Below are positions 1-64,000 of a stretch of 64,000 nt of DNA, one piece after another (position 1 is the first letter of the stretch; the number at the start of each line of letters is the position of its first letter). The notes beneath the pieces were generated by a model, which had not been told where the DNA came from, made no database searches, and saw nothing but the letters and a program-made list of their open reading frames with translations. The stretch covers positions 2,356,001-2,420,000 of the forward strand of contig NZ_CP049298.1 of NCBI RefSeq assembly GCF_011058315.1, in the 5' to 3' direction. The position numbers were made by a program, and so were the translations under genes. This stretch comes from Chryseobacterium sp. POL2. Lineage in GTDB: Bacteria > Bacteroidota > Bacteroidia > Flavobacteriales > Weeksellaceae.

Positions 1-137
1 CTGTCGGAGCATCCGATGTATAGAAATTCTGGGTTCTGACCTTCGGCTAAGTTTTTGAAAAAATCAGCTTTTGTAGCTTTCATTTCTTCTACCCATTGAC
101 GGTTGTTTTCAAAAACTTTGTTGTATGAATCTTGCAT
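1..137 (-). CDS. Beta-class carbonic anhydrase, N-terminal part (cut by window edge)
   Basis: The minus-strand frame opens at the ATG at 135-137 and runs off the window start, giving 45 residues. It begins MQDSYNKVFENNRQWVEEMK and reaches the motif IGCSDS, which in beta-carbonic anhydrases carries the first zinc-binding cysteine and the adjacent catalytic Asp (CxDxR). The preceding stretch (FFKNLAEGQNPEFLYIGCSDS) matches the usual N-terminal arrangement of this family. The enzyme would interconvert CO2 and bicarbonate in the cytoplasm. A TAnnTTTG element lies upstream at 214-221. The rest of the protein, including the His and second Cys ligands, is outside the window, so the call rests on the N-terminus only. 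Confidence 0.85.
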   Translation of the reverse strand, partial: MQDSYNKVFENNRQWVEEMKATKADFFKNLAEGQNPEFLYIGCSD

Positions 138-213
138 AATAAAAAAATATTTAAGGTTAAAATTGCTTTAACTATTAAATGCTAAAATTCGATAGACTGA
201 ATCAATAACATTG

Positions 214-221
214 CAAAAGTA
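214..221 (-). promoter_or_regulatory. -7 promoter element for the carbonic anhydrase gene
   Basis: On the minus strand this reads TACTTTTG, an exact match to the Flavobacteriia -7 consensus TAnnTTTG, about 75 nt upstream of the ATG. No TTG sits at the ideal distance, so only the -7 half is supported. Confidence 0.5.
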
Positions 222-259
222 ATTTTTTTTGATTAAAAAGTGAAAAATATTAACAAAGT

Positions 260-817
260 TTAATATTTTACTTTATTATTAATGTAGCCTTCTGTGGCAT
301 TTTCTTTTAAAATAATTTGTGCTGGATTGCCGATAACAATAGCATTATCAGGAACATCCATGTTGACATAAGCATTTGGGGCGATAAGAACATTTTTCCC
401 AATTTTAATTCCGCCGACAATAACGGCATTGGGACCAATCCAAACTTCGTCACCGATATTTGGGTAACCTTCATATTTTCCACGATTGGCTTGTGCAATG
501 GTAACGCCTTGTGCAATATTGCAATTTTTGCCAATCACCACTTTTGGGTTGATTACCAAATGTCCCCAATGTCCTAGATAAAGGCCTTCGCCAATCTGGG
601 TTTCTGGATAAATTTGGAAGCCGTATTTAATTTGATAATGCCTTAAAATTAAACGATAAAGCTTGCCTACGAAAGAATTTTTTGGATGTTTTTGTGCATT
701 TCGAAACCAATAGATATAATGCAAATTTGGGCTAAAACATTTTTTAATTATCTGAAAATGAGATAAGTATTGCCCGCTTTCTCTGTAAAAATCTTTTTGA
801 ATCGTGGAGTAAGACAT
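260..817 (-). CDS. Hexapeptide-repeat (left-handed beta-helix) acetyltransferase, CysE-like
   Basis: 185 aa. The C-terminal two thirds shows the [LIV]Gxxxx periodicity of a left-handed beta-helix: IGEGLYLGHWGHLVINP, VIGKNCNIAQGVTIAQ, NIGDEVWIGPNAVIVGG and IGKNVLIAPNAYVNMDVPDNAIVIGNPA. The His in GHWGHLVI and the NIAQGVTI block resemble serine acetyltransferase-type enzymes (CysE/colanic-acid acetyltransferases). It lacks the long N-terminal helical domain of true CysE and is the last gene of a glycan operon (9 bp after the GT4 gene), so acetylation of a sugar in the polysaccharide is more likely than cysteine synthesis. A TAACTTTG box (822-829) sits just upstream inside the preceding gene's end. 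The acceptor is unknown. Confidence 0.8.
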   Translation of the reverse strand: MSYSTIQKDFYRESGQYLSHFQIIKKCFSPNLHYIYWFRNAQKHPKNSFVGKLYRLILRHYQIKYGFQIYPETQIGEGLYLGHWGHLVINPKVVIGKNCNIAQGVTIAQANRGKYEGYPNIGDEVWIGPNAVIVGGIKIGKNVLIAPNAYVNMDVPDNAIVIGNPAQIILKENATEGYINNKVKY

Positions 818-821
818 ATTG

Positions 822-829
822 CAAAGTTA
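822..829 (-). promoter_or_regulatory. Possible internal -7 element before the acetyltransferase gene
   Basis: Minus strand TAACTTTG matches TAnnTTTG. It overlaps the last codons of the GT4 gene and leaves almost no leader before the ATG at 815-817, so it may be fortuitous. Confidence 0.25.
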
Positions 830-1975
830 AAGATTATCGATGATGTCGGTAATAGATTTTACCGAATTTTTTAAATTAAATGGCATTTCGTAGCTGTTGA
901 GTTTTTGCTGATAAAGCTCAAAGCTTTTGGCATCGGTCAAGGCTTGTTTCATGCCAGTATAAATTCCTTTTTCGGAGTTCTCGACAATAAGTCCAAGTTC
1001 TCCATTTTTCAGCATTTCTTTAACGCCAGAAACATCTGTTGCGATGATGTTTTTGGTTAAGGTCATAGCTTCAAAAAGAACGGTTGGGAAACCTTCGTAA
1101 CGGGAACTCAGCACAAAAAAATCTGCTTTTTTAAAATAGGGATAAGGATTGTCTGTGAAACCAATCATGCTGGCAGTTTTGTCAAGTTTTAATTCTGATT
1201 TTAAATTTTTAATATTTTCAAAATCATAGCCATCGCCAATAATAATGACTTTGTGCAGAAAACCTTCGTCCAAAAGTTGTTTGTGAACTTTCAATAATCT
1301 GTCGAATCCTTTTTGGGGAAACACTGTTCCGACGGAAACAAAACTCGGGATTTCATCATCAAATAAATCTGAATCTAATGCTTTTTCTGATTTTGTTAAA
1401 ATCTCTTCGGTATCTAGAGGATTATAGATTCTAACAATTTTAGATTTTTCCGCCTCGTTGTTTGCAAGTTTTTCGAAGGTCTTTTGAATGTGTTCTGAGA
1501 TTACCATGATTTTGTCATAACGGAAAAATCGCTTTATTTTTTCTGTGGTATAGCCTTCGACTTTTGTGAGGTCGTTATGTATCCACATCAATTTTTTTGA
1601 GGACTTCAAAGGACTGTTGAGTATCTCATCCATAAAACCATGAATGGCAGCAAACTCGATGTCGTATTTTTTGTTTTTAAGTTTTCTTTTATAAAGTATT
1701 TTGGGATATTTTTTTAATAATTGTTGATAAACAACTCTGTATGCCTTTTTAGGAATGTCTTTGGGGCGATTGGTTGTAATCATCTCGCCACGGTTGAGGT
1801 ACATGACATTGACCCAATCGGGAATTTCGGGAATGTATTTTCCAGAATATAAGTTGAGTAAAAGGTCCACTTCGTACTTGTCAGCAGGAAGGTTTTTCAG
1901 AAAAGTAATTAATACCTTTTCTGCGCCACCATGCCGTAAAGAGCCTATACGAATAAGGATTTTCTTTTTTGTCAT
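827..1975 (-). CDS. Glycosyltransferase family 4 (GT-B fold)
   Basis: 382 aa, start ATG at 1975. The N-terminus MTKKKILIRIGSLRHGGAEK has the GG loop of GT4 donor/acceptor domains. The C-terminal domain contains SVGTVFPQKGFDRLL (residues about 213-227), VIIIGDGYDFENIK, and the retaining-GT E-x7-E type region SSRYEGFPTVLFEAM (about 292-306) followed by ATDVSGVKEML. It would transfer a sugar from a nucleotide-sugar donor, cytoplasmic face of the inner membrane. It is clearly related to the GT4 at 4668-5822 (same N-terminal plan, same IIIG-DG motif), suggesting an old duplication around the GT2 and membrane-protein genes. It begins 100 bp after the membrane-protein gene; donor and linkage cannot be read from sequence. 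Confidence 0.9.
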   Translation of the reverse strand: MTKKKILIRIGSLRHGGAEKVLITFLKNLPADKYEVDLLLNLYSGKYIPEIPDWVNVMYLNRGEMITTNRPKDIPKKAYRVVYQQLLKKYPKILYKRKLKNKKYDIEFAAIHGFMDEILNSPLKSSKKLMWIHNDLTKVEGYTTEKIKRFFRYDKIMVISEHIQKTFEKLANNEAEKSKIVRIYNPLDTEEILTKSEKALDSDLFDDEIPSFVSVGTVFPQKGFDRLLKVHKQLLDEGFLHKVIIIGDGYDFENIKNLKSELKLDKTASMIGFTDNPYPYFKKADFFVLSSRYEGFPTVLFEAMTLTKNIIATDVSGVKEMLKNGELGLIVENSEKGIYTGMKQALTDAKSFELYQQKLNSYEMPFNLKNSVKSITDIIDNL

Positions 1976-2075
1976 CAGTTGTTTAGGTATTATTTAGAAA
2001 TTAAATTTTCAATAAAAGATGTTTTATCCAGAACCAAAAATTTTGCAGGTTTATGCTGTTAACTTAAGTGTTTTT

Positions 2076-3761
2076 CTATTGGATTTTTATAAAAATTTGA
2101 TCAAGTAAGTTTAATATTTTTGGCTGATTATTATAATTGATTTTTGCTTTTACTCTGGTGCTTATTTTGGTGTTTTTAGGTTCGAAATAGATCAAGTTTT
2201 TTTCTTGTTCATTATCCAAATTACATAATTTATATCTTATATTATTGTCTTGGAGTCTTTGAAGATTGCTTTTGTATCCAAACTCTTGAACGCAATATAC
2301 AGCATCATGCTTCTTTAGTTCTGAAATCATAAAATGAGTTTTAAGAGAGTATAAAGTGTTGAAGAAAAAACTGACCATAATGAAAAGAACAAAATTTGTT
2401 ACTAAACAGACTAAAGTTATGTGTTTTAAATAAGATAGCCATTTAATTTTCGTATAAGAAGATTCATAATATAATAGTATTAAAATGGGAATCAGGTAAA
2501 ACTGAGGGAGAATACGAGCTAACCATGGTTCAGGAAATATTAGTGAATAAAATACGAATGAAGCCAGAATGAGTAAAATGATGGATGCAGTTTTTGTTTT
2601 AATCTTTAAAAACAAACAAGCAATTAAAATAATAATACTATTAATAAAAAAAGCACTAAAAAAAATCCCAAAGCCACCTAGCACAATTGTAGGGCTACTT
2701 AGTTTTTTTACTTCTGATATGTTGAAAGTATAAGGTATTTTTAATCCTGATTTTATGGTTTTTTCTGGAATTCCAGTCTTAGAAAAAAGAGAAATGCCCA
2801 GTTTTGTAATTCTATTTTTCTCTTGTATGCTTTTCGTTAAATGTACATTAAGAACATTAGAATTTTTATCAAATGCCGGATAAAAAATAGATTTACCATC
2901 TTTTATATTAGTAAAATAAGGATGTACACTTAGTATTAATATAGGTATTACTGTGAGAGAAAAATTTTTGAAAGTGACAATGTTTTTAATCTTATTTTCC
3001 ATGAAAGCATAACCTAAAACAACGATGAAAAGAACTGCAATAACAGGGATTGACGTAAATTTTAAAGTGCCAAAAATGCATAATGACATTATTAAAATCG
3101 CTGCATATTTAGGATTAAAAGATTTAATGTATAAAATTGTTGCAATGATAATGATAACCAGTGTGTTGTAGAAGAATCCGTCAATATAATAGGTGAATAT
3201 TTGCGTGATACTTACGGGGTTGAGTGTAATTAAAACAGCATACAGTGCAGCTTTCTTTTTTGGAAAGTAATCGCCTAATAGTCTATAAGAAAAAAGAAGA
3301 CAAGCGAAAATGATTAGCAAATTAATAGATTTGCCTAGCTCAATATTATTAGATAGAAAATAGATTGCTGCTGAGATTATTTCGTGTCCTTTCGCATAAT
3401 GTTGTACATATAATTGGGCATCCAGCAGAGTGTATTTTTCGTAGATAGGATTCCAGCCATTTTTTAATGCAATTATTGTATTTTGATGATACCATGTTCC
3501 ATCATTGGAAAGGTCATAGAAAAAAGAGGAAAATATTAACGAAATAGCCGCTAATAAAAAGCAAAAAAATATTTCTAAAAGTTTTATTCTAAAAAGTTTT
3601 AAAATAATAATGCTTAATAAAATTGCGAATACATATAATATTGGATTTTTAATACTGCTCCCCAACAAAAAACCAATATTCATGGTGAACAAAATACTAA
3701 AGAGCGATAGTATTATAGTTAATATTACATTATCAATATTAATTTGGTGGTTTTTTAGCAT
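2076..3761 (-). CDS. Multi-spanning membrane protein, possible GT-C type glycosyltransferase
   Basis: 561 aa, ATG at 3761. Residues about 10-475 hold some ten or more hydrophobic helices; the last 80 residues are soluble and charged. After the first few helices there is a loop with YDLSNDGTWYHQNTIIALK (about 87-105) followed by GWNPIYEKY, an acidic/aromatic loop placed like the first periplasmic loop of GT-C enzymes that use polyprenyl-linked sugars. The C-terminal soluble part (HDAVYCVQEFGYKSN onward) fits a periplasmic domain. It lies 8 bp behind a GT2 gene and ahead of a GT4 gene, so a role in glycan synthesis is likely. I do not recognise a named family; a polymerase or ligase is the alternative. 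Base composition looks even AT-richer than its neighbours. Confidence 0.7.
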   Translation of the reverse strand: MLKNHQINIDNVILTIILSLFSILFTMNIGFLLGSSIKNPILYVFAILLSIIILKLFRIKLLEIFFCFLLAAISLIFSSFFYDLSNDGTWYHQNTIIALKNGWNPIYEKYTLLDAQLYVQHYAKGHEIISAAIYFLSNNIELGKSINLLIIFACLLFSYRLLGDYFPKKKAALYAVLITLNPVSITQIFTYYIDGFFYNTLVIIIIATILYIKSFNPKYAAILIMSLCIFGTLKFTSIPVIAVLFIVVLGYAFMENKIKNIVTFKNFSLTVIPILILSVHPYFTNIKDGKSIFYPAFDKNSNVLNVHLTKSIQEKNRITKLGISLFSKTGIPEKTIKSGLKIPYTFNISEVKKLSSPTIVLGGFGIFFSAFFINSIIILIACLFLKIKTKTASIILLILASFVFYSLIFPEPWLARILPQFYLIPILILLYYESSYTKIKWLSYLKHITLVCLVTNFVLFIMVSFFFNTLYSLKTHFMISELKKHDAVYCVQEFGYKSNLQRLQDNNIRYKLCNLDNEQEKNLIYFEPKNTKISTRVKAKINYNNQPKILNLLDQIFIKIQ

Positions 3762-3769
3762 TTTTTTAA

Positions 3770-4675
3770 TTATTGAATTTTTCTGTAAATTAATGCGAAA
3801 GGATACATAACAAGCGATAGTATTTTGAAGTCGTTAAGCCCCAGATTAATCTCTTTTAAACTTTTCTTATTAATGATCGAATATACTTGATAACCCACCA
3901 AATTTCTCACTAAAGTTTTGGGATAATGCCAAAGTTGTTTTCCATAAGCGTTGAGGAACGACCGATAACCTTCCATCAATCCAAAAGTGTTTTTGCCTGT
4001 CCATCGGGTGTTGCTAACCGAGTCTTGATCGCTTTCATCCAAGTGATAGCAACGAACAACTTTGTTAATAAACCTCGTTTTGAAACCAGCCGCATCATAG
4101 GTGTTGAAAAATACCGACTGCGGAATATAGCCTTTGCCTTGGTATATAGAATAATCAAAGTCTTTTAATAAATTTTGATAAGTTTTAGTAAAGAAAATTC
4201 CAAATTTATCACCTCTTACTTTGTATTTATAACGCATCTCGAAGATAGAACCATCAAATTCTACGGGGAAAATATTACCAACAATTTTTCCATGTTCATC
4301 GACAGAATTTCCGATTACTCCAATGTATTCATCTTGGTTTTTAATGTTTTCAGATTCATGAAAAAGTGTGTTAAGCGAATCTTCTGGATAAGAGTCATCC
4401 GAATCCATTATCATAAAATAAGGCGAAGTCACTTTTTTAACACCTTCAAAAACAGTAATGAATTTATGCTGATTCTCATTCCAAAAATAGTCGATTTCGA
4501 AACAGTTTTCGTTCTGAAATTCAGTAACCAAAGTTTTGGTGTCGTCTGTTGAGCCATCGTCCATGATAATCCATTTGAAATCTTTAAAACTTTGTTTCTT
4601 CAAAGATTCGTAAACACGGGAAAGGCTATGGGCACGGTTGTAGGAAGGGGTGATTATCGTAATTTTTTTATCCAT
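3770..4675 (-). CDS. Glycosyltransferase family 2
   Basis: 301 aa if started at the ATG at 4673-4675; a longer reading to 4756 adds 27 residues without domain character inside the upstream GT4 gene. The preferred start gives MDKKITIITPSYNRAHSL, the exact beginning of GT2 GT-A folds, and overlaps the upstream stop by 8 bp. Motifs: IIMDDGSTDDT (nucleotide-binding DDGS, about 36-46) and MIMDSDDSYPEDSL (DxD-type metal site, about 89-102). It is similar to the GT2 at 25235-26107. Cytoplasmic inverting sugar transferase; donor unknown. Third gene from the promoter in the 5822-to-260 operon direction, between a GT4 and a membrane protein. Confidence 0.9.
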   Translation of the reverse strand: MDKKITIITPSYNRAHSLSRVYESLKKQSFKDFKWIIMDDGSTDDTKTLVTEFQNENCFEIDYFWNENQHKFITVFEGVKKVTSPYFMIMDSDDSYPEDSLNTLFHESENIKNQDEYIGVIGNSVDEHGKIVGNIFPVEFDGSIFEMRYKYKVRGDKFGIFFTKTYQNLLKDFDYSIYQGKGYIPQSVFFNTYDAAGFKTRFINKVVRCYHLDESDQDSVSNTRWTGKNTFGLMEGYRSFLNAYGKQLWHYPKTLVRNLVGYQVYSIINKKSLKEINLGLNDFKILSLVMYPFALIYRKIQ

Positions 4676-5822
4676 TGGTGTTGTTATTGGTAAAGATGTG
4701 TTCAATCTTTTTATAAACGGCGTCTGTCTCAAATTTGGAATTGGCTTTTTGGGCATTATTACTCAGCGTTTGTAATAAAGAAGGTGTCGTTATCAACATT
4801 TTCATTTTTTGATAAATTGTGTCCTCATTATATTGTAAAAGCAAGCCATCGTAGTTATCGGTAACAATTTCGTTAACGCCGCCTGTGTCGGTAGCCAAAA
4901 CAGGAATACCCAGCACCAAAGCTTCTTTAACAGATAATGGATAAGCTTCGCTTTGAGTGGGCAAGATAAAACAATCCGAATTTTTTATATAAGGAAAAGG
5001 ATTGTTTTGGTTTCCTAATAGTAGGAAGCTTTTGTCGTAACCTAGATGTTTTGCACTTTCGCGCAAGTCGTTATAACGGTCGCCATTGCCGATGATGATG
5101 ATGCGATGTTGCAAGCCTTCCTGCATCAATCGCTGGTGAACTCTGAATAAAAGTGGATAACCTTTTCCATTTTTTATTCTGCCTACCGATGAAAAGCTGA
5201 CAACATCTGCTGATTTTTCGAAATCAATCTTTTCTAAACTTTTTTCATAAACTTCTTCTGGATGAACGACGTTGGGTATGATTTCAGAATTCGGAAAAGT
5301 CACGCCGTATAAAGTTTTTACTTGTGCTCTTACATTGGCGGAACAAAATATGACTTGGTCAAAATCCTGCAAGGTTTTTATATTTTGCTCAGACTTGTTT
5401 AATATCGCTTCATGGCTAAATTCCCAATGCACCCAAGCGATTTTCTTGGATTTTTTCTGTGGCGAATTTTTGACCATATTGAGTTCTGACTTTCCAAAAG
5501 CGATTTCTATATCATAATCTTTTTTGTAATAAAACCGCATTAATTTAGGAAGTTGGTCGAGTAGCGTGAGCTTCAAACGTCGTGCTGCTAACTGCAACTT
5601 GTGAATCCATTTGTTTTTGGAGAAATCTTCTTTACCTCTCGCGATTTTTATAAGATGGATGTCTTTGGGAATATCGGCACGCAGTTCACCTTGGTATAAG
5701 TTCACCATCACCGTAATGTCAAGCTTTTCTTTGGAAATATGATTTAAAATATCAATCAATACCTTGTTGACACCGCCCATTTCTAGTGAACGAATCCGAA
5801 ACAGAACTTTTGTTTTTCCCAT
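4668..5822 (-). CDS. Glycosyltransferase family 4 (GT-B fold)
   Basis: 384 aa. MGKTKVLFRIRSLEMGGVNK carries the GG loop; later SSVGRIKNGKGYPLL (about 210-225), RIIIIGNGDRYNDLR, and PTQSEAYPLSVKEALVLGIPVLATDTGGVNEIV, in which SEAYPLSVKEA corresponds to the retaining-GT EX7E region. First gene of the 5822-to-260 operon, preceded by a TATCTTTG promoter box at 5841-5848 and a terminator of the neighbouring unit. Paralogue of the GT4 at 827-1975. The last codons overlap the next GT2 gene by 8 bp, pointing to translational coupling. Specific linkage is not deducible. Confidence 0.9.
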   Translation of the reverse strand: MGKTKVLFRIRSLEMGGVNKVLIDILNHISKEKLDITVMVNLYQGELRADIPKDIHLIKIARGKEDFSKNKWIHKLQLAARRLKLTLLDQLPKLMRFYYKKDYDIEIAFGKSELNMVKNSPQKKSKKIAWVHWEFSHEAILNKSEQNIKTLQDFDQVIFCSANVRAQVKTLYGVTFPNSEIIPNVVHPEEVYEKSLEKIDFEKSADVVSFSSVGRIKNGKGYPLLFRVHQRLMQEGLQHRIIIIGNGDRYNDLRESAKHLGYDKSFLLLGNQNNPFPYIKNSDCFILPTQSEAYPLSVKEALVLGIPVLATDTGGVNEIVTDNYDGLLLQYNEDTIYQKMKMLITTPSLLQTLSNNAQKANSKFETDAVYKKIEHIFTNNNTNG

Positions 5823-5840
5823 CTTTTGTGTTAGTTTTTA

Positions 5841-5848
5841 CAAAGATA
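5841..5848 (-). promoter_or_regulatory. -7 promoter element of the 5822-260 glycan operon
   Basis: Minus-strand TATCTTTG, an exact TAnnTTTG match about 20 nt upstream of the first GT4 ATG and directly downstream of the terminator at 5881-5924. No good TTG at the -33 distance. Confidence 0.55.
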
Positions 5849-5880
5849 AGAATTCAGTCTTAGCTTGGTTTTAATATTGA

Positions 5881-5924
5881 AAAAACCTTAAGATCTGAAT
5901 TGGTTTTAGGCTCTTAAGGTTTTT
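5881..5924 (-). terminator. Rho-independent terminator after the 106-aa gene
   Basis: A 13-bp perfect stem: 5881-5893 (AAAAACCTTAAGA) pairs with 5912-5924, with an 18-nt loop; read on the minus strand it ends in a run of T. It separates the T9SS-protein unit from the glycan operon. Confidence 0.8.
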
Positions 5925-5930
5925 ATAAAT

Positions 5931-6251
5931 TTATTGAGATTCATTTTGATAGCGCTTGCCAAACCGCCATGCTACAATTGCAGTTGTAATTAACAAACCT
6001 GTGATGTATTGGTTAATGGGCACATCGGGAGGCGCGGGAGGACCACTTTTCTCATAGATGACGTCGTCTTCAGAATAAGAGGCTTCATTCTGAAAAATAT
6101 TGGTGTTGTCTTTGGCTTCATTGGTTTTCGAGAAAACGTTGTTGTCTTCCTGCCATGCAGGGTTTCTTAAATAGCTGTCATCGGCTTTAGCGTTAATATT
6201 TGCAGTAATTAATATTATTAAAACTAATTTGTAAATATTTTTAAAATTCAT
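5931..6251 (-). CDS. Small secreted/membrane protein with Pro-rich, TM, basic C-terminal tail (PID-CTERM-like)
   Basis: 106 aa. Residues 1-23 form a signal peptide (LVLIILITANINAKA). Residues 24-68 are polar and acidic with many Asn and Asp. The C-terminus has three parts: a proline motif GPPAPPDVPINQYI (about 69-82), one hydrophobic helix (GLLITTAIVAWRFG) and a basic end (KRYQ). This resembles the exosortase-type sorting tails known in Bacteroidota as PID-CTERM, with PIN in place of PID. The gene follows the 1782-aa secreted protein by 9 bp and ends at a strong terminator, so the two are cotranscribed and may work together. Function unknown; a simple C-terminally anchored membrane protein is the alternative. 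Confidence 0.7.
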   Translation of the reverse strand: MNFKNIYKLVLIILITANINAKADDSYLRNPAWQEDNNVFSKTNEAKDNTNIFQNEASYSEDDVIYEKSGPPAPPDVPINQYITGLLITTAIVAWRFGKRYQNESQ

Positions 6252-6260
6252 ATCAGCGTA

Positions 6261-9200
6261 TTAAGGATTGATGATTTTTTTGGTAACGACCTCAACATTA
6301 TCCGTATGGACTTTTATTAAAGCTGTTTTTTGGTTGACATGACGGTACGGAATTGAGAACGCGGTGGTATTAAGCGCTTTTTTTATCCAAATGAGTTTTC
6401 CAGATAAGTCATAAATTTCAATTTTTAAAATCTTGTGTTGTGGTGATAGGATCAGCCAACGTTTTTGTAAATCGTCATATATGATGTTTAACTGTGTTTT
6501 TTGTATGTTTTCTGTGGTTAATGTTGTCTTCTCATAGACGATTTCAAAACGATCATTGTAGCGCCCTGTATCGGTCACGAATTCGTAAGGTGCATCGATT
6601 AGATTATGTATGATGCCATTGCTTTTATCTTTTAAATAAATAGTCTGAATGCCGTGTGGCGCGAATAGACCTTCGGTTTGGAAAAGTCCAATGCGATAGG
6701 CGCCAGTTTGCGGTGCAGTATAGCCCAATGTCACAATATCTTGGCTGTCGAATGGTAAGCTTCGCCCTTGTATAGAAAGATTTTTGCCCATAATGTTGGT
6801 GTAGATATCGAGATCGTTGTCCATGGATAAGCCATCATACATGAAGTCTAATCCATTGCTTGCACCATCGACATATCCAATAAGTGTTTGCGCAGATTTG
6901 TTATTGTCTTTTTTGGTGAGATCCAGCCAGAATCTATGTTTCTCATTGTTTTTATAATAAGAGTCATTTTCCCCTGTTACACGCATGCTGTTGGTGAAGC
7001 TAAAATGACCATCTGCATTTTCTTTCCCTCTTATGAAGAAAGCTTGGGCGGCAGGTATCTTGCCATTCCAGTTTCCAGAAGGACTATTGTTAATTGGTGT
7101 TTCTATAGGTGTTGTTCCTGTGAAGTTTTTTAAAATATAATGGTTGCTAGGGTCGGAGCTGTAATTGGTGCCATTGTTGTAGAACGGGTTTTGCATAGCG
7201 CCTGTCCCATCTTTGTGGTTCCAAAAATATAGAGCACCGTCACTATTGTATGGATTGCTAGGATTGCCAGAATCAAAAAGTAAATCTTTGTTGCTTTGTA
7301 AGTTTAACATTTCTAAAGCATCAATGGCAGATGGATAAGGATTGGCCAACAATACCCATTTGTCTTGGTAGGCTTCGTTGACATCGTTTGTAGAAACGAC
7401 ATCCTGTCTGGCTCCTGTTTTAAAAGGAATTGTAATATCACCATTGTTCGGAATGCCTTTGAAATTCATTTTATAAATCGTGGCTGCATTCCAGTTATTC
7501 GGAACTCTAGCTATATAACCTTGTGCTGCAGTCATGGTGTTGACAGAGTTGCCAGCAATAGCAGAGCTCCATTTTCCAGCTTCGCCAGGTGTTGGGCTTG
7601 AAAGCCAATGGTAAAACGCACCAAAGTTTTTGCCTGGCTCATTACTAATTTGAGAGAACTGAGCGTTGCTAACGGGTGAACCCAGATAGATAAAGTCTTT
7701 AGCCCAAGCTTGTGCTGTATTTCTGTTATAGGTTATTTTTCCTGTATTGCTAAGATTTTCTTCCTGCACCAAGCTTCCAATGTCTTCTATCACGAAGTTG
7801 CTTTCGTCACCATGATTTGTGATTTCGTTTTTTATGCTAATACTAGCGCCAGAGAGAATTTTTAAATTGGCAAATTCTTGAAGTTCTAAGCTTTGTGCAA
7901 ATGCTGTTGCAAGACTAGATACGACAGGCTTGTTAAAAGTGTTTGGAATCTTGACGCAGTTTTTATTTGTTGGGACGCCAATTGGTAACCAGTTGTCAGG
8001 TGTGTGCCAATCGGTAGAACTTGTACCTGTCCAGGTTTTGTCGCATGGCAATTCTTTAACGAAAGCTACAGCCCAGTCGTGCATTTTTACATTTTGTCCA
8101 TCTAGCGTACCAACAAGGCGAAGGTTTGGCGGAGCTGGTGTGAGCCCAGATAGATCGAAGAACTTTTCGCCATCACCACTTTCTGTAATATTGGTATAAC
8201 CAGCAATATCGGAAAAGTTAACGCCATCTGTAGAACTTTGAACTTTGAGTGCTAAAGTGCCACCGCCCAAGCTTTGGTTCCATGTAATGCCTTGATAAGC
8301 CGTTGCTTCCTGAACCGATGCCAAATGTATCGGCGTGGAAGTGATGGTGCCAGCGGGTGGAGATTCTGCTTTGACATCTGCAAAGAAGTAATAAAGAGTT
8401 CCGTTTCCATGCCAGTTAGCATTGTAAGTCATCACAAACTTAATGACATGAACGCCTGTATAGCTGCTAACATCTACTGTTTTGTCTTGTCTATGATAAG
8501 AATATCCTTGTCCTGAACCTTGTTGAGTTATTGTGGCCTCAAGAGTTCCAGAAGTATCGGTTAAGGTTCCACCAATCTTAAATTCAGCTTTTGAATTAGG
8601 GTTTGCATCAAAAGGACCTCCAACAGAATAATAATTACCCGCATTAAAGGTGATTTGAGAAACATTGGTCAAATCTATTTGTTGAGAAACAACAATAGTC
8701 CCACTCCCTGAATAGCCAAAGTTAGAACCTAATCTTAACCAATTCCCAGGAAAAGATGATTCAGGAGTGTTTACTATACTTGCTGTTTTTCCTTGTCCAC
8801 TTGTTCCTGTTACTGTCCAGTCATTCGTGCCGTTTGAAAAATCTCCATTCACCACTCGATTTCCTCCTGATGCGGTAATTACATCATGACTTGCATCGGC
8901 TATAACTCCAGAAAGGCTATTGCTTTGGAATTGTGCTTGTGTGGTTTGGAACCAATCTGGATTGGTTTTTGGCGTTTGGTAAGTGAAACTGTAGGCTTCG
9001 GTTGTCCAGTCGCTCCATTCGTTATTAACTGAAGCTTTAGCTCTTGCCCTTACATAATAGGTTGTATTATTAGAGGGCGAAAATGCATTCGTGAATGTGA
9101 AGTTATTCTCTGTATTGGTATTGAATGTTCCTGTGAAATTTTGCCCCCAATTTGTCCCACCAGCGAATGTTGGATTGCTATTGATTTCTATTTGATACTC

Positions 9201-11609
9201 GTTGGCTTCTTCTGCTTGATGGCTTAATCTAAACTTTGGTGTAGTGGTGTCTATTCTACTGTTGTTGAAAGCTAATGGCTCTGTACCGCCGTAGTTGTGG
9301 AATTGTAGATTTTTAACCGCTAATTGCTCCCAAATCCAAGAAATGCTAGAGTTTTGTGTAATGGTAAAGTTTGCTGTGTCACCAGTTCCTGTAGCTGGTA
9401 CACTTCCCGTTCCTGTCCAACCGGTAACATTATAACCAGCTCTTGTCCCTGAAGTTGCAGTAACAGAGGTGTTGTTGGCAATGGTGTAGTTTCCATCTGC
9501 ATGTGATGCTCCTATGTATGCATTGGAAACAGTGAGGGTAGGATCTCCTAAAACAACGAGGTCATAATCCTCAGTTTCTCCATATTCAAAAGTTGTATCA
9601 TAATTTGCAGAAGTAATACTCTGATCATCATAAGCAGAGCGTACCCTTAACCTTTTTGTTCCCGCCGAAGTTCCAGAAGGAACGGAAATGTTAAATGCTA
9701 GTACTTGGTTTCCTGATGTTGTGTTTGCAGAAACGCCAATATACTCATTTGCATCAGCAAAATCTCCATCCTCATTCCAGTCGACCCAAACAGCTACTTT
9801 ACCACTATTGTATGGCGAGCCAATATCACGGTATGTTGCATTTAAAGTATAAGAATTGCCAGAATTTACGTTAGTACTGAGATTGTACCTATTATATCCA
9901 GTTGGAGTATTTCTATAGATAAGATCAGCATTATTATTTGCACTTGTAGAGGTAATTGCTGTTGTATTATTAATGCTACCAAGAGTTACGTTACCAATTT
10001 GTATATATCCTATATCTTTATATGCCGCTGCATTTGCATAAGTGTGAGCTGAATGTTTATACTTGTCAACTGCATTATAGGTTATTGTTAAATAAGGTTT
10101 ATTAGCATCAGCATATCCAGCAATAACATAAAATTTTGTAGTTGTTCCGCTTCCCCATCCTGGGCTAAAACTAACAGGAAAAAATGCCATATTGTTTCCA
10201 GATTTTTTTTCAACCTCTGATAAGGCTGCTGTTGTAGTTCCAGGGTTTAAACTTACATTTGCCCAAGTTCCAATATTTTGATTTGGCATATAATTATACG
10301 CTCCTCTTGTGTTTCCAGGATCTGTAATTGCAGTATAAAGGTTTGCGTAATTATTTAACCATACTAATCTTGAGAGATCATAACTAGTATGTCCTATATT
10401 AATACTATTTGTATTTGATTCACTTACATAAGGTCCCATCGATCCACCTTTATTACTTATGTATAATGATACATTAACTGCCGTGACATTAGATAACGAA
10501 GGGAGTGAGGTTAGATTAAAAGTTGCCCAGCCTCTATACCAACCACCACTATAACCTGCAGCAATATTTCCGTTACCGCCATTAGAATTATATGTTTGTC
10601 CAGTTGAAAAATTAGTTGTAAAAGGATAAGCAGTTGCTGTTGGGTCAATTGCAATTGGAAAAATCCTCTCATTGGCGAGAATCCAATCTGCTTTTACTTT
10701 TGTATATAATATAAAGATATTTCCTATTTTTTCGAAACTTATTTCGGGAGATAATTGGGAGGGTAAACCTGCGACTTCAGAATTATAATTTTCTATTATT
10801 TCTGGTGCAGAATACTCCATTATGGCTTCCTCATTAGTGTTAAGTACATATATCCCAGGAATTGTTTGGTATTCTTTTTTTAATTTATTGTATTTCTTAA
10901 TTCCATTTACGATGTTGAAATTTTTAGGTAAAATGATTTCTTCTTCAAAAACAAGATATTCTGCTCCTGCAGGTACATTTCCTAAATCTGCTTTTGAGGG
11001 AATAATGTAATTTAGTTTTCTTTGTCCGGTTTTAACAATATACTCCGCAGAAATTTTCCCAAATAAATTGTGGTAGTAGATTTTATCGCCGTCAACTGTG
11101 GCTTTTACATCGGCGGCTTCTTGGGTATTTACTGCGTTGCCATTTGCTTCCCAATACATTTTACCGTTTAGAAATTCTTTTACTTCGCCTTCTTTAGTTT
11201 TAGAGATAATTCCTTTATTTGAGGACGCACCGAAGTGGGATTCCATAAGATTGGAGGTGTTTGCAAAAGGAAAGTCTTGCGAATTGTTTTTCTTGATTTT
11301 AGTGTCAATGTCTTCCCACTTGCCATTTTTTTGGTAATGCATTGCGCCAGCACCAATAACGGCTGTATAGGATCCATCTTTGTTTTTGAAATGTTTAGCG
11401 TCTGCAGTTCTTTTAGAAATATCTTCTATTTTCCCTTTCATCATTTCCAAGGGATGTTTGTCTGAGGTTTTCATCTCTGTGGAAGAATTGGTCAAGGCTT
11501 GAGAAAGTACTTGTTCGTTTTTGTTTTGCCCCCAACTAGAAAGTGAGAGTAACAAAACAAAAGCAATAAGTGTTTTTTTTAGGATTTTAGAAGATAGAAT
11601 ATTCGACAT
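6261..11609 (-). CDS. Giant multidomain secreted protein, GEVED domain, T9SS type A sorting tail
   Basis: 1782 aa. Signal peptide 1-28 (LIAFVLLLSLSSWGQ). The N-terminal region (about 70-510) has YQKNGKWEDIDTKIKK and a beta-rich stretch with GWATFNLTSLPSL, like the front parts of some YD-repeat and DNRLRE-type wall proteins. About 515-690 is a GEVED domain (VWVDWNEDGDFAD ... EYGETEDYDL). A short repeat with WTGTGS follows (about 690-765), then a fibronectin-III-like segment (about 786-880, TTYYVRARAK), a jelly-roll-like segment beginning VNGDFSNGTNDW (about 920-1086) and a TWTGTSSTDW domain (about 1188-1275). The last 75 residues (KIEIYDLSGKLIW ... KKIINP) are a type A sorting domain for T9SS export to the cell surface. 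Probable adhesin or surface-layer protein; no catalytic motif seen. Confidence 0.85.
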   Translation of the reverse strand: MSNILSSKILKKTLIAFVLLLSLSSWGQNKNEQVLSQALTNSSTEMKTSDKHPLEMMKGKIEDISKRTADAKHFKNKDGSYTAVIGAGAMHYQKNGKWEDIDTKIKKNNSQDFPFANTSNLMESHFGASSNKGIISKTKEGEVKEFLNGKMYWEANGNAVNTQEAADVKATVDGDKIYYHNLFGKISAEYIVKTGQRKLNYIIPSKADLGNVPAGAEYLVFEEEIILPKNFNIVNGIKKYNKLKKEYQTIPGIYVLNTNEEAIMEYSAPEIIENYNSEVAGLPSQLSPEISFEKIGNIFILYTKVKADWILANERIFPIAIDPTATAYPFTTNFSTGQTYNSNGGNGNIAAGYSGGWYRGWATFNLTSLPSLSNVTAVNVSLYISNKGGSMGPYVSESNTNSINIGHTSYDLSRLVWLNNYANLYTAITDPGNTRGAYNYMPNQNIGTWANVSLNPGTTTAALSEVEKKSGNNMAFFPVSFSPGWGSGTTTKFYVIAGYADANKPYLTITYNAVDKYKHSAHTYANAAAYKDIGYIQIGNVTLGSINNTTAITSTSANNNADLIYRNTPTGYNRYNLSTNVNSGNSYTLNATYRDIGSPYNSGKVAVWVDWNEDGDFADANEYIGVSANTTSGNQVLAFNISVPSGTSAGTKRLRVRSAYDDQSITSANYDTTFEYGETEDYDLVVLGDPTLTVSNAYIGASHADGNYTIANNTSVTATSGTRAGYNVTGWTGTGSVPATGTGDTANFTITQNSSISWIWEQLAVKNLQFHNYGGTEPLAFNNSRIDTTTPKFRLSHQAEEANEYQIEINSNPTFAGGTNWGQNFTGTFNTNTENNFTFTNAFSPSNNTTYYVRARAKASVNNEWSDWTTEAYSFTYQTPKTNPDWFQTTQAQFQSNSLSGVIADASHDVITASGGNRVVNGDFSNGTNDWTVTGTSGQGKTASIVNTPESSFPGNWLRLGSNFGYSGSGTIVVSQQIDLTNVSQITFNAGNYYSVGGPFDANPNSKAEFKIGGTLTDTSGTLEATITQQGSGQGYSYHRQDKTVDVSSYTGVHVIKFVMTYNANWHGNGTLYYFFADVKAESPPAGTITSTPIHLASVQEATAYQGITWNQSLGGGTLALKVQSSTDGVNFSDIAGYTNITESGDGEKFFDLSGLTPAPPNLRLVGTLDGQNVKMHDWAVAFVKELPCDKTWTGTSSTDWHTPDNWLPIGVPTNKNCVKIPNTFNKPVVSSLATAFAQSLELQEFANLKILSGASISIKNEITNHGDESNFVIEDIGSLVQEENLSNTGKITYNRNTAQAWAKDFIYLGSPVSNAQFSQISNEPGKNFGAFYHWLSSPTPGEAGKWSSAIAGNSVNTMTAAQGYIARVPNNWNAATIYKMNFKGIPNNGDITIPFKTGARQDVVSTNDVNEAYQDKWVLLANPYPSAIDALEMLNLQSNKDLLFDSGNPSNPYNSDGALYFWNHKDGTGAMQNPFYNNGTNYSSDPSNHYILKNFTGTTPIETPINNSPSGNWNGKIPAAQAFFIRGKENADGHFSFTNSMRVTGENDSYYKNNEKHRFWLDLTKKDNNKSAQTLIGYVDGASNGLDFMYDGLSMDNDLDIYTNIMGKNLSIQGRSLPFDSQDIVTLGYTAPQTGAYRIGLFQTEGLFAPHGIQTIYLKDKSNGIIHNLIDAPYEFVTDTGRYNDRFEIVYEKTTLTTENIQKTQLNIIYDDLQKRWLILSPQHKILKIEIYDLSGKLIWIKKALNTTAFSIPYRHVNQKTALIKVHTDNVEVVTKKIINP

Positions 11610-11680
11610 GGCCTAAGGATTTGTGTTTTTAGAGTACGTGGATCGTGATGCTGTCTTAAAATGGCATCATCAATAGAAAA

Positions 11681-11717
11681 GAAAGAATCCCGAAAATTTG
11701 TATTCAGGGATTCTTTC
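11681..11717 (-). terminator. Rho-independent terminator of the 334-aa T9SS gene
   Basis: 11-bp perfect stem, 11681-11691 (GAAAGAATCCC) with 11707-11717, followed on the minus strand by TTTCTTTTC. It lies between the 334-aa gene and the giant-protein gene, so the latter should have its own promoter, although no exact TAnnTTTG is seen there. Confidence 0.8.
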
Positions 11718-11733
11718 ATATAGAAAAGTATAG

Positions 11734-12738
11734 TTAGTTTTTAATTTTTTGGCTTAGTTCTTCGCCGTTTTCTAATTTGGCTTTTAAGATATAAATGCCT
11801 TTTGCTAAAGGATTGGCGTTGATTCGAACTTCTTTGTTGTTGTTGTTATCAGAAAGATTTGTGACAAGTTTGCCACTCATGTCATACAGATTGATTTCTT
11901 TAATGTTAGAAGCATTGGTTTTTACCACAAAGTTTTCACCGTCTTTGTAAGCATTTAGCTTGTTCTTATTCACTTCTAATGTTCCGGCAGTTGGGATTTT
12001 TGTACCTCTAATGATAATATCGTCTATGATAAATCCGCCACCACTTCCATATCCTTCATCCACCACCATACGAAATGCTAGTCGGAAGTTAGGTTGATCT
12101 GCTCGGTTAGCGGGTAAAGTTAAGGTTGTTGTTTTTACTTCTGCGTTTCCATAATAGAGACCACCTCCAAATGTACCATGCTCGCTGGTCTGTCCGCCTT
12201 GTCCTCCAGACTCGTCCATCAGCCAAGTTGATCCACCATTGATAGACGTGTTGATGGTGCCATAATCGTACACAATATCGTCTTCAACTTCTCCTACGCA
12301 TCGCCATTTGAATTCTACTGTTATATTTTCGTAACCAGCAGTGGATACGCCAACATGTGCCCAACGTGTTGTATAGAAAGCGCCTGCTGATGGCTCTTCG
12401 CCATCCCAAGTTCTGAATGCCTGATGAGCTACATTAGGACTGTTGGCATTGAAGAAGCCCATGCCCAGAGATTTTCCAGAAATAGGCATTACAATATCGT
12501 TGCCTCCACTCGCGTCGTCTGACCAATTCCAAAGGTGTCGGTAATTGCCATATTGGGTTGCTGTTGAGCTAGCCAGCCAACCGTTGATAGGCGTTGTTGC
12601 GGATACGATTGTATTTGTAAAGTTTCCATTGTTACCATCAAAATTTTGTTGGTAGATAACCTCTTGCGAAAATGCATAGCTGCTTGTCAATAGTGCGGAG
12701 CAAATAGCAAGTGTTTTTAAATAGGAATTTTTTCTCAT
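11734..12738 (-). CDS. Secreted jelly-roll protein with T9SS type A sorting domain
   Basis: 334 aa. Signal peptide 1-24 (ICSALLTSSYAFSQ). The middle (about 25-250) begins EVIYQQNFDGNNG and ends GGGFIIDDIIIRG, the start and end signature of choice-of-anchor-J/MAM-like beta-sandwich domains (F-E/D-G opening, FIIDDI closing strand). The C-terminal 75 residues (NKLNAYKDGENFVVKT ... INLYDMSGKLV ... KGIYILKAKLENGE ... KIKN) form a typical T9SS type A sorting domain, so the protein is exported through the type IX system and attached to the surface or released. It has its own terminator. Preceded by a 527-bp gap without a recognisable promoter box on this strand. Substrate or ligand unknown. Confidence 0.85.
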   Translation of the reverse strand: MRKNSYLKTLAICSALLTSSYAFSQEVIYQQNFDGNNGNFTNTIVSATTPINGWLASSTATQYGNYRHLWNWSDDASGGNDIVMPISGKSLGMGFFNANSPNVAHQAFRTWDGEEPSAGAFYTTRWAHVGVSTAGYENITVEFKWRCVGEVEDDIVYDYGTINTSINGGSTWLMDESGGQGGQTSEHGTFGGGLYYGNAEVKTTTLTLPANRADQPNFRLAFRMVVDEGYGSGGGFIIDDIIIRGTKIPTAGTLEVNKNKLNAYKDGENFVVKTNASNIKEINLYDMSGKLVTNLSDNNNNKEVRINANPLAKGIYILKAKLENGEELSQKIKN

Positions 12739-13265
12739 TGTTTATTTAGAGTATTAGAGTTGTATATCGTTTTTGATTTTTTTAAGCTGTTATTTATTAT
12801 TTAGAATAGATTGTTTTTGTTGATTTGGTTATAAATTGTGATAAAAATATTGTGTTTTTAATTTTTAGTTCAATAATTATCGGCAATTAATGAAAATTAC
12901 ATAAGAATAAAAAGTTTTCACCTATCCGTTTTCTGTAATTTAAAAACGATTTTTCGATTTATGTACTGATAATCAAGATGTTGTTTTCTTTGTTAAATGT
13001 TTTTTATGAGTGCGATGTATGAAGTATATACAGCCTGAAATGATTCTTTTGTATTAAAAAGAGCTTGTTTTTGACTTAATTTCATACGGGATTCGACTTT
13101 TTTTTGAAGAATATCAAGGTATATCTTGACTTTTACATTTGTTTTATCTATTTTTAGACTAGCTTTATGAGATTGTTATATCAGGATTTAATATTTAATT
13201 TTTTGATATTTTTTTTAATAAAGAATGAAAATTTTTGGTGTTTTGTTAATTGTAATAGGTCGTAA
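12739..13265. other. 527-bp AT-rich divergent intergenic region
   Basis: It separates the minus-strand T9SS gene from the plus-strand TPR/AraC regulator. I find no ORF or RNA gene. A TACATTTG box on the plus strand (13134-13141) could serve the regulator. A small dyad TCAAG-GTATAT-CTTGA lies just before that box (about 13114-13129). The rest shows nothing I can name. Confidence 0.5.
13134..13141 (+). promoter_or_regulatory. -7 promoter element before the TPR/AraC regulator
   Basis: TACATTTG matches TAnnTTTG exactly, 125 nt upstream of the proposed GTG start. The nearest TTG is 27 nt upstream, longer than the usual spacing, so the match is weak. Confidence 0.35.
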
Positions 13266-14879
13266 GTGGGTGTTATTCTAAATAAGAATTCAATTGTGTA
13301 TCATTTATATAAACTTTGTTTTATGTTTTGCTTTGTTGTGGTGTCTGGGCAACAAAGTATTGGTATGGAAAAAATCAATAAAGATTTTGAAAAGGCGCTT
13401 CATTATGTGACTTCTGATAATCCAGAGAAAGCGATTCCGATTCTGAATCAAATCCATAAAGAAGGTAAAGCTATTGGCTATCAGCATGCTGTGACGCGGG
13501 TAGGGCATACGCTTGCTATTATTTATTTTAATAGTTCGGATTATGATAAAGTTATCAATCTGGATGACGGCTTTCTAAAAGTTGGCGAAGAGATCAAAGA
13601 TTATGAAAAAATGTCGCACATATACAGGCTTAAAGCTTGCGCATATTCGGAGTTGGGCGTCTTAAAAAAAGCCAAAGATGTATATGCTTCAGCTTTAGAA
13701 TATGCGAATAAAATAGAACCAGGCAATGGCAAACAACATGCTCTAGGCGTTATTTATGGTAACCTGGCGAGTCTTTTTATAAAAAGTGGTGCTCCTCAAG
13801 ATTCGATTTTTGCGAGTATAGAAAAAAGTATAGCGGCAGCAGATAAAATAACAGAAACAGATAATCTTTATATTTCTAAAAAATACAGTCTGATAGCTTA
13901 TTCTTACATGATTTTGGCTAATGAGTATCTGAAGTCTGGCAATCAACAATTGGCGGGAACCTATTATCAAAAAGCTTACAAAATTCATAATACCCAACCA
14001 GTACCCTTGGTAGAAAAAGTGGTTTTACTAAATGAGTTAGGTTATTTTTATAGTGAACAAAAAGATTATGAAAAAGCCGTAGAATATGCAGAACTTGGAC
14101 TTGCTATGGAGAAAAAAGCAAGTTTTCCGCAGCTTAGGAAAGTTCTTTTTGAAAGCCTCTCAAAATCCTATTTGGAATTGCAAAAGACAGAAGACTCCAA
14201 AAAATACTTTGAACTGTTCACCGCTCTAAATGACAGCATCAACAAAAATGATAGAAGCGCGTTAAGTAGTACCATCATAAAACAAGAGAAACAATATAAG
14301 GATAAAGCAGAAAAACAAAGTCTTATCTACGCCTTGTTGTCTGTGGGTTTAATTGTTTTGGTAGTTGTTTTTTTCTTGTATTACAAAAAGAAAAAGCAAA
14401 AACAGATTCAGAAAATAAAAAGCATTTTAAAACAACTCGAAGAGCAACATCATGACAATAAAAATGACGTTTCCGTTAGCACGATAATAGAAAAAATAGC
14501 CGACAAAGAAGAAGAAATTGCACTAATGCCTCCTGAAGCCGAAGAGAAACTTTTGGAAAAACTTAGCGATTTCGAAAAAGAAAAACATTATCTCGAGCGA
14601 AAAGTGTCTTTACCCTATGTAGCAGCAGCTATAGAAACTAATACCAAGTATCTGTCTTATATTATTAAAAAACATAAAGGCAAGGATTTTAATAAGTACA
14701 TCAATGATTTGAGAATAGATTATATCGTTAGAAAGCTGAATGACAACCCAACTTATAGACATTACAAAATAAACGTCTTGGCCGAAGAAGCTGGTTTTTC
14801 GTCACATTCGAAATTTGCCACGGTTTTTAAAGCTTATGTCGGGAGCTCGCCTTCGGAGTTTATAAAATACTTGCAATAG
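13266..14879 (+). CDS. TPR sensor with transmembrane segment and C-terminal AraC-type HTH
   Basis: 537 aa from a GTG start at 13266; the next ATG (13323) would leave too short and uncharged a signal peptide, so GTG is preferred. Order: signal peptide about 1-29 (LCFMFCFVVVSG), tetratricopeptide-like helical pairs about 35-330 (EKAIPILNQIHKEG, LGVLKKAKDVYASALEYA, QQLAGTYYQKAYKIH, EKAVEYAELGLAMEKK), one membrane helix about 350-374 (LIYALLSVGLIVLVVVFFLYY), a charged coiled region, and an AraC-type DNA-binding domain about 445-537 (YVAAAIETNTKYLSYIIKKH ... INVLAEEAGFSSHSKFATVFK ... SPSEFIKYL). This is the common Bacteroidota layout of a membrane-bound regulator with an outward TPR part and a cytoplasmic HTH. 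Targets unknown; it lies beside T9SS and glycan genes. Confidence 0.85.
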   Translation: MGVILNKNSIVYHLYKLCFMFCFVVVSGQQSIGMEKINKDFEKALHYVTSDNPEKAIPILNQIHKEGKAIGYQHAVTRVGHTLAIIYFNSSDYDKVINLDDGFLKVGEEIKDYEKMSHIYRLKACAYSELGVLKKAKDVYASALEYANKIEPGNGKQHALGVIYGNLASLFIKSGAPQDSIFASIEKSIAAADKITETDNLYISKKYSLIAYSYMILANEYLKSGNQQLAGTYYQKAYKIHNTQPVPLVEKVVLLNELGYFYSEQKDYEKAVEYAELGLAMEKKASFPQLRKVLFESLSKSYLELQKTEDSKKYFELFTALNDSINKNDRSALSSTIIKQEKQYKDKAEKQSLIYALLSVGLIVLVVVFFLYYKKKKQKQIQKIKSILKQLEEQHHDNKNDVSVSTIIEKIADKEEEIALMPPEAEEKLLEKLSDFEKEKHYLERKVSLPYVAAAIETNTKYLSYIIKKHKGKDFNKYINDLRIDYIVRKLNDNPTYRHYKINVLAEEAGFSSHSKFATVFKAYVGSSPSEFIKYLQ

Positions 14880-14991
14880 ATTTTATGATTAAAGGCTTTG
14901 GATGTTTGGAAATCAGTGTCTTGACTTTTAGAATCTATATTTTTATAAATGGGATGTTATGCAAAGCTGTTAACAAGTATAATAAAAATTT

Positions 14992-14999
14992 TATATTTG
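14992..14999 (+). promoter_or_regulatory. -7 promoter element of the pEtN transferase/acyltransferase pair
   Basis: TATATTTG, an exact TAnnTTTG match, 17 nt upstream of the ATG at 15017; distance fits a short leader. Confidence 0.55.
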
Positions 15000-15016
15000 C
15001 CTCTAAATAAACATTA

Positions 15017-16567
15017 ATGAAAAGAAAAAGATTAAATTATTGTCTTATAGCAGGTTTGTTTCTGGTGTTATTGGCAATTTATTTATTCCTAAACATAAAA
15101 ACCAATTCTTATCCTTGGCATAATAATATACAGATTACGCGACATAGTGTTGATTATGCATTGGGTTTTGCCTCTTTTAGTTTTTTCCTAGCGCTATTAA
15201 TAAAAAAAAGTAAATATCTAAAATATGTTGCTTATGTTTTTGTGGTGTTAATGTTTGTTAACGTGTTGATTTCCACAAGTGTATTTTATGTTTATAAAGA
15301 AATATTTAATAGGGAAATGGCATATAGCATAATGTCAACATCATATAAGGAAGCTAGTAATATCTCTTCTACTTTTTATATTCCTATTTTTTTCAGTTTA
15401 ATATATATTGTTTTTTTTAGTGTTTTTATAGAGAAATTAAGTCAGGTTATTAAAATCAATACTTTAGCTTATGTTGTTTCGATACTTTGGATTGTAATTC
15501 CAATATGTTGGACTTTTAAAGAAAAGAGGGATATAGAGGCGTATAGAATTACCCATCCTGGTTATGGCGTTCATTATGTAGAGCCAAAATTTGTTTTTCA
15601 AACATTTCCTTCATTTTATCAAGGGATTAACTATTTGAATGATATACAGGCTGTTAAAAAATATAAGCCAGATTTTTCCTTAATATCTAAAACGATAAAT
15701 TATGATGCAATTGATAAAGTTGTTGTTGTCGTTGGAGAATCTGCTCGAAAGCAAAATATGTCGCTCTATGGCTATGGGAGAAAAACAACGCCCTTTGAAG
15801 ATAAAGAAAAATCAAATATGTTTCTTTATACGGATGCGGTTTCGCCTGCTTTTGTCACATTCCAAGCTGTACCTCTCAGCTTAAGCAGTATTAGTATGGA
15901 TACTTATGCACAAAACAATTTTGGGGATATAGCAGATAATATCATTAATGTAGGAAGACATTTTAATCGAAAAACTTATTGGATAACTGGATCCAAGTCC
16001 GAGCCCGAGCATATATTAGCCTACAATGCCCATCAGCTAATAAAGACCGAAGATAGCCATGATGGCTACCTGCTTCCAGAATTTAAAAAATTAATAAAAA
16101 ATAAAGAAAAACAGCTTATTGTTCTACATTTGTTAGGATCGCACGCCGATGCAAAAAATAATTATCCAAAAACACATACTATTTTTAAAAATCAAAATAG
16201 CTTGGACGAATATGATAATTCCATTGCTTATACCGACTATTTGCTTGGACAAGTTTTTGAAGATCTTAGAGATACTAATAGTGCAGTACTTTATTATTCG
16301 GATCATGGACAAGCCTATACGAACGAAAAGTTTTTCCACGCACCATCGCAAGAAGCGAACATGATTCCTCTTTTTGTTTGGTATGGCAGTAAGGTTCCAG
16401 AAGCATTGCGAAAACCAGGGGTTGAGACTAGACAGACATCATCAACGATTGTTTATGATTTGGTATTGGAACTTATGGGATTGCAGAATAGCAAGTCAAA
16501 TAAAAATGATCAAGCAAAATTTCTTAAAAATGGGAAAGTAATTCCTTTTAACGAACTCAAAAAATAA
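15017..16567 (+). CDS. Phosphoethanolamine transferase-like membrane sulfatase-fold protein (EptA family)
   Basis: 516 aa. About 1-180 holds five hydrophobic helices; the remainder is a periplasmic alkaline-phosphatase-fold domain. Recognisable family sites: VVVVGESARKQNMSLYGYGR with the metal-ligand Glu241, the stretch AVSPAFVTFQAVPL with Thr281 as probable nucleophile, LHLLGSHADAKNNYP (about 374-388), and YYSDHGQAY with Asp429/His430. Lipid A and core pEtN transferases (EptA, EptC, MCR) share this layout, so it probably moves phosphoethanolamine from phosphatidylethanolamine onto lipid A or another surface glycan. It overlaps nothing but is followed after 1 bp by an acyltransferase gene, so both may decorate the same molecule. 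Target is inferred, not shown. Confidence 0.85.
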   Translation: MKRKRLNYCLIAGLFLVLLAIYLFLNIKTNSYPWHNNIQITRHSVDYALGFASFSFFLALLIKKSKYLKYVAYVFVVLMFVNVLISTSVFYVYKEIFNREMAYSIMSTSYKEASNISSTFYIPIFFSLIYIVFFSVFIEKLSQVIKINTLAYVVSILWIVIPICWTFKEKRDIEAYRITHPGYGVHYVEPKFVFQTFPSFYQGINYLNDIQAVKKYKPDFSLISKTINYDAIDKVVVVVGESARKQNMSLYGYGRKTTPFEDKEKSNMFLYTDAVSPAFVTFQAVPLSLSSISMDTYAQNNFGDIADNIINVGRHFNRKTYWITGSKSEPEHILAYNAHQLIKTEDSHDGYLLPEFKKLIKNKEKQLIVLHLLGSHADAKNNYPKTHTIFKNQNSLDEYDNSIAYTDYLLGQVFEDLRDTNSAVLYYSDHGQAYTNEKFFHAPSQEANMIPLFVWYGSKVPEALRKPGVETRQTSSTIVYDLVLELMGLQNSKSNKNDQAKFLKNGKVIPFNELKK

Positions 16568-16568
16568 T

Positions 16569-17618
16569 ATGCAAGGTTTATATAGTAAAATTGAAACCAA
16601 CTTCTTTAAAGGTATTGGGATTTTAATGATTGTTTTTCACAATTATTTTCATTCGTTACCAGAATTTGCTTTGGAAAATGAAGCTGGTTTTTCTGCTGTT
16701 AATGTTAAATTGTTTACTAAACATTTGGTGAGTTTTGATTTTAATAATTGGATAGGTTCAGTATTCGGATTCCTTGGGCATTATGGCGTGCAGATTTTCA
16801 TTCTCTTTAGCGCTTATGGATTAAGTATTCAGTTTAGTAAGAGTAGTCAAAGTGTTACACAATTTGTTTTGCGCAGGCTAAAGAAGATTTACTTTTTAAT
16901 GTTTTTTGGTATCGCTTTTTGCATTGTTCTTTCGTGGCTTGTAGGCAATCCAATGTCGCTTTATGATATCGCTAAGAAAAGCTTTCTACTAGGCTCTACG
17001 ATTAGTAGTTTTTCAGATTGGTATTTGTATGGGATGTTTACGGGTCCGTTTTGGTTTTTTGCTTTAGTTATACAACTTTATACTATATTTCCAGTATGTT
17101 ATAAAATCATAACTCGTTTCCAAAAAGAAAAAGTTTGGCTGGTTTTTCTAGGATCTTATGTCATTATCTACCCCATTTATTATTTTACTTTAGGAACACA
17201 TTTTACTATATTGGGAAGTGTTTTTGGGCATTTGCCCGAAGTGTTTTTGGGAATTGCTATGGCACATTTTAAAATTAAAACATTTGATAAATGGATCGTT
17301 ATTGCCGCAGGAATTGTTTTCATATTTTCTCAGTTTTTTGAAATCATCTTTCCATTAAGCTTTTTAGCAATCAGCATATTGTTAATCCAAGCTTTTAATT
17401 GGTTGGAAAAAGCAAGTCCAACAGTATTAAAAAAGATTATAATTTTTACTGGAGAAATTTCGATGATTTTATTTGTGGTGAACGGCCGTTTTAGATTTTT
17501 GCCAATTTTCTCAGACTTTTCGATGTCTCAGGTTATGTATTATATTCCGCTATTATTTGGACTAAGCTATATTCTTTTCGTACTGTATAATGCTCTACAA
17601 AAGCAACTGAAAATATAA
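16569..17618 (+). CDS. Acyltransferase family 3 membrane protein
   Basis: 349 aa. The N-terminus ETNFFKGIGILMIVFHNYFH (about 8-27) has the basic-FKGI-x-x-H pattern typical of acyltransferase-3 (OafA/WecH-like) proteins, in which the early His is important. About ten hydrophobic helices follow, with GPFWFFALVIQLYTIFPV (about 158-175) as the second family block. These enzymes transfer acetyl or similar groups to sugars at the membrane. The start is 1 bp after the pEtN-transferase stop, so it is translated from the same message. The gene ends 2 bp from the end of the convergent GT2 gene. The acceptor sugar is not predictable. Confidence 0.82.
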   Translation: MQGLYSKIETNFFKGIGILMIVFHNYFHSLPEFALENEAGFSAVNVKLFTKHLVSFDFNNWIGSVFGFLGHYGVQIFILFSAYGLSIQFSKSSQSVTQFVLRRLKKIYFLMFFGIAFCIVLSWLVGNPMSLYDIAKKSFLLGSTISSFSDWYLYGMFTGPFWFFALVIQLYTIFPVCYKIITRFQKEKVWLVFLGSYVIIYPIYYFTLGTHFTILGSVFGHLPEVFLGIAMAHFKIKTFDKWIVIAAGIVFIFSQFFEIIFPLSFLAISILLIQAFNWLEKASPTVLKKIIIFTGEISMILFVVNGRFRFLPIFSDFSMSQVMYYIPLLFGLSYILFVLYNALQKQLKI

Positions 17619-17620
17619 AA

Positions 17621-18646
17621 TTAATCCACTTTCGCACCGATATCTCGATATTGTTGTTTAAATTGATTTGCCCATTTTTTCCACTCTGTAGACTGTGCGG
17701 CAGGATGATTGGCTTTATCTAAAAAATACATTATATAATCATCAGAAAAATCTCTCGGATAGTTCTCCATGGCGTCAAAATCATTATTTAACCAAGCTTC
17801 ATTAAATATAAAATTCATTCGGTTAACATCAAATTGATCTGCGTATTTATGATAAGATCCTGTGGCTGACGATTTGAAAGTTGTTTTTAAAACTTCTTGA
17901 TTGGTTCTTGCAAAAACTGCTTTTTTATTATGATGATACCAACTGGCTGCATTTCGCAATTGTTGCTTTTCATCAACTTTTCCGTGGGCATCTTTCCAGA
18001 TGGCCAGCCAATAATCTTTTCGATACAATCCCATCAATATGGAATTAATACTCCAATATTTTTGTTTGGCGTAATTATCAGTTAAACCAAGTTTATAAAG
18101 TATTGTGAAAAATTTAAAACGATTATAAAAGAACAAATCCATGATGAATTTATTCGATGTAAAGAGTTTTTTTGGGATTACAGATGTAATATTTGCGGCC
18201 AAAGCTTTGATTTCGCAATATTGATTTTCAGTATAGTTTCCAAGCCAGCCAAGTCTTAAAAGGGGAATTTGATACGTCTTCATATCATCGACCAACACAT
18301 CAAGATCGACGTCAGATGAAAACCAAACATCATCTTCTATGACCAAAACATAATCTGAGGAGGACTTTACGCTGTTATACCAAAGTTCAGTAGGAATAGC
18401 AAAGCCATCTATTGTTGCGCCTGTTTCTAAATTTTGCTGAATAGCGTCAACTTTAGACTTGTATTGAGAGGATTTAAGAAGCTTTATTTCTGGAAATTTT
18501 TGCTGTATTTTCTGTAAATAAACATCTGGCGTCCCGTCATCCAAAACATTGATAATGTATTTTCCCGTAACATTTTGTTGGATAGAAGACAAACAACGGT
18601 CGAGATAATGCGGTCTGTTAAAGGATTTTATGATAATGTCCGTCAT
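17621..18646 (-). CDS. Glycosyltransferase, GT2-like
   Basis: 341 aa. MTDIIIKSFNRPHYLDRCL is the typical GT-A opening; INVLDDGTPDVY (about 33-44) is the nucleotide site, and SDYVLVIEDDVWFSSDVDLDVL (about 96-117) is the metal-binding EDD motif. The C-terminal 150 residues are not typical of a named subfamily, but a tyrosine- and tryptophan-rich region (RNAASWYHHNKKA) is present. It follows the next GT2 gene by 1 bp, so the two form a unit expressed from the divergent region at 19623-19803. Cytoplasmic; donor and acceptor unknown. Confidence 0.8.
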   Translation of the reverse strand: MTDIIIKSFNRPHYLDRCLSSIQQNVTGKYIINVLDDGTPDVYLQKIQQKFPEIKLLKSSQYKSKVDAIQQNLETGATIDGFAIPTELWYNSVKSSSDYVLVIEDDVWFSSDVDLDVLVDDMKTYQIPLLRLGWLGNYTENQYCEIKALAANITSVIPKKLFTSNKFIMDLFFYNRFKFFTILYKLGLTDNYAKQKYWSINSILMGLYRKDYWLAIWKDAHGKVDEKQQLRNAASWYHHNKKAVFARTNQEVLKTTFKSSATGSYHKYADQFDVNRMNFIFNEAWLNNDFDAMENYPRDFSDDYIMYFLDKANHPAAQSTEWKKWANQFKQQYRDIGAKVD

Positions 18647-18647
18647 T

Positions 18648-19622
18648 TTAGCCTATTAGTTTTATCAAATGTTTTTTAATTTTAAAAGCTAATTTGTCAA
18701 TTATATGATAGCCGAGCAAATTGGTTTTAGGATATTGTAAACCTATCTTTTTATACAAAATCTCAGTTTCTTCTTTAGTGTTAAATGAAATGGAACATCT
18801 TAATGCAAAAAGCAAATCTGCTTTATCATTTTTAAAATCCAGATCCAAAACTTTCAAAAAATTATCCGGATCAAATTGTTGATACGTGTCAGCGCCCGTT
18901 CTAACATGTTCTTTGTAAAAGCTTCTTATTTTTTCAACAAATAACCATCTCGTAAACTTTGATTTTTTTCGTGAAATAGAGGTTTTTAAAATGCGATATT
19001 TCAACAAAACTTCAGGAAGATTGGCAAGCTTTTTTCCAGCGACAATCATATTGAAATACAAGTCATAATCTTCACAAAAAAAAGCTTTTTCGCGGTAACT
19101 TTCGACGGATTCTTTGCGAAACATAATCACAGGATGATACAACGAAATTTTCTTCGGCATCCGTTTTACAATATCAACATGATGTTCTATCGCTTGCCAG
19201 GTTTCTATAGGTTTTGTATTTTCGTCAACCAGTTCGATGCTTGCGCCAACAATGTCTATCTCAGGATTATTTTCTAAAAAATTAACTTGTTTTTCAAACC
19301 GTGTTAGAAACGAAATATCATCGGCATCCATTCGGGCAATATATTTTCCTTTGGCCGTTTTCAAGCCAATATTGAGATTTTCTATAAAACCGGCTGTGCC
19401 TTTATTTTGTTCTTTTTTAATGATTTTTATTCGGGGATCATTTTTGGCATAAGATTCCAAGATAATTAAAGTCTTGTCCGTAGAGCAATCTTCGATAATA
19501 ATAAATTCAAAATCAGAAAATGTTTGATTGAGAATTGACGTTATTGCTTCCTCAAGATATTCTTCTGCGTTGTAAGCCGACATCACTACAGAAATAGTTG
19601 GGGTAGTGTCTATGTTGTTCAT
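18648..19622 (-). CDS. Glycosyltransferase family 2
   Basis: 324 aa. TISVVMSAYNAEEYLEEAI begins the GT-A fold; FEFIIIEDCSTDKT is the nucleotide-binding site and GKYIARMDADDISFLTRFE (about 90-108) carries the DADD metal motif. PKKISLYHPVIMFRKESV and CEDYDLYFNMIVAG (about 200-214; ED-Y acceptor/base block) are typical of WcaA/SpsA-like chain builders. First gene of a two-gene unit, with a TATCTTTG box at 19751-19758. Inverting transferase of the surface-glycan pathway; sugar not predictable. Confidence 0.88.
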   Translation of the reverse strand: MNNIDTTPTISVVMSAYNAEEYLEEAITSILNQTFSDFEFIIIEDCSTDKTLIILESYAKNDPRIKIIKKEQNKGTAGFIENLNIGLKTAKGKYIARMDADDISFLTRFEKQVNFLENNPEIDIVGASIELVDENTKPIETWQAIEHHVDIVKRMPKKISLYHPVIMFRKESVESYREKAFFCEDYDLYFNMIVAGKKLANLPEVLLKYRILKTSISRKKSKFTRWLFVEKIRSFYKEHVRTGADTYQQFDPDNFLKVLDLDFKNDKADLLFALRCSISFNTKEETEILYKKIGLQYPKTNLLGYHIIDKLAFKIKKHLIKLIG

Positions 19623-19750
19623 TTTAAGTTGGTTAAACTTTAAGATTGTTGGAGGTTATACATTTAACAGAAATCTTGTCGACGTGCTGAAATTTGAAAA
19701 TTCAAAAATTAAATTTTTAAAGAAAATCATCATTATGGTTTCGTGTTAAG

Positions 19751-19758
19751 CAAAGATA
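19751..19758 (-). promoter_or_regulatory. -7 promoter element, leftward GT2 pair
   Basis: Minus-strand TATCTTTG, exact TAnnTTTG match, about 130 nt from the ATG at 19622. It lies back to back with the rightward element at 19781-19788. Confidence 0.45.
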
Positions 19759-19780
19759 CAGATTTCCAAAAATAAAATGA

Positions 19781-19788
19781 TAATTTTG
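19781..19788 (+). promoter_or_regulatory. -7 promoter element, rightward GT2 gene
   Basis: TAATTTTG, exact TAnnTTTG match, 16 nt before the ATG at 19804. It overlaps the alternative upstream ATG at 19777, which would therefore lie outside the transcript; this decides the start. Confidence 0.55.
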
Positions 19789-19803
19789 CAAATATTGAAA
19801 AAC

Positions 19804-20802
19804 ATGACTGAAAAAAAAGTAACCATTTCTATCCCGATTTTTAAATGTGAAGATTTTATTATCAAAACCTTAGAGTCGGTAATTTCCCAAACTTATCCAA
19901 ATGTTGAAGTGCTTCTTATCAACGATTGTACGCCCGATAACAGCGCTATTTTAGTTAATGATTTTATAAAAGAAAACGCCTTAGCTGGCTGGAAGTTAAT
20001 CGATTTAGAAGAAAACTCTGGACTGTCTGTTGTTCGCAACAAAGGTATAGATGAAGCATCGGGCCAATATATATTTTTCCTTGATAGCGATGATACTTTG
20101 GAAGCTACCGCGATTGCTGATTTGGTGGAAAAAGCTGAGGCTACTAATGCTGAAATGGTCATGGGAGAAGTGAGAGTCATTAAGCTTCCAGAAAATACAG
20201 AAGTCGATATTTTTAATCTAAAAGAAAAAGAAGACGCATTGGTTGGGAACAAAATAATTCTTAAAAGTCTAGTCGATGGTGGATTTTTGGTCTCCAGCTG
20301 GAACAAATTAATTCGCTTGGATTTTCTTAAAGACCATCAACTATATTTTACCAAGGGACTTTATGCGCAAGATGCTTTGCATACTTTTGAAATGGCGCTG
20401 AAACTACAACATGTCGCTTTTTTGAGGAAAAAAACTTATAATTATTTTCTACATTCCAATTCGGTGATTCATAATCGGAAAAAAGTCCATTTTGACAATT
20501 GGATTACGATAGCCAACAAAATAAATTCGTATTATTTAAAAGAAAAAGATAAAGAAAGAAAAGAACAGATTCTTAAGTATTTGCTTAATTTTAAAACGAT
20601 GACTTTGTTGATGAATTGGAAAGCTCAAAAAAATGAAGAACTTTGGAAACGTAGTTATTCAGCCTATTCGAAGCTTAAAGGTTTGGGGATAGGTGATTAT
20701 TTTTCCTCGACATTTTCCAAAAAAGAGAAGAAAGAAAGCCTCTTAATGTCTTTACCGACAAATTTAGGTTACAAAATATTCCGTAAGAGATTCGGAAGTT
20801 AA
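19804..20802 (+). CDS. Glycosyltransferase family 2
   Basis: 332 aa from ATG 19804, chosen because the promoter box covers the upstream ATG at 19777 and because MTEKKVTISIPIFKCEDF is a normal GT2 start. Motifs: VEVLLINDCTPDNS (about 34-47), GQYIFFLDSDDTLEATAI (DSDD metal site, about 87-104), and a later block GFLVSSWNKLIRLDFL followed by YAQDALHTFEMAL (the ED-like general base position holds QDAL). It stands alone on the plus strand between two minus-strand glycan groups and ends at a bidirectional terminator. Donor unknown. Confidence 0.88.
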   Translation: MTEKKVTISIPIFKCEDFIIKTLESVISQTYPNVEVLLINDCTPDNSAILVNDFIKENALAGWKLIDLEENSGLSVVRNKGIDEASGQYIFFLDSDDTLEATAIADLVEKAEATNAEMVMGEVRVIKLPENTEVDIFNLKEKEDALVGNKIILKSLVDGGFLVSSWNKLIRLDFLKDHQLYFTKGLYAQDALHTFEMALKLQHVAFLRKKTYNYFLHSNSVIHNRKKVHFDNWITIANKINSYYLKEKDKERKEQILKYLLNFKTMTLLMNWKAQKNEELWKRSYSAYSKLKGLGIGDYFSSTFSKKEKKESLLMSLPTNLGYKIFRKRFGS

Positions 20803-20810
20803 AACAAAAA

Positions 20811-20831
20811 ACAGACTCAATATTGAGTCTG
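20811..20831. terminator. Bidirectional terminator between GT2 and UDP-sugar dehydrogenase genes
   Basis: Near-perfect palindrome ACAGACTCAATATTGAGTCTGT flanked by A-rich sequence on the left and T-rich on the right, so it would work for both convergent transcripts (GT2 ending at 20802 and the dehydrogenase ending at 20838). Confidence 0.8.
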
Positions 20832-20837
20832 TTTTGT

Positions 20838-22124
20838 TTATAGTCTTTTAATATTTTCTGCGGGCTCTAGTTTGCCTTTAACATCATATATCACAGCGTT
20901 TGGCTTTAATAAGGTGTTGAGATCTAGCGCTTCGAATTCATTATGAGAAACAGCCAATACCACAGCATCGTATTTCTGATTCGGAAGTGTTGAAAATGTC
21001 TCAATAGCATATTCGTGTTTGACTTCTTCGGAATTTGCCCAAGGATCGTAGGTGTTGACTTTAATGTTATAATCTTCAAGATTTTTGATCACATCTACTA
21101 CTTTCGTATTACGAACATCGGGACAGTTTTCTTTAAAAGTAAATCCTAAAACCAATACGTTGGACTGATTAACTTTGATATCTTTTTTAAGCATTTGCTT
21201 TACGACTTCACTTGCCACATAATGTCCCATAGAGTCGTTCATACGGCGGCCTGCCAATATAATCTCTGGGTGATAACCAAATTCTTGTGCTTTTTGTGCC
21301 AAATAATAAGGGTCAACACCGATGCAGTGTCCACCAACCAATCCCGGTTTGAAAGGAAGGAAATTCCATTTTGTACCCGCAGCAGCCAAAACATCGTGCG
21401 TATCGATGTCCATCAAATTAAATATTTTTGCTAACTCGTTGACAAATGCAATGTTAATGTCACGTTGTGAATTTTCGATAACCTTTGCCGCTTCAGCTAC
21501 TTTAATCGTTGGTGCCAAGTGGGTTCCAGCAGTGATCACTGATTTATAAAGTTCATCGACCGTTTTTCCAATTTCGGGTGTAGAACCAGAAGTCACTTTT
21601 AATATTTTTTCAACCGTATGTTCTTTATCACCAGGATTAATGCGTTCTGGAGAATAGCCCGCATAGAAATCTTGGTTAAATTTTAATCCAGAATTTTTCT
21701 CTAAAACAGGAATGCATTCTTCCTCGGTCACGCCAGGATAAACAGTAGATTCATAGATGACGATGTCGCCTTTTTTCAAAACTTTTGCGACGGTTTCGCT
21801 GGCTTTGTAAAGCGGTGTTAAATCTGGGCGGTTGTTTTTGTCAACAGGCGTTGGCACTGTGACGATGTAGATGTTAGAGTCTGCAATGTCATTTAATTCG
21901 TTAGAACAGTACAAACCTTTTTCTGCGGAAGTAGGCTTGTGGTCTATGCTCGCATTTTTTAGGACGTCGTTATCTACTTCTAAAGTCGAATCAATACCTT
22001 GGCGAAGTTCCGAAATTCTTGCTTGGTTGATGTCGAATCCGACAACAGGAAACTTGGTTGCAAATAATCTTGCTAAAGGTAACCCCACATAACCGAGTCC
22101 GATAATACTTATTTTGTGATTCAT
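20838..22124 (-). CDS. Nucleotide sugar dehydrogenase, TviB/WbpO type (UDP-GlcNAc/GalNAc 6-dehydrogenase)
   Basis: 428 aa, usual length. Rossmann motif [12 protein letters not shown] (7-18), [19 protein letters not shown] (about 87-105), [30 protein letters not shown], and [14 protein letters not shown] with catalytic Cys267, then [20 protein letters not shown]. The sequence follows Salmonella TviB closely along its length. It would oxidise UDP-GlcNAc or UDP-GalNAc at C6 in two NAD-dependent steps, giving the corresponding uronic acid. The gene before it in the transcript (4 bp apart) is a TviC/WbpP-type 4-epimerase, so UDP-GalNAcA is the likely product of the pair. Substrate preference (GlcNAc before or after epimerisation) is inferred. 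Confidence 0.9.
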
Positions 22125-22128
22125 TGTT

Positions 22129-23121
22129 TTATTTTAAATTTTCCCAATACCATTTTACAGCTTCTTTCAGCCCGTCTTTCATAGAAAATTGAGGTTGGTA
22201 ATTTAGTAAATTTTTAGCTTTGTCGATGCTTGCTAGCGAGTGCGGAACATCGCCTTTTCTGTAGTCACCGTGGATGACTTCTACTTCTCCAATTTTAGAA
22301 TCAAACTCAGACAAATAATCTTTAAGATATTTTACTAAATCGTTAAGTGTTGTTCGTTCTCCAAAAGCAACATTATAAACTTGATTGTAAGCTTCTTGAT
22401 TGTCGGAAGTTACGGCCAGCAAATTCATTTGGATAACATTGTCGATGTAGGTGAAGTCGCGAGAATATTCGCCGCCACCGTTGATGGTGGGTGATTCGTG
22501 ATTCATAAACTGCATCACAAATTTCGGAATAACCGCTGCGTATGCGCCTCCTGGATTTTGTTTTCTCCCGAATACATTGAAATATCGTAAGCCAATGGTG
22601 TCAAAATCGTAAGTTTTTTTGAAAACGTCCGCGTACAATTCGTTCACATATTTGGTAATGGCATAAGGTGAAAGTGGTTTTCCGATGCGTTCTTCAATTT
22701 TTGGAAGTGCCTCCGAATCGCCATAAGTTGAAGAACTCGCGGCATATACCATACGTTTAACACCAGCGTCTCTTGCAGCAACCAAAATGTTAAGAAAGCC
22801 ACCAACATTGACATCGTTGCTTGTAATAGGATCGTTGATTGATCGAGGCACCGATCCCAACGCCGCCTGATGCAAAACGAATTCTTGACCTTCACAGGCT
22901 TTTTTACAGGTTTCTAAATCGCGGATATCACCTTCAATCAGTTTGAAATTGGGATGATTTTTTATGGCTTCCAAATTTTCGCGACGACCCGTAGAAAAAT
23001 TGTCAAGGCAAGTAACATACACGTCATTTTCTAACAAGACTTCGCATAAGTTGGAACCTATAAATCCTGCACCTCCAGTGATGAGGATGTTTTTATATTG
23101 TAGTTGAGGTTTAAAATTCAT
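22129..23121 (-). CDS. UDP-N-acetylglucosamine 4-epimerase-like SDR enzyme (TviC/WbpP type)
   Basis: 330 aa. NAD-binding [18 protein letters not shown] (about 11-28), then [20 protein letters not shown], the catalytic [13 protein letters not shown] and [15 protein letters not shown] (YxxxK), and [25 protein letters not shown]. The N-terminal extension before the Rossmann motif and the [14 protein letters not shown] block are characteristic of WbpP/TviC enzymes that interconvert UDP-GlcNAc and UDP-GalNAc or their uronic acids. First gene of the two-gene unit with the TviB-like dehydrogenase; a TAAATTTG box lies at 23152-23159. Confidence 0.9.
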
Positions 23122-23151
23122 TAATACTTTCTTTTAGCTTATATTGTGTTG

Positions 23152-23159
23152 CAAATTTA
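23152..23159 (-). promoter_or_regulatory. -7 promoter element of the epimerase-dehydrogenase unit
   Basis: Minus-strand TAAATTTG, exact TAnnTTTG match, about 30 nt before the ATG at 23121. It implies the pair can be expressed apart from the upstream cluster. Confidence 0.5.
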
Positions 23160-23204
23160 CATTCTGCTTTTTAGAAAGAGATAAAAATGGATTAATATTT
23201 TAAT

Positions 23205-24002
23205 TTATTTTTTAAGTTTTAAACGCTTTAATAATTTATTTTTAACATATTCAACAATATAAGTGAGCGGTATTTGATCTAAAATCTGGTCAGGTGTATA
23301 TATTTTGTGATGGTGAATTAGGTGCTTTATAGTTTCTTTAGCATTTTTGTTTTCAACAAATTGTTTGACAATACTGTAAGAATTTACAAATTGTGAATAG
23401 AAGTGCTTGTGCTCTTTAATCCAGTTGCCTTCGTAGTGATGCACTACAAAATTAACAGGAATATTTGCCGAAAAATAGTTGGAAGGGTATAGTGTAATAC
23501 CTTCTTTTAAATGCTGTATTTCGTCTAAGTTAGGCTTAGCTCCATATTTTTCGATAAGAAATTTATTAAAAGTTTCTGTACTGATTACTAATTTATATTC
23601 ATCTTGTTGGTCATAAAATACTTGCATATCATTAACAAAAGGATGATTAGCTTCTGCACCAAAAAATGCGGAAAACGGTTTTCTGATCATTTCAAAACCA
23701 CAAATACAACGAGAATCTAAAACTTCATTTAAAGATTTTCGCACTTCCATATCTGTGTCTAGATTGATGCCTCCGTATTTGTTAATAGCCCATACTCTGG
23801 CGTAATCGGCAACAAATACCCAGTCCTTTTTTTCAAACGCTCCCTTTACAAATGGGTTTATATTAACATCAAAAGTTTCCTCATTCCATTCCATAAATTG
23901 GTAATCAGGAAGATATTTTTTCCAGGTTGCTATACAGTTGTTTGCAAGTTCTGATTTTGGTTTACCACCAAACCAGCAATAATGAATAATTTTTGGAATC
24001 AT
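23205..24002 (-). CDS. Glycosyltransferase family 32 (DXD-containing capsular sugar transferase)
   Basis: 265 aa. MIPKIIHYCWFGGKPKSE is the classic start of GT32/OCH1-like bacterial transferases (IPKIIHxxW). VADYARVWAINKYGGINLDTDMEV (about 69-92) holds the ARxxxLxxxGGIYxDxD signature with the DTD metal motif. Later the block FEMIRKPFSAFFGAEANHPF corresponds to the acceptor-side loop. The start overlaps the stop of the GT4 gene by 4 bp (ATGA type), so it is coupled to it. Likely retaining transfer of a hexose or amino sugar onto the chain; last gene of the cluster transcript before the epimerase unit. Confidence 0.88.
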   Translation of the reverse strand: MIPKIIHYCWFGGKPKSELANNCIATWKKYLPDYQFMEWNEETFDVNINPFVKGAFEKKDWVFVADYARVWAINKYGGINLDTDMEVRKSLNEVLDSRCICGFEMIRKPFSAFFGAEANHPFVNDMQVFYDQQDEYKLVISTETFNKFLIEKYGAKPNLDEIQHLKEGITLYPSNYFSANIPVNFVVHHYEGNWIKEHKHFYSQFVNSYSIVKQFVENKNAKETIKHLIHHHKIYTPDQILDQIPLTYIVEYVKNKLLKRLKLKK

Positions 24003-25162
24003 TTTGTTTTATTAATTAAGGATTTGAATAAATTGTCCCATTGTTCTAAAATAGGTTTTACTTGATAATTAAAAGATTTCTCACGGCTTGCATCTCCCAT
24101 TTGTTTTCGTAAACTAGGATTTTCGATTAAATGATTGATATGGTCTGCAAGTGTAGAAGTATCACCAACTTGGCTCAAGTAGCCATTGATACCATCTTCG
24201 ATAAGATCACTTGGGCCACACTCGCAATCGAAAGACACCAAAGGCAACCCAAAATGCATGGCTTCTATAAGGACCAAAGGCAAACCTTCGAATCGAGATG
24301 TCATTACGTAAATACTACTGTTAAGATATTCTAAATCGACTTGTAGAGAAGGTGGAATAATTGTGATGGAATCTTCTAAATTATATTTTTTTATCAGATT
24401 TCTAACTTTGTTTTCTTCTTCGCCATTGCCAACAATTCTTAGTTGCCAGTCTGGATGTTTTTGTGCAACTAGGCGCCAAACGTCTATGAGATAATCGAAT
24501 CCTTTTTGATAATGAAATCGTCCAACAGCCAACACGGTTTTCGATATACAAGAACTTGTCTTATCGGTTGACAAAGAAATTGGATTGGAAATATAGCTCG
24601 TGTTTGGAAATAATTTTTTCCAAGATTGTAGATCTCTTTTGGTTAGCAACACAAAATGATCAAGACCACGAATGCTTTTAATATAAGTGCGACGCGCCAT
24701 AACATCCAGAATATCTTTCGGGTGTTTGACGTCTTTTAATGTTTTAAGTGTTGAAAGTGGCGATTTGTTAAAAGCGAAATGAAACTCACCAATTTTTTTG
24801 CTTTTATCTTTTAGTTTGTACAGAAACTTATATTCTAAACCAAAAGTTGTTGTAATAAGAATATCTTGAGGATTCTGTTTTAAAAATAATTCCAGACTGG
24901 ATTTGTACTGTTTTAAAAATTGTCTTTCTTGGTTTTTTTTTGATAGAAAATTTCCATTAAAAACAGTATTGCGTCTTATGTCGAGATGTAATTGTTTAAC
25001 ATTCTCCGAAAGTTGAAAAAAGAAACCTTTGTCAAATTGTGAATAGGTAACGATGCTAACCTCATGTCCCAGTACATCTGCAAGATAATTCATCTTGAGG
25101 GTAAGGATGCGGGAAATGCCACCTGGATAATGCAAAGAAGGATAGAGATAGGTGATTTTCAA
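23999..25162 (-). CDS. Glycosyltransferase family 4 (GT-B fold)
   Basis: 387 aa. MKITYLYPSLHYPGGISRIL has the GG loop. C-terminal domain: AVGRFHYQKGFDYLIDVW (about 216-233), LRIVGNGEEENKVRNLI, and TSRFEGLPLVLIEAMHFGLPLVSFDCECGPSDLI, where FEGLPLVLIEA is the EX7E region and ECGPSDLI is often seen in GalNAc/galactosyl GT4 enzymes of the PglA/AmsD type. Overlaps the GT32 start by 4 bp. Preceded by a 72-bp gap after the GT2 gene, without an exact promoter box. Linkage unknown. Confidence 0.9.
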   Translation of the reverse strand: MKITYLYPSLHYPGGISRILTLKMNYLADVLGHEVSIVTYSQFDKGFFFQLSENVKQLHLDIRRNTVFNGNFLSKKNQERQFLKQYKSSLELFLKQNPQDILITTTFGLEYKFLYKLKDKSKKIGEFHFAFNKSPLSTLKTLKDVKHPKDILDVMARRTYIKSIRGLDHFVLLTKRDLQSWKKLFPNTSYISNPISLSTDKTSSCISKTVLAVGRFHYQKGFDYLIDVWRLVAQKHPDWQLRIVGNGEEENKVRNLIKKYNLEDSITIIPPSLQVDLEYLNSSIYVMTSRFEGLPLVLIEAMHFGLPLVSFDCECGPSDLIEDGINGYLSQVGDTSTLADHINHLIENPSLRKQMGDASREKSFNYQVKPILEQWDNLFKSLINKTK

Positions 25163-25234
25163 TGTTGTGTGTTTTTTTTGAGATTGGTTTTTACAGTTTT
25201 AGTCTTTAATAATGTTTAAAAATATTAAAACAAT

Positions 25235-26107
25235 TTATAATTTATAAAATTTTAATTTTTTATTGATTAAAACAATTATGGATAACGGAATCGAAATGTC
25301 TTTTAATTTCTCAGTCCATGTTGATTTGATGTCATTGATTTGGAAATCCCAATACGCGTTAAGAGCACTCAATTTAGCTATGAAAGGGATTTTTTCCTTG
25401 CTTAATGCTTTGAAAAATAATGAGGCGCCTTTCGGTGATTTCTTTAATAACTGCCAAGATTTTGCAGTTAAGCCGTCTTCAAGATAATCCGCAAAATAGA
25501 TGGGATCATCAATATACAGGGTTTTATATTTTTCACCAATTTGACGATAGACGTAGGATTCTCTGAAAAATTTTTCTCCTTCAAAATGTGGATAAGGATA
25601 TTGTTTCTGAATCTCGGTTTTGAAAGCTGTAGCAAAATCTCCTTTTATTCCTAACTGGTAAACGAGTTCGTTATGGGTTAAAAGAATCTCGTGCTGCGGA
25701 AGGTTTTTTGAGTAGATAATTTTGCTTTTGTCTTTTATAGAACGACAGCCAATGGCAATTCCGGCGACGTTTTTGTTGTCTTTTATATGGCCATATTTAG
25801 CAGTAAGTCTATCAATGGCATCATTTGATAAGAAATCGTCGCTGTCCACAATGAAGAACAGTTCGCCTTTGGCTTTTTCTAATCCATGATTAATCGCAAT
25901 ATGTTTACCATTGTTTACTTGATGATAATAACGAATCGGAAAATCTGCCTTTTCTTGAAATTGTTGTACCAATTGCGCCGTATTATCTGTACTTCCGTCA
26001 TCGACAATTAACCACTCAAAATCTTTGTGTGACTGCTCCAACAAGGATTGATACAATGTCGGAAGAATGTAAGCGCGGTTGTAGGTTGGCGTGAAGATGG
26101 TAATCAT
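25235..26107 (-). CDS. Glycosyltransferase family 2
   Basis: 290 aa. MITIFTPTYNRAYILPTLY, then FEWLIVDDGSTDNTAQLV (about 32-49) and GELFFIVDSDDFLSNDAI (DSDD metal motif, about 80-97). The C-terminal region FEGEKFFRESYVYRQIG (about 178-194) resembles the acceptor block of GT2 enzymes acting in polysaccharide loci. Related to the GT2 at 3770-4675 along most of its length. The start overlaps the end of the next GT2 gene upstream by 4 bp, so the two are coupled. Confidence 0.9.
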   Translation of the reverse strand: MITIFTPTYNRAYILPTLYQSLLEQSHKDFEWLIVDDGSTDNTAQLVQQFQEKADFPIRYYHQVNNGKHIAINHGLEKAKGELFFIVDSDDFLSNDAIDRLTAKYGHIKDNKNVAGIAIGCRSIKDKSKIIYSKNLPQHEILLTHNELVYQLGIKGDFATAFKTEIQKQYPYPHFEGEKFFRESYVYRQIGEKYKTLYIDDPIYFADYLEDGLTAKSWQLLKKSPKGASLFFKALSKEKIPFIAKLSALNAYWDFQINDIKSTWTEKLKDISIPLSIIVLINKKLKFYKL

Positions 26108-27069
26108 TTTTTGATAAAATTAATCCAACGATATTCCATTTTTTTTGGAGTCAAACCTATTGAAATTAATATTTTCGAGAAGTTTTTAATTTCAATTTTT
26201 TGTAGTTTAGTTAATATATGAAGTTTTTTTAAATAATTATTGATGAAAATTTTTAAATTAACAGTATCTTGATTTTTAATAATTTTTAGTAATATAAGAA
26301 TTAGATGCTCATAAGAATTCTCTACTAAATCTTTATCTTTTGTCTGTATGCCAATATGTAGCGCTTTGTTTCTTATATGCAGCTGAGATGGAATGTAATC
26401 TGGATTATAATTTTGCGCTTTTTTGGTGATAGAGTTGTCGTGTAGCCGGTACAAAAAAATAGATTTGTTTACAAATCCAATTTCATGTTCTTTAAGATTT
26501 GGTAAAATGTTAAGATAAAAATTGGTCTCTTGACCTCGCTTAATATTGGGGTCAAAAAGTTCTTTATCCTTCAGAAAATCTTTTTTAATTAAAGAACTTG
26601 GTGTTAATATTGGAAATCGCCAAAAGATGTAATCGTTTACCAGAGAGTTTTTTCGTTCAAAAGAAGATGTTCTTGTAAAGTTGAGCTCGTCATCGACATA
26701 GTCATGTTTTGCAAAGACAATTTGTGTTTCTTTTTTGAACAAAGGTATTCTAGAAGATAAAAAATCGTTTAGCATAATATCATCACTATCAAAAAAAACA
26801 ACTAATTCTCCTTTTGAAAGCTCGAATCCATGATTTCTACAACTATTCCCGCTTTTCACTAGATGGTCAGGTCTGCTATAATAAGAAATTCTACTATCCT
26901 TTTTCATGTAGCTTTCTAAAACTTCAGGCGTATTGTCCGTGCTTCCGTCATCCACGATAATACATTCCCAATTTTGATAGGTTTGAGCGATAATAGAATC
27001 CAAGGTTTCGCCTATAAGATTGGCTCGATTGTATACGGGGATGATGATAGAAACAAGCGGATTATACAT
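26104..27069 (-). CDS. Glycosyltransferase family 2
   Basis: 321 aa. MYNPLVSIIIPVYNRANLI begins the GT-A fold; WECIIVDDGSTDNTPEVL (about 35-52) and GELVVFFDSDDIMLNDFL (about 86-103) are the nucleotide and metal sites. A basic, Ile/Lys/Asn-rich C-terminus (about 230-321) is unlike the other GT2s here. The first codons overlap the last codons of the broken WecF-like reading frame by 8 bp, an arrangement that looks like a formerly coupled pair. Donor unknown. Confidence 0.88.
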   Translation of the reverse strand: MYNPLVSIIIPVYNRANLIGETLDSIIAQTYQNWECIIVDDGSTDNTPEVLESYMKKDSRISYYSRPDHLVKSGNSCRNHGFELSKGELVVFFDSDDIMLNDFLSSRIPLFKKETQIVFAKHDYVDDELNFTRTSSFERKNSLVNDYIFWRFPILTPSSLIKKDFLKDKELFDPNIKRGQETNFYLNILPNLKEHEIGFVNKSIFLYRLHDNSITKKAQNYNPDYIPSQLHIRNKALHIGIQTKDKDLVENSYEHLILILLKIIKNQDTVNLKIFINNYLKKLHILTKLQKIEIKNFSKILISIGLTPKKMEYRWINFIKK

Positions 27070-27493
27070 GATGTAAGTTTTCTATAGATAATTTTAATTG
27101 TTCTTGAAGTGTTTTTTTGTTAAGCTCTTTGTAAAGAATATTTCTATTATATTCTATTTCTTGATGGTTGTGTATATTGTTAATAGAAGCGTTATTGAGG
27201 TCTTTTTCGTAGCTATATACAATAATACCTATTTTTTTTAAATATTGATAAAATGTATTTTTTTCACTTAAAAATACTTTGGCCCCGAAATAAATTAAAG
27301 TAATTATATTGCCTACAGCTTGCCGTCGACGATTATTAAAAATAGCAATCTTTATCGAATTAAGCAAAATGTTATAATCTTCTAATTTTAAAAAGTCTGT
27401 GGTATGTTGCTAAGGTTCAGGGTTTAAAGGGTTTGATTTTAAAATCTTTTTGACATATTCTTGATTACCATATGAGAGAGGGACAATATGATG
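27062..27493 (-). pseudogene. Degenerate C-terminal remnant of a second WecF-family (GT56) transferase
   Basis: An open frame of 101 codons (27062-27367) aligns with the C-terminal third of the intact WecF-like protein next door: IAIFNNRRRQAVGNI against YVIFNHIRQQAIGNL, then YFGAKVFL against YLGAKIFL. Continuing upstream in the same frame, family similarity goes on as IVPLSYGNQEYVKKILKSN up to about 27487, but a TAG codon at 27410-27412 interrupts it and another stop closes the frame at 27494-27496. Everything N-terminal to the IVPLSY block is missing, and only about 40 bp remain before the intact gene's stop. So this is a 5'-deleted, stop-interrupted gene. Its similarity to the neighbour is moderate, so it is an older paralogue or a leftover of an earlier version of the locus, not a fresh duplication. 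Confidence 0.82.
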
Positions 27494-27535
27494 TTAATTC
27501 TAAATTTTAGTTTTCGTCATTTTCCTTAAGTTTTA

Positions 27536-28675
27536 TTACTGTTCTTTAGCTGATTTTATCAAATTAAATAATTCTTTAGTCCTAGCTTCTACAGTTGTTT
27601 TTGAAAAATAATTAAAAATGAAATTTTTATTATACATAATATCTTCAAGATTCATTTTTGTGTTTAATTCTTTAAAATCTATTTTTGAAGTAGGTGTAAA
27701 TATGACACTATTATCTCGTAAAAATTCTGATGTAACGCTTTTGCTATTTAAAAATATTTTTGCTCCTAAGTATCCCATAACTATTAAATTACCTATAGCC
27801 TGTTGTCTAATATGGTTAAAAATTACGTAACCACAATTAAAGATAATATTATTATAATCTTCCATCGGCATAAAGTCTACTAAGGCTAAGAAATTTTTAC
27901 CGAGCATTTTGTGTCCATAATCAATTATCTTTTTTTTGTATTCTTCGTTCCCAGAGTAGCTGAGAGGAACAACAACTTTTCTGTCCTCCAAGTTAATTTT
28001 ACTTAATTTGTCTATTATTGAGATATGATTATTGGAAGGGTCTGCAGAGTTACCTAATAAAATATCCTTTTTATTTGATAAATCAATATCCATATTACTG
28101 CCAATATACATTTCTAAATAACCATATGTATATGGTAAATATTTTATGTCAGAATTTAATTTTTTAATTTTAGAATATTCATTAGGTAATACAGGAGCAA
28201 AATAGTCTATTTTTTTGACCGCTTCTAGTAATTCTGATTTATAATATTTTTTTAAAATATTGTTTCCTAGTATTTTGAAGGATATATTATTATATATGAG
28301 TTTATCTTTGATATTATTTAAATTTAATTTTGACTCATCTTTTTCATATAAATTCAAGGCTTCTATTTTCCATTCACTATAGTATTCATAACCCCATAAA
28401 AACCAACAATAAATAAGTTTTTTTTTATGTTGGATAATTAAATTCCTAAAAATATGTGGTAAACTATGAAAGAAAATAACATCAAAAGAGGCTGTTATTT
28501 CTGAAAATTTATTCTCTATGACTTCAGTAGAATAATGAATGACATTGTTAGACTTTACATAATTTAATTTGTCATTATTTGAAATAACAATATTGATAAC
28601 ATTGTCTTTATGACTTAATTTTTGTATCGCAGAATCTACAAACTTATCATCAATAAATAGCTGTAGTATTCTCAT
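27536..28675 (-). CDS. WecF-family (GT56) TDP-Fuc4NAc-type transferase
   Basis: 379 aa from the ATG at 28673-28675 (MRILQLFIDDKF); a longer frame to 28720 would add 15 residues without domain sense, and this start overlaps the preceding stop as TAATG. Family features shared with enterobacterial WecF: FFHSLPHIFRNLI near the N-terminus, IYCWFLWGYEYY (HIWGADLY in WecF), ILLGNSADPSNNHIS (ILVGNSGDRSNEHI in WecF), VVVPLSYSGNEEYKKKI, and VIFNHIRQQAIGNL. WecF moves 4-acetamido-4,6-dideoxygalactose from its TDP donor onto a lipid-linked sugar. The genes just upstream could make such a donor, which supports the call. The acceptor here is unknown and the exact sugar (Fuc4NAc or Qui4NAc) is inferred. AT content is visibly higher than in the flanking cluster genes. 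Confidence 0.82.
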   Translation of the reverse strand: MRILQLFIDDKFVDSAIQKLSHKDNVINIVISNNDKLNYVKSNNVIHYSTEVIENKFSEITASFDVIFFHSLPHIFRNLIIQHKKKLIYCWFLWGYEYYSEWKIEALNLYEKDESKLNLNNIKDKLIYNNISFKILGNNILKKYYKSELLEAVKKIDYFAPVLPNEYSKIKKLNSDIKYLPYTYGYLEMYIGSNMDIDLSNKKDILLGNSADPSNNHISIIDKLSKINLEDRKVVVPLSYSGNEEYKKKIIDYGHKMLGKNFLALVDFMPMEDYNNIIFNCGYVIFNHIRQQAIGNLIVMGYLGAKIFLNSKSVTSEFLRDNSVIFTPTSKIDFKELNTKMNLEDIMYNKNFIFNYFSKTTVEARTKELFNLIKSAKEQ

Positions 28676-29307
28676 TAGTTTTGCTTTATAATTTTTGCAG
28701 GTATTCCCACAACTGTACAATTATCAGGAACATCTTTTGTGATGACAGAACCTGCGCCAATTATTACATTTTTACCTATTTGAATATTGGGAAGTATAGT
28801 AGAGTTTGTTCCTATAAAACTGTTTTCTCCTATGATACAATTACCTGAAATAGATACAGAAGGACAGATCTCAACATAATCACCTATAATTACATCATGA
28901 CCTATAGATGAAAGTTGATTAATAATAACTGATTTGCCGACTATTACATCATTTGTAATAACTACTTTTTGCATGATATTACAACCAACAGCTATCTTAT
29001 TCCCATAATTTCCAATACTAGAATTTGTTGCAATTATTGTTGTATTTACTCCTCCTATTGCTTCAAATTTTTCGACCAACATCTTTCTTAATGATGGGTT
29101 TCCTATTCCAATTGTAAATCGATTATCTTTAGTTTTAAAATAATTTTCAGCATCTTTTATACTTTTTAAAACAGGGAATTGGTTATATAATACATCATCA
29201 ATATCTACATTCACATCATCATAAAAAGATAGATTTTCGAGATCATTATTTTGATGGCAAATTTCTAATACCTCTTTTGCAAAACCCTTTGCTCCAACTA
29301 TTAACAT
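28675..29307 (-). CDS. PglD/NeuD-type sugar N- or O-acetyltransferase
   Basis: 210 aa. Residues 1-90 form a small Rossmann-like domain starting MLIVGAKGFAKEVLEI (GxxGxA-E nucleotide-binding pattern). Residues 95-210 are a left-handed beta-helix with hexapeptide repeats (NKIAVGCNIMQKVVIT, VIGKSVIINQLSSIGHDV with the catalytic His in SIGHD, IIGENSFIGTNSTIL, NVIIGAGSVITKDVPDNCTVVG). This is the plan of PglD, VioB and NeuD. Next to a DegT aminotransferase, it most likely acetylates the 4-amino group of a dTDP-4-amino-4,6-dideoxyhexose. Two bp after the aminotransferase gene and overlapping the WecF-like gene. Confidence 0.88.
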   Translation of the reverse strand: MLIVGAKGFAKEVLEICHQNNDLENLSFYDDVNVDIDDVLYNQFPVLKSIKDAENYFKTKDNRFTIGIGNPSLRKMLVEKFEAIGGVNTTIIATNSSIGNYGNKIAVGCNIMQKVVITNDVIVGKSVIINQLSSIGHDVIIGDYVEICPSVSISGNCIIGENSFIGTNSTILPNIQIGKNVIIGAGSVITKDVPDNCTVVGIPAKIIKQN

Positions 29308-29309
29308 AA

Positions 29310-30392
29310 TTAATTGTTTTGAGTTCTCAACATTAATCTACAAATATGATCTACCTCTTCTAATGTTAAATCATGATACATTGGTAAGCATAATACTCGT
29401 TTTGAAATATTGTCTGTAATTGGCATTTCAGTAGGTTCTAAATAAGGTAATGCTGATGCTAAACTAGGGTAAAAGTAGCGACGAGTTCCTATTTCATTTA
29501 ATTGTAAAACCTCTTTACATTTTAGTAACAATTCTTCACTTTCAATAATAATTGGGTAATAAGAATTATTATTGGCAGAGTTTGCATACCATTTAGGTCT
29601 ATAATGGTTAAATCCTTTTAATTTTTCGTCATATCTATTGGCTATTTGCTGACGCTTATTTTTAATCTCATCAATATGATTTAAATTAACAATACCCATA
29701 GCTGCATGAAATTCTGAATTTTTACCATTAATCCCTAATTCAGAAAACGAATCAAAACCAGAAATTCCAAAGTTTCGAATAGATGCTAGTTTTTTTAATA
29801 GATCGGGATTTGATGTAGTGATTAATCCTCCCTCAATACTATGATACAATTTAGTTGCATGAAGGCTACAAGTAGAAATATCACCAAATTCGAATATGGA
29901 TTTTCCATTAACTTCTACACCAAATGCGTGTGCAGCATCATAGATAACTTTCAAATTATGTTTTTTTGCTATTTTTTCAATAGCTATTACGTCACAAGGA
30001 TTTCCATAAACATGAGTTGCCAAAATAGCTTGTGTATCTTTAGTTATAGCAGCTTCAATTTTTGAAGCATCTATACATAATGTTTCTTCATCTATATCAA
30101 CAAAGACTGGCGTACAACCTTCCCATACAATAGTAGAGGTTGTAGCTACAAATGAAAAGGGTGTTGTTATAATTTCCCCCTTTAGATTAAGTGCTTTTAT
30201 CGCCATCTGCAAAGCGATAGTACCATTTGTTACAAATAATAGGTGATTAACTTTAAGATAATCCTTCAAGTTCATTTCCAGTTGACTCGCTAAAGGTCCC
30301 ATATTAGTTAACCATTGTCTATTCCAAATACCTTTAATAAAATTTTGGTATTCTTCTTGTGGAGGTAAAAAGGGTCTAGTTACAGGTATCAT
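29310..30392 (-). CDS. DegT/DnrJ/EryC1 sugar aminotransferase, probable dTDP-4-amino-4,6-dideoxyhexose transaminase
   Basis: 360 aa, normal length for the family. MIPVTRPFLPPQEEY resembles VioA/WecE-like N-termini; FVTNGTIALQMAIKAL (about 53-68) binds the PLP phosphate; VIYDAAHAFGVE carries Asp152; SLHATKLYHSIEGGLI carries the PLP lysine Lys181. PLP-dependent, glutamate as donor, acting on a nucleotide-linked 4-keto-6-deoxy sugar. With RmlA and RmlB upstream, no RmlC/RmlD, and an acetyltransferase just downstream, the product is likely dTDP-4-amino-4,6-dideoxyglucose or -galactose. C3 amination cannot be ruled out from sequence. Confidence 0.88.
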   Translation of the reverse strand: MIPVTRPFLPPQEEYQNFIKGIWNRQWLTNMGPLASQLEMNLKDYLKVNHLLFVTNGTIALQMAIKALNLKGEIITTPFSFVATTSTIVWEGCTPVFVDIDEETLCIDASKIEAAITKDTQAILATHVYGNPCDVIAIEKIAKKHNLKVIYDAAHAFGVEVNGKSIFEFGDISTCSLHATKLYHSIEGGLITTSNPDLLKKLASIRNFGISGFDSFSELGINGKNSEFHAAMGIVNLNHIDEIKNKRQQIANRYDEKLKGFNHYRPKWYANSANNNSYYPIIIESEELLLKCKEVLQLNEIGTRRYFYPSLASALPYLEPTEMPITDNISKRVLCLPMYHDLTLEEVDHICRLMLRTQNN

Positions 30393-30394
30393 AA

Positions 30395-31672
30395 TTAATA
30401 GAAGTTAGCATCCAATAATAGAGAGTTTCCGGGTCTTATTTTTCGACCACTATTAAAAAAGTCGGATTCAATAACAGATAGAACTTTGGCATTAACAAGA
30501 ACATCACAAAAATCTTTAGGACTGGTTGTCTTGTGAGAAATTTGATATGAGAAAAAATAATTTTCAGCTCTTAGATTGAATTTTGGAATATCAAGTATGA
30601 TTTCTTTATTACTTTTAATTTCAAAACGCATTTCATCTGAAACCCATGTGACAATTTTATTTTCATACTTATCTGAAAATCCACATGCAATGATTAGATT
30701 GTTAAAGTCAATATTAGCATGATTTTCAATCGTAAATTTAATTTTAAGAGCATCTCCAGATAATATTTCGGATGTTGGTTGCCCAAGATTGTTATAAAAA
30801 ATAATATCGGTTACCTCGACTTGTTTATTTCCTATTTTATCTTTTCTAGATTGTATTGCTTCCTCGTAGTTACCAGCAGTGTCAGATAAGTAACGAGAAA
30901 TGGTATCTTCTATTTCTCCAACATATTCCAAAGTTCCATTTTTCATATAGACACCAGAATCGCATAAACTTTTTACCGCGCCAATGTTATGACTTACAAA
31001 AAGTACAGTTCTTCCTTCACCTTTTGATACATCATTCATTTTGCCAAGACATTTCTTCTGGAACTCGGCATCGCCCACTGCTAAAACCTCATCAACGATT
31101 AAGATTTCCGATTCTAAATGTGCGGCAACAGCAAAAGCTAAGCGAACATACATACCAGAAGAATAACGTTTGACAGGTGTGTCGATATAACGTTCTACTC
31201 CTGCGAAATCTACGATTTCATCAAACTTACGTGTGATTTCTTTACGTGTCATTCCAAGAATAGCACCGTTCAAATAAATATTTTCGCGACCTGTCATTTC
31301 GGGATGAAAACCAGTGCCAACTTCTAACAACGAAGCAATACGTCCTTTGTATTTGATAGAACCTGTTGTTGGTTTTGTTACACGAGAAAGCAATTTCAAT
31401 AAGGTTGATTTACCTGCTCCATTACGCCCAATAATCCCAACAGCCTGCCCTTGTTCTATTTGGAAATTAATATCTTTAAGTGCCCACACATAATCTGATG
31501 CACCTTTTTGAGTTCTATCATTAGTCTCTCCAATTTTTAGATAAGGATCTTCCTGTCCTCTAATATTGGCCCACCATCTTACAATATCATGTTGTAATGA
31601 TCCAGTTCCCACTTCACCAAGTCGATACTGTTTCGAAACATTTTCGACATCTAAAACAATATTTTTTGACAT
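30395..31672 (-). CDS. wzt: Polysaccharide ABC exporter ATPase with C-terminal glycan-binding domain (Wzt)
   Basis: 425 aa from the ATG at 31670-31672 (MSKNIVLDVENVSKQYRLG); an upstream ATG at 31744 lies inside the permease gene and adds residues that are not part of an ATPase. ATPase domain about 1-245: Walker A GRNGAGKST (82-90), signature RYSSGMYVRLAFA, Walker B EILIVDEVLAVGD, H-loop FVSHN. Residues about 265-425 form the beta-sandwich typical of the Wzt C-terminal domain (VEVTDIIFYNN ... IKFTIENHANIDF), which in O9a-type systems binds the chain's non-reducing-end cap before export. Partner of the permease gene just upstream. It powers transport of the lipid-linked polymer across the inner membrane. 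Confidence 0.92.
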   Translation of the reverse strand: MSKNIVLDVENVSKQYRLGEVGTGSLQHDIVRWWANIRGQEDPYLKIGETNDRTQKGASDYVWALKDINFQIEQGQAVGIIGRNGAGKSTLLKLLSRVTKPTTGSIKYKGRIASLLEVGTGFHPEMTGRENIYLNGAILGMTRKEITRKFDEIVDFAGVERYIDTPVKRYSSGMYVRLAFAVAAHLESEILIVDEVLAVGDAEFQKKCLGKMNDVSKGEGRTVLFVSHNIGAVKSLCDSGVYMKNGTLEYVGEIEDTISRYLSDTAGNYEEAIQSRKDKIGNKQVEVTDIIFYNNLGQPTSEILSGDALKIKFTIENHANIDFNNLIIACGFSDKYENKIVTWVSDEMRFEIKSNKEIILDIPKFNLRAENYFFSYQISHKTTSPKDFCDVLVNAKVLSVIESDFFNSGRKIRPGNSLLLDANFY

Positions 31673-31691
31673 AAATAAATTCTTAAAAAAA

Positions 31692-32552
31692 TTAAACAGT
31701 ATCCATGAACGATTTTTCAACTTTATTGAAAATGAATGTGCCAATCAATAATACAATAAATATGAAAATAGTGGAGTAGAGCAACATACCAATGTTAAAA
31801 TCACCCACACCAAGGTAAGCATATTTGAAGCACTCAAAAATTCCGGTTAATGGGTTGTAGTCCGCAATCCATCTGTAATTTTCGGGTATTGAAGATACGG
31901 GATAGACAACAGGTGTTATATACATATACAAAGAGACGCCAAAACCTAATAACATCGATAAATCTTTATATTTTGTTGTCATAGACGAAAAGATCATACC
32001 TGTTCCCATAGCAAATGCTGCCATTAAAATAATTAAAAAAGGTGTTGCTAATATCCATAAATTAGGATGCACATTTTTGTCTACTATAAAATAATACAAA
32101 AGAAAGCCAACAAATAAAAGGAATTGTACCGCAAATTGCATCAAGTTGGATGTTACAATAGCCAAAGGCATAACCAATCTTGGAAAATAGACCTTTCCAA
32201 ATATTGAAGCGTTACCTCGGAATACATTGGACGTGTTATTAAGACAAGACGAAAAATAATTCCAAAGGATAACTCCAGATAGATAAAAAGGGATTTTCGG
32301 AGCACCATCTGTAGATAAATTAGCAATGTTACCAAAAACAATCACATACATGATGGTTGTGAAGATAGGGTTTATAAAAAACCACAAAGGGCCTAAAATA
32401 GTTTGTTTAAAAGAAGTAACGAAATCTCTCTTGACCAACATATAGACCAAGTCTCGATAATTCCAAACTTCTTTTAAGTTTAAAGAAAATAGAGAATGTT
32501 TGGCTTCAATTACTTGAGACCATTTTTTATTATCATCAATTGTGTTGTTCAT
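31692..32552 (-). CDS. wzm: Polysaccharide ABC exporter permease (Wzm)
   Basis: 286 aa. The cytoplasmic N-terminus (KEVWNYRDLVYMLVKRDFVTSFKQTILGPLWFFINPI, about 24-60) is the amphipathic region of ABC-2 polysaccharide permeases, followed by six hydrophobic helices and SLYMYITPVVYPVSSIPENYRWIADYNPLTGIFECF, the family block near the fifth helix. Twenty bp ahead of wzt. Together they form the Wzm/Wzt exporter for lipid-linked O-antigen or teichoic-acid-like chains. Presence of this pair, and absence of Wzx/Wzy, sets the export mode of the cluster. Confidence 0.92.
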   Translation of the reverse strand: MNNTIDDNKKWSQVIEAKHSLFSLNLKEVWNYRDLVYMLVKRDFVTSFKQTILGPLWFFINPIFTTIMYVIVFGNIANLSTDGAPKIPFYLSGVILWNYFSSCLNNTSNVFRGNASIFGKVYFPRLVMPLAIVTSNLMQFAVQFLLFVGFLLYYFIVDKNVHPNLWILATPFLIILMAAFAMGTGMIFSSMTTKYKDLSMLLGFGVSLYMYITPVVYPVSSIPENYRWIADYNPLTGIFECFKYAYLGVGDFNIGMLLYSTIFIFIVLLIGTFIFNKVEKSFMDTV

Positions 32553-32557
32553 GTGTT

Positions 32558-33418
32558 TTATTTGACTAAGTTTTTCAAATAGCTACCATAGCCACTTTTA
32601 CCATATTTTTCTGCGGATTTTAAAAGTTGTTCTTCGTTAATGAATCCTTTGCGGTAAGCAATTTCTTCGATACAAGATATTTTGAAACCTTGTCTTTTTT
32701 CAAGAACACGTACAAATTCTGATGCTTCGTGTAAAGAGTCAAAAGTTCCTGTATCAAGCCACGCTGTTCCGCGACTCATCACGCCAACTTCTAGCTCCCC
32801 TTTTTCCAGGTATATTTTATTAATATCGGTAATTTCTAATTCGCCTCTTGAGGATGGTTTTAGATTTTTTGCATATTCTACAACAGAGTTGTCATAAAAA
32901 TATAAACCAGGCACCGCAAAATTAGATTTAGGTGTTGTGGGTTTTTCTTCAATGGAAAGCGCATTGTTGTTTTTATCAAATTCTACAACGCCATAACGTT
33001 CAGGGTCAGATACTTGATAAGCAAATACACAACCGCCTTTAAGCTTTGTTTTGCTTTCCAAAAGTTGAGGTAGGCCTGTACCATAAAATATGTTATCTCC
33101 CAAAACCAATGCAACAGAATCGTCTCCAATAAAGTCTTCTCCAAGGATAAATGCTTGTGCTAATCCGTCTGGAGATGGCTGTATTTTGTACTCAAAACGA
33201 CAACCTATTTGAGAGCCGTCTCCAAGAAGTCTTTGGAAAGCTTCCTGATCATGAGGCGTAGTGATAATTAAAATCTCACGAATTCCAGCTAATAACAGTG
33301 TGGAAATCGGGAAATAAATCATGGGTTTATCATATACAGGCATTAGTTGCTTGCTGACCGCGATTGTTAATGGGTATAATCTTGTGCCTGATCCTCCAGC
33401 GAGAATGATTCCTTTCAT
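32558..33418 (-). CDS. rmlA: Glucose-1-phosphate thymidylyltransferase
   Basis: 286 aa, the normal RmlA length. [18 protein letters not shown] is the nucleotide-binding signature; [25 protein letters not shown] and [17 protein letters not shown] are hallmark blocks of the enzyme. It condenses dTTP with glucose-1-phosphate to dTDP-glucose, the first step toward deoxy and amino sugars. It lies 5 bp before wzm in the transcript and 57 bp after rmlB; that gap holds a 9-bp hairpin (33437-33466). No rmlC or rmlD is in the window, so the product likely feeds the 4-amino sugar branch. Confidence 0.95.
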
Positions 33419-33436
33419 ATTTTGTGATTATAGTGA

Positions 33437-33466
33437 AATAAGCTTCAAGGTGTCTCAAAGCTTATT
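33437..33466 (-). other. Hairpin between rmlB and rmlA
   Basis: AATAAGCTT at 33437-33445 pairs with AAGCTTATT at 33458-33466. There is no T tract after it on the minus strand, so it looks more like an mRNA processing or stability hairpin than a terminator. Confidence 0.45.
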
Positions 33467-33475
33467 ATTCGGTTA

Positions 33476-34555
33476 TTAGTTATATTGCTTTTCGTAATAT
33501 TTTTGATAGTCTCCAGAGGTCACATGCTCGAGCCATTCTTTATTTGATAAAAACCAGTCGATTGTTTTGGAAAGGCCTTCTTCAAATGTTACAGATGGTT
33601 TCCAGCCTAGATCTTTGTTAAGTTTTGTCGCGTCTATTGCATAGCGTTTGTCATGTCCTGGTCTGTCTTTCACAAACGTAATGAGCTTTTCTGAAAAACC
33701 AACAGATTTGCCTGTTTTTTCGTCAACTTGCTTGATGAGTTCTTTTACAAGGTCGATGTTTTGCCACTCGTTCCAACCGCCAATGTTGTAGGTTTCACCA
33801 GTTTTGGCTTCATGAAAAATCTGGAAAATTGCTTTTGCATGATCGATAACATATAGCCAATCTCTTGTGTATTTTCCGTCGCCATATATTGGTAAAGGTT
33901 TTTCGTTCAGTATGTTAGAGATGCAAAGTGGAATCAGTTTTTCTGGAAAATGATTTGGCCCATAATTATTCGAACAATTAGAAACGATAAATGGCATGCC
34001 ATACGTGTTCCCATAGGCTCTTACCAAATGATCGGAAGCCGCTTTGCTTGCAGAGTAGGGTGATTTTGGATCATAAGAAGTTTCCTCGGTGAAGAAACCT
34101 GTTTCTCCTAGCGCACCATAGACTTCGTCTGTAGAAACATGATAGAACAGATTGGTTCTCGTTTCATCAGGGAAATTACCATGTTGATGGTCAGGATTTA
34201 GTGCCCAAAATTCTTTAGCCAAATTTAACAGGTTAGCTGTACCATTCACGTTGGTGTTGATAAAAGCATTAGGATCGGTAATGCTTCTGTCGACATGAGA
34301 TTCCGCCGCTAGATGTATGACGGCGTCAGGATTATGCTTTTCAAAAACTTTTCTAAGTTCTTCAGGTTTTGTTATATCAGCTTTTTCGAAAATGTAATTA
34401 GCTTCATTCTCGATATCTTTTAAATTTTCTAGATTTCCAGCATAAGTTAGGGCATCTAGATTGATAATTTTGGTGTTGGGAAGGTTCTTAACAAATTCTC
34501 TTACAACATGAGATCCGATAAAACCTGCGCCACCTGTTATGATAATGTTTTTCAT
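33476..34555 (-). CDS. rmlB: dTDP-glucose 4,6-dehydratase
   Basis: 359 aa. Extended [21 protein letters not shown] (NAD site), LDALTYAGNLENL, HLAAESHVDRSITDP, FYHVSTDEVYGALG, YSASKAASDHLVRAY (YxxxK) and NCSNNYGPNHFPEKLIP are RmlB hallmarks, including the Asp-Glu pair in STDEVYG used for dehydration. Converts dTDP-glucose to dTDP-4-keto-6-deoxyglucose, the substrate for the aminotransferase further down. Located 1 bp after ugd. Confidence 0.95.
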   Translation of the reverse strand: MKNIIITGGAGFIGSHVVREFVKNLPNTKIINLDALTYAGNLENLKDIENEANYIFEKADITKPEELRKVFEKHNPDAVIHLAAESHVDRSITDPNAFINTNVNGTANLLNLAKEFWALNPDHQHGNFPDETRTNLFYHVSTDEVYGALGETGFFTEETSYDPKSPYSASKAASDHLVRAYGNTYGMPFIVSNCSNNYGPNHFPEKLIPLCISNILNEKPLPIYGDGKYTRDWLYVIDHAKAIFQIFHEAKTGETYNIGGWNEWQNIDLVKELIKQVDEKTGKSVGFSEKLITFVKDRPGHDKRYAIDATKLNKDLGWKPSVTFEEGLSKTIDWFLSNKEWLEHVTSGDYQKYYEKQYN

Positions 34556-34556
34556 A

Positions 34557-35867
34557 TTAGTTTTTTACGGTTTTTCTACCGATTGATTTATAAAAAAATC
34601 CGTGTTGTTCTGGAACTTCTAGAGGGAACATATTACGACCGTCAAAGATGATTTTGTTTTTCATTTTGGATGCCATAAGTTCAAAATTTGGATTTTTAAA
34701 CTCGGGCCATTCCGTTGCGATTAACAGACAGTCAGCATCTTCTAATGCGGAATACATGTCTGTCGCGTATTCGATTTTATCACCGATAACTTTGCGAACA
34801 TTAGACTCCGCAATTTTATCATAAGCTATGATTTTTGCGCCTTTATCAAGAAGGATTTTGATGTTGTCCAAAGATGAAGCTTCTCGGATATCGTCTGTAT
34901 TTGCTTTAAATGCCAAACCCCAAAGCGCAATTTTTTTACCACTAAGGTCATTAAAATATTTCTCGATATCGCTTGTTAAAATAACTTTTTGAGCATTGTT
35001 AACTGCTTCTGTAGATTCTAAAATTTTGAAGTTAAAATTTTCATCTTTTCCAGATTTTATTAAAGCTTTTACATCTTTCGGAAAGCATGAGCCTCCATAA
35101 CCAATGCCCGGGAACAAAAACCGGTGACCAATACGATCATCGCTTCCCATGCCCAATCTCACTTTGTCAACATCGGCACCTACCAATTCGCAATAATTTG
35201 CGATTTCGTTCATAAAAGTAATTTTTACAGCCAAGAAAGAATTAGCTGCATATTTTGTGAGTTCTGATGATTTTTCATCCATGAAAATTATTGGAATTCC
35301 CGTATTGGTAAATGGCTGATAGATTTGTGCCATAATGTTTTTTGCTCTCTCAGAACTGCAACCTACAACAACTCTAGCAGGATTCATAGAGTCTTCAACC
35401 GCAAAACCTTCTCTCAAAAATTCTGGATTGGATACAACGTCAAACGGAATATCTGTTTTCGATTTGATAACTGCCCCCACTTTATCCGCTGTGCCTACTG
35501 GGACAGTTGATTTGTTAACCACAACTTTATAGTCGGTCATCATTTTGCCAATGTCATTAGCGACTTTTAGAACGTATGACAAATCTGCTGATCCATCTTC
35601 TCCTGGCGGTGTTGGAAGTGCCAAGTAGATAACTTCACTTTTGTCTAAAGCTTCTTTAAGATTGGTCGTGAAAAATAAACGATTGGCTTGTATATTTCGA
35701 AGAAACATTTCCTCAAGGTTTGGCTCGTATATTGGGACGATACCTTGTTTCATGTCTTCAACTTTTTTTTCATCAATGTCTACACAATATACAGAATTTC
35801 CCAATTCTGCTAAGGTTGTACCAGTTACTAATCCTACATAACCAGTTCCTACAATGGTAATATTCAA
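34557..35867 (-). CDS. ugd: UDP-glucose 6-dehydrogenase
   Basis: 436 aa from the TTG at 35865-35867 (initiating NITIVGTGYVGLVTG). A longer ATG frame to 35912 adds 15 residues, but the only exact promoter box in the region (35891-35898) lies between the two starts, so the ATG would not be in the message. Motifs: GTGYVGLVTG (NAD site), LALPTPPGEDGSADLS, KSTVPVGTADKV, NPEFLREGFAVED, and GIGYGGSCFPKDV with catalytic Cys261. Oxidises UDP-glucose to UDP-glucuronate. First gene of the cluster. The TTG start is my inference; the ATG cannot be fully excluded. Confidence 0.9.
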   Translation of the reverse strand: MNITIVGTGYVGLVTGTTLAELGNSVYCVDIDEKKVEDMKQGIVPIYEPNLEEMFLRNIQANRLFFTTNLKEALDKSEVIYLALPTPPGEDGSADLSYVLKVANDIGKMMTDYKVVVNKSTVPVGTADKVGAVIKSKTDIPFDVVSNPEFLREGFAVEDSMNPARVVVGCSSERAKNIMAQIYQPFTNTGIPIIFMDEKSSELTKYAANSFLAVKITFMNEIANYCELVGADVDKVRLGMGSDDRIGHRFLFPGIGYGGSCFPKDVKALIKSGKDENFNFKILESTEAVNNAQKVILTSDIEKYFNDLSGKKIALWGLAFKANTDDIREASSLDNIKILLDKGAKIIAYDKIAESNVRKVIGDKIEYATDMYSALEDADCLLIATEWPEFKNPNFELMASKMKNKIIFDGRNMFPLEVPEQHGFFYKSIGRKTVKN

Positions 35868-35890
35868 TGTTTGAGTTTTTAAATTTTGTA

Positions 35891-35898
35891 CAAAGATA
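35891..35898 (-). promoter_or_regulatory. -7 promoter element of the ugd-rml-wzm-wzt cluster
   Basis: Minus-strand TATCTTTG, exact TAnnTTTG match, about 25 nt before the proposed TTG start. Probably drives the whole leftward cluster, whose genes are nearly gapless down to about 23205. Confidence 0.55.
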
Positions 35899-36014
35899 AT
35901 TTTTTTTAACATATTTATAATGACTTTAGTCTTTTTCGTGATTTTAGTACAGTTTAATTTTTTTGTTAAATGTTAAGAAGCTTGTTGATGTAAAGCCTTA
36001 AAATTCAATATAAT

Positions 36015-36045
36015 TTGGATTTTTTTAAAAAAAGACTTACATTTG
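36015..36045 (+). promoter_or_regulatory. Promoter of rimP-nusA-infB
   Basis: TTG at 36015-36017 and TACATTTG at 36038-36045, 20 nt apart, match the two-part Bacteroidetes promoter (TTG, about 20 nt, TAnnTTTG). The start point would lie just before the leader hairpin at 36069-36096. Confidence 0.65.
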
Positions 36046-36068
36046 CAGAAGATTTACGGAACAGAATG

Positions 36069-36096
36069 AAAAGGCCTTCGAGAGAGAGCCTTTTTT
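36069..36096 (+). promoter_or_regulatory. Terminator-like hairpin in the rimP leader (possible attenuator)
   Basis: AAAAGGC (36069-36075) pairs with GCCTTTT (36088-36094) around a purine-rich loop, directly followed by further T residues. There is no upstream plus-strand gene for which this could be a terminator, so it sits inside the 5' leader between the promoter and the rimP ATG at 36121. It could partly stop transcription and let NusA feed back on its own operon; that role is inference. Confidence 0.5.
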
Positions 36097-36120
36097 CGTA
36101 GATGTAATTCATGAGAAAAT

Positions 36121-36588
36121 ATGAGTTTTAGAGAGAAAGTAGAAGCTTTGGTGGCTTCTTATTTAGAGGAGAGAGAGGATTTGTTTTTGGTTGATCTTAA
36201 GATTTCGGCAGATGACCAAATAACAATTATTATCGATGGAGATCAAGGGGTTAATTTACAAGATTGCTTGGATGTTAGTCGCGCTGTCGAGTTTAATCTT
36301 GATCGCGAAGAGCATGATTTTGGGCTTCAGGTGATGTCTCCAGGCTTGTCGGAGCCATTGACTTTGGTGAGACAATTCAGAAAAAATCTAGGAAGAGAAT
36401 TGGATGTTCTTCTGACTACAGATGAAAAAATCCAAGGAGAGTTGATAATGGTTGATGATGAGTCAATCACTTTGATGTTGAGATATCGCCGTCCAAAACT
36501 TATTGGAAAAGGTAAAGAAGATGTCGAAGAAGAAAAAGTAATAAGCCTTGCTGATATCAAAAAGGCTTTGGTGGTAATTAAATTTTAA
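36121..36588 (+). CDS. rimP: Ribosome maturation factor RimP
   Basis: 155 aa. REKVEALVASYLEEREDLFLVDLKIS and ITIIIDGDQGVNLQDCLDVSRAVEFNLD match the N-terminal RimP domain; DFGLQVMSPGLSEPLTLVRQFRKNLGRELDV is the conserved link to the C-terminal SH3-like domain. Helps assemble the 30S subunit. First gene of the widely conserved rimP-nusA-infB order, 19 bp before nusA; this synteny confirms the call for a fast-evolving small protein. Confidence 0.93.
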   Translation: MSFREKVEALVASYLEEREDLFLVDLKISADDQITIIIDGDQGVNLQDCLDVSRAVEFNLDREEHDFGLQVMSPGLSEPLTLVRQFRKNLGRELDVLLTTDEKIQGELIMVDDESITLMLRYRRPKLIGKGKEDVEEEKVISLADIKKALVVIKF

Positions 36589-36607
36589 TAAAGAAAAATA
36601 TTAATCA

Positions 36608-37843
36608 ATGGATAATTTAGCTTTAATTGAAGCATTTGGCGATTTTAAAGAAGTAAAAAATATTAGCAAAATTGATTTGATGGCAATCATAGAAGATTCT
36701 CTTAAAACACTTTTGAGAAAAAGATATGATTCTGACGATCATTTTGATGTTATTGTTAACCCTGATAAAGGCGATTTTCAAATTTTCTTGAATAAGAGAA
36801 TTGTTGAAGATGAGATGTCAGAAGATGATGACTTAGAAATCGAAATTTCTGAAGTTAGAAAAATTGACTCAACTTTTGAAGTTGGTGAAGAATATACACA
36901 AGAAATTCCTGTGGCTAAATTAGGCCGTAGAAACATCTTGACGCTTAAGCAGATTTTAGCAACTAAAATTCAGGAGCATTTTAATGCAGCTTTGTACGAG
37001 CAATTCCGCGACAGGATTGGACAATTGGTAGTTGGAGAAGTTCACCATATTCGTCACAAACATGTTATCATGTTGGATGATGAAGGTAACGAGTTTATCC
37101 TGCCAAAAGAAAACCAAATCCCATCTGACTTCTTCAAAAAAGGTGACAATGTTCGTGCAATTGTTGAAAGTGTTGACTTTAGAGGGGCAAAACCACAGAT
37201 TATCATTTCAAGAACTTCACCGAAGTTTTTAGAGCAATTATTAGAATTAGAAATTCCTGAAATCCAAGACGGAACCATCATACTTAAGAAAGTAGTGAGA
37301 ATTCCAGGTGAAAAAGCGAAAATCGCGGTTGACGCATACGATGACAGAATTGATCCAGTAGGAGCTTGTGTAGGGGTAAAAGGTTCAAGAATACATGGTG
37401 TGGTTAGAGAATTGCGCAATGAGAATATCGACGTAATTCAATGGTCAAAAAATCCGGAAATTCTTGTTAAAAGAGCTTTAGGAAATATCATTATTAATAA
37501 AGTAGAAATCAACGAGGAAGCCAACTATGCATTGGTGTATACGCCCGTTGAGGAGATTTCTAAAGTCATTGGTAAACAAGGACAGAATATTAAACTAGCC
37601 TCTTGGTTGACAGATTTTGAAATTGATGTTTACAGAGAAAAACAAGAAGACGACGATGTAGAGTTGACAGAGTTTACTGACGAGATTGAAGATTGGGTGA
37701 TTGCAGAATTCAAAAAAGTAGGATTAGAAACCGCTAGAAGTGTTTTAGATAAAGATACAGAAGCCTTGCTTAATCTTGTTGATTTGGAAGAAGAAACCAT
37801 CCAAGAAGTTAAAGAAATTTTGAGAGCAGAACTAGAAGATTAA
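36608..37843 (+). CDS. nusA: Transcription termination/antitermination factor NusA
   Basis: 411 aa, shorter than the 495 aa of E. coli because the C-terminal acidic repeats are missing, as usual outside Proteobacteria. N-terminal RNA-polymerase-binding domain about 1-125 (LIEAFGDFKEVKNISKIDL), S1 domain about 130-200 (GQLVVGEVHHIRHKHVIMLDDEGNEF), then KH domains with PVGACVGVKGSRIHGVVREL (about 255-275) and EEISKVIGKQGQNIKLASWL (about 315-334), ending in an acidic tail. Acts on elongating RNA polymerase, pausing and termination. Confidence 0.95.
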   Translation: MDNLALIEAFGDFKEVKNISKIDLMAIIEDSLKTLLRKRYDSDDHFDVIVNPDKGDFQIFLNKRIVEDEMSEDDDLEIEISEVRKIDSTFEVGEEYTQEIPVAKLGRRNILTLKQILATKIQEHFNAALYEQFRDRIGQLVVGEVHHIRHKHVIMLDDEGNEFILPKENQIPSDFFKKGDNVRAIVESVDFRGAKPQIIISRTSPKFLEQLLELEIPEIQDGTIILKKVVRIPGEKAKIAVDAYDDRIDPVGACVGVKGSRIHGVVRELRNENIDVIQWSKNPEILVKRALGNIIINKVEINEEANYALVYTPVEEISKVIGKQGQNIKLASWLTDFEIDVYREKQEDDDVELTEFTDEIEDWVIAEFKKVGLETARSVLDKDTEALLNLVDLEEETIQEVKEILRAELED

Positions 37844-37897
37844 TTCTCAAAATTAGTCTTTGAAATATCCTATTAAAAAGTAAAGTTAAAATAGTAG

Positions 37898-37905
37898 TAC
37901 CTTTG
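37898..37905 (+). promoter_or_regulatory. -7 promoter element before infB
   Basis: TACCTTTG, exact TAnnTTTG match, 35 nt before the infB ATG in the 96-bp nusA-infB gap. No TTG at the right spacing. Suggests infB can also be transcribed on its own. Confidence 0.45.
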
Positions 37906-37939
37906 CTACGACAACTAAAATAAAGAAGTAAATTTAAAT

Positions 37940-40843
37940 ATGCCAAAAATTAGATTAAATAAAGCGGTTAAAGAACTTAACATTTCAATACCACGTGCTG
38001 TAGAATATCTACAAGGTAAGGGTATTGAGGTTGACAGTAATCCCAACGCTCTATTAGAAGAACAGGCATTTTCTGCATTAGAAGCTGAGTTTCGCAAAGA
38101 TGGCGAACAAAGAAAAGCTTCTCATGAGGTGGTGATTTCTAAAGTTCCAGACGAAAAACTGGAAATTCAAGAAGCAAAACCTGAGGTTATAAGAGCCAAA
38201 GCTAGCGTACCCGAAACTAAAATTTTGGGTAAAATAGATCTTGATGCACAAAAACCAGTAGAAGAGGTGGCTAAGCCAGTTGTGGAAGATGCTGTGCCTG
38301 CGAAGCAAGAGGACAAAAAAGAAGAGAAACCAGAACTTAAAATTGTCGATAAAATTGATTTGTCGCAGTTTGAAACAAGGCCAAAAGCTGCCAAAAAAGA
38401 AGTTTCTAAAAAACCAAAAGCTGAAGAAGCACCATCAAAAACTGAAGAAGTGAAGCCAAAAGTTGAAAAGCCAATTGAAGCTAAACCTGCAACACAACCA
38501 AAAGTTGAAGCACCTGCAAAATCTGAAAAAACAGAAGAACCGGCAATAACATCTTCAGAACCTGATAAAATCGAAACGGTTTATCAAAAACTAGATGGTC
38601 CCAAAATCTTGAAAGAGAAAATTGACCTATCACAATTCGCAACAAAACCAAAATCTTCTAATGCTGGCGGACCAAACGCTGCTAAGAAGAAAAGAAAAAG
38701 AATTGAAAAACCAGGTCAGCCAGGAGCCAACAACCAACAAGGCGGAAATAATAATAACGCAGGAGGACAAGGCGGTAACAACCAAGGTGGCAACAGATTT
38801 GGTAACAATAATAACCGAGGTGGTCAAGGTGGCAACAACCAAGGTGGAAACCGTGGTGGCAACAATAACCGTGGTGGCCAAGGTGGAAATCGTGGAGGCA
38901 ACAATAGAGGCGGACAAAGAGTGATGCCTGTTGAGTTGACAGATGAACAAGTTAAAAATCAAATTAAAGAGACTTTAGAAAAACTGACCAACAAAGGCGG
39001 TAAAAATAAAGGAGCTAAACACAGAAAAGATAAACGTAATTGGAGAAGAGAGCAAGATGAACTTCAACAAGAACGTGAAGCACAAGATACAACGCTTAAA
39101 GTAACAGAGTTTATTACGGTTAACGAGTTAGCCAGTCTTATGGACGTTAGTCCAACAGAGGTTATCTCTGCCTGTTTCTCGTTAGGAGTTATGGTAACGA
39201 TGAACCAGCGTTTGGAAGCGGATACTTTAACATTGGTTGCCGATGAATTCGGTTATAAAATTGAATTCTCTGATGCTGATCTTGAGGAATCAATCGAAGA
39301 TGAAGTTGCAGATTCCGAAGAGGATTTGTCAACAAGAGCGCCAATTGTAACCGTAATGGGACACGTTGACCATGGTAAAACATCTTTGCTTGACTACGTT
39401 CGTAAAGCAAATGTTATAGCAGGTGAATCGGGAGGAATCACTCAGCATATCGGTGCGTATAATGTTAAACTAGAGAATGGTCAGAAGATTACCTTCTTAG
39501 ATACACCTGGTCACGAAGCCTTTACAGCGATGAGAGCGCGTGGTGCTCAGGTTACTGATATTGTAATTATCGTAATTGCAGCAGATGACGATGTCATGCC
39601 ACAGACCAAAGAGGCTATTGCCCATGCGCAAGCAGCTGGCGTACCTATGATTATTGCAATTAACAAAGTAGATAAACCAAACGCTAATCCAGATAATATC
39701 CGTCAACAACTTTCAGGGATGAATATTCTTGTAGAAGAATGGGGAGGAAATGTACAATCGCAAGAGATTTCTGCTAAGTTTGGTAACAACGTAGATTTGT
39801 TGCTTGAGAAAGTATTACTTCAAGCGGAAATGTTAGAGCTAAAAGCTAATCCTGATCGTTCAGCAAACGGTGTTGTAATCGAAGCTGCATTAGATAAAGG
39901 CCGTGGTTATGTGTCAACAATGTTGGTTCAGAACGGGACTTTAAAAGTAGGAGATTATATCGTTGCGGGTAAAAACCATGGTAAGATTAAAGCCATGTTG
40001 GATGAGCGTGGAAAACCCATGCCAAGTGCAGGGCCTTCTATTCCGGTAACTATTTTAGGTTTAGACGGTGCGCCAACGGCGGGTGATAAATTCCGAGTTT
40101 ACGAAGACGAAAAAGAAGCTAAAAATATTGCAAACAAACGTGAGCAACTTCAAAGAGAGCAAACACTTCGTACTAAGAAACATCTTACATTGGATGAGAT
40201 TGGGCGTCGTATTGCACTAGGGGATTTCAAAGAGCTTAATATTATTCTTAAAGGTGACGTGGATGGTTCTGTTGAAGCATTGTCAGATCAATTACAGAGA
40301 TTGTCTACAGCTGAGATACAGGTTAATATATTACATAAAGGCGTTGGTCAGATTACAGAAAGTGATGTCTTATTAGCCGCCGCATCGGATGCGATTGTTA
40401 TCGGATTTAATGTAAGAGCAAGTGTTAATGCAAAAGATATTGCAGATAAAGAAGAGGTAGAAATTAGAACATATTCTATTATCTATGCTGCTATCGATGA
40501 AGTGAAAGAAGCGATGGAAGGCATGCTTTCTCCAGAGATTAAAGAACAAGTAATTGGTAACGTAGAGATTCGCGAAGTGTTCAAGATTTCTAAAGTTGGT
40601 ACTATTGCGGGTTGTATGGTTCTTACAGGAAAAGTAACCCGTAACTCAAAAGTTAGACTTCTTAGAGATGGTATCGTGAAATTCGATGGCGAGCTAGAAA
40701 GCTTAAAACGTTTCAAAGACGATGTTAAAGAAGTTACCAAGGGCTATGAGTGTGGTCTTAATTTAAAAGGTTACAACGACATTGAGGTTGGCGACATTTT
40801 AGAAGTGTACGAAGAAATCTCCGTGAAGAAGAAACTGAAATAA
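37940..40843 (+). CDS. infB: Translation initiation factor IF-2
   Basis: 967 aa. Short N-terminal IF2-N motif ([28 protein letters not shown], about 4-31), then a long lysine/glutamate/proline-rich linker with repeated KIDLSQF phrases (about 90-260), a Gly-Asn-Arg tract (about 267-328), a second IF2-N domain (about 390-440, [20 protein letters not shown]), the GTPase domain with GHVDHGKTS (about 473-481), DTPGHEAFT and NKVDK, then the beta-barrel and C-terminal fMet-tRNA-binding domains. It places initiator tRNA on the 30S subunit. Ends in a terminator. The Gly/Asn/Arg tract is unusually repetitive. Confidence 0.96.
38740..38925 (+). repeat. Gly-Asn/RGG-type low-complexity repeat inside infB
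   Basis: About 60 codons reading GGN, NRGG, GGQGG and GGNNQGGN units, with the DNA repeating AAGGTGG/GGCAACAA words. It encodes a disordered, arginine-containing segment between the two N-terminal domains. Confidence 0.85.
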
Positions 40844-40862
40844 AAAATACTATTCAATGAAT

Positions 40863-40900
40863 AATAGGCTGCTAAGATCATTAGCGGCCTATTTTATTTT
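40863..40900 (+). terminator. Rho-independent terminator of rimP-nusA-infB
   Basis: 13-bp stem, 40863-40875 (AATAGGCTGCTAA) with 40881-40893, one G-T pair, 5-nt loop, then TTTATTTTTATT. Lies 20 bp after the infB stop. Confidence 0.85.
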
Positions 40901-41006
40901 TATTAATAATCGTTTTAATTTAAGAATTAACTTGTAAAATAAGACGTGATATAATGTTGTTTTCTTTTTGATTTTAATAAATGTTTAAGAAAGTTTTAAA
41001 ATTAAT

Positions 41007-41037
41007 TTGGTGTATTAGGAAAAAATTAACATATTTG
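41007..41037 (+). promoter_or_regulatory. Promoter of the first susC gene
   Basis: TTG at 41007-41009, exactly 20 nt, then CATATTTG at 41030-41037 (one mismatch to TAnnTTTG). The same elements with the same 20-nt spacing precede the second susC gene, and the TTAACATATTTG word is identical in both. Confidence 0.65.
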
Positions 41038-41065
41038 TAGCTTATAATATCAAATTAGTGTTAAT

Positions 41066-43909
41066 ATGAACGTGAAACTACGAGTTTTAAGCGCTGGGGC
41101 TATTTTCTTTATGGGGGCCTCAATGTTTTCACAACAAAAAAAATCCGATACGATAACTAATGCTATTGAGGAGGTAGTTATTTTAGGTACGTATGGTATC
41201 AAAGAGACCCAAGAACAAAAAGTAGGTTCTTATTCATTAGTTTCTGCTAAAGCCTTAGAAAAGCCTGTTGCGATATCTGTTGATTTAGCCATTGCAGGGC
41301 AAGTTTCGGGAGCTGTTATTAGTTCTAATAGCGGACAGCCAGGGTCAAATGCAAAAGTGCTTATCCGGGGTATCAGTAGTCTTAGTGGGGATAATCAACC
41401 ACTTTATATTATTGATGGTGTTCCGGTTACAGTTGGAGATCAAGCTGGTGTTGCAACCTCTTCCAATGGTTTGTCATTAGTGGATCCTTCAGATATAGAG
41501 TCAGTAGAGGTTTTGAAAGATGGTGCAACAACATCACTTTATGGATCTAGAGGGGCTTCTGGTGTTATCATTATTAAAACCAAATCTGGTAAAGGTGGTA
41601 GAGGTAAGCTAACTCTTAATATGGAGTATGGTATGGGAACTGCTGCCTACGAGAAGTATAGTTTTATGAATGCTTCACAACAGATGCAGTCTTTGGTAAT
41701 GGGTTATATGGGGAACGGAGAGTCTTTGGAAGCTGCTACTAATAGTGCAAATGCAATTTTAAGAAATTGGGATGGTACTGTAGATACGGATTGGGAAAAA
41801 GCAACAAGACGCTCTTCAACAGGTTTGTACAAATATGGTCTTAATTACTCTTTCGGGAATGAAAAAATCAAAGGTTATGCTTCGGTTGGTTCTACGGAAC
41901 AAGAAGGTATAATTCGTGATGCATTATATAGAAGAATTAATGCAACTGTAAAATTGAATGCTAAGCTGTCAGATAAAATTAATGTAGCATTTTCTAATAT
42001 CGTATCTAGAGGAACACAGTGGGGACCATTAGATTATGGTTATTTTGCAAACCCTGTATTGAGTTCTAGATTTGCTTCTCCTACGAGTCCTATTTATAAT
42101 AAAGATGGTTCTTATAATCTTGATATCGTTACTTCTGCAGGTGAAGATTTTAACCCTGTAGCTATTCAGAATATTAACAGAAGAAAGTCAGCGGTTACAA
42201 AGATACTTTCGTCTTTTGGTTTGGATTATAGCATTATGAGTAATTTGAGATTCTCTACTAATTTGGGAATGGACTACAATTACTATGATGAGTCAGAATA
42301 TCGTAACCCAGATTTTGGTGATGGTAACAACCCAACACAAGGTATTATGGGGTTAGCTTTGCAGAGTGATTTTAGCTATACTACATTGAACTGGTCAAAC
42401 TTCTTACACTACGATTGGACAATTAATGACGACCATAAAATTAATTTATCTGCAGGGACAGAATATACGCAATTGTGGACAAAACGTTCTCAATCTGCTT
42501 CTACAGGTTTTGCAAGTGGACACTATGAGCAGAATAACTTGCAGTGGGGACCAACACCATACATGGCTTGGTCTTATAATGAACAAAGTCATTTGATTGG
42601 TCTTATTGGAAGAGCTTCTTATGGTTACAAAGATTTGTTCAATGTAATGGGATCATTCAGAAGAGATAAATATTCACACTTTGGAGATGATAGAAAAGAA
42701 GGTAATTTCTGGGCTACTGGAGCTAATGTTAATCTTCATAAATTAGGAAACATTGGAAATTATTTTAATGAGTTAAAAGTAAGAGCGAGTTATGGTGAAG
42801 TGGGGAACATAGGAGCTATCCAATATCTTTCTCGTCCAACTTTAGGTGTTGCCAATTATATGCTAGAAAACGGGATGGCTATTAACAATCCTGGAAATGA
42901 AGATTTAGGTTGGGAAAAATCTAAAAAATATAACATCGGTTTAGACCTTGGTTTGGTTCAGAATAGATTGAAAATATCTTTAGATGTTTACAAAAATATT
43001 GTAACAGAACAGCTAACAACACAAGTGCCTAATGCACCTTCTACAGGTTTTGGTAACTTAGTAGGAAATGCGCTAGGGCATGAGTCAAAAGGTATTGAAT
43101 CAACAATCTCTTATGATGTGTTCAAGAAAGGAGATTTCAACTGGACAATTAATGCTAACTATGGTTATAACAAATCAGTTGTTACTAAGATTTTAGGACC
43201 TTATGTCGGTGTAGATGGATTTAAAAGATATGTTGTAGGGCATAATCCAACAGAGTGGTTCTTGTCACATTATGCAGGTGTTGATAAGTCTAATGGAGAT
43301 GCATTATGGTATACTGATGCTACCCATACGCAGTTAAGTAACGGTTCTGGTACGAGCGCTTCAGTATTAAGAGACTTTACAGGTAAAAATGCATTACCAG
43401 CGCATACTGCAGGATTAACAAATACATTTAGTTATAAAAATTTAACATTAAGCTTATTATTCACTTACCAAGGAGATTTCTATGTGTATGATCTTTGGGG
43501 AAGATATTTTGATAATGATGGTCAAGGTGTGAAAGATAATAAGGTTGTAGATGTGTTAAATAGCTGGACGCCAACTAATACAAATGCGGATAGGCCTCAA
43601 TATAGAGCGGGTAACGCGGTGCCGATGTATCACTCTACAAGATATCTATATAAAGGAGATAATATCAAGCTAAAGAGTGCGGAACTTGGCTATAAACTAA
43701 CTAAAGATCAAATGAAGATTGATGGTATTAATAATGTGTACCTTTATGTAAGAGGTGTTAACTTATTAACATTTGCATTTGATAAAAACTTGCCTTTCGA
43801 TCCAGAATCTAATAGCAATCACATGGGAACCATTGGAGGTATGGGATTATACGATCAAACAATGCCATTGATGAGACAATTTATGGTGGGTGCAACGATT
43901 GATTTTTAA
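41066..43909 (+). CDS. SusC/RagA-family TonB-linked outer membrane transporter
   Basis: 947 aa. Signal peptide 1-23 (MNVKLRVLSAGAIFFMGASMFSQ), TonB-box-like NAIEEVVILGTYG (about 31-43), then the plug domain about 60-175: KVLIRGISSLSGDNQPLYIIDGVPV, DPSDIESVEVLKDGATTSLYGSRGASGVIIIKTKSG. The rest is a 22-strand beta-barrel rich in aromatic turns, ending MVGATIDF with the C-terminal Phe needed for BAM insertion. It lacks the N-terminal carboxypeptidase-like domain common in Bacteroides SusC. With its SusD partner 23 bp downstream it would take up an oligosaccharide or peptide using TonB energy. Substrate unknown. Confidence 0.93.
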   Translation: MNVKLRVLSAGAIFFMGASMFSQQKKSDTITNAIEEVVILGTYGIKETQEQKVGSYSLVSAKALEKPVAISVDLAIAGQVSGAVISSNSGQPGSNAKVLIRGISSLSGDNQPLYIIDGVPVTVGDQAGVATSSNGLSLVDPSDIESVEVLKDGATTSLYGSRGASGVIIIKTKSGKGGRGKLTLNMEYGMGTAAYEKYSFMNASQQMQSLVMGYMGNGESLEAATNSANAILRNWDGTVDTDWEKATRRSSTGLYKYGLNYSFGNEKIKGYASVGSTEQEGIIRDALYRRINATVKLNAKLSDKINVAFSNIVSRGTQWGPLDYGYFANPVLSSRFASPTSPIYNKDGSYNLDIVTSAGEDFNPVAIQNINRRKSAVTKILSSFGLDYSIMSNLRFSTNLGMDYNYYDESEYRNPDFGDGNNPTQGIMGLALQSDFSYTTLNWSNFLHYDWTINDDHKINLSAGTEYTQLWTKRSQSASTGFASGHYEQNNLQWGPTPYMAWSYNEQSHLIGLIGRASYGYKDLFNVMGSFRRDKYSHFGDDRKEGNFWATGANVNLHKLGNIGNYFNELKVRASYGEVGNIGAIQYLSRPTLGVANYMLENGMAINNPGNEDLGWEKSKKYNIGLDLGLVQNRLKISLDVYKNIVTEQLTTQVPNAPSTGFGNLVGNALGHESKGIESTISYDVFKKGDFNWTINANYGYNKSVVTKILGPYVGVDGFKRYVVGHNPTEWFLSHYAGVDKSNGDALWYTDATHTQLSNGSGTSASVLRDFTGKNALPAHTAGLTNTFSYKNLTLSLLFTYQGDFYVYDLWGRYFDNDGQGVKDNKVVDVLNSWTPTNTNADRPQYRAGNAVPMYHSTRYLYKGDNIKLKSAELGYKLTKDQMKIDGINNVYLYVRGVNLLTFAFDKNLPFDPESNSNHMGTIGGMGLYDQTMPLMRQFMVGATIDF

Positions 43910-43932
43910 TTAAAACTCTAACAACGATTACA

Positions 43933-45399
43933 ATGAAAAATAAAATTATATTATCACTATTTTTAGGTTCATTATTATTTTCTTCTTGCTCGGACAGCAT
44001 GTTCGAAGAAAATTATTCTGAAGCTGGGCTTGTAGTAGTGGATGAAAATGCAGTTAGAACTAATGCTGACTTAGAAATGTCAATTAAAGGTCTATATGCG
44101 AAATTATCTAGTTCTAACGGTTTCGGTGGAGATCATTTCACTTACCAAGAACTTACAGGAGATATTGGATTCGTTTCTCAATCTAACTCTGGTTATTTTG
44201 TGGGAACAAACGGTGGAACACACATCCAAGTTGATGGTGGCGCCGGCGGAGGACTTTGGGCAACTTTTTACAACACAATTGCTAATGCTAACTTCGTACT
44301 AAGTTTTGAAGGTAAGCTTCAAGAAGATGAAAATGCAATTCATAAAAATGAAGAATTATTTGCTCATGCAAAAATTATTAGAGCATATAACTATTTAGCA
44401 TTATTAAGCTATTTTTCACCAAATTACGGTGAGGGAGATCAAAGTCTTGGGGTGCCTTATTCAACAGTTTTTGATATCAAGGCTAAATTACCAAGAGAAA
44501 CTGTTCCTACAGTAATTAATAATGTTATTTCAGAATTAGAAGGCGTATCAGCATATTTTGAACAAAATGGTATCAGCGAAGGAATTTATGATTTCAAAAG
44601 ATCATTTAGTCCACTTGCAGTTGAAATGCTATTGGCACGTGCTTATTTATTCAAAAAAGACTATCCAAAAGCTGAGTACTATGCTCAGAAAGTTATCGAC
44701 GATACCAATATTCCTTTCTTATTGAGAAAAGATGTTGCACAATTCTTTATTAATGGAGAAGAAGCAGCTTATGAAACAATTTTTCAATTGGAATTTAACT
44801 CCGTTACACCGCAAGGTTTAACAGATTATTGGGGAACCAATGCGAGATACAAGCAAAACTTTATGGCGCGAAAATTCTGGGAGGCTTCAGGACTTAAAGT
44901 TCCTACTAATAGCGCAAAACGTGATGCAAGAGCATTCAGTTGGTATATGACCAATAATATTGTAACAGGATATCCAGATAATCCGAAACCTATCGATGTA
45001 AGAAAATACTTATCAGGATCGAGAGATTTAATCCAGCTAAGAAAGTCTGAAGCAGTTTTCATAAAGGCGGAAGCACAGTTTCATTCTAATCCAAGCTTAG
45101 CTTCTCAAACGGTTACTAATTGGGTTAAAGAATACCGCTTCCCAGACTATGTGCCAGCGGTTACATCAGGCCCAGGTGTTTTGGATGAAATCTTAACACA
45201 AAAAGCTATGGAGTTTTTCCTAGAAGGTCTTCGTTTTTCTGATTTGAAAAGAAATAACAGAGCGGTTGTTAAGTATCAAACAAACTCTATGGGACAACCA
45301 TTAACAGAAATACCAGTTGGAGATAGAAGATTTATTTGGCCAATTCCATTTAGTGAAATCCAAAACAATCCAAATATTACACAAGCTCCTGGATACTAA
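43933..45399 (+). CDS. SusD/RagB-family surface lipoprotein
   Basis: 488 aa. Lipoprotein signal peptide with lipobox LLFSSCSD, Cys at residue 20. SusD-like helical TPR features: NADLEMSIKGLYAKLSSSNG, RAYNYLALLSYFSPNYGEG, VEMLLARAYLFKKDYPKAEYYAQKVI, and the C-terminal block ILTQKAMEFFLEGLRFSDLKRNN ... FIWPIPFSEIQNNPNITQAPGY, the standard RagB/SusD ending. Forms the lid on the SusC barrel and captures the ligand at the cell surface. Followed by a long-stem terminator. Confidence 0.93.
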   Translation: MKNKIILSLFLGSLLFSSCSDSMFEENYSEAGLVVVDENAVRTNADLEMSIKGLYAKLSSSNGFGGDHFTYQELTGDIGFVSQSNSGYFVGTNGGTHIQVDGGAGGGLWATFYNTIANANFVLSFEGKLQEDENAIHKNEELFAHAKIIRAYNYLALLSYFSPNYGEGDQSLGVPYSTVFDIKAKLPRETVPTVINNVISELEGVSAYFEQNGISEGIYDFKRSFSPLAVEMLLARAYLFKKDYPKAEYYAQKVIDDTNIPFLLRKDVAQFFINGEEAAYETIFQLEFNSVTPQGLTDYWGTNARYKQNFMARKFWEASGLKVPTNSAKRDARAFSWYMTNNIVTGYPDNPKPIDVRKYLSGSRDLIQLRKSEAVFIKAEAQFHSNPSLASQTVTNWVKEYRFPDYVPAVTSGPGVLDEILTQKAMEFFLEGLRFSDLKRNNRAVVKYQTNSMGQPLTEIPVGDRRFIWPIPFSEIQNNPNITQAPGY

Positions 45400-45405
45400 A
45401 TTATA

Positions 45406-45447
45406 TTAATTCGGAGTAATATTATATTACTCCGAATTAAAAAAAAT
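45406..45447 (+). terminator. Rho-independent terminator of the first susCD pair
   Basis: 17-bp perfect stem around one central base: 45406-45422 with 45424-45440, then AAAAAAA. T-run on the plus strand is weak, but as a near-perfect 35-bp dyad it is the strongest hairpin in the window. The next gene's promoter box follows 10 bp later. Confidence 0.7.
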
Positions 45448-45450
45448 ATT

Positions 45451-45458
45451 TATATTTG
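45451..45458 (+). promoter_or_regulatory. -7 promoter element of the Asp-box protein gene
   Basis: TATATTTG, exact TAnnTTTG match, 23 nt before the ATG at 45482 and immediately after the terminator dyad. Confidence 0.5.
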
Positions 45459-45481
45459 AATATCATTTAAAATTTATTATT

Positions 45482-46807
45482 ATGAAAAAATTATTACTTT
45501 CTTTATCTGCTTTAGCAATCGGAGGTTTATTACAAGCACAAACCCCAGGATGGGATGGGATGCAAACAGGTGCGCCATCTTTGCATTACCCATATGCAAT
45601 GTCTGTTATTGATGCTAACACAGTTTGGTTTGCAGATCATGCAATAAGCAGTGCTCCGGACCAAGGGAAATATACAACAAAAACTACGGATGGTGGTGCA
45701 ACATGGACGAATATCGCAATAACAGGTATTCCTAGTGCGGCTACTTTAGGTGACTTTAGTGCAGCTTCAGCTACAACTGCTTGGGCTGTTTCCTCTGGCT
45801 CTGGATCACAAAATGGTGTTTGGAAAACAACAAATGGTGGTACATCTTGGACTAAGCAGACTTCTGCTGCTTACGGAGGCCAATCATTTGCTAACATCGT
45901 TTATTTCTGGGATGAGAACGAAGGTATCTCCGCTGGTGACCCTGTAGGCGCTAATTTTGAAATGTACAAAACTACTAATGGTGGTACAAACTGGACAAAA
46001 ATAACGAATGCACCTGCGCATGCTGGTGATTTCGGTTATACGCATATTAGATTTGTTACAGGTAATAATATTTGGATGGGTACAGATACAGGACGTGTAT
46101 TATATTCTCCAGATAAAGGCGCTACTTGGCAAACATTCCAGTCACCAGCATTAGACTTTGGTGGTGTTACTACAGCTGGAAGTTTCGCAAACATGGCTTT
46201 TAAAGATGCATCAAATGGTCTTCTTCAAACGAATGATAGTGGGGTAGTTGGTCTTTGGAAAACTTCTGATAGTGGAGCGAATTGGACTGAGGTGTTCCCA
46301 CAAGGAAACTTCAATGGAGAAAATATCGCTTATGTGCCAGGTACAGCTAATACTTATGTAAGTACAAGTGGAGACGGAGCTTCTTATTCTCTTGATGGTG
46401 GAGAAAACTGGGTAGATATGGAGTTCCCTGCAGGGGAGGCGCCGTATGCTGGTGCAGTTCAATTTATAAGTCCTACAGTTGGTTATGCTGGAGGGGCGAG
46501 CGAGGCTGCTGTTGGAGGCGTGCCTATTAGTGCAATGTATAAATTCAGAGGACAATTCTTAGCAGTATCAGATGTTAATGCTTCTAAAGCTAAATTAACA
46601 ATTGCTAATAACCCTGTAGGTGATAAAGTTGAATTAAAGTCAACTAAAGAAATTGTTACTGCAACAGTAATTGATATGGCTGGAAAAGCTATAAAAAGAG
46701 AAAATGCAGCGTCATTCAATGTTTCTAATCTATCAAAAGGAACTTATATTATCCAAGTTCAATATAAAGACGGAAGTTTTGAAAACACTAAGATGATTAA
46801 GAAATAA
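45482..46807 (+). CDS. Secreted Asp-box (BNR/Ycf48-like) beta-propeller protein with T9SS type A tail
   Basis: 441 aa. Signal peptide about 1-20 (LLSLSALAIGGLLQAQ). Residues about 60-330 contain six Asp-box-like repeats: KTTDGGATWTN, KTTNGGTSWTK, KTTNGGTNWTK, SPDKGATWQT, KTSDSGANWTE and SLDGGENWVD, each ending a propeller blade. The C-terminal 75 residues (AKLTIANNPVGDKVELKS ... ATVIDMAGKAI ... LSKGTYIIQVQYKDG ... TKMIKK) are a T9SS type A sorting domain. No sialidase active-site motif is evident. It lies between two susCD pairs with its own promoter and terminator. Possibly a surface glycan-binding protein; function not known. Confidence 0.85.
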   Translation: MKKLLLSLSALAIGGLLQAQTPGWDGMQTGAPSLHYPYAMSVIDANTVWFADHAISSAPDQGKYTTKTTDGGATWTNIAITGIPSAATLGDFSAASATTAWAVSSGSGSQNGVWKTTNGGTSWTKQTSAAYGGQSFANIVYFWDENEGISAGDPVGANFEMYKTTNGGTNWTKITNAPAHAGDFGYTHIRFVTGNNIWMGTDTGRVLYSPDKGATWQTFQSPALDFGGVTTAGSFANMAFKDASNGLLQTNDSGVVGLWKTSDSGANWTEVFPQGNFNGENIAYVPGTANTYVSTSGDGASYSLDGGENWVDMEFPAGEAPYAGAVQFISPTVGYAGGASEAAVGGVPISAMYKFRGQFLAVSDVNASKAKLTIANNPVGDKVELKSTKEIVTATVIDMAGKAIKRENAASFNVSNLSKGTYIIQVQYKDGSFENTKMIKK

Positions 46808-46829
46808 TTTAATTATTTATAACACACGA

Positions 46830-46860
46830 GCCACCAAATTAGTAATTTGGTGGCTTTTTT
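46830..46860 (+). terminator. Rho-independent terminator of the Asp-box gene
   Basis: 11-bp perfect stem, 46830-46840 (GCCACCAAATT) with 46844-46854, 3-nt loop, then TTTTTT. Confidence 0.9.
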
Positions 46861-46884
46861 ATTAAATATTTATGTGTTAAATTT

Positions 46885-46915
46885 TTGGATATGTTAAATA
46901 TTATTAACATATTTG
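46885..46915 (+). promoter_or_regulatory. Promoter of the second susC gene
   Basis: TTG at 46885-46887, exactly 20 nt, then CATATTTG at 46908-46915. Same sequence and spacing as for the first susC gene, followed as there by TAGTGTTAATATGAA around the start codon. Confidence 0.65.
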
Positions 46916-46943
46916 CGCCGAGTAAATATTAAATAGTGTTAAT

Positions 46944-49820
46944 ATGAATGTAAAATTAAAAGTGTTAACTGCTGGGGTGTTGTTTTTTACAGGACAAGCA
47001 GTTTTTGCACAACAAAAAGCAAAAGATACGGCTACAACCTCAATAGAAGAAGTCGTTCTAGTTGGTTATGGAAAACAGAAAAGAACTGATGTAACAGGAT
47101 CAATTACTACAGTTAAGTCAGAAGCTCTTCAAGAGCAGCCAGTATCGTCGGTTGAGCTTGCATTGCAAGGTAAGGCACCAGGTGTACAAGTTGCAAGTAC
47201 TGGAGGAAGAGCAGGGAATACTACTAAGATTAGCATTAGAGGGAATGGTTCTTTAAGTGCTTCAAATAATCCATTATACATTATTGATGGAGTTCCCCAA
47301 GAATCTATGGGTAATTTGTCTCCTGACGATATAAGTAGTATGCAGGTTTTAAAAGATGCAGCTTCGAGTGCTATTTATGGTTCAAGGGCTTCTAATGGTG
47401 TGGTTTTGATTGAAACAAAAGCAGGACGATATAATGGAAAACCAACAGTTTCTTTCTCTAGTTCTTATGGTATTCAAGAGATAATTAAAAGACCTGATCT
47501 GTTAAACGCTGAACAATACAGACAAGTACATGAAGCAGCAAGATTGAATTATCTTAGTGATATTCAAAAAGGAATTTTAGCATCTCCTGCTACTGGATCA
47601 GTAGGGTATTTAGGACTTAATAATCCAATGACGGATACTGGAATTAATACTAATTGGATGGATTATGTATTAAGAACTGGGGTTATTACAAATAATCAAA
47701 TTAGTTTTACTGGCGGTACAGATAAATCGAAAATGTATTTGTCAGTATCTCATATTGATCAAGAAGGTATTATCCAACAAGATAAATATCAGATAGCAAG
47801 AGTTAGATTGAATGTAGAGCAAAAGATGACAGATAAGTTTAAAATAGGAATGAATTCTTATTTTACATATACTAGTTCTAATCCAATTGCTGATGATAAC
47901 AATACTTACCAACCGTGGAGTAATGCTATGAATGCGGCTCCAAATCAAGCTGTATATGGTGCCGATGGTAGACCTAATAGGAATCTTAATACGAACAATC
48001 CTTTATGGGCTTTTGAAAGACAAGTTAGTGATAAATGGCAGAATATCGGAGCTAATTTCTTTGCTATTTACAACCCAATTAAAGAAATTACCTTAAAAAC
48101 TTCCATTAGTGGAAATATTGCTTCAAATCGATACAATAGATTTGATGCGCCAAGTACAAGAAGAGGAGAGAAAGAAGGAAAACCATGGGGTTATGGATAT
48201 TATAGTACGCAAAATAATAGAGATTTTTTAATTGAAAATACAGCGTCCTATGATAAATCTTTTGTAGATAATAAATTGAAGCTTAATGTTTTGGTTGGAC
48301 AGTCATTTCAACGTTGGGAATATGAAGATTCTTATGTAGCAGGGGAGAACTTTCCGTCGGATAATTTACCATGGTTAATATCTGCAGGAACTATAAACCA
48401 AGGAAGAAGTTATTTCACTGCAATGTCTTTAGCCTCGTTCTTTGGTAGAGCACAAATAACTTGGGATAATAAGTATAATTTAATGTTATCAACAAGATAT
48501 GATGGGTCCTCTAAATTTAGAAAAGGAAATAAGTGGGGTAATTTCCCAGCAGCATCCATTGGGTGGACTGTGTCAAATGAATCTTTCTTTAATGTACCTG
48601 CAATTAATGAATTTAAATTGAGAGCGTCTTATGGATTTACTGGAAATCAAACAGGAATTAGTTATGCCGCTGGACAAAATCTTATTTCGGGTGGACAAAA
48701 TCATAATCAAAACCCTGGTTTAGCCGTAACTGATTTATACAACCCAGATTTGAAATGGGAAAAAGGAAAATCTATAGATGCAGGATTTGATTTATCAATG
48801 TTCAATAGAAGACTAAATCTAACAGCAGATTATTATGATAAAACGACAAATGATTTGTTATATAGAATGCCTGTAGGTCAAGAAAGTGGATTTTTAAACC
48901 AACTACGTAACGTAGGTTCTATTAACAATAAAGGTTTTGAGGTAGCCTTAGATGCTAAAATAATTAAGGGTTCTATGTTTACATGGGATTTTGGAGCTAA
49001 TTTCTCATATAATAAGAATACTGTAGAAAAAATTGGAACTAAAGCTGGTCAATATACAACTGGATTTGTTTCTATCGTTAAAGAAGGCGAGTCTCTGGGA
49101 TCATTTTATATTCTTGAATCTTTAGGAGTTGCAAAAGAAACTTATCAATATAAAGATGCTACTGGTAAAGTTACTAAAACAGTACAAGCTGGAGACATGA
49201 TTTATAAAGATGTTAACGGTGATGGTATTATTAATAATAATGATAGACAGGTCTTCAGTGGAGGTATTGCGCCAATGTATGGTGGTTTAAATACAAGAAT
49301 TGCTTATGGAATTGTTGATTTATCAATTAATGCACAATACTCTATCGGGAAAAAAGTATATGCGATGTACAAAGAGAAAAGTGTTAGTGGTGCAGCAACA
49401 GGTTATCCCTCTTTCTCAACCAATATGATAGGTGAACAAATGGATTATTGGACACCAGAGAATACAGATACTAATGTACCTCGTCCACATTTGGCTAGTG
49501 CTACTTCATCATGGAATAATCAAAAGTCTACAAGATTTTTAGAAAATGCAGACTATTTAAGAATTACTGATATTACTTTAGGGGTAAATCTTAAAAATGA
49601 ACATTTAGGATTCATTAAATCAATGAGAATTTATGCTCAGGTTAGAAATGCATTTACTTTTACGAAATATAGCGGATTAGATCCTGAAACTTATTATGTG
49701 GATCAAACTGTTGGTTCTTCACAAACTACCACTGATACAACTAAGATATCTTCTGGTGTAGACATCAACGGAATTCCAAATGTTAAAATTTATAGTTTAG
49801 GACTAAATGTTAACTTCTAA
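46944..49820 (+). CDS. SusC/RagA-family TonB-linked outer membrane transporter (second)
   Basis: 958 aa. Signal peptide 1-22 (MNVKLKVLTAGVLFFTGQAVFAQ), TonB-box-like SIEEVVLVGYGKQKR (about 34-48), plug: VSSVELALQGKAPGVQVAS, SIRGNGSLSASNNPLYIIDGVP, DISSMQVLKDAASSAIYGSRASNGVVLIETKAG. The barrel ends YSLGLNVNF. It shares its signal peptide and start region with the first SusC but the barrels differ clearly, so the substrates probably differ. It has the GYG-KQK motif typical of canonical family members, which the first SusC lacks. Partner SusD begins 11 bp later. Confidence 0.93.
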   Translation: MNVKLKVLTAGVLFFTGQAVFAQQKAKDTATTSIEEVVLVGYGKQKRTDVTGSITTVKSEALQEQPVSSVELALQGKAPGVQVASTGGRAGNTTKISIRGNGSLSASNNPLYIIDGVPQESMGNLSPDDISSMQVLKDAASSAIYGSRASNGVVLIETKAGRYNGKPTVSFSSSYGIQEIIKRPDLLNAEQYRQVHEAARLNYLSDIQKGILASPATGSVGYLGLNNPMTDTGINTNWMDYVLRTGVITNNQISFTGGTDKSKMYLSVSHIDQEGIIQQDKYQIARVRLNVEQKMTDKFKIGMNSYFTYTSSNPIADDNNTYQPWSNAMNAAPNQAVYGADGRPNRNLNTNNPLWAFERQVSDKWQNIGANFFAIYNPIKEITLKTSISGNIASNRYNRFDAPSTRRGEKEGKPWGYGYYSTQNNRDFLIENTASYDKSFVDNKLKLNVLVGQSFQRWEYEDSYVAGENFPSDNLPWLISAGTINQGRSYFTAMSLASFFGRAQITWDNKYNLMLSTRYDGSSKFRKGNKWGNFPAASIGWTVSNESFFNVPAINEFKLRASYGFTGNQTGISYAAGQNLISGGQNHNQNPGLAVTDLYNPDLKWEKGKSIDAGFDLSMFNRRLNLTADYYDKTTNDLLYRMPVGQESGFLNQLRNVGSINNKGFEVALDAKIIKGSMFTWDFGANFSYNKNTVEKIGTKAGQYTTGFVSIVKEGESLGSFYILESLGVAKETYQYKDATGKVTKTVQAGDMIYKDVNGDGIINNNDRQVFSGGIAPMYGGLNTRIAYGIVDLSINAQYSIGKKVYAMYKEKSVSGAATGYPSFSTNMIGEQMDYWTPENTDTNVPRPHLASATSSWNNQKSTRFLENADYLRITDITLGVNLKNEHLGFIKSMRIYAQVRNAFTFTKYSGLDPETYYVDQTVGSSQTTTDTTKISSGVDINGIPNVKIYSLGLNVNF

Positions 49821-49831
49821 AATTAATTAAA

Positions 49832-51016
49832 ATGAAAAAATTAAGTATATTACTATTGTCATTTGGTTTACTTTTTACTTCATGTGAAAAAGAACTAGAC
49901 ATTAAATCTGAAGTTGCTTTGGATGGAAATTCTTCACTGTCTTCGTCAGATATTGATAAAATATTAACAGGAACCTATAAGAAAGTAATGGAGCCAAGTA
50001 ATTATCCTTACTTTAACGTTATGGCCTCAGAAATTATGGGTGATAATTATAAACCATTCAAATTTCAATTTATTCAAATACAATATCTTTCTGAACATAC
50101 TACACCGCCAGATGATATTATGCTAAGTTATTTTTATAAAGATTTCTATGCGGCTATCATGAGAGCACATACTGTACTTAAAGTACCAACTGCATCTAAT
50201 TCTCAAAAAGGAAAAGCAAGATATGTAAGAGCATTAAGTTATTTAAGACTTTATGATTTATTCGAAGGCGTTCCGGTAGTAGATGAGAATTATGATGGTT
50301 CTCCAGTTAAGGCTAATACTCCCAAAGAAGTTCTTAATTTTATTATTGAAGATTTGAAGTATGCTAAAGCTAATATTGAACCAATCAATGTGGGGAACCA
50401 AGATTCAAAACTAACTCCAACTAAAGAAGCGGCATCTGCTTTGTTAGCTAGAGTATATAGAATGAACGGTGATCTTGCTAGTGCAGGTGTTGAAGCTGAA
50501 GAACTAATTAAAAGTGGTAAGTTTGCTATATCAGATAATCCTAAAAATAATGATAATGAGGTAATCATGAAGTTTGCTGGTAACTTAGCAGAAGCTAATG
50601 GTTCATGGGGTTGGATTATGAGCTACGATGCTAGAACTTGGAATTGTTTCGGTGTGTCAGATCAAATTATTGCTTTATTAGGGCAAGATGACACTAGAAG
50701 AGTTCTTTTCGATATTGATGAAGCACCACAAACAGGAAATTTCATTTTTTCTAATAAATATTCAAGAGCTGATGATTCGGATTTATTGATTTCAAGAATT
50801 CCAGAGATGTATCTTATCTCTGCTGAGGCTGGTAATTCAGCTAGATTGACTGAACTTCAAAGCAAAAGAAAATCATCATTGTCTTTAGATGACGAAAGAA
50901 GATTGGAATTGTCTTTCGAATGGGTAAGATGGTCTGATCTAAAATTGAAAGGGGAACCATATAAATTGCCTTTCCCACAAGGAGCTATGGATGCTAATGA
51001 TTTATTAGGTAAATAA
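49832..51016 (+). CDS. SusD/RagB-family surface lipoprotein (second)
   Basis: 394 aa, about 100 residues shorter than the first SusD. Lipobox LLFTSCEK with Cys at residue 18. Typical features: DIDKILTGTYKKVMEPSNYPY, GKARYVRALSYLRLYDLFEGVPVV, AASALLARVYRMNGDLASAGVEAEELI, and the C-terminal DDERRLELSFEWVRWSDLKLKG (position of FEGLRWFDL in other SusD proteins). The ligand-binding half appears reduced, suggesting a smaller ligand, but that is inference. Last gene of its unit; terminator follows. Confidence 0.9.
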   Translation: MKKLSILLLSFGLLFTSCEKELDIKSEVALDGNSSLSSSDIDKILTGTYKKVMEPSNYPYFNVMASEIMGDNYKPFKFQFIQIQYLSEHTTPPDDIMLSYFYKDFYAAIMRAHTVLKVPTASNSQKGKARYVRALSYLRLYDLFEGVPVVDENYDGSPVKANTPKEVLNFIIEDLKYAKANIEPINVGNQDSKLTPTKEAASALLARVYRMNGDLASAGVEAEELIKSGKFAISDNPKNNDNEVIMKFAGNLAEANGSWGWIMSYDARTWNCFGVSDQIIALLGQDDTRRVLFDIDEAPQTGNFIFSNKYSRADDSDLLISRIPEMYLISAEAGNSARLTELQSKRKSSLSLDDERRLELSFEWVRWSDLKLKGEPYKLPFPQGAMDANDLLGK

Positions 51017-51034
51017 TAAAAATTATCATTATTA

Positions 51035-51074
51035 AAAAGCTGCCTTTCAATTTATTGAAAGGTAGCTTTTTTTG
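51035..51074 (+). terminator. Rho-independent terminator of the second susCD pair
   Basis: 16-bp stem, 51035-51050 with 51055-51070 (one G-T pair), 4-nt loop, followed by T residues. Confidence 0.9.
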
Positions 51075-51135
51075 TTGCTATCTTTACTTTAAAATTTTTA
51101 TTATAAGGAGTTTTTAAGCATTCATAAAAATCCGT

Positions 51136-51143
51136 TACTTTTG
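51136..51143 (+). promoter_or_regulatory. -7 promoter element of the porin-bshC unit
   Basis: TACTTTTG, exact TAnnTTTG match, 17 nt before the ATG at 51161. Confidence 0.55.
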
Positions 51144-51160
51144 TATTTCAAAACTTTCGA

Positions 51161-53077
51161 ATGAGATACATTCTTTTAGCATTCCTTTTTGGTGTTCAGT
51201 TTTTGTCTGCGCAGATTATAACCAGCAAAGACGGCACAAAAAAAAGCGAAGATACTTTGGTTGTGGTTTCGGGCACAAAAGACTCGCTGGAAATTTTTAA
51301 ACCAACAATTAATGATTACTTGTATCAAACACAGTTTTCACAAAAGAAACTTTTTGATACAAGCTTTTCTATTTCGCGATCCTATGCGTTTACCCAATTC
51401 AATAACCGCGATAACTTCGGGAAAATTCAGTTTGTAAATATAGGTTCGGGTTTTCAACCACTGATTTTTGAAACCAATAAAGAGCAAAATCTTTCGGTGC
51501 TTCCTACCAACAAATCTTTTTTTATTTTAGGAGCCGATGCTATCAAATATTATGATGTCAAAACGCCAACAGCAACGTTTGTCTATCACAATGCGATGCG
51601 AAATGGCGCAGCATTGAGTTCAACTTACACGCAAAATGTAGGAAAAAATTTCAATTTTGCGATAGAATATATGGGATTGCGCTCTCAGGGTTTGTACAGA
51701 AATAGTTTGGCAGCGTCAAACAATAGCATATTTTCTGCGCATTACAAATCCAAAAATGAAAAATATGAAGCCTTCGCGCATTACATTCATCAAAATATAA
51801 ACAATGAAGAATATGGTGGGATTGCAGATATAGACGTTTTTCTTAGTGGAGATTCTCGTTTTAAAAACCGCCAAAATTTGGAAACCAATCTCAGTGATGT
51901 GACTTCCAGATTGTATTACAGACGCTATTATTTCAGTCACGAGTTTGCGCCTTTGGATCCTGCAAAATATCCTTTTAAACTTAGACATACGATCTCGCAT
52001 CAGGGCAACAAATATTATTTCAGTCAAGCTTCAGTACATCCTTTCCTTGGAGACGATGTTATTAATGGTTTTGCCTTGTCGTCCAAGAAATATTCTGATA
52101 ACTTGAGTAATACCTTCAGTTTAGTTTGGGATAAAGAAAACTTCAAATTGGATGCAGGTGTTCGTCATCAAAACATCACTTTTGGGAATCTTTATCCTTC
52201 CGACTCATTGGCCATTCCAGGTACTTTGAAGGAAAACAGGTTCGGTGCTTTAGGAAATTTGGAAATCAAACTTTGGAATCGTTTTCAATTAAAATCTTTT
52301 CTTGAATTTTCTAACGGTAATACATTCGGGACTTTTCTTAAAACGACAAATTTAGTTCAGTTCGAGCCCATTAAAGATTATTTCGTAGATGCCCATTTTA
52401 ACTTCCAAAGTGCAGTGCCTAGTTTTAATAATTTGTTGAACACCTCGATTTATGGACATTACAATTACTATCTTAATGATTCAAAAAATGAAACAACGAC
52501 AGAGCTGGGTGCAAAACTCCGTTTAAAATGGTTTGACTCAAATATTTATGTTAATTTGGTACGTGTTGACAATTACGCTTATTTTGATAAAACTGGAAAA
52601 TCTTTACAAGCGCCGGATGCACTCAATATCACACAAGTTGGTGGAGAAGCGACTTTACGTTACGGAAAATTTAACCTCAATGGTCGATTACATTTCCAAA
52701 ATGCAATTTCGGGGAAAGATTATTTTCCGATGCCGAGCTTTATAGGCCGCGCTAATTTGTATTATCAAACCAAAGCTTTTAAAGATGCTGCCGAAATACA
52801 AGCGGGCATTAAAGTTTATTATTTCACAAAATTTGCATCACGCGATTATTCGCCAGTTCTTAACGAATTTATGCTTCCCAATGACAGAGCTTATTCCATC
52901 GGAGGCCAGCCGATTGCAGACGCTTACTTTAATCTGAAAGTGAAACGTATGTTCTTCTATATCGAAGCGCAACATTTTAATACGACATTTTTACAAAACA
53001 AATCTTATACAGCGCCATATTTTCCGATTTATGATTTTCGGTTGAATTTGGGAATCGTTTGGTACTTATTTAGCTAA
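51161..53077 (+). CDS. Putative outer membrane porin (Porin_10-like)
   Basis: 638 aa. Signal peptide 1-18 (LLAFLFGVQFLSAQ). The mature part begins with the short acidic segment typical of the Bacteroidota putative porin family (DSLEIFKPTINDYLYQTQF), then many alternating aromatic/polar strands with YYDVKTPTATFVYHNAMRNGAALSSTY, LRSQGLYRNSLA and FFYIEAQHFNTTFL, ending VWYLFS. No plug or TonB box. Expected to be a beta-barrel in the outer membrane; the transported molecule is unknown. Eleven bp before bshC, apparently in one transcript. This porin-bshC neighbourhood is recurrent in my memory of Flavobacteriia genomes, though a link in function is not shown. Confidence 0.85.
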   Translation: MRYILLAFLFGVQFLSAQIITSKDGTKKSEDTLVVVSGTKDSLEIFKPTINDYLYQTQFSQKKLFDTSFSISRSYAFTQFNNRDNFGKIQFVNIGSGFQPLIFETNKEQNLSVLPTNKSFFILGADAIKYYDVKTPTATFVYHNAMRNGAALSSTYTQNVGKNFNFAIEYMGLRSQGLYRNSLAASNNSIFSAHYKSKNEKYEAFAHYIHQNINNEEYGGIADIDVFLSGDSRFKNRQNLETNLSDVTSRLYYRRYYFSHEFAPLDPAKYPFKLRHTISHQGNKYYFSQASVHPFLGDDVINGFALSSKKYSDNLSNTFSLVWDKENFKLDAGVRHQNITFGNLYPSDSLAIPGTLKENRFGALGNLEIKLWNRFQLKSFLEFSNGNTFGTFLKTTNLVQFEPIKDYFVDAHFNFQSAVPSFNNLLNTSIYGHYNYYLNDSKNETTTELGAKLRLKWFDSNIYVNLVRVDNYAYFDKTGKSLQAPDALNITQVGGEATLRYGKFNLNGRLHFQNAISGKDYFPMPSFIGRANLYYQTKAFKDAAEIQAGIKVYYFTKFASRDYSPVLNEFMLPNDRAYSIGGQPIADAYFNLKVKRMFFYIEAQHFNTTFLQNKSYTAPYFPIYDFRLNLGIVWYLFS

Positions 53078-53087
53078 ATTCAAGAGG

Positions 53088-54665
53088 ATGAATTTGGATT
53101 TTAATCATATCAAAAGTATTCCGCAACTTATCAAAGATTTTCTAAGTGATAATCTAGATTTTGCGGCTTCAAAACCTTTTAGTTTTGAAACAATTTCTCA
53201 ACAAATTGGAGAAAAAGAAAAATCTTACTCGCCCAAAGTTCGTGAAGCTTTGCATCAAAGTTTGACCAAACAATTGCATAACCAAAATTTGTCATTTTTA
53301 CAACAACAAAATTTGGATTTGTTAAAGCAAGATAATACGTTTACGATAACAACAGGTCATCAACTGAATCTTTTTACAGGGCCTGTTTTTTTCATTTATA
53401 AAATTTTACAAACGATAAAAACGACCGAGGAGCTAAAGAAACAATTTCCAACTAAAAATTTCGTTCCTATTTTTTGGATGGCTACAGAAGATCATGATTT
53501 TGATGAAATAGACCATTTCAAAACCGAGCATCATTTTTATCAAACCAAAGCCAAACAAGGCGGTCCAGTTGGACGAATAAAAGTTGAAGATCAATATTTT
53601 ATTTCCGAATTTGAAAAAGAGTTTAAAGATTTTGTGTTCGGTACGGAGTTAATTTTGATGATGAAGGAAGCCTACAAAGTGGGAAATACCTTCGCGGAAG
53701 CAACCAGAATTATCGGACAAAATCTATTTGCAGATTATGGGTTGTTGATGTTGGATGGCGACGACAAAGCTTTGAAAGCCTTAATGATCCCTACTTTTAA
53801 AAAGGAATTATTAGAGGAGCAACTTTTTAAAACAACTTTGGAAAGAAGAAATCTTTTAGAAAAAAAATACCATAAAGTTCAAGTAAATCCTCGTGCGATT
53901 AATCTTTTTTATCTTTCGGAAACCCGAAATAGAATTGATCGGCAAAATGATAAATTCGTTGTTCTCGACACAGACATCAATTTTACAGAACAAGAAATTT
54001 TAAAAGATTTAGAAACGAATCCTGAAAAATTTAGTCCCAATGCGGTGCTGCGTCCTGTTTATCAAGAAAGTATTTTGCCTAATCTAGCTTATGTTGGAGG
54101 AAATGCCGAAGTTATGTATTGGCTAGAACTTTCAGATTATTTTGCATCGGTTGATGTGCCGTTTCCAGTGTTGATTCCGCGTAATTCTTTATTGTTTTTA
54201 AAAGAAAAAACCTTTAATAAAATTGAAAAACTCAGTTTAAATATTTCGGAGTTTTTTGAAGATTTTGCGAGCATTATAAAAAAACATTTGTTGGAAAATC
54301 AAGCTTTACACGAGCTTTTAATATTGCAAGAAGAAGAACTAAAAAAGCGTTTCTCTGTTTTGAAAGAAGAAGCTTGGCAGACCGATGTGACATTTAAAAA
54401 TTTGGTGGAAGCCGAAGAAACACGACAACTAAAATCTTTGAAAAGAATGCAACAAAGATTGCTTCGCGCAGAGAAAATCAAGCATTCTGAAAAACTAAAA
54501 CGCTACGAAGATATTTTTCTAGAAGTCCATCCTGGAGGGATTTGGCAGGAACGACAATACAACTTTTCGGTTTTTTATGCGGACGAAGGACCAGATTGGC
54601 TAAAATCTTGTTACGAACTTATGAATGTTGAAAAATCAGAATTGATCGTTTCGCATTTAATTTGA
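53088..54665 (+). CDS. bshC: Bacillithiol biosynthesis cysteine-adding enzyme BshC
   Basis: 525 aa, the usual length. Hallmarks: TITTGHQLNLFTGPVFFIYKILQTI (about 86-110, nucleotide/Rossmann start), FVPIFWMATEDHDFDEIDHF (about 126-145, TEDHD motif), GLLMLDGDDKALK, PNAVLRPVYQESILPNLAYVGGNAEVMYWLEL, and the long coiled-coil (about 390-480). C-terminal EIFLEVHPGGIWQERQYNF completes the family signature. It joins cysteine to glucosaminyl-malate to make bacillithiol. bshA and bshB are not in the window. Confidence 0.95.
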   Translation: MNLDFNHIKSIPQLIKDFLSDNLDFAASKPFSFETISQQIGEKEKSYSPKVREALHQSLTKQLHNQNLSFLQQQNLDLLKQDNTFTITTGHQLNLFTGPVFFIYKILQTIKTTEELKKQFPTKNFVPIFWMATEDHDFDEIDHFKTEHHFYQTKAKQGGPVGRIKVEDQYFISEFEKEFKDFVFGTELILMMKEAYKVGNTFAEATRIIGQNLFADYGLLMLDGDDKALKALMIPTFKKELLEEQLFKTTLERRNLLEKKYHKVQVNPRAINLFYLSETRNRIDRQNDKFVVLDTDINFTEQEILKDLETNPEKFSPNAVLRPVYQESILPNLAYVGGNAEVMYWLELSDYFASVDVPFPVLIPRNSLLFLKEKTFNKIEKLSLNISEFFEDFASIIKKHLLENQALHELLILQEEELKKRFSVLKEEAWQTDVTFKNLVEAEETRQLKSLKRMQQRLLRAEKIKHSEKLKRYEDIFLEVHPGGIWQERQYNFSVFYADEGPDWLKSCYELMNVEKSELIVSHLI

Positions 54666-54671
54666 AAGCCT

Positions 54672-54679
54672 TATTTTTG
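54672..54679 (+). promoter_or_regulatory. -7 promoter element of the LysM-fabD-GHMP kinase unit
   Basis: TATTTTTG, exact TAnnTTTG match, 18 nt before the ATG at 54698. Confidence 0.5.
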
Positions 54680-54697
54680 TAAATATTATTTTATAAG

Positions 54698-56638
54698 ATG
54701 ATTAAGAAAATCTTTGTTTTATCTGCATTAACAACAGTTTTAATTGCAAGTGCACAAGCAACTCACAAAGTCGAACCGAAAGAAACGGCCTATGGTATTG
54801 CAAAAAAATACGGACTTAGCTTGGCAGAGCTTTATCAACTGAATCCTCAGATTAAAGAAGGAGCAATTGGTATTGGTGACATGTTAAAGGTTTCTAAATC
54901 AGGAAGTCAAAATACATCTGCGGCTACAAAACCCGCAACTACTACCACAGCTTCAAATAAAACAGGAGCAATTATTCTTCAGCCAAAACAAACAATTTAT
55001 GGTATTACAAAACAATATCATATTTCTGAAGCTGATCTTCGCAAACTAAATCCGAATTTGGATAATCACATGAAGATTGGTGACGAAGTGGTTTTGCCTT
55101 TAGATAATATTAAGAAATATGCAGACGGAGCAGCTACAAGCCAAACGTCAACTGTTACAACGACAACAACTTCTTCATCCGCAGGAGAAGCAGATGATTT
55201 GTACACGATTAAAGAAAAAGATAATTATTATAAAATTTCGAGACAGTTCAACATTACGCAAAAACAATTGTTTGCTTTGAATCCAGGTCTTGAAGAAAAA
55301 GGCCTTAAAGCGGGAGATCATATCCGTATAAAAGGAGATCTTTCTAATTCTACAATTGTAGTTGCAGAAACAAAACCTGTAACCAAAGTAGAAACAACGA
55401 CCGCCAGCAATAATACTGTAGCTACAACCACAGAAACAACAACGTCAACTACGAGTACGGATGACTATATTACATACACCGTGAAAAGTGGTGATACGGT
55501 TTTCGGAATTACAAATAAATTCAATGTCGATCTTAATGAATTGTTGGCACTCAACCCAGATTTAGTCAATGGACTTCGTGCGGGAATGCTTTTGAAAATT
55601 AAAAAGCTAGACCCAATGTATTCAAAAAAAAATGGCGATAACCTGAATGTGGTTTTGATGTTACCATTTGGTTTTGATGCTAATGATAGCAAATATAGAT
55701 CGATGGCTTTGGATTTTTTGACAGGAGCAAAACTAGCCGTAGAACGTAATGTGGCTAAGGGAATGAATCTCGATATCAAAGTTATTGATGCCGGAAACGA
55801 AAATACTTTTAAAAATAGCATTTCGCAAATTAATCAAGACAATACAGATTTAATCATCGGTCCTTTTTTCAAAACGAGCGTTATTGAGGTTTTAGAATTT
55901 GTAAAAAATAAAAAAATCCCTGTTGTTGCACCTTTTGCAAATTCTGAGGATTTATATAATTACAGCAATTTAATCATTGTAGAAACCAACCACGATGCGT
56001 ATGTCGAGAGAATGATAAAAGAGGTTGGGCAGGTCTACTCTAATCAAAAAATATATATCGTGGCTGACGATACAAAAGCGAATGCAAACGCTATCAAAAC
56101 AGGATTGGAAAAAAATCTTAAAAAACCAGAAATTATTATAGTAAATTCGGCTAATGATATTCAGTTGGATCAAAATATGATGACAGGTCAATCTGCGCCA
56201 ATTATTTCGATTCTTGCTAATGACGAAGATAATGTTGGCGCTGCTTACGCTAACCGATTAATTGCTTTATCCAAAGACGTTGACGGAAACAAAGCATTCA
56301 GCATGTTTTATAATTCAGCATTTGAGAAAAAAAGCGACGACTTATCAAAGTCAAGTTTAGTCTATTTGATGGATAAAAAAATCAATACCGAAGGGGCTTT
56401 CGAAACCGAAGTTTTGAGTGATTACAAGAAGAAATATTGTAAAACGCCAGGCCGTTATGCAGTTGTAGGATTTGACGTGGTTAACGATATGTTGTCTAGA
56501 GAGAACAAAAAAGGAGAAATTTTTAAACAAATTAATAAGTCGCAAACACAATTAGCGACCAAGTTTGAATTCACGAGAATCAAACCAAATGGTGCTTATG
56601 TCAACACAGGTTACAGAGTGGTGAGATTGGTGCCTTAA
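54698..56638 (+). CDS. Four-LysM protein with C-terminal periplasmic-binding-protein-like domain
   Basis: 646 aa. Signal peptide 1-20. Four LysM modules at about 22-67, 92-135, 166-210 and 255-298 (each with a T-x-Y-x-I-x-K-x-F/Y core and a LNP loop, e.g. GDTVFGITNKFNVDLNELLALNPD), joined by Thr/Ser-rich linkers. Residues about 310-646 resemble type 1 periplasmic binding or leucine-binding-like proteins: LNVVLMLPFGFD, FLTGAKLAVER, NQDNTDLIIGPFFKTSVIEVL, KKIPVVAPFANSEDL, KIYIVADDTKAN. Likely binds peptidoglycan in the periplasm and senses or handles a small ligand or partner protein. Precedes fabD by 27 bp. No enzyme motif seen. Confidence 0.85.
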   Translation: MIKKIFVLSALTTVLIASAQATHKVEPKETAYGIAKKYGLSLAELYQLNPQIKEGAIGIGDMLKVSKSGSQNTSAATKPATTTTASNKTGAIILQPKQTIYGITKQYHISEADLRKLNPNLDNHMKIGDEVVLPLDNIKKYADGAATSQTSTVTTTTTSSSAGEADDLYTIKEKDNYYKISRQFNITQKQLFALNPGLEEKGLKAGDHIRIKGDLSNSTIVVAETKPVTKVETTTASNNTVATTTETTTSTTSTDDYITYTVKSGDTVFGITNKFNVDLNELLALNPDLVNGLRAGMLLKIKKLDPMYSKKNGDNLNVVLMLPFGFDANDSKYRSMALDFLTGAKLAVERNVAKGMNLDIKVIDAGNENTFKNSISQINQDNTDLIIGPFFKTSVIEVLEFVKNKKIPVVAPFANSEDLYNYSNLIIVETNHDAYVERMIKEVGQVYSNQKIYIVADDTKANANAIKTGLEKNLKKPEIIIVNSANDIQLDQNMMTGQSAPIISILANDEDNVGAAYANRLIALSKDVDGNKAFSMFYNSAFEKKSDDLSKSSLVYLMDKKINTEGAFETEVLSDYKKKYCKTPGRYAVVGFDVVNDMLSRENKKGEIFKQINKSQTQLATKFEFTRIKPNGAYVNTGYRVVRLVP

Positions 56639-56665
56639 TTTTTAAGTATAGGAAAGAGTTAATAT

Positions 56666-57541
56666 ATGAAAGCACTTGTATTCCCTGGTCAGGGGTCTCA
56701 ATATGTTGGGATGGGTAAAGAGTTATATGATGCCCGCAGAGACATCAAAGACTTGATGGATTCTGCAAATGAGATTCTAGGCTTCGATATTCTTAACATC
56801 ATGTTCGCGGGAACGGACGACGATCTTAAGAAAACTAAAGTTACACAACCAGCTATTTTTATCCATTCTGTGGCAGCGGTTAAAGCGATAGACACATTAG
56901 GGGCGCAGATGGTAGCGGGACATTCTTTGGGTGAGTTTTCAGCTTTGGTGGCTAATGGCGTTTTGTCTTTTGAAGACGGTCTAAAATTAGTTGCGGAAAG
57001 AGCAGCCGCTATGCAAGAAGCATGCGATGCTAATCCGAGTTCTATGGCGGCAATCTTAGGCTTGGAAGATCAAGTTGTTGAAGATATTTGTCAATCTATT
57101 GATGGAATTGTGGTTCCTGCAAATTACAATTGTCCTGGACAATTGGTCATTTCAGGAGAAACAGAAGCAGTGGAAAAAGCTTGTGCCGTTTTGAAAGAAG
57201 CAGGCGCAAAAAGAGCTTTACTTTTGCCTGTTAATGGCGCATTTCATTCTCCATTGATGCAACCTGCACAAGAAAGATTGGCGGCAGCAATTGAGAATAC
57301 AAAGTTTAGAAATGCGACGATTCCGGTTTATCAAAATATTACAATGACAGCAGTTTCTGATCCTGTTGAAATTCAAAAAAATCTTATTGCACAATTGACA
57401 GGCCCTGTAAAATGGACTCAAAGTGTGCAAAATATGATTAAAGATGGCGCGGAAATGTTTATCGAAGTTGGACCTGGGAAAACCTTACAAGGTTTAATCA
57501 AGAAAATAAATCCTGAAATTTTCGTATCTTCAGCCTTATAA
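56666..57541 (+). CDS. fabD: Malonyl-CoA-acyl carrier protein transacylase
   Basis: 291 aa. FPGQGSQYVGMGKEL (6-20, oxyanion loop), QPAIFIHSVAA, GHSLGEFSAL with catalytic Ser87, ERAAAMQEA with Arg112, and NGAFHSPLM with catalytic His194. Transfers malonyl from CoA to ACP for fatty-acid elongation. Here it is not in a fab operon but between a LysM protein and a GHMP kinase, both in the same direction (12 bp to the next gene). Confidence 0.96.
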   Translation: MKALVFPGQGSQYVGMGKELYDARRDIKDLMDSANEILGFDILNIMFAGTDDDLKKTKVTQPAIFIHSVAAVKAIDTLGAQMVAGHSLGEFSALVANGVLSFEDGLKLVAERAAAMQEACDANPSSMAAILGLEDQVVEDICQSIDGIVVPANYNCPGQLVISGETEAVEKACAVLKEAGAKRALLLPVNGAFHSPLMQPAQERLAAAIENTKFRNATIPVYQNITMTAVSDPVEIQKNLIAQLTGPVKWTQSVQNMIKDGAEMFIEVGPGKTLQGLIKKINPEIFVSSAL

Positions 57542-57552
57542 TTTAAAAAACT

Positions 57553-58461
57553 ATGAGTCAAATTTTTTCTCGCGGGAAATTATTGCTCACTTCAGAATAC
57601 GTCGTTCTTGACGGCGCAAAAGCTCTTGCTGTACCAACCAATTGGGGGCAAGAGTTTTTTTTTAAGGAGCAACTAGAAAACAAGCATCAGTTATCTTGGA
57701 CGGGCAAACATCAAGGCGATGTCTGGTTAACTGCCCAGATTGATTTTAAAGCATGGAAGGTTTTGGAATCTAATAATCCACAAGCGGCCGAGTTTGTTTT
57801 AAATACTTTGAGGAATTGTCAAGTTTTGGGTTCTAAGAAATTTGATACTAATGAAGGTGTTGATGTGGTTTCTAACCTTCAGTTTCCAGCTAATTATGGT
57901 TTGGGAAGTAGTTCTACTTTGATGACGAGTCTTGCAAAATGGACAGACGTTGACGCGTTTAGGCTAAATGCTTTATCATTGGGCGGAAGTGGTTATGACA
58001 TTGCCATAGCGGAAGCAAATCATGCGATCGTTTTTCAAATCCAGGATTCTGAACCAACTTATGAGCGAATAGATTTTAAACCCGATTTTTTGAAAGATTT
58101 GGTTTTTGTTCATCTTAATCAAAAACAAGACAGTCGAGAAGGCATCAGACTTTACCGTTCTAAAGAAAAATCAATGACTTTAATTTCAGAATTTACCCAA
58201 TTAACGGAAAAGGTTTTAGAAACAAAAAGTTTGACAGAATTCTCAAATTTGATGCAAGAGCATGAAAATTTGTTATCCATTTTTTTAGATAAAAAATGTG
58301 TTAAAAAAGAATTTTTTGAAGATTGTCCTGTTTTTGTGAAGTCTTTGGGTGCTTGGGGAGGCGATTTTGTGCTGACTTCAAAATTTGAAGATTATGAAAA
58401 ATACTTTTCTAAAAAGGGTTTTGAAACAATAATTCCATGGAATGAAATGGTATATTCATAA
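57553..58461 (+). CDS. GYDIA-family GHMP kinase
   Basis: 302 aa. N-terminal SRGKLLLTSEYVVLDGAKALAVPT (GK-L-L-GEY-type start of mevalonate kinase relatives), the phosphate loop NYGLGSSSTLMTSLAKW (114-130) and GGSGYDIAIAEA (144-155), which gives the family its name, followed by a C-terminal domain with CPVFVKSLGAWGGDFVLT (GHMP motif 3 with GAWGGDF). A small-molecule kinase related to mevalonate/phosphomevalonate kinases; substrate uncertain. Position behind fabD and ahead of pckA does not reveal its pathway. Confidence 0.9.
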   Translation: MSQIFSRGKLLLTSEYVVLDGAKALAVPTNWGQEFFFKEQLENKHQLSWTGKHQGDVWLTAQIDFKAWKVLESNNPQAAEFVLNTLRNCQVLGSKKFDTNEGVDVVSNLQFPANYGLGSSSTLMTSLAKWTDVDAFRLNALSLGGSGYDIAIAEANHAIVFQIQDSEPTYERIDFKPDFLKDLVFVHLNQKQDSREGIRLYRSKEKSMTLISEFTQLTEKVLETKSLTEFSNLMQEHENLLSIFLDKKCVKKEFFEDCPVFVKSLGAWGGDFVLTSKFEDYEKYFSKKGFETIIPWNEMVYS

Positions 58462-58481
58462 TGTTTAATTAATTTTTTTGA

Positions 58482-58510
58482 AAACTGACGATTGTCAGTT
58501 TATTTAATTT
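58482..58510 (+). terminator. Probable terminator after the GHMP kinase gene
   Basis: 8-bp stem AAACTGAC (58482-58489) with GTCAGTTT (58494-58501), 4-nt loop, then ATTTAATTT; weaker than the others. Confidence 0.55.
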
Positions 58511-58531
58511 AAAAATATTACTTTAAGGGTT

Positions 58532-58539
58532 TAAATTTG
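58532..58539 (+). promoter_or_regulatory. -7 promoter element of pckA
   Basis: TAAATTTG, exact TAnnTTTG match, 33 nt before the ATG at 58573. Confidence 0.5.
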
Positions 58540-58572
58540 CAAAAGGTCAAATAATATAGTAATTAGTAAATT

Positions 58573-60168
58573 ATGGAACACATTAAACGCTACCTAGAGC
58601 GTAATGGTATCACAACGGACGCAGAGATACTTTACAATCCTTCTTACGAAACACTTTTCCAAGAAGAAATGAATCCTAATAACGAAGGATTTGCTAAAGG
58701 AATTTTAACCACAACAGGAGCAGTATCTGTTAACACAGGTGTTTTTACAGGTCGATCACCAAAAGATCGTTACATTGTAAAAGATGCCGCTTCTGAGAAC
58801 ACAATTTGGTGGGATGGTAACATCAACAGACCAACAACAACTGCTATTTTTGATGAATTACTAGGTTTGGTACAGAGAGATATGTCTGGAAGTAAGTTGT
58901 ATGTTGTAGATACATACTGCGGAACAAATCCAGATACACGTCTTAAAGTAAGATTTATAACAAAAGTGGCTTGGCAGGCGCATTTTGTAACCAATATGTT
59001 CATTCGTCCTTCACATTACGAATTAGAGCATTATGGCGAACCAGATTTCTTAGTAATCAATTCTGCAGAAACAGTTAATCCAAATTGGAAAGAGCAAGGT
59101 CTTAATTCGGAGGTTTTTGTCATGTTTGATTTAACGAAGAAAATTCAAATCATCGGAGGTACTTGGTATGGTGGCGAAATGAAAAAAGGTATGTTCTCTA
59201 TGATGAACTATTATCTTCCGCTAAAAGGTATGGCTTCTATGCACTGTTCTGCTAACGTTGGCGAAGAGGGTGATGTTGCGGTATTCTTTGGACTTTCAGG
59301 AACTGGTAAAACGACACTTTCTGCTGATCCAAAACGCTACCTAATTGGGGATGATGAGCATGGTTGGGATGAAAATGGCGTATTCAACTATGAAGGTGGT
59401 TGTTATGCAAAAGTTATCGACCTTTCTGCTGAAAAAGAACCAGACATTTTTGCAGCTATCAAAAGAGATGCATTATTAGAAAACGTAGTGGTAAAAGACA
59501 ACGGTGAAGTTGATTTTGCGGATGGCTCTATCACAGAAAACACACGAGTTTCTTACCCAATTTATCATATTAACAAAATTGTTTTACCTTCTAAAGCTGG
59601 ACACGCTAAGAAGATTATTTATCTTTCTGCAGATGCATTCGGTGTGTTGCCTCCAGTTTCTATCTTAACCGATGACCAGGCGCAATACCATTTCCTTTGT
59701 GGATATACGTCAAAATTGGCTGGTACAGAAAGAGGCATTACAGAACCAACACCATCATTCTCTCCAGCATTTGGTGAGGCTTTCTTGTCGCTTCACCCAA
59801 CAATGTATTCTCATACATTAATTGGAAAAATGAAAGAACATGGTGCCAAAGCTTATTTAGTTAATACAGGATGGAATGGTACAGGTAAGAGAATTTCTTT
59901 AAAAGATACAAGAGCTATTATCGATGCTATTATTGATGGTTCTATCGATAAAGCAACTACTGATACAGTTCCTGTAATGAATCTTGAATTCCCAACGGCG
60001 CTTCCTAATGTGTCAGAAGGTATTCTGGACCCAAGAGATACTTATGCCGATAAAGCAGAATGGGAAGCTAAAGCTAAAGATTTGGCATCTCGTTATATCA
60101 AGTATTTTGAACAATATGCTAATAATGACGAGGCTAAAGCATTAATCGCTAGCGGACCTCAGATCTAA
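58573..60168 (+). CDS. pckA: Phosphoenolpyruvate carboxykinase (ATP)
   Basis: 531 aa, normal length for the ATP-dependent class. [17 protein letters not shown] (substrate site with Arg), [22 protein letters not shown], the Walker A-like [16 protein letters not shown] (about 240-255), [23 protein letters not shown] (metal site), [14 protein letters not shown] and [15 protein letters not shown] are all present. Converts oxaloacetate and ATP to phosphoenolpyruvate, CO2 and ADP, the gluconeogenic entry step. Monocistronic, with its own promoter box and a terminator shared with the convergent NUDIX operon. Confidence 0.97.
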
Positions 60169-60190
60169 TTTTAATTCTTATCTTAAAATA

Positions 60191-60224
60191 AAATCCCTCA
60201 CGTTTAGCTCGTGAGGGATTTTTT
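60191..60224. terminator. Bidirectional terminator between pckA and the NUDIX operon
   Basis: 12-bp perfect stem, 60191-60202 (AAATCCCTCACG) with 60210-60221, flanked by A-rich and T-rich runs so it can serve both convergent transcripts. Confidence 0.88.
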
Positions 60225-60235
60225 ATGGAATATAT

Positions 60236-60739
60236 TTAATAAGTTTTAAAAAAGTTTTTTTGAGATTCAAAAGCGATGTCTTCGAGATTAATAACTTCTT
60301 TTTTAATCCAAATAAAATCAGAAACTTCTTTTTTCTCTAGCTCCGGAACGAACTTTTCATCAACTTCATATTCATAAAATAAATCCAAAGTATTATAGTC
60401 GATATCTTTGTAATGATAGACATTGGGAGCGCTTGTTAGGTATTTTAATTTTTTAGTATCGATGTCAAGGTTTAGCTCTTCTTTCAATTCGCGGCGACAA
60501 GTTTCTTCTGCGGATTCTTTGGGATCGACAAATCCTCCGCTGAGATCCAACTTTCCGATACTAGGATTTTGATTTCGTTTGGTTAAAAAAATCTCATCAC
60601 CACAGCGGATGACAACCGCCACGGCTCCAGCGCAATTGTGGTATAATGTATAATCGCATTGTCCGCAACTCCATTTTTTTTCGCCATCCCAAAGTAAGGA
60701 TTGGTTGCCACATTTTGGACAATATTTTAATTGATTCAT
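60236..60739 (-). CDS. NUDIX hydrolase with N-terminal zinc ribbon
   Basis: 167 aa from the ATG at 60737-60739; a longer frame to 60781 runs back into xerD without domain sense. Residues 1-35 form a zinc ribbon with Cys7, Cys10, Cys25 and Cys28 (KYCPKCG, WSCGQCD). The Nudix box at about 69-91 reads GGFVDPKESAEETCRRELKEEL and then NL, with the Gly before the final hydrophobic replaced by Asn90. Hydrolyses a nucleoside-diphosphate-linked substrate such as NADH or ADP-ribose (NudC-like layout, but shorter). It starts 2 nt after the xerD stop. Confidence 0.88.
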   Translation of the reverse strand: MNQLKYCPKCGNQSLLWDGEKKWSCGQCDYTLYHNCAGAVAVVIRCGDEIFLTKRNQNPSIGKLDLSGGFVDPKESAEETCRRELKEELNLDIDTKKLKYLTSAPNVYHYKDIDYNTLDLFYEYEVDEKFVPELEKKEVSDFIWIKKEVINLEDIAFESQKNFFKTY

Positions 60740-60740
60740 A

Positions 60741-61649
60741 TTATAAAGTTTGATTTCTTGGATGATAATTAAGAATGACATCTCTTAATTCTTCAGTTTC
60801 CAGTCTGGTGTATATTTGGGTTGTTGTAATGCTACTATGCCCTAGCATTTCCTGGATATAGCGCAAATCTGCACCGTTTTGTAACAAGTGCGTCGCAAAA
60901 GAATGGCGAAATGTATGCGGCGAGATGTTTTTGTTAACGCCTGCACGATCGGTTAATTCTTTAATAATTAAAAATACAATAACGCGTGACATGCTAGAAC
61001 CACGAGAATTAAGGAAAATGACATCTTCAAATTTTTTGTTTATTTTACCTTTGGCGCGGACATCTTTGATGTAGTCCCTCAGGATTGTGGCGGTGTATTC
61101 GGCTAATGGAACAAGTCTGATTTTGTTTCCCTTTCCTTGAACTTTGAGATAATGTTCTTTGAGGTTAAGATTAGAAATCTTTAAATCTATAAGTTCCGAA
61201 ACGCGAAGTCCACAGGCATACAAAACTTCCAGAATGCATCTGTTGCGTTGTCCAAGATCGTTGCTGGTGTCAATAGAGTTTATAATTTTTTCAATATCTT
61301 CAAAACTTAGCGTGTCAGGAAGATACAAGCCAAGTTTTGGACCTGTCAACAGTGTCGCGGGATTGTCATTTCGTATTTCGTCTTCTACAAGATATTTAAA
61401 AAAAGCTTTTATGGAAGAAATCCATCTTGCTTGCGATCTTTCGCTAATTTTCTTTTTGGAAAGTTGGTATATAAATTCTTGTAAATGATCAAAGCTAATA
61501 TCTAAAGGCGAGATGCCTTCGAGTTCTGTTTGGGCATATTCTTGTAATTTTTTAATATCCCGTACATAAGCTTCGAGCGTATTGTCGGAGAAGTTCTTTT
61601 CAAATTTTAGATAATTCGAAAAGTCGTTTATTTTTTCAGACCAATTCAT
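60741..61649 (-). CDS. xerD: Tyrosine recombinase XerD-like
   Basis: 302 aa, standard length. N-terminal SAM-like core-binding domain about 1-95. Catalytic residues of the tyrosine recombinases are all visible: Arg149 (ACGLRVSEL), Lys173, His245 and Arg248 (SPHTFRHSFATHLL), His271 (LGHSSITTTQ), Tyr280 (IYTRL). Placed in a housekeeping operon without phage or integron genes nearby, so it is a chromosome-dimer-resolution enzyme of the XerC/XerD type. XerC versus XerD cannot be settled from one copy; the XerD name rests on overall pattern. Confidence 0.92.
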   Translation of the reverse strand: MNWSEKINDFSNYLKFEKNFSDNTLEAYVRDIKKLQEYAQTELEGISPLDISFDHLQEFIYQLSKKKISERSQARWISSIKAFFKYLVEDEIRNDNPATLLTGPKLGLYLPDTLSFEDIEKIINSIDTSNDLGQRNRCILEVLYACGLRVSELIDLKISNLNLKEHYLKVQGKGNKIRLVPLAEYTATILRDYIKDVRAKGKINKKFEDVIFLNSRGSSMSRVIVFLIIKELTDRAGVNKNISPHTFRHSFATHLLQNGADLRYIQEMLGHSSITTTQIYTRLETEELRDVILNYHPRNQTL

Positions 61650-61673
61650 TATTTGTGTGTTTTATTTGTGTTT

Positions 61674-62108
61674 TTATTTTAACTCATATAATTTTTCTTC
61701 ACTTATTTTTAAAATTTCTATTCCTGCGCTTGTTAAAAAATCCAGTCCAGAATTGTCGGAATAATCATTGATATAGACGACTTTACTAATGCCAGATTGT
61801 AAAATCAACTTGCTGCATTCTTTGCATGGCGACATTGTAAGGTACAGTGTTGCGCCTTTTGCAGATTGTGTGCTGGAGGACATTTTCAGAATGGCATTGG
61901 CTTCTGCGTGCAATACATACCAATGTGTTTTTCCCATGTCGTCCTCACAATTATTTTCAAAACCAGACGGCGTCCCATTGTAGCCGTCTGATATAATCAT
62001 TCTGTCTTTAACGATTAGGGCGCCCACTTGTTTTCGTCTGCAATACGAAAGATTGGCCCATTCTAGCGCCATTTTTAGATAGGCAATGTCAAACTTATTA
62101 AAGTTCAT
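61674..62108 (-). CDS. Deoxycytidylate (dCMP) deaminase family protein
   Basis: 144 aa. Zinc-dependent deaminase signature LHAEANAIL (His68, Glu70) and SPCKECSKLIL (Cys95, Cys98). CRRKQVGALIVKDRMIISDGYNGTPSGFENNCE is typical of dCMP deaminase/ComEB proteins. Converts dCMP to dUMP for dTMP synthesis. Lies between the enoyl-CoA hydratase and xerD genes (6 bp and 24 bp gaps), probably one transcript. Confidence 0.92.
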   Translation of the reverse strand: MNFNKFDIAYLKMALEWANLSYCRRKQVGALIVKDRMIISDGYNGTPSGFENNCEDDMGKTHWYVLHAEANAILKMSSSTQSAKGATLYLTMSPCKECSKLILQSGISKVVYINDYSDNSGLDFLTSAGIEILKISEEKLYELK

Positions 62109-62114
62109 GTTGTT

Positions 62115-62885
62115 TTAGAAATTTGGTTTTCTCTTTTCTAAAAATGCATTTACGCCTTCTTTTTTGTCCTCGAGGCCAAACAATTCTCCAAAGTTTTTAA
62201 TTTCTTTTTCAAAACCAGCTTGTGAATCATTAGAAAAGTTGACAGCCTCGATAGCCTTTTCTATGGCTAAAGGTGAGTTTTTTGAAATTGTTTCTGCTAA
62301 CTCGGTTGTTTTAGTAAGAAGTTCTTCAATTGGGAAAACCTCATTAACTAAGCCGATTTCTTTGGCACGTTGTGCTGTAATCATCTTCGCAGAGAAAATC
62401 ATCTCATTGGCAAGACCTTTTCCTACCAATTTTGGAAGTCTTTGTGTGCCACCATAACCAGGAATCAATCCTAAGGTAACTTCTGGAAGTCCAAGTTTTG
62501 CATTTTCTGATGCGTATCTTATGTGACAAGCCATTGCCAGTTCTAACCCGCCACCAAGAGCAAAACCATTAACCGCAGCAATTACTGGTTTGTTTAGATT
62601 TTCAATTTTATCAAATATTAGTTTTTGATTATCTCTAGAAAGTGCTTCTGCTTGCGAAACGTCCAAGTCTGTAAATTCTTTAATATCTGCTCCCGCTACA
62701 AAAGATTTTTCGCCAGAACCGGTTAAGATAATCACTTTTATAGATTTGTCCTTCTCGACATTCTCTAAAGCTTTGTTGAGTTCTATTAACAATGGCGCAT
62801 TAAGAGCATTAAGACTTTGGGGTCTGTTAATTGTTATGTAGGCGATTTTTTCTTTCTTTTCTAGAATGATATTTTCAAAAGTCAT
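62115..62885 (-). CDS. Enoyl-CoA hydratase/isomerase family protein
   Basis: 256 aa, standard crotonase length. ITINRPQSLNALNAPLL, SGEKSFVAGADIKEF (CoA and oxyanion site), GFALGGGLELAMACHIRYASENAKLGLPEVTLGLIPGYGGTQRL with the two catalytic glutamates at Glu115 and Glu135. Adds water across trans-2-enoyl-CoA, in fatty-acid or amino-acid breakdown or butanoate-type synthesis; the precise chain length is unknown. First gene of the operon. Two dyads with TACAA/TTGTA half-sites lie directly upstream (62899-62906 and 62923-62938). Confidence 0.93.
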   Translation of the reverse strand: MTFENIILEKKEKIAYITINRPQSLNALNAPLLIELNKALENVEKDKSIKVIILTGSGEKSFVAGADIKEFTDLDVSQAEALSRDNQKLIFDKIENLNKPVIAAVNGFALGGGLELAMACHIRYASENAKLGLPEVTLGLIPGYGGTQRLPKLVGKGLANEMIFSAKMITAQRAKEIGLVNEVFPIEELLTKTTELAETISKNSPLAIEKAIEAVNFSNDSQAGFEKEIKNFGELFGLEDKKEGVNAFLEKRKPNF

Positions 62886-62898
62886 CTCTTTTTAATTT

Positions 62899-62938
62899 TT
62901 GTACAATAGTTCTATTTGCAAAATACAATATTTTGTAT
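62899..62938 (-). promoter_or_regulatory. Paired dyads upstream of the enoyl-CoA hydratase operon (possible operator)
   Basis: TTGTACAA at 62899-62906 is a perfect palindrome; ATACAA-TATT-TTGTAT at 62923-62938 is a perfect 6-4-6 dyad with the same TACAA/TTGTA half-sites. Their place 14-53 nt before the start codon fits repressor binding. The regulator is not identified. Confidence 0.4.
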
Positions 62939-63193
62939 AATCATATTATAAATATATTCCTTTTTTTATTCTGTATGCAAATTATACTAACAATATTTTT
63001 AATAAAAGCGCTTTCTTGTTAATCTTATTCTTTTTTGGGATTTAAAACGGATAAAATATGATCTTGTTTTCTTTTTATAAATTTAAAAACTACTAATGCA
63101 TACAAATTATTTTATTTTAAAATTTCAATTAAAGACTTTAAAGAATTCTATCAAATATTAATCATGTTTTCATAAAATATCAATTCAATTGAC

Positions 63194-63201
63194 TAATTTT
63201 G
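63194..63201 (+). promoter_or_regulatory. -7 promoter element of the enolase gene
   Basis: TAATTTTG, exact TAnnTTTG match, 43 nt before the ATG at 63245. Confidence 0.5.
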
Positions 63202-63241
63202 TAAAGCTTTAAAAATGAATATTAAATCAAATTAAATTTAG

Positions 63242-64000
<759 letters not shown>

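Follow-up and report, generated by a model that had tools for sequence, protein, structure and literature searches.

Remnant of a GT56 glycosyltransferase gene and probable exchange of a sugar module in an O-antigen-type locus of Chryseobacterium sp. POL2

In this study, we analysed a window of 64,000 nucleotides from the genome of Chryseobacterium sp. POL2, which is a single contig of 3.24 Mb. We found that minus-strand positions 27062-27493 are what is left of the C-terminal ~38% of a WecF-like glycosyltransferase of family PF07429 (CAZy GT56), to which they align co-linearly and without gaps. Judged by their gene content, the surroundings form a polysaccharide cluster of O-antigen type served by an ABC exporter, made up of Wzm and of Wzt with a Wzt_C domain. 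Our reading is that a sugar module and its transferase were exchanged, with the right-hand junction inside the old GT56 gene, and we put the probability of this reading at roughly 0.8. A whole sugar module, not a single transferase, seems to have been exchanged. The direction was probably from an N-acylated Fuc4N to Qui4NAc, names that rest on enzyme family assignment.

All main genes of the cluster lie on the minus strand, from 35.9 kb down to 20.8 kb (Table 1). The exporter genes scored 71.7 bits for ABC2_membrane, 82.8 for ABC_tran and 46.1 for Wzt_C (cut-offs 26.9, 25 and 30.4). The only other genome of the genus sampled was that of a sister species (G001), in which tviB, tviC, rmlA and wzm, around the cluster middle, are 87-95% identical. 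The tviB/tviC-like pair (window 20838-23121) is 91-93% identical there. Between this pair and wzt, none of the tested transferase and module proteins of the window has a match above ~38% identity in G001. The sister species has neither GT56 and no match to the window's Wzt C-domain. On this comparison, the locus is a variable centre between conserved flanks, and the tviB/tviC-like pair is one edge of the variable region.

Table 1. Features of the polysaccharide locus, in window coordinates
Feature	Position	Strand	Remark
GT56 (WecF-like) remnant, type A, C-terminal part	27065..27493	-	gap-free against three related full-length proteins
101-codon open frame within the remnant	27062..27367	-	TTG falls on a Leu codon internal to the family alignment
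In-frame TAG within the remnant	27410..27412	-	
Junction stretch	27494..27535	-	from the intact GT56 stop to the first residue with detectable GT56 homology
In-frame TAA and TAG	27494-27496 and 27500-27502	-	both within the junction stretch
Intact GT56, 379 aa	27536..28675	-	probable 4-amido-4,6-dideoxyhexose transferase (predicted function)
NeuD/PglB/VioB-family sugar acetyltransferase, putative incoming module	28675..29307	-	TIGR03570 193.9 bits, cut-off 160.8
DegT-family sugar aminotransferase, putative incoming module	29310..30392	-	nearest NCBIfam model DesI
wzt, exporter ATPase	30395..31672	-	ABC_tran and Wzt_C
Wzt C-terminal domain	30395..30922	-	close relatives only in three type A genomes among 295 others
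wzm, exporter membrane subunit	31692..32552	-	ABC2_membrane
GT2a, family-2 glycosyltransferase	26104..27069	-	ATG overlaps the remnant stop by 8 bases
rmlA-like nucleotidyltransferase	32558..33418	-	NTP_transferase; predicted precursor supply
rmlB-like sugar-nucleotide dehydratase	33476..34555	-	epimerase/dehydratase family; predicted role

A previous sequence-only reading took the 101-codon frame not for an orphan gene but for the 3' part of a WecF-like GT56 gene. Our profile matches agree with it, as do the gap-free alignment and the position of the TTG at an internal Leu codon. The frame matched PF07429 with an E-value of 2.8e-5 and 23.8 bits, just short of the curated Pfam cut-off of 25, and the NCBIfam WecF model NF002756 with 9.5e-17 and 61.1 bits, far below the equivalog cut-off of 457. 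A custom profile was built on 16 intact GT56 proteins, and significance was taken from 2000 shuffles. With this profile, the remnant read through with X at its stops scored 143.8 bits. The stretch 27368-27493, with X at its stop, scored 25.9 bits, which none of the 2000 shuffles reached, and the earlier claim that the family alignment continues upstream in the same frame is thereby borne out. Within it, 27413-27493 alone scored 18.1 bits (0/2000 shuffles as high), with no GT56 match on Pfam alone, and the short piece 27368-27409 scored 3.1 bits, reached by 1 of the 2000 shuffles. The TAG that had been reported at 27410-27412 is present, and the two stops of the junction stretch lie just beyond the span noted at that time. 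No GT56 homology was detected in 27494-27535, where 491 of 2000 shuffles scored as high. Therefore, the recognisable relic begins at ~27493, after a junction of ~40 bases. It corresponds to residues 237-385 of a 390-aa protein of Empedobacter tilapiae and to residues 222-367 of the 379-aa intact neighbour. The N-terminal loss described earlier is thus real, but it amounts to ~61% of the protein instead of two thirds. These alignments indicate that the remnant is a fragment of a GT56 member, not a working member. Frameshifts in the remnant were ruled out by the lack of any gap against each of the three related full-length proteins, and a phage origin of the fragment by the lack of a PHROGs match. 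A Bacteroidota-type promoter pattern was not found within the remnant; the window held 4 matches to it, with 8.0 expected by chance.

The GT56 family search matched 16 of 296 genomes. In the trees, the relic clustered with the GT56 proteins of E. tilapiae and of two other family genomes (FastTree 0.990, UFBoot 99), a group referred to here as type A. It aligns with these proteins over ~150 codons and, at the aligned columns, is 44% identical to the protein of the E. tilapiae locus (L005), 43% to that of L060 (genome G171) and 41% to that of L061 (genome G087). Its similarity to the intact neighbour is moderate, as had been stated beforehand, with 46 of 152 residues identical (30%). No other piece of a type A GT56 gene was found in the source genome. 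In all three type A loci, the GT56 gene lies directly downstream of a gene for a WecE-type aminotransferase, which scored 561-568 bits against NF008687 (dTDP-4-amino-4,6-dideoxygalactose transaminase; cut-off 375), and a GT2 gene comes after it. The GT56 and GT2 genes overlap by 20 bases in L005 and by 4 bases in L061, and are separated by 13 bases in L060. The genes between wzt and WecE differ among the three loci. In L060, a DDE transposase gene (PF01609, 5769-6747) interrupts wzt within the C-terminal domain, so the exporter of G171 may be broken. A search for a close WecE in the source genome found none, the best match being 34% identical.

The locus of E. tilapiae MRS2 (NZ_SRPE01000005.1) resembles that of the window in that wzm, wzt, the full-length relative of the relic and a homologue of GT2a follow each other in the same order, and the two Wzt C-domains are 76% identical. 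The E. tilapiae DNA aligned at window 30391-32522 with 81.8% identity, ending at the wzt stop, and at 26882-27352 with 70.5% identity, covering most of the relic and the GT2a start. Between these flanks, only a GT56-to-GT56 match of ~100 bases was found. The bracketed interval is ~3.0 kb in both genomes and differs in content: a formyltransferase, WecE and most of the type A GT56 in E. tilapiae, and a DesI-like aminotransferase, a NeuD/VioB-family acetyltransferase and the intact GT56 in the window. Close relatives of the Wzt C-domain (52-76% identity) were present in only 3 of the 295 other sampled family genomes, G091 (E. tilapiae), G087 and G171, which are the same three that carry the nearest relatives of the remnant; six further family genomes gave weak matches. 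In four other loci (L074, L087, L088 and L089), the Wzt N-terminal domain is about as similar (89-92%), and none has a C-domain match apart from a weak one of 38% in L089.

The downstream flank was also compared. GT2a is 65% identical to its counterpart in G112, in a locus without GT56, versus 51% over 219 residues to that of E. tilapiae. Among the loci examined, the best matches to GT2a and to the next gene come from yet another genome of the genus Empedobacter, at 65% and 87%. The downstream flank therefore has a mosaic history of its own. In another Empedobacter-genus genome (G103, L058 11035-11987), the GT2a homologue is broken into two overlapping matches, one with five stops. A 238-aa protein of an unclassified family was seen in polysaccharide loci of three Empedobacter-genus genomes (L057 10237-10953, L074 8463-9179 and L058 17009-17725), in two of them directly before the GT2a homologue. 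Pfam gave only a CAT hit below threshold for one of the three, and the L057 copy has no PHROGs match.

We examined the three genes that fill the interval in the window. The intact GT56 scored 56.1 bits against PF07429 (cut-off 25) and 140 bits against the WecF equivalog model (cut-off 457). Its AlphaFold2 model (pLDDT 82.3, pTM 0.80) has a glycosyltransferase fold, and the best solved-structure matches include the glycosyltransferases GlgM, BshA, PimA and HepE, which are GT-B enzymes; a sequence search of solved structures found no relatives at E-values up to 1. For the aminotransferase, the best-scoring model is DesI, with 261 bits against a cut-off of 650, and the protein falls below every equivalog cut-off listed; its substrate is a prediction. 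The acetyltransferase belongs to the NeuD/PglB/VioB family, and VioB is among its best solved relatives. These assignments suggest that the incoming module probably makes a Qui4NAc-type sugar. WecF, the TDP-Fuc4NAc:lipid II Fuc4NAc transferase of enterobacterial common antigen, shares PF07429 with the intact GT56. The type A genes resemble the WecF setting in that they directly follow a WecE-type aminotransferase gene. The intact GT56 of the window follows aminotransferase and acetyltransferase genes, and it differs from WecF in lying in an ABC-exporter polysaccharide locus and in scoring far below the equivalog cut-off.

Similar trios were found elsewhere. A contiguous aminotransferase-NeuD-GT56 trio occurs in six of ten 20-kb regions around non-type-A GT56 genes (L063, L065, L066, L067, L068 and L071), a count that leaves out L076, a 3.2-kb fragment, and L006, an Aliarcobacter locus. 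In these six, the aminotransferases are 51-76% and the acetyltransferases 40-66% identical to those of the window, with the GT56 proteins at only 23-30%, so none of the six is the direct donor. The non-type-A GT56 proteins do not form one clade in the tree, and the window wzm had no match above 60 bits in any of the ten regions. A polysaccharide flippase gene was found in six of the ten (L063, L065, L067, L069, L070 and L072), including three of the six trio regions, with a coarse screen for long hydrophobic frames, which can miss some. Aminotransferases with 74-78% identity are also present in G044 and G124, in loci with other wzm/wzt genes and without GT56.

We propose that the ancestral order was wzm, wzt, an acyl transferase, WecE, GT56 type A and GT2a, as in E. 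tilapiae. Recombination would have replaced the stretch from just past the wzt stop to the inside of the GT56 gene and brought in three genes, for a DesI-like aminotransferase, a NeuD/VioB-family acetyltransferase and another complete GT56. Because the right-hand end of the exchange would fall inside the resident GT56 gene, its last ~143 codons would have been left behind; they would since have come to carry stops, and the downstream GT2a would have kept its own start region. In the polysaccharide, a 4-amido-4,6-dideoxy-galactose residue (a Fuc4N derivative) would have given way to a 4-amido-4,6-dideoxy-glucose residue (Qui4NAc). The remnant, its kinship, the type A-like genes on either side and the trios at other loci are observations, from which, together with the gene families, we infer this order of events, these sugars and the change of the glycan. 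The recombination reading draws on alignments of one genome per species in a sampled family. Over the 101 codons, the closest full-length relative of the relic reaches no more than 58% identity, so the ancestor is reconstructed from other genera.

The sequence-only reading had left open whether the locus once held two different transferases or had one replaced. If two functional GT56 genes stood side by side, the type A copy could later have been truncated in place. Both genes are GT56, adjacent and co-oriented, and the remaining codons of the remnant have diverged little. For each protein of the type A group, we counted departures from the columns that are conserved among the other three: 5 of 44 for the relic, and 4 of 43, 9 of 48 and 7 of 46 for the intact proteins. 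Since the relic departs no more than intact members do, long decay cannot be read from the protein sequence by itself. By this measure, the relic is not strikingly decayed, and the gene was probably broken recently on the time scale over which these genera diverged. However, no other genome in the family searches has adjacent GT56 genes (the two of G042 lie on separate contigs). Moreover, WecE, which accompanies type A in every case, has no close counterpart in the source genome, and together with the missing N-terminal part it is what the E. tilapiae flanks bracket. Truncation in place is accordingly improbable, and of the two histories that had been offered, replacement fits better.

It is slightly less probable still that the 101-codon frame functions as a small gene, or that the remnant was kept to set up GT2a initiation. 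The frame is open over 101 codons, and the 8-base overlap of its stop with the GT2a start resembles the overlaps seen where the full-length genes end in L005 and L061. However, the TTG that would serve as its start is an internal codon, and the N-terminal part is absent. Among 296 family genomes, no match is a stand-alone version: all 16 matches outside the source genome lie in open frames of at least 266 aa, and a conserved short frame was looked for because it would have spoken against the earlier note. The 16 intact GT56 proteins share 11 invariant positions, five of which (M1, Y99, S210, N216 and H217) fall in the missing part. Within its own span, the relic keeps six of seven invariant columns, and the seventh, equivalent to Q291, is changed from Gln to Arg. 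Judged by the strand order of the neighbour model, the relic would lack the N-terminal domain as well as the strand that opens the C-terminal one. With neither full length nor all invariant residues, it is very unlikely to have kept the activity of the ancestral enzyme. The 101-codon frame should be annotated as a fragment of a pseudogene rather than as an orphan. Finally, the intact GT56 could have been duplicated locally and one copy truncated. This would account for adjoining genes of the same family, but it is hardly credible, because the remnant is 30% identical to its neighbour versus 41-44% to type A proteins of other genera over the same columns, and the trees contradict it by grouping the remnant with type A (0.99/99).

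Exchange of a sugar module and its transferase is an event of a known kind, an ordinary route of bacterial surface change. In enterobacterial O-antigen clusters, remnant transferase genes are left by gene replacement. As in those clusters, a truncated gene lies here at the edge of exchanged sequence. The present case differs from them in that it concerns an ABC-exporter locus, in a bacterium related to Empedobacter, and in that a donor-sugar module seems to have been exchanged as a block along with its transferase. Among literature titles and abstract openings, we found no GT56 remnant and no Empedobacter O-antigen loci, which does not imply absence from print.

In the systems studied, the completed chain is bound at its modified end by the Wzt C-domain (PMC9445017). 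The C-domain, WecE and type A GT56 co-occur in three genera in which the intervening genes differ, which would fit recognition of the sugar added by GT56. The window-type C-domain might thus read a GT56-added 4-amido-4,6-dideoxyhexose as the export mark. If so, the mark was exchanged under a kept domain, which leaves two outcomes: the domain accepts both epimers, or export in this strain is poor. The association fades at low similarity. Of the six weak family matches to the C-domain, G163 and G145 were looked at; G103 ends at a contig end, and G011, G104 and G273 were left out. G163 has a WecE (68%) and no GT56 was found within the surrounding 20 kb, and neither WecE nor GT56 was found at G145. 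Among the weak matches of the order search, six 20-kb regions were examined, with no GT56 in five (L121-L125). The sixth (L120) has a GT56-like gene between wzt and the GT2a homologue, with 42 bits on our own profile, no Pfam match and no WecE. Because the link comes from three loci only and fades in this way, we regard this idea about recognition as doubtful.

The three-way link of Wzt C-domain, WecE and type A GT56 makes the question of recognition by the Wzt domain testable. If the idea is true, the window locus would be a natural experiment in which an old recognition domain was kept and its mark exchanged for the C-4 epimer, attached by a GT56 from a different branch. For a little-studied group, the locus would provide one clearly bracketed example of a polysaccharide re-typed by swapping the sugar-making module together with its transferase.
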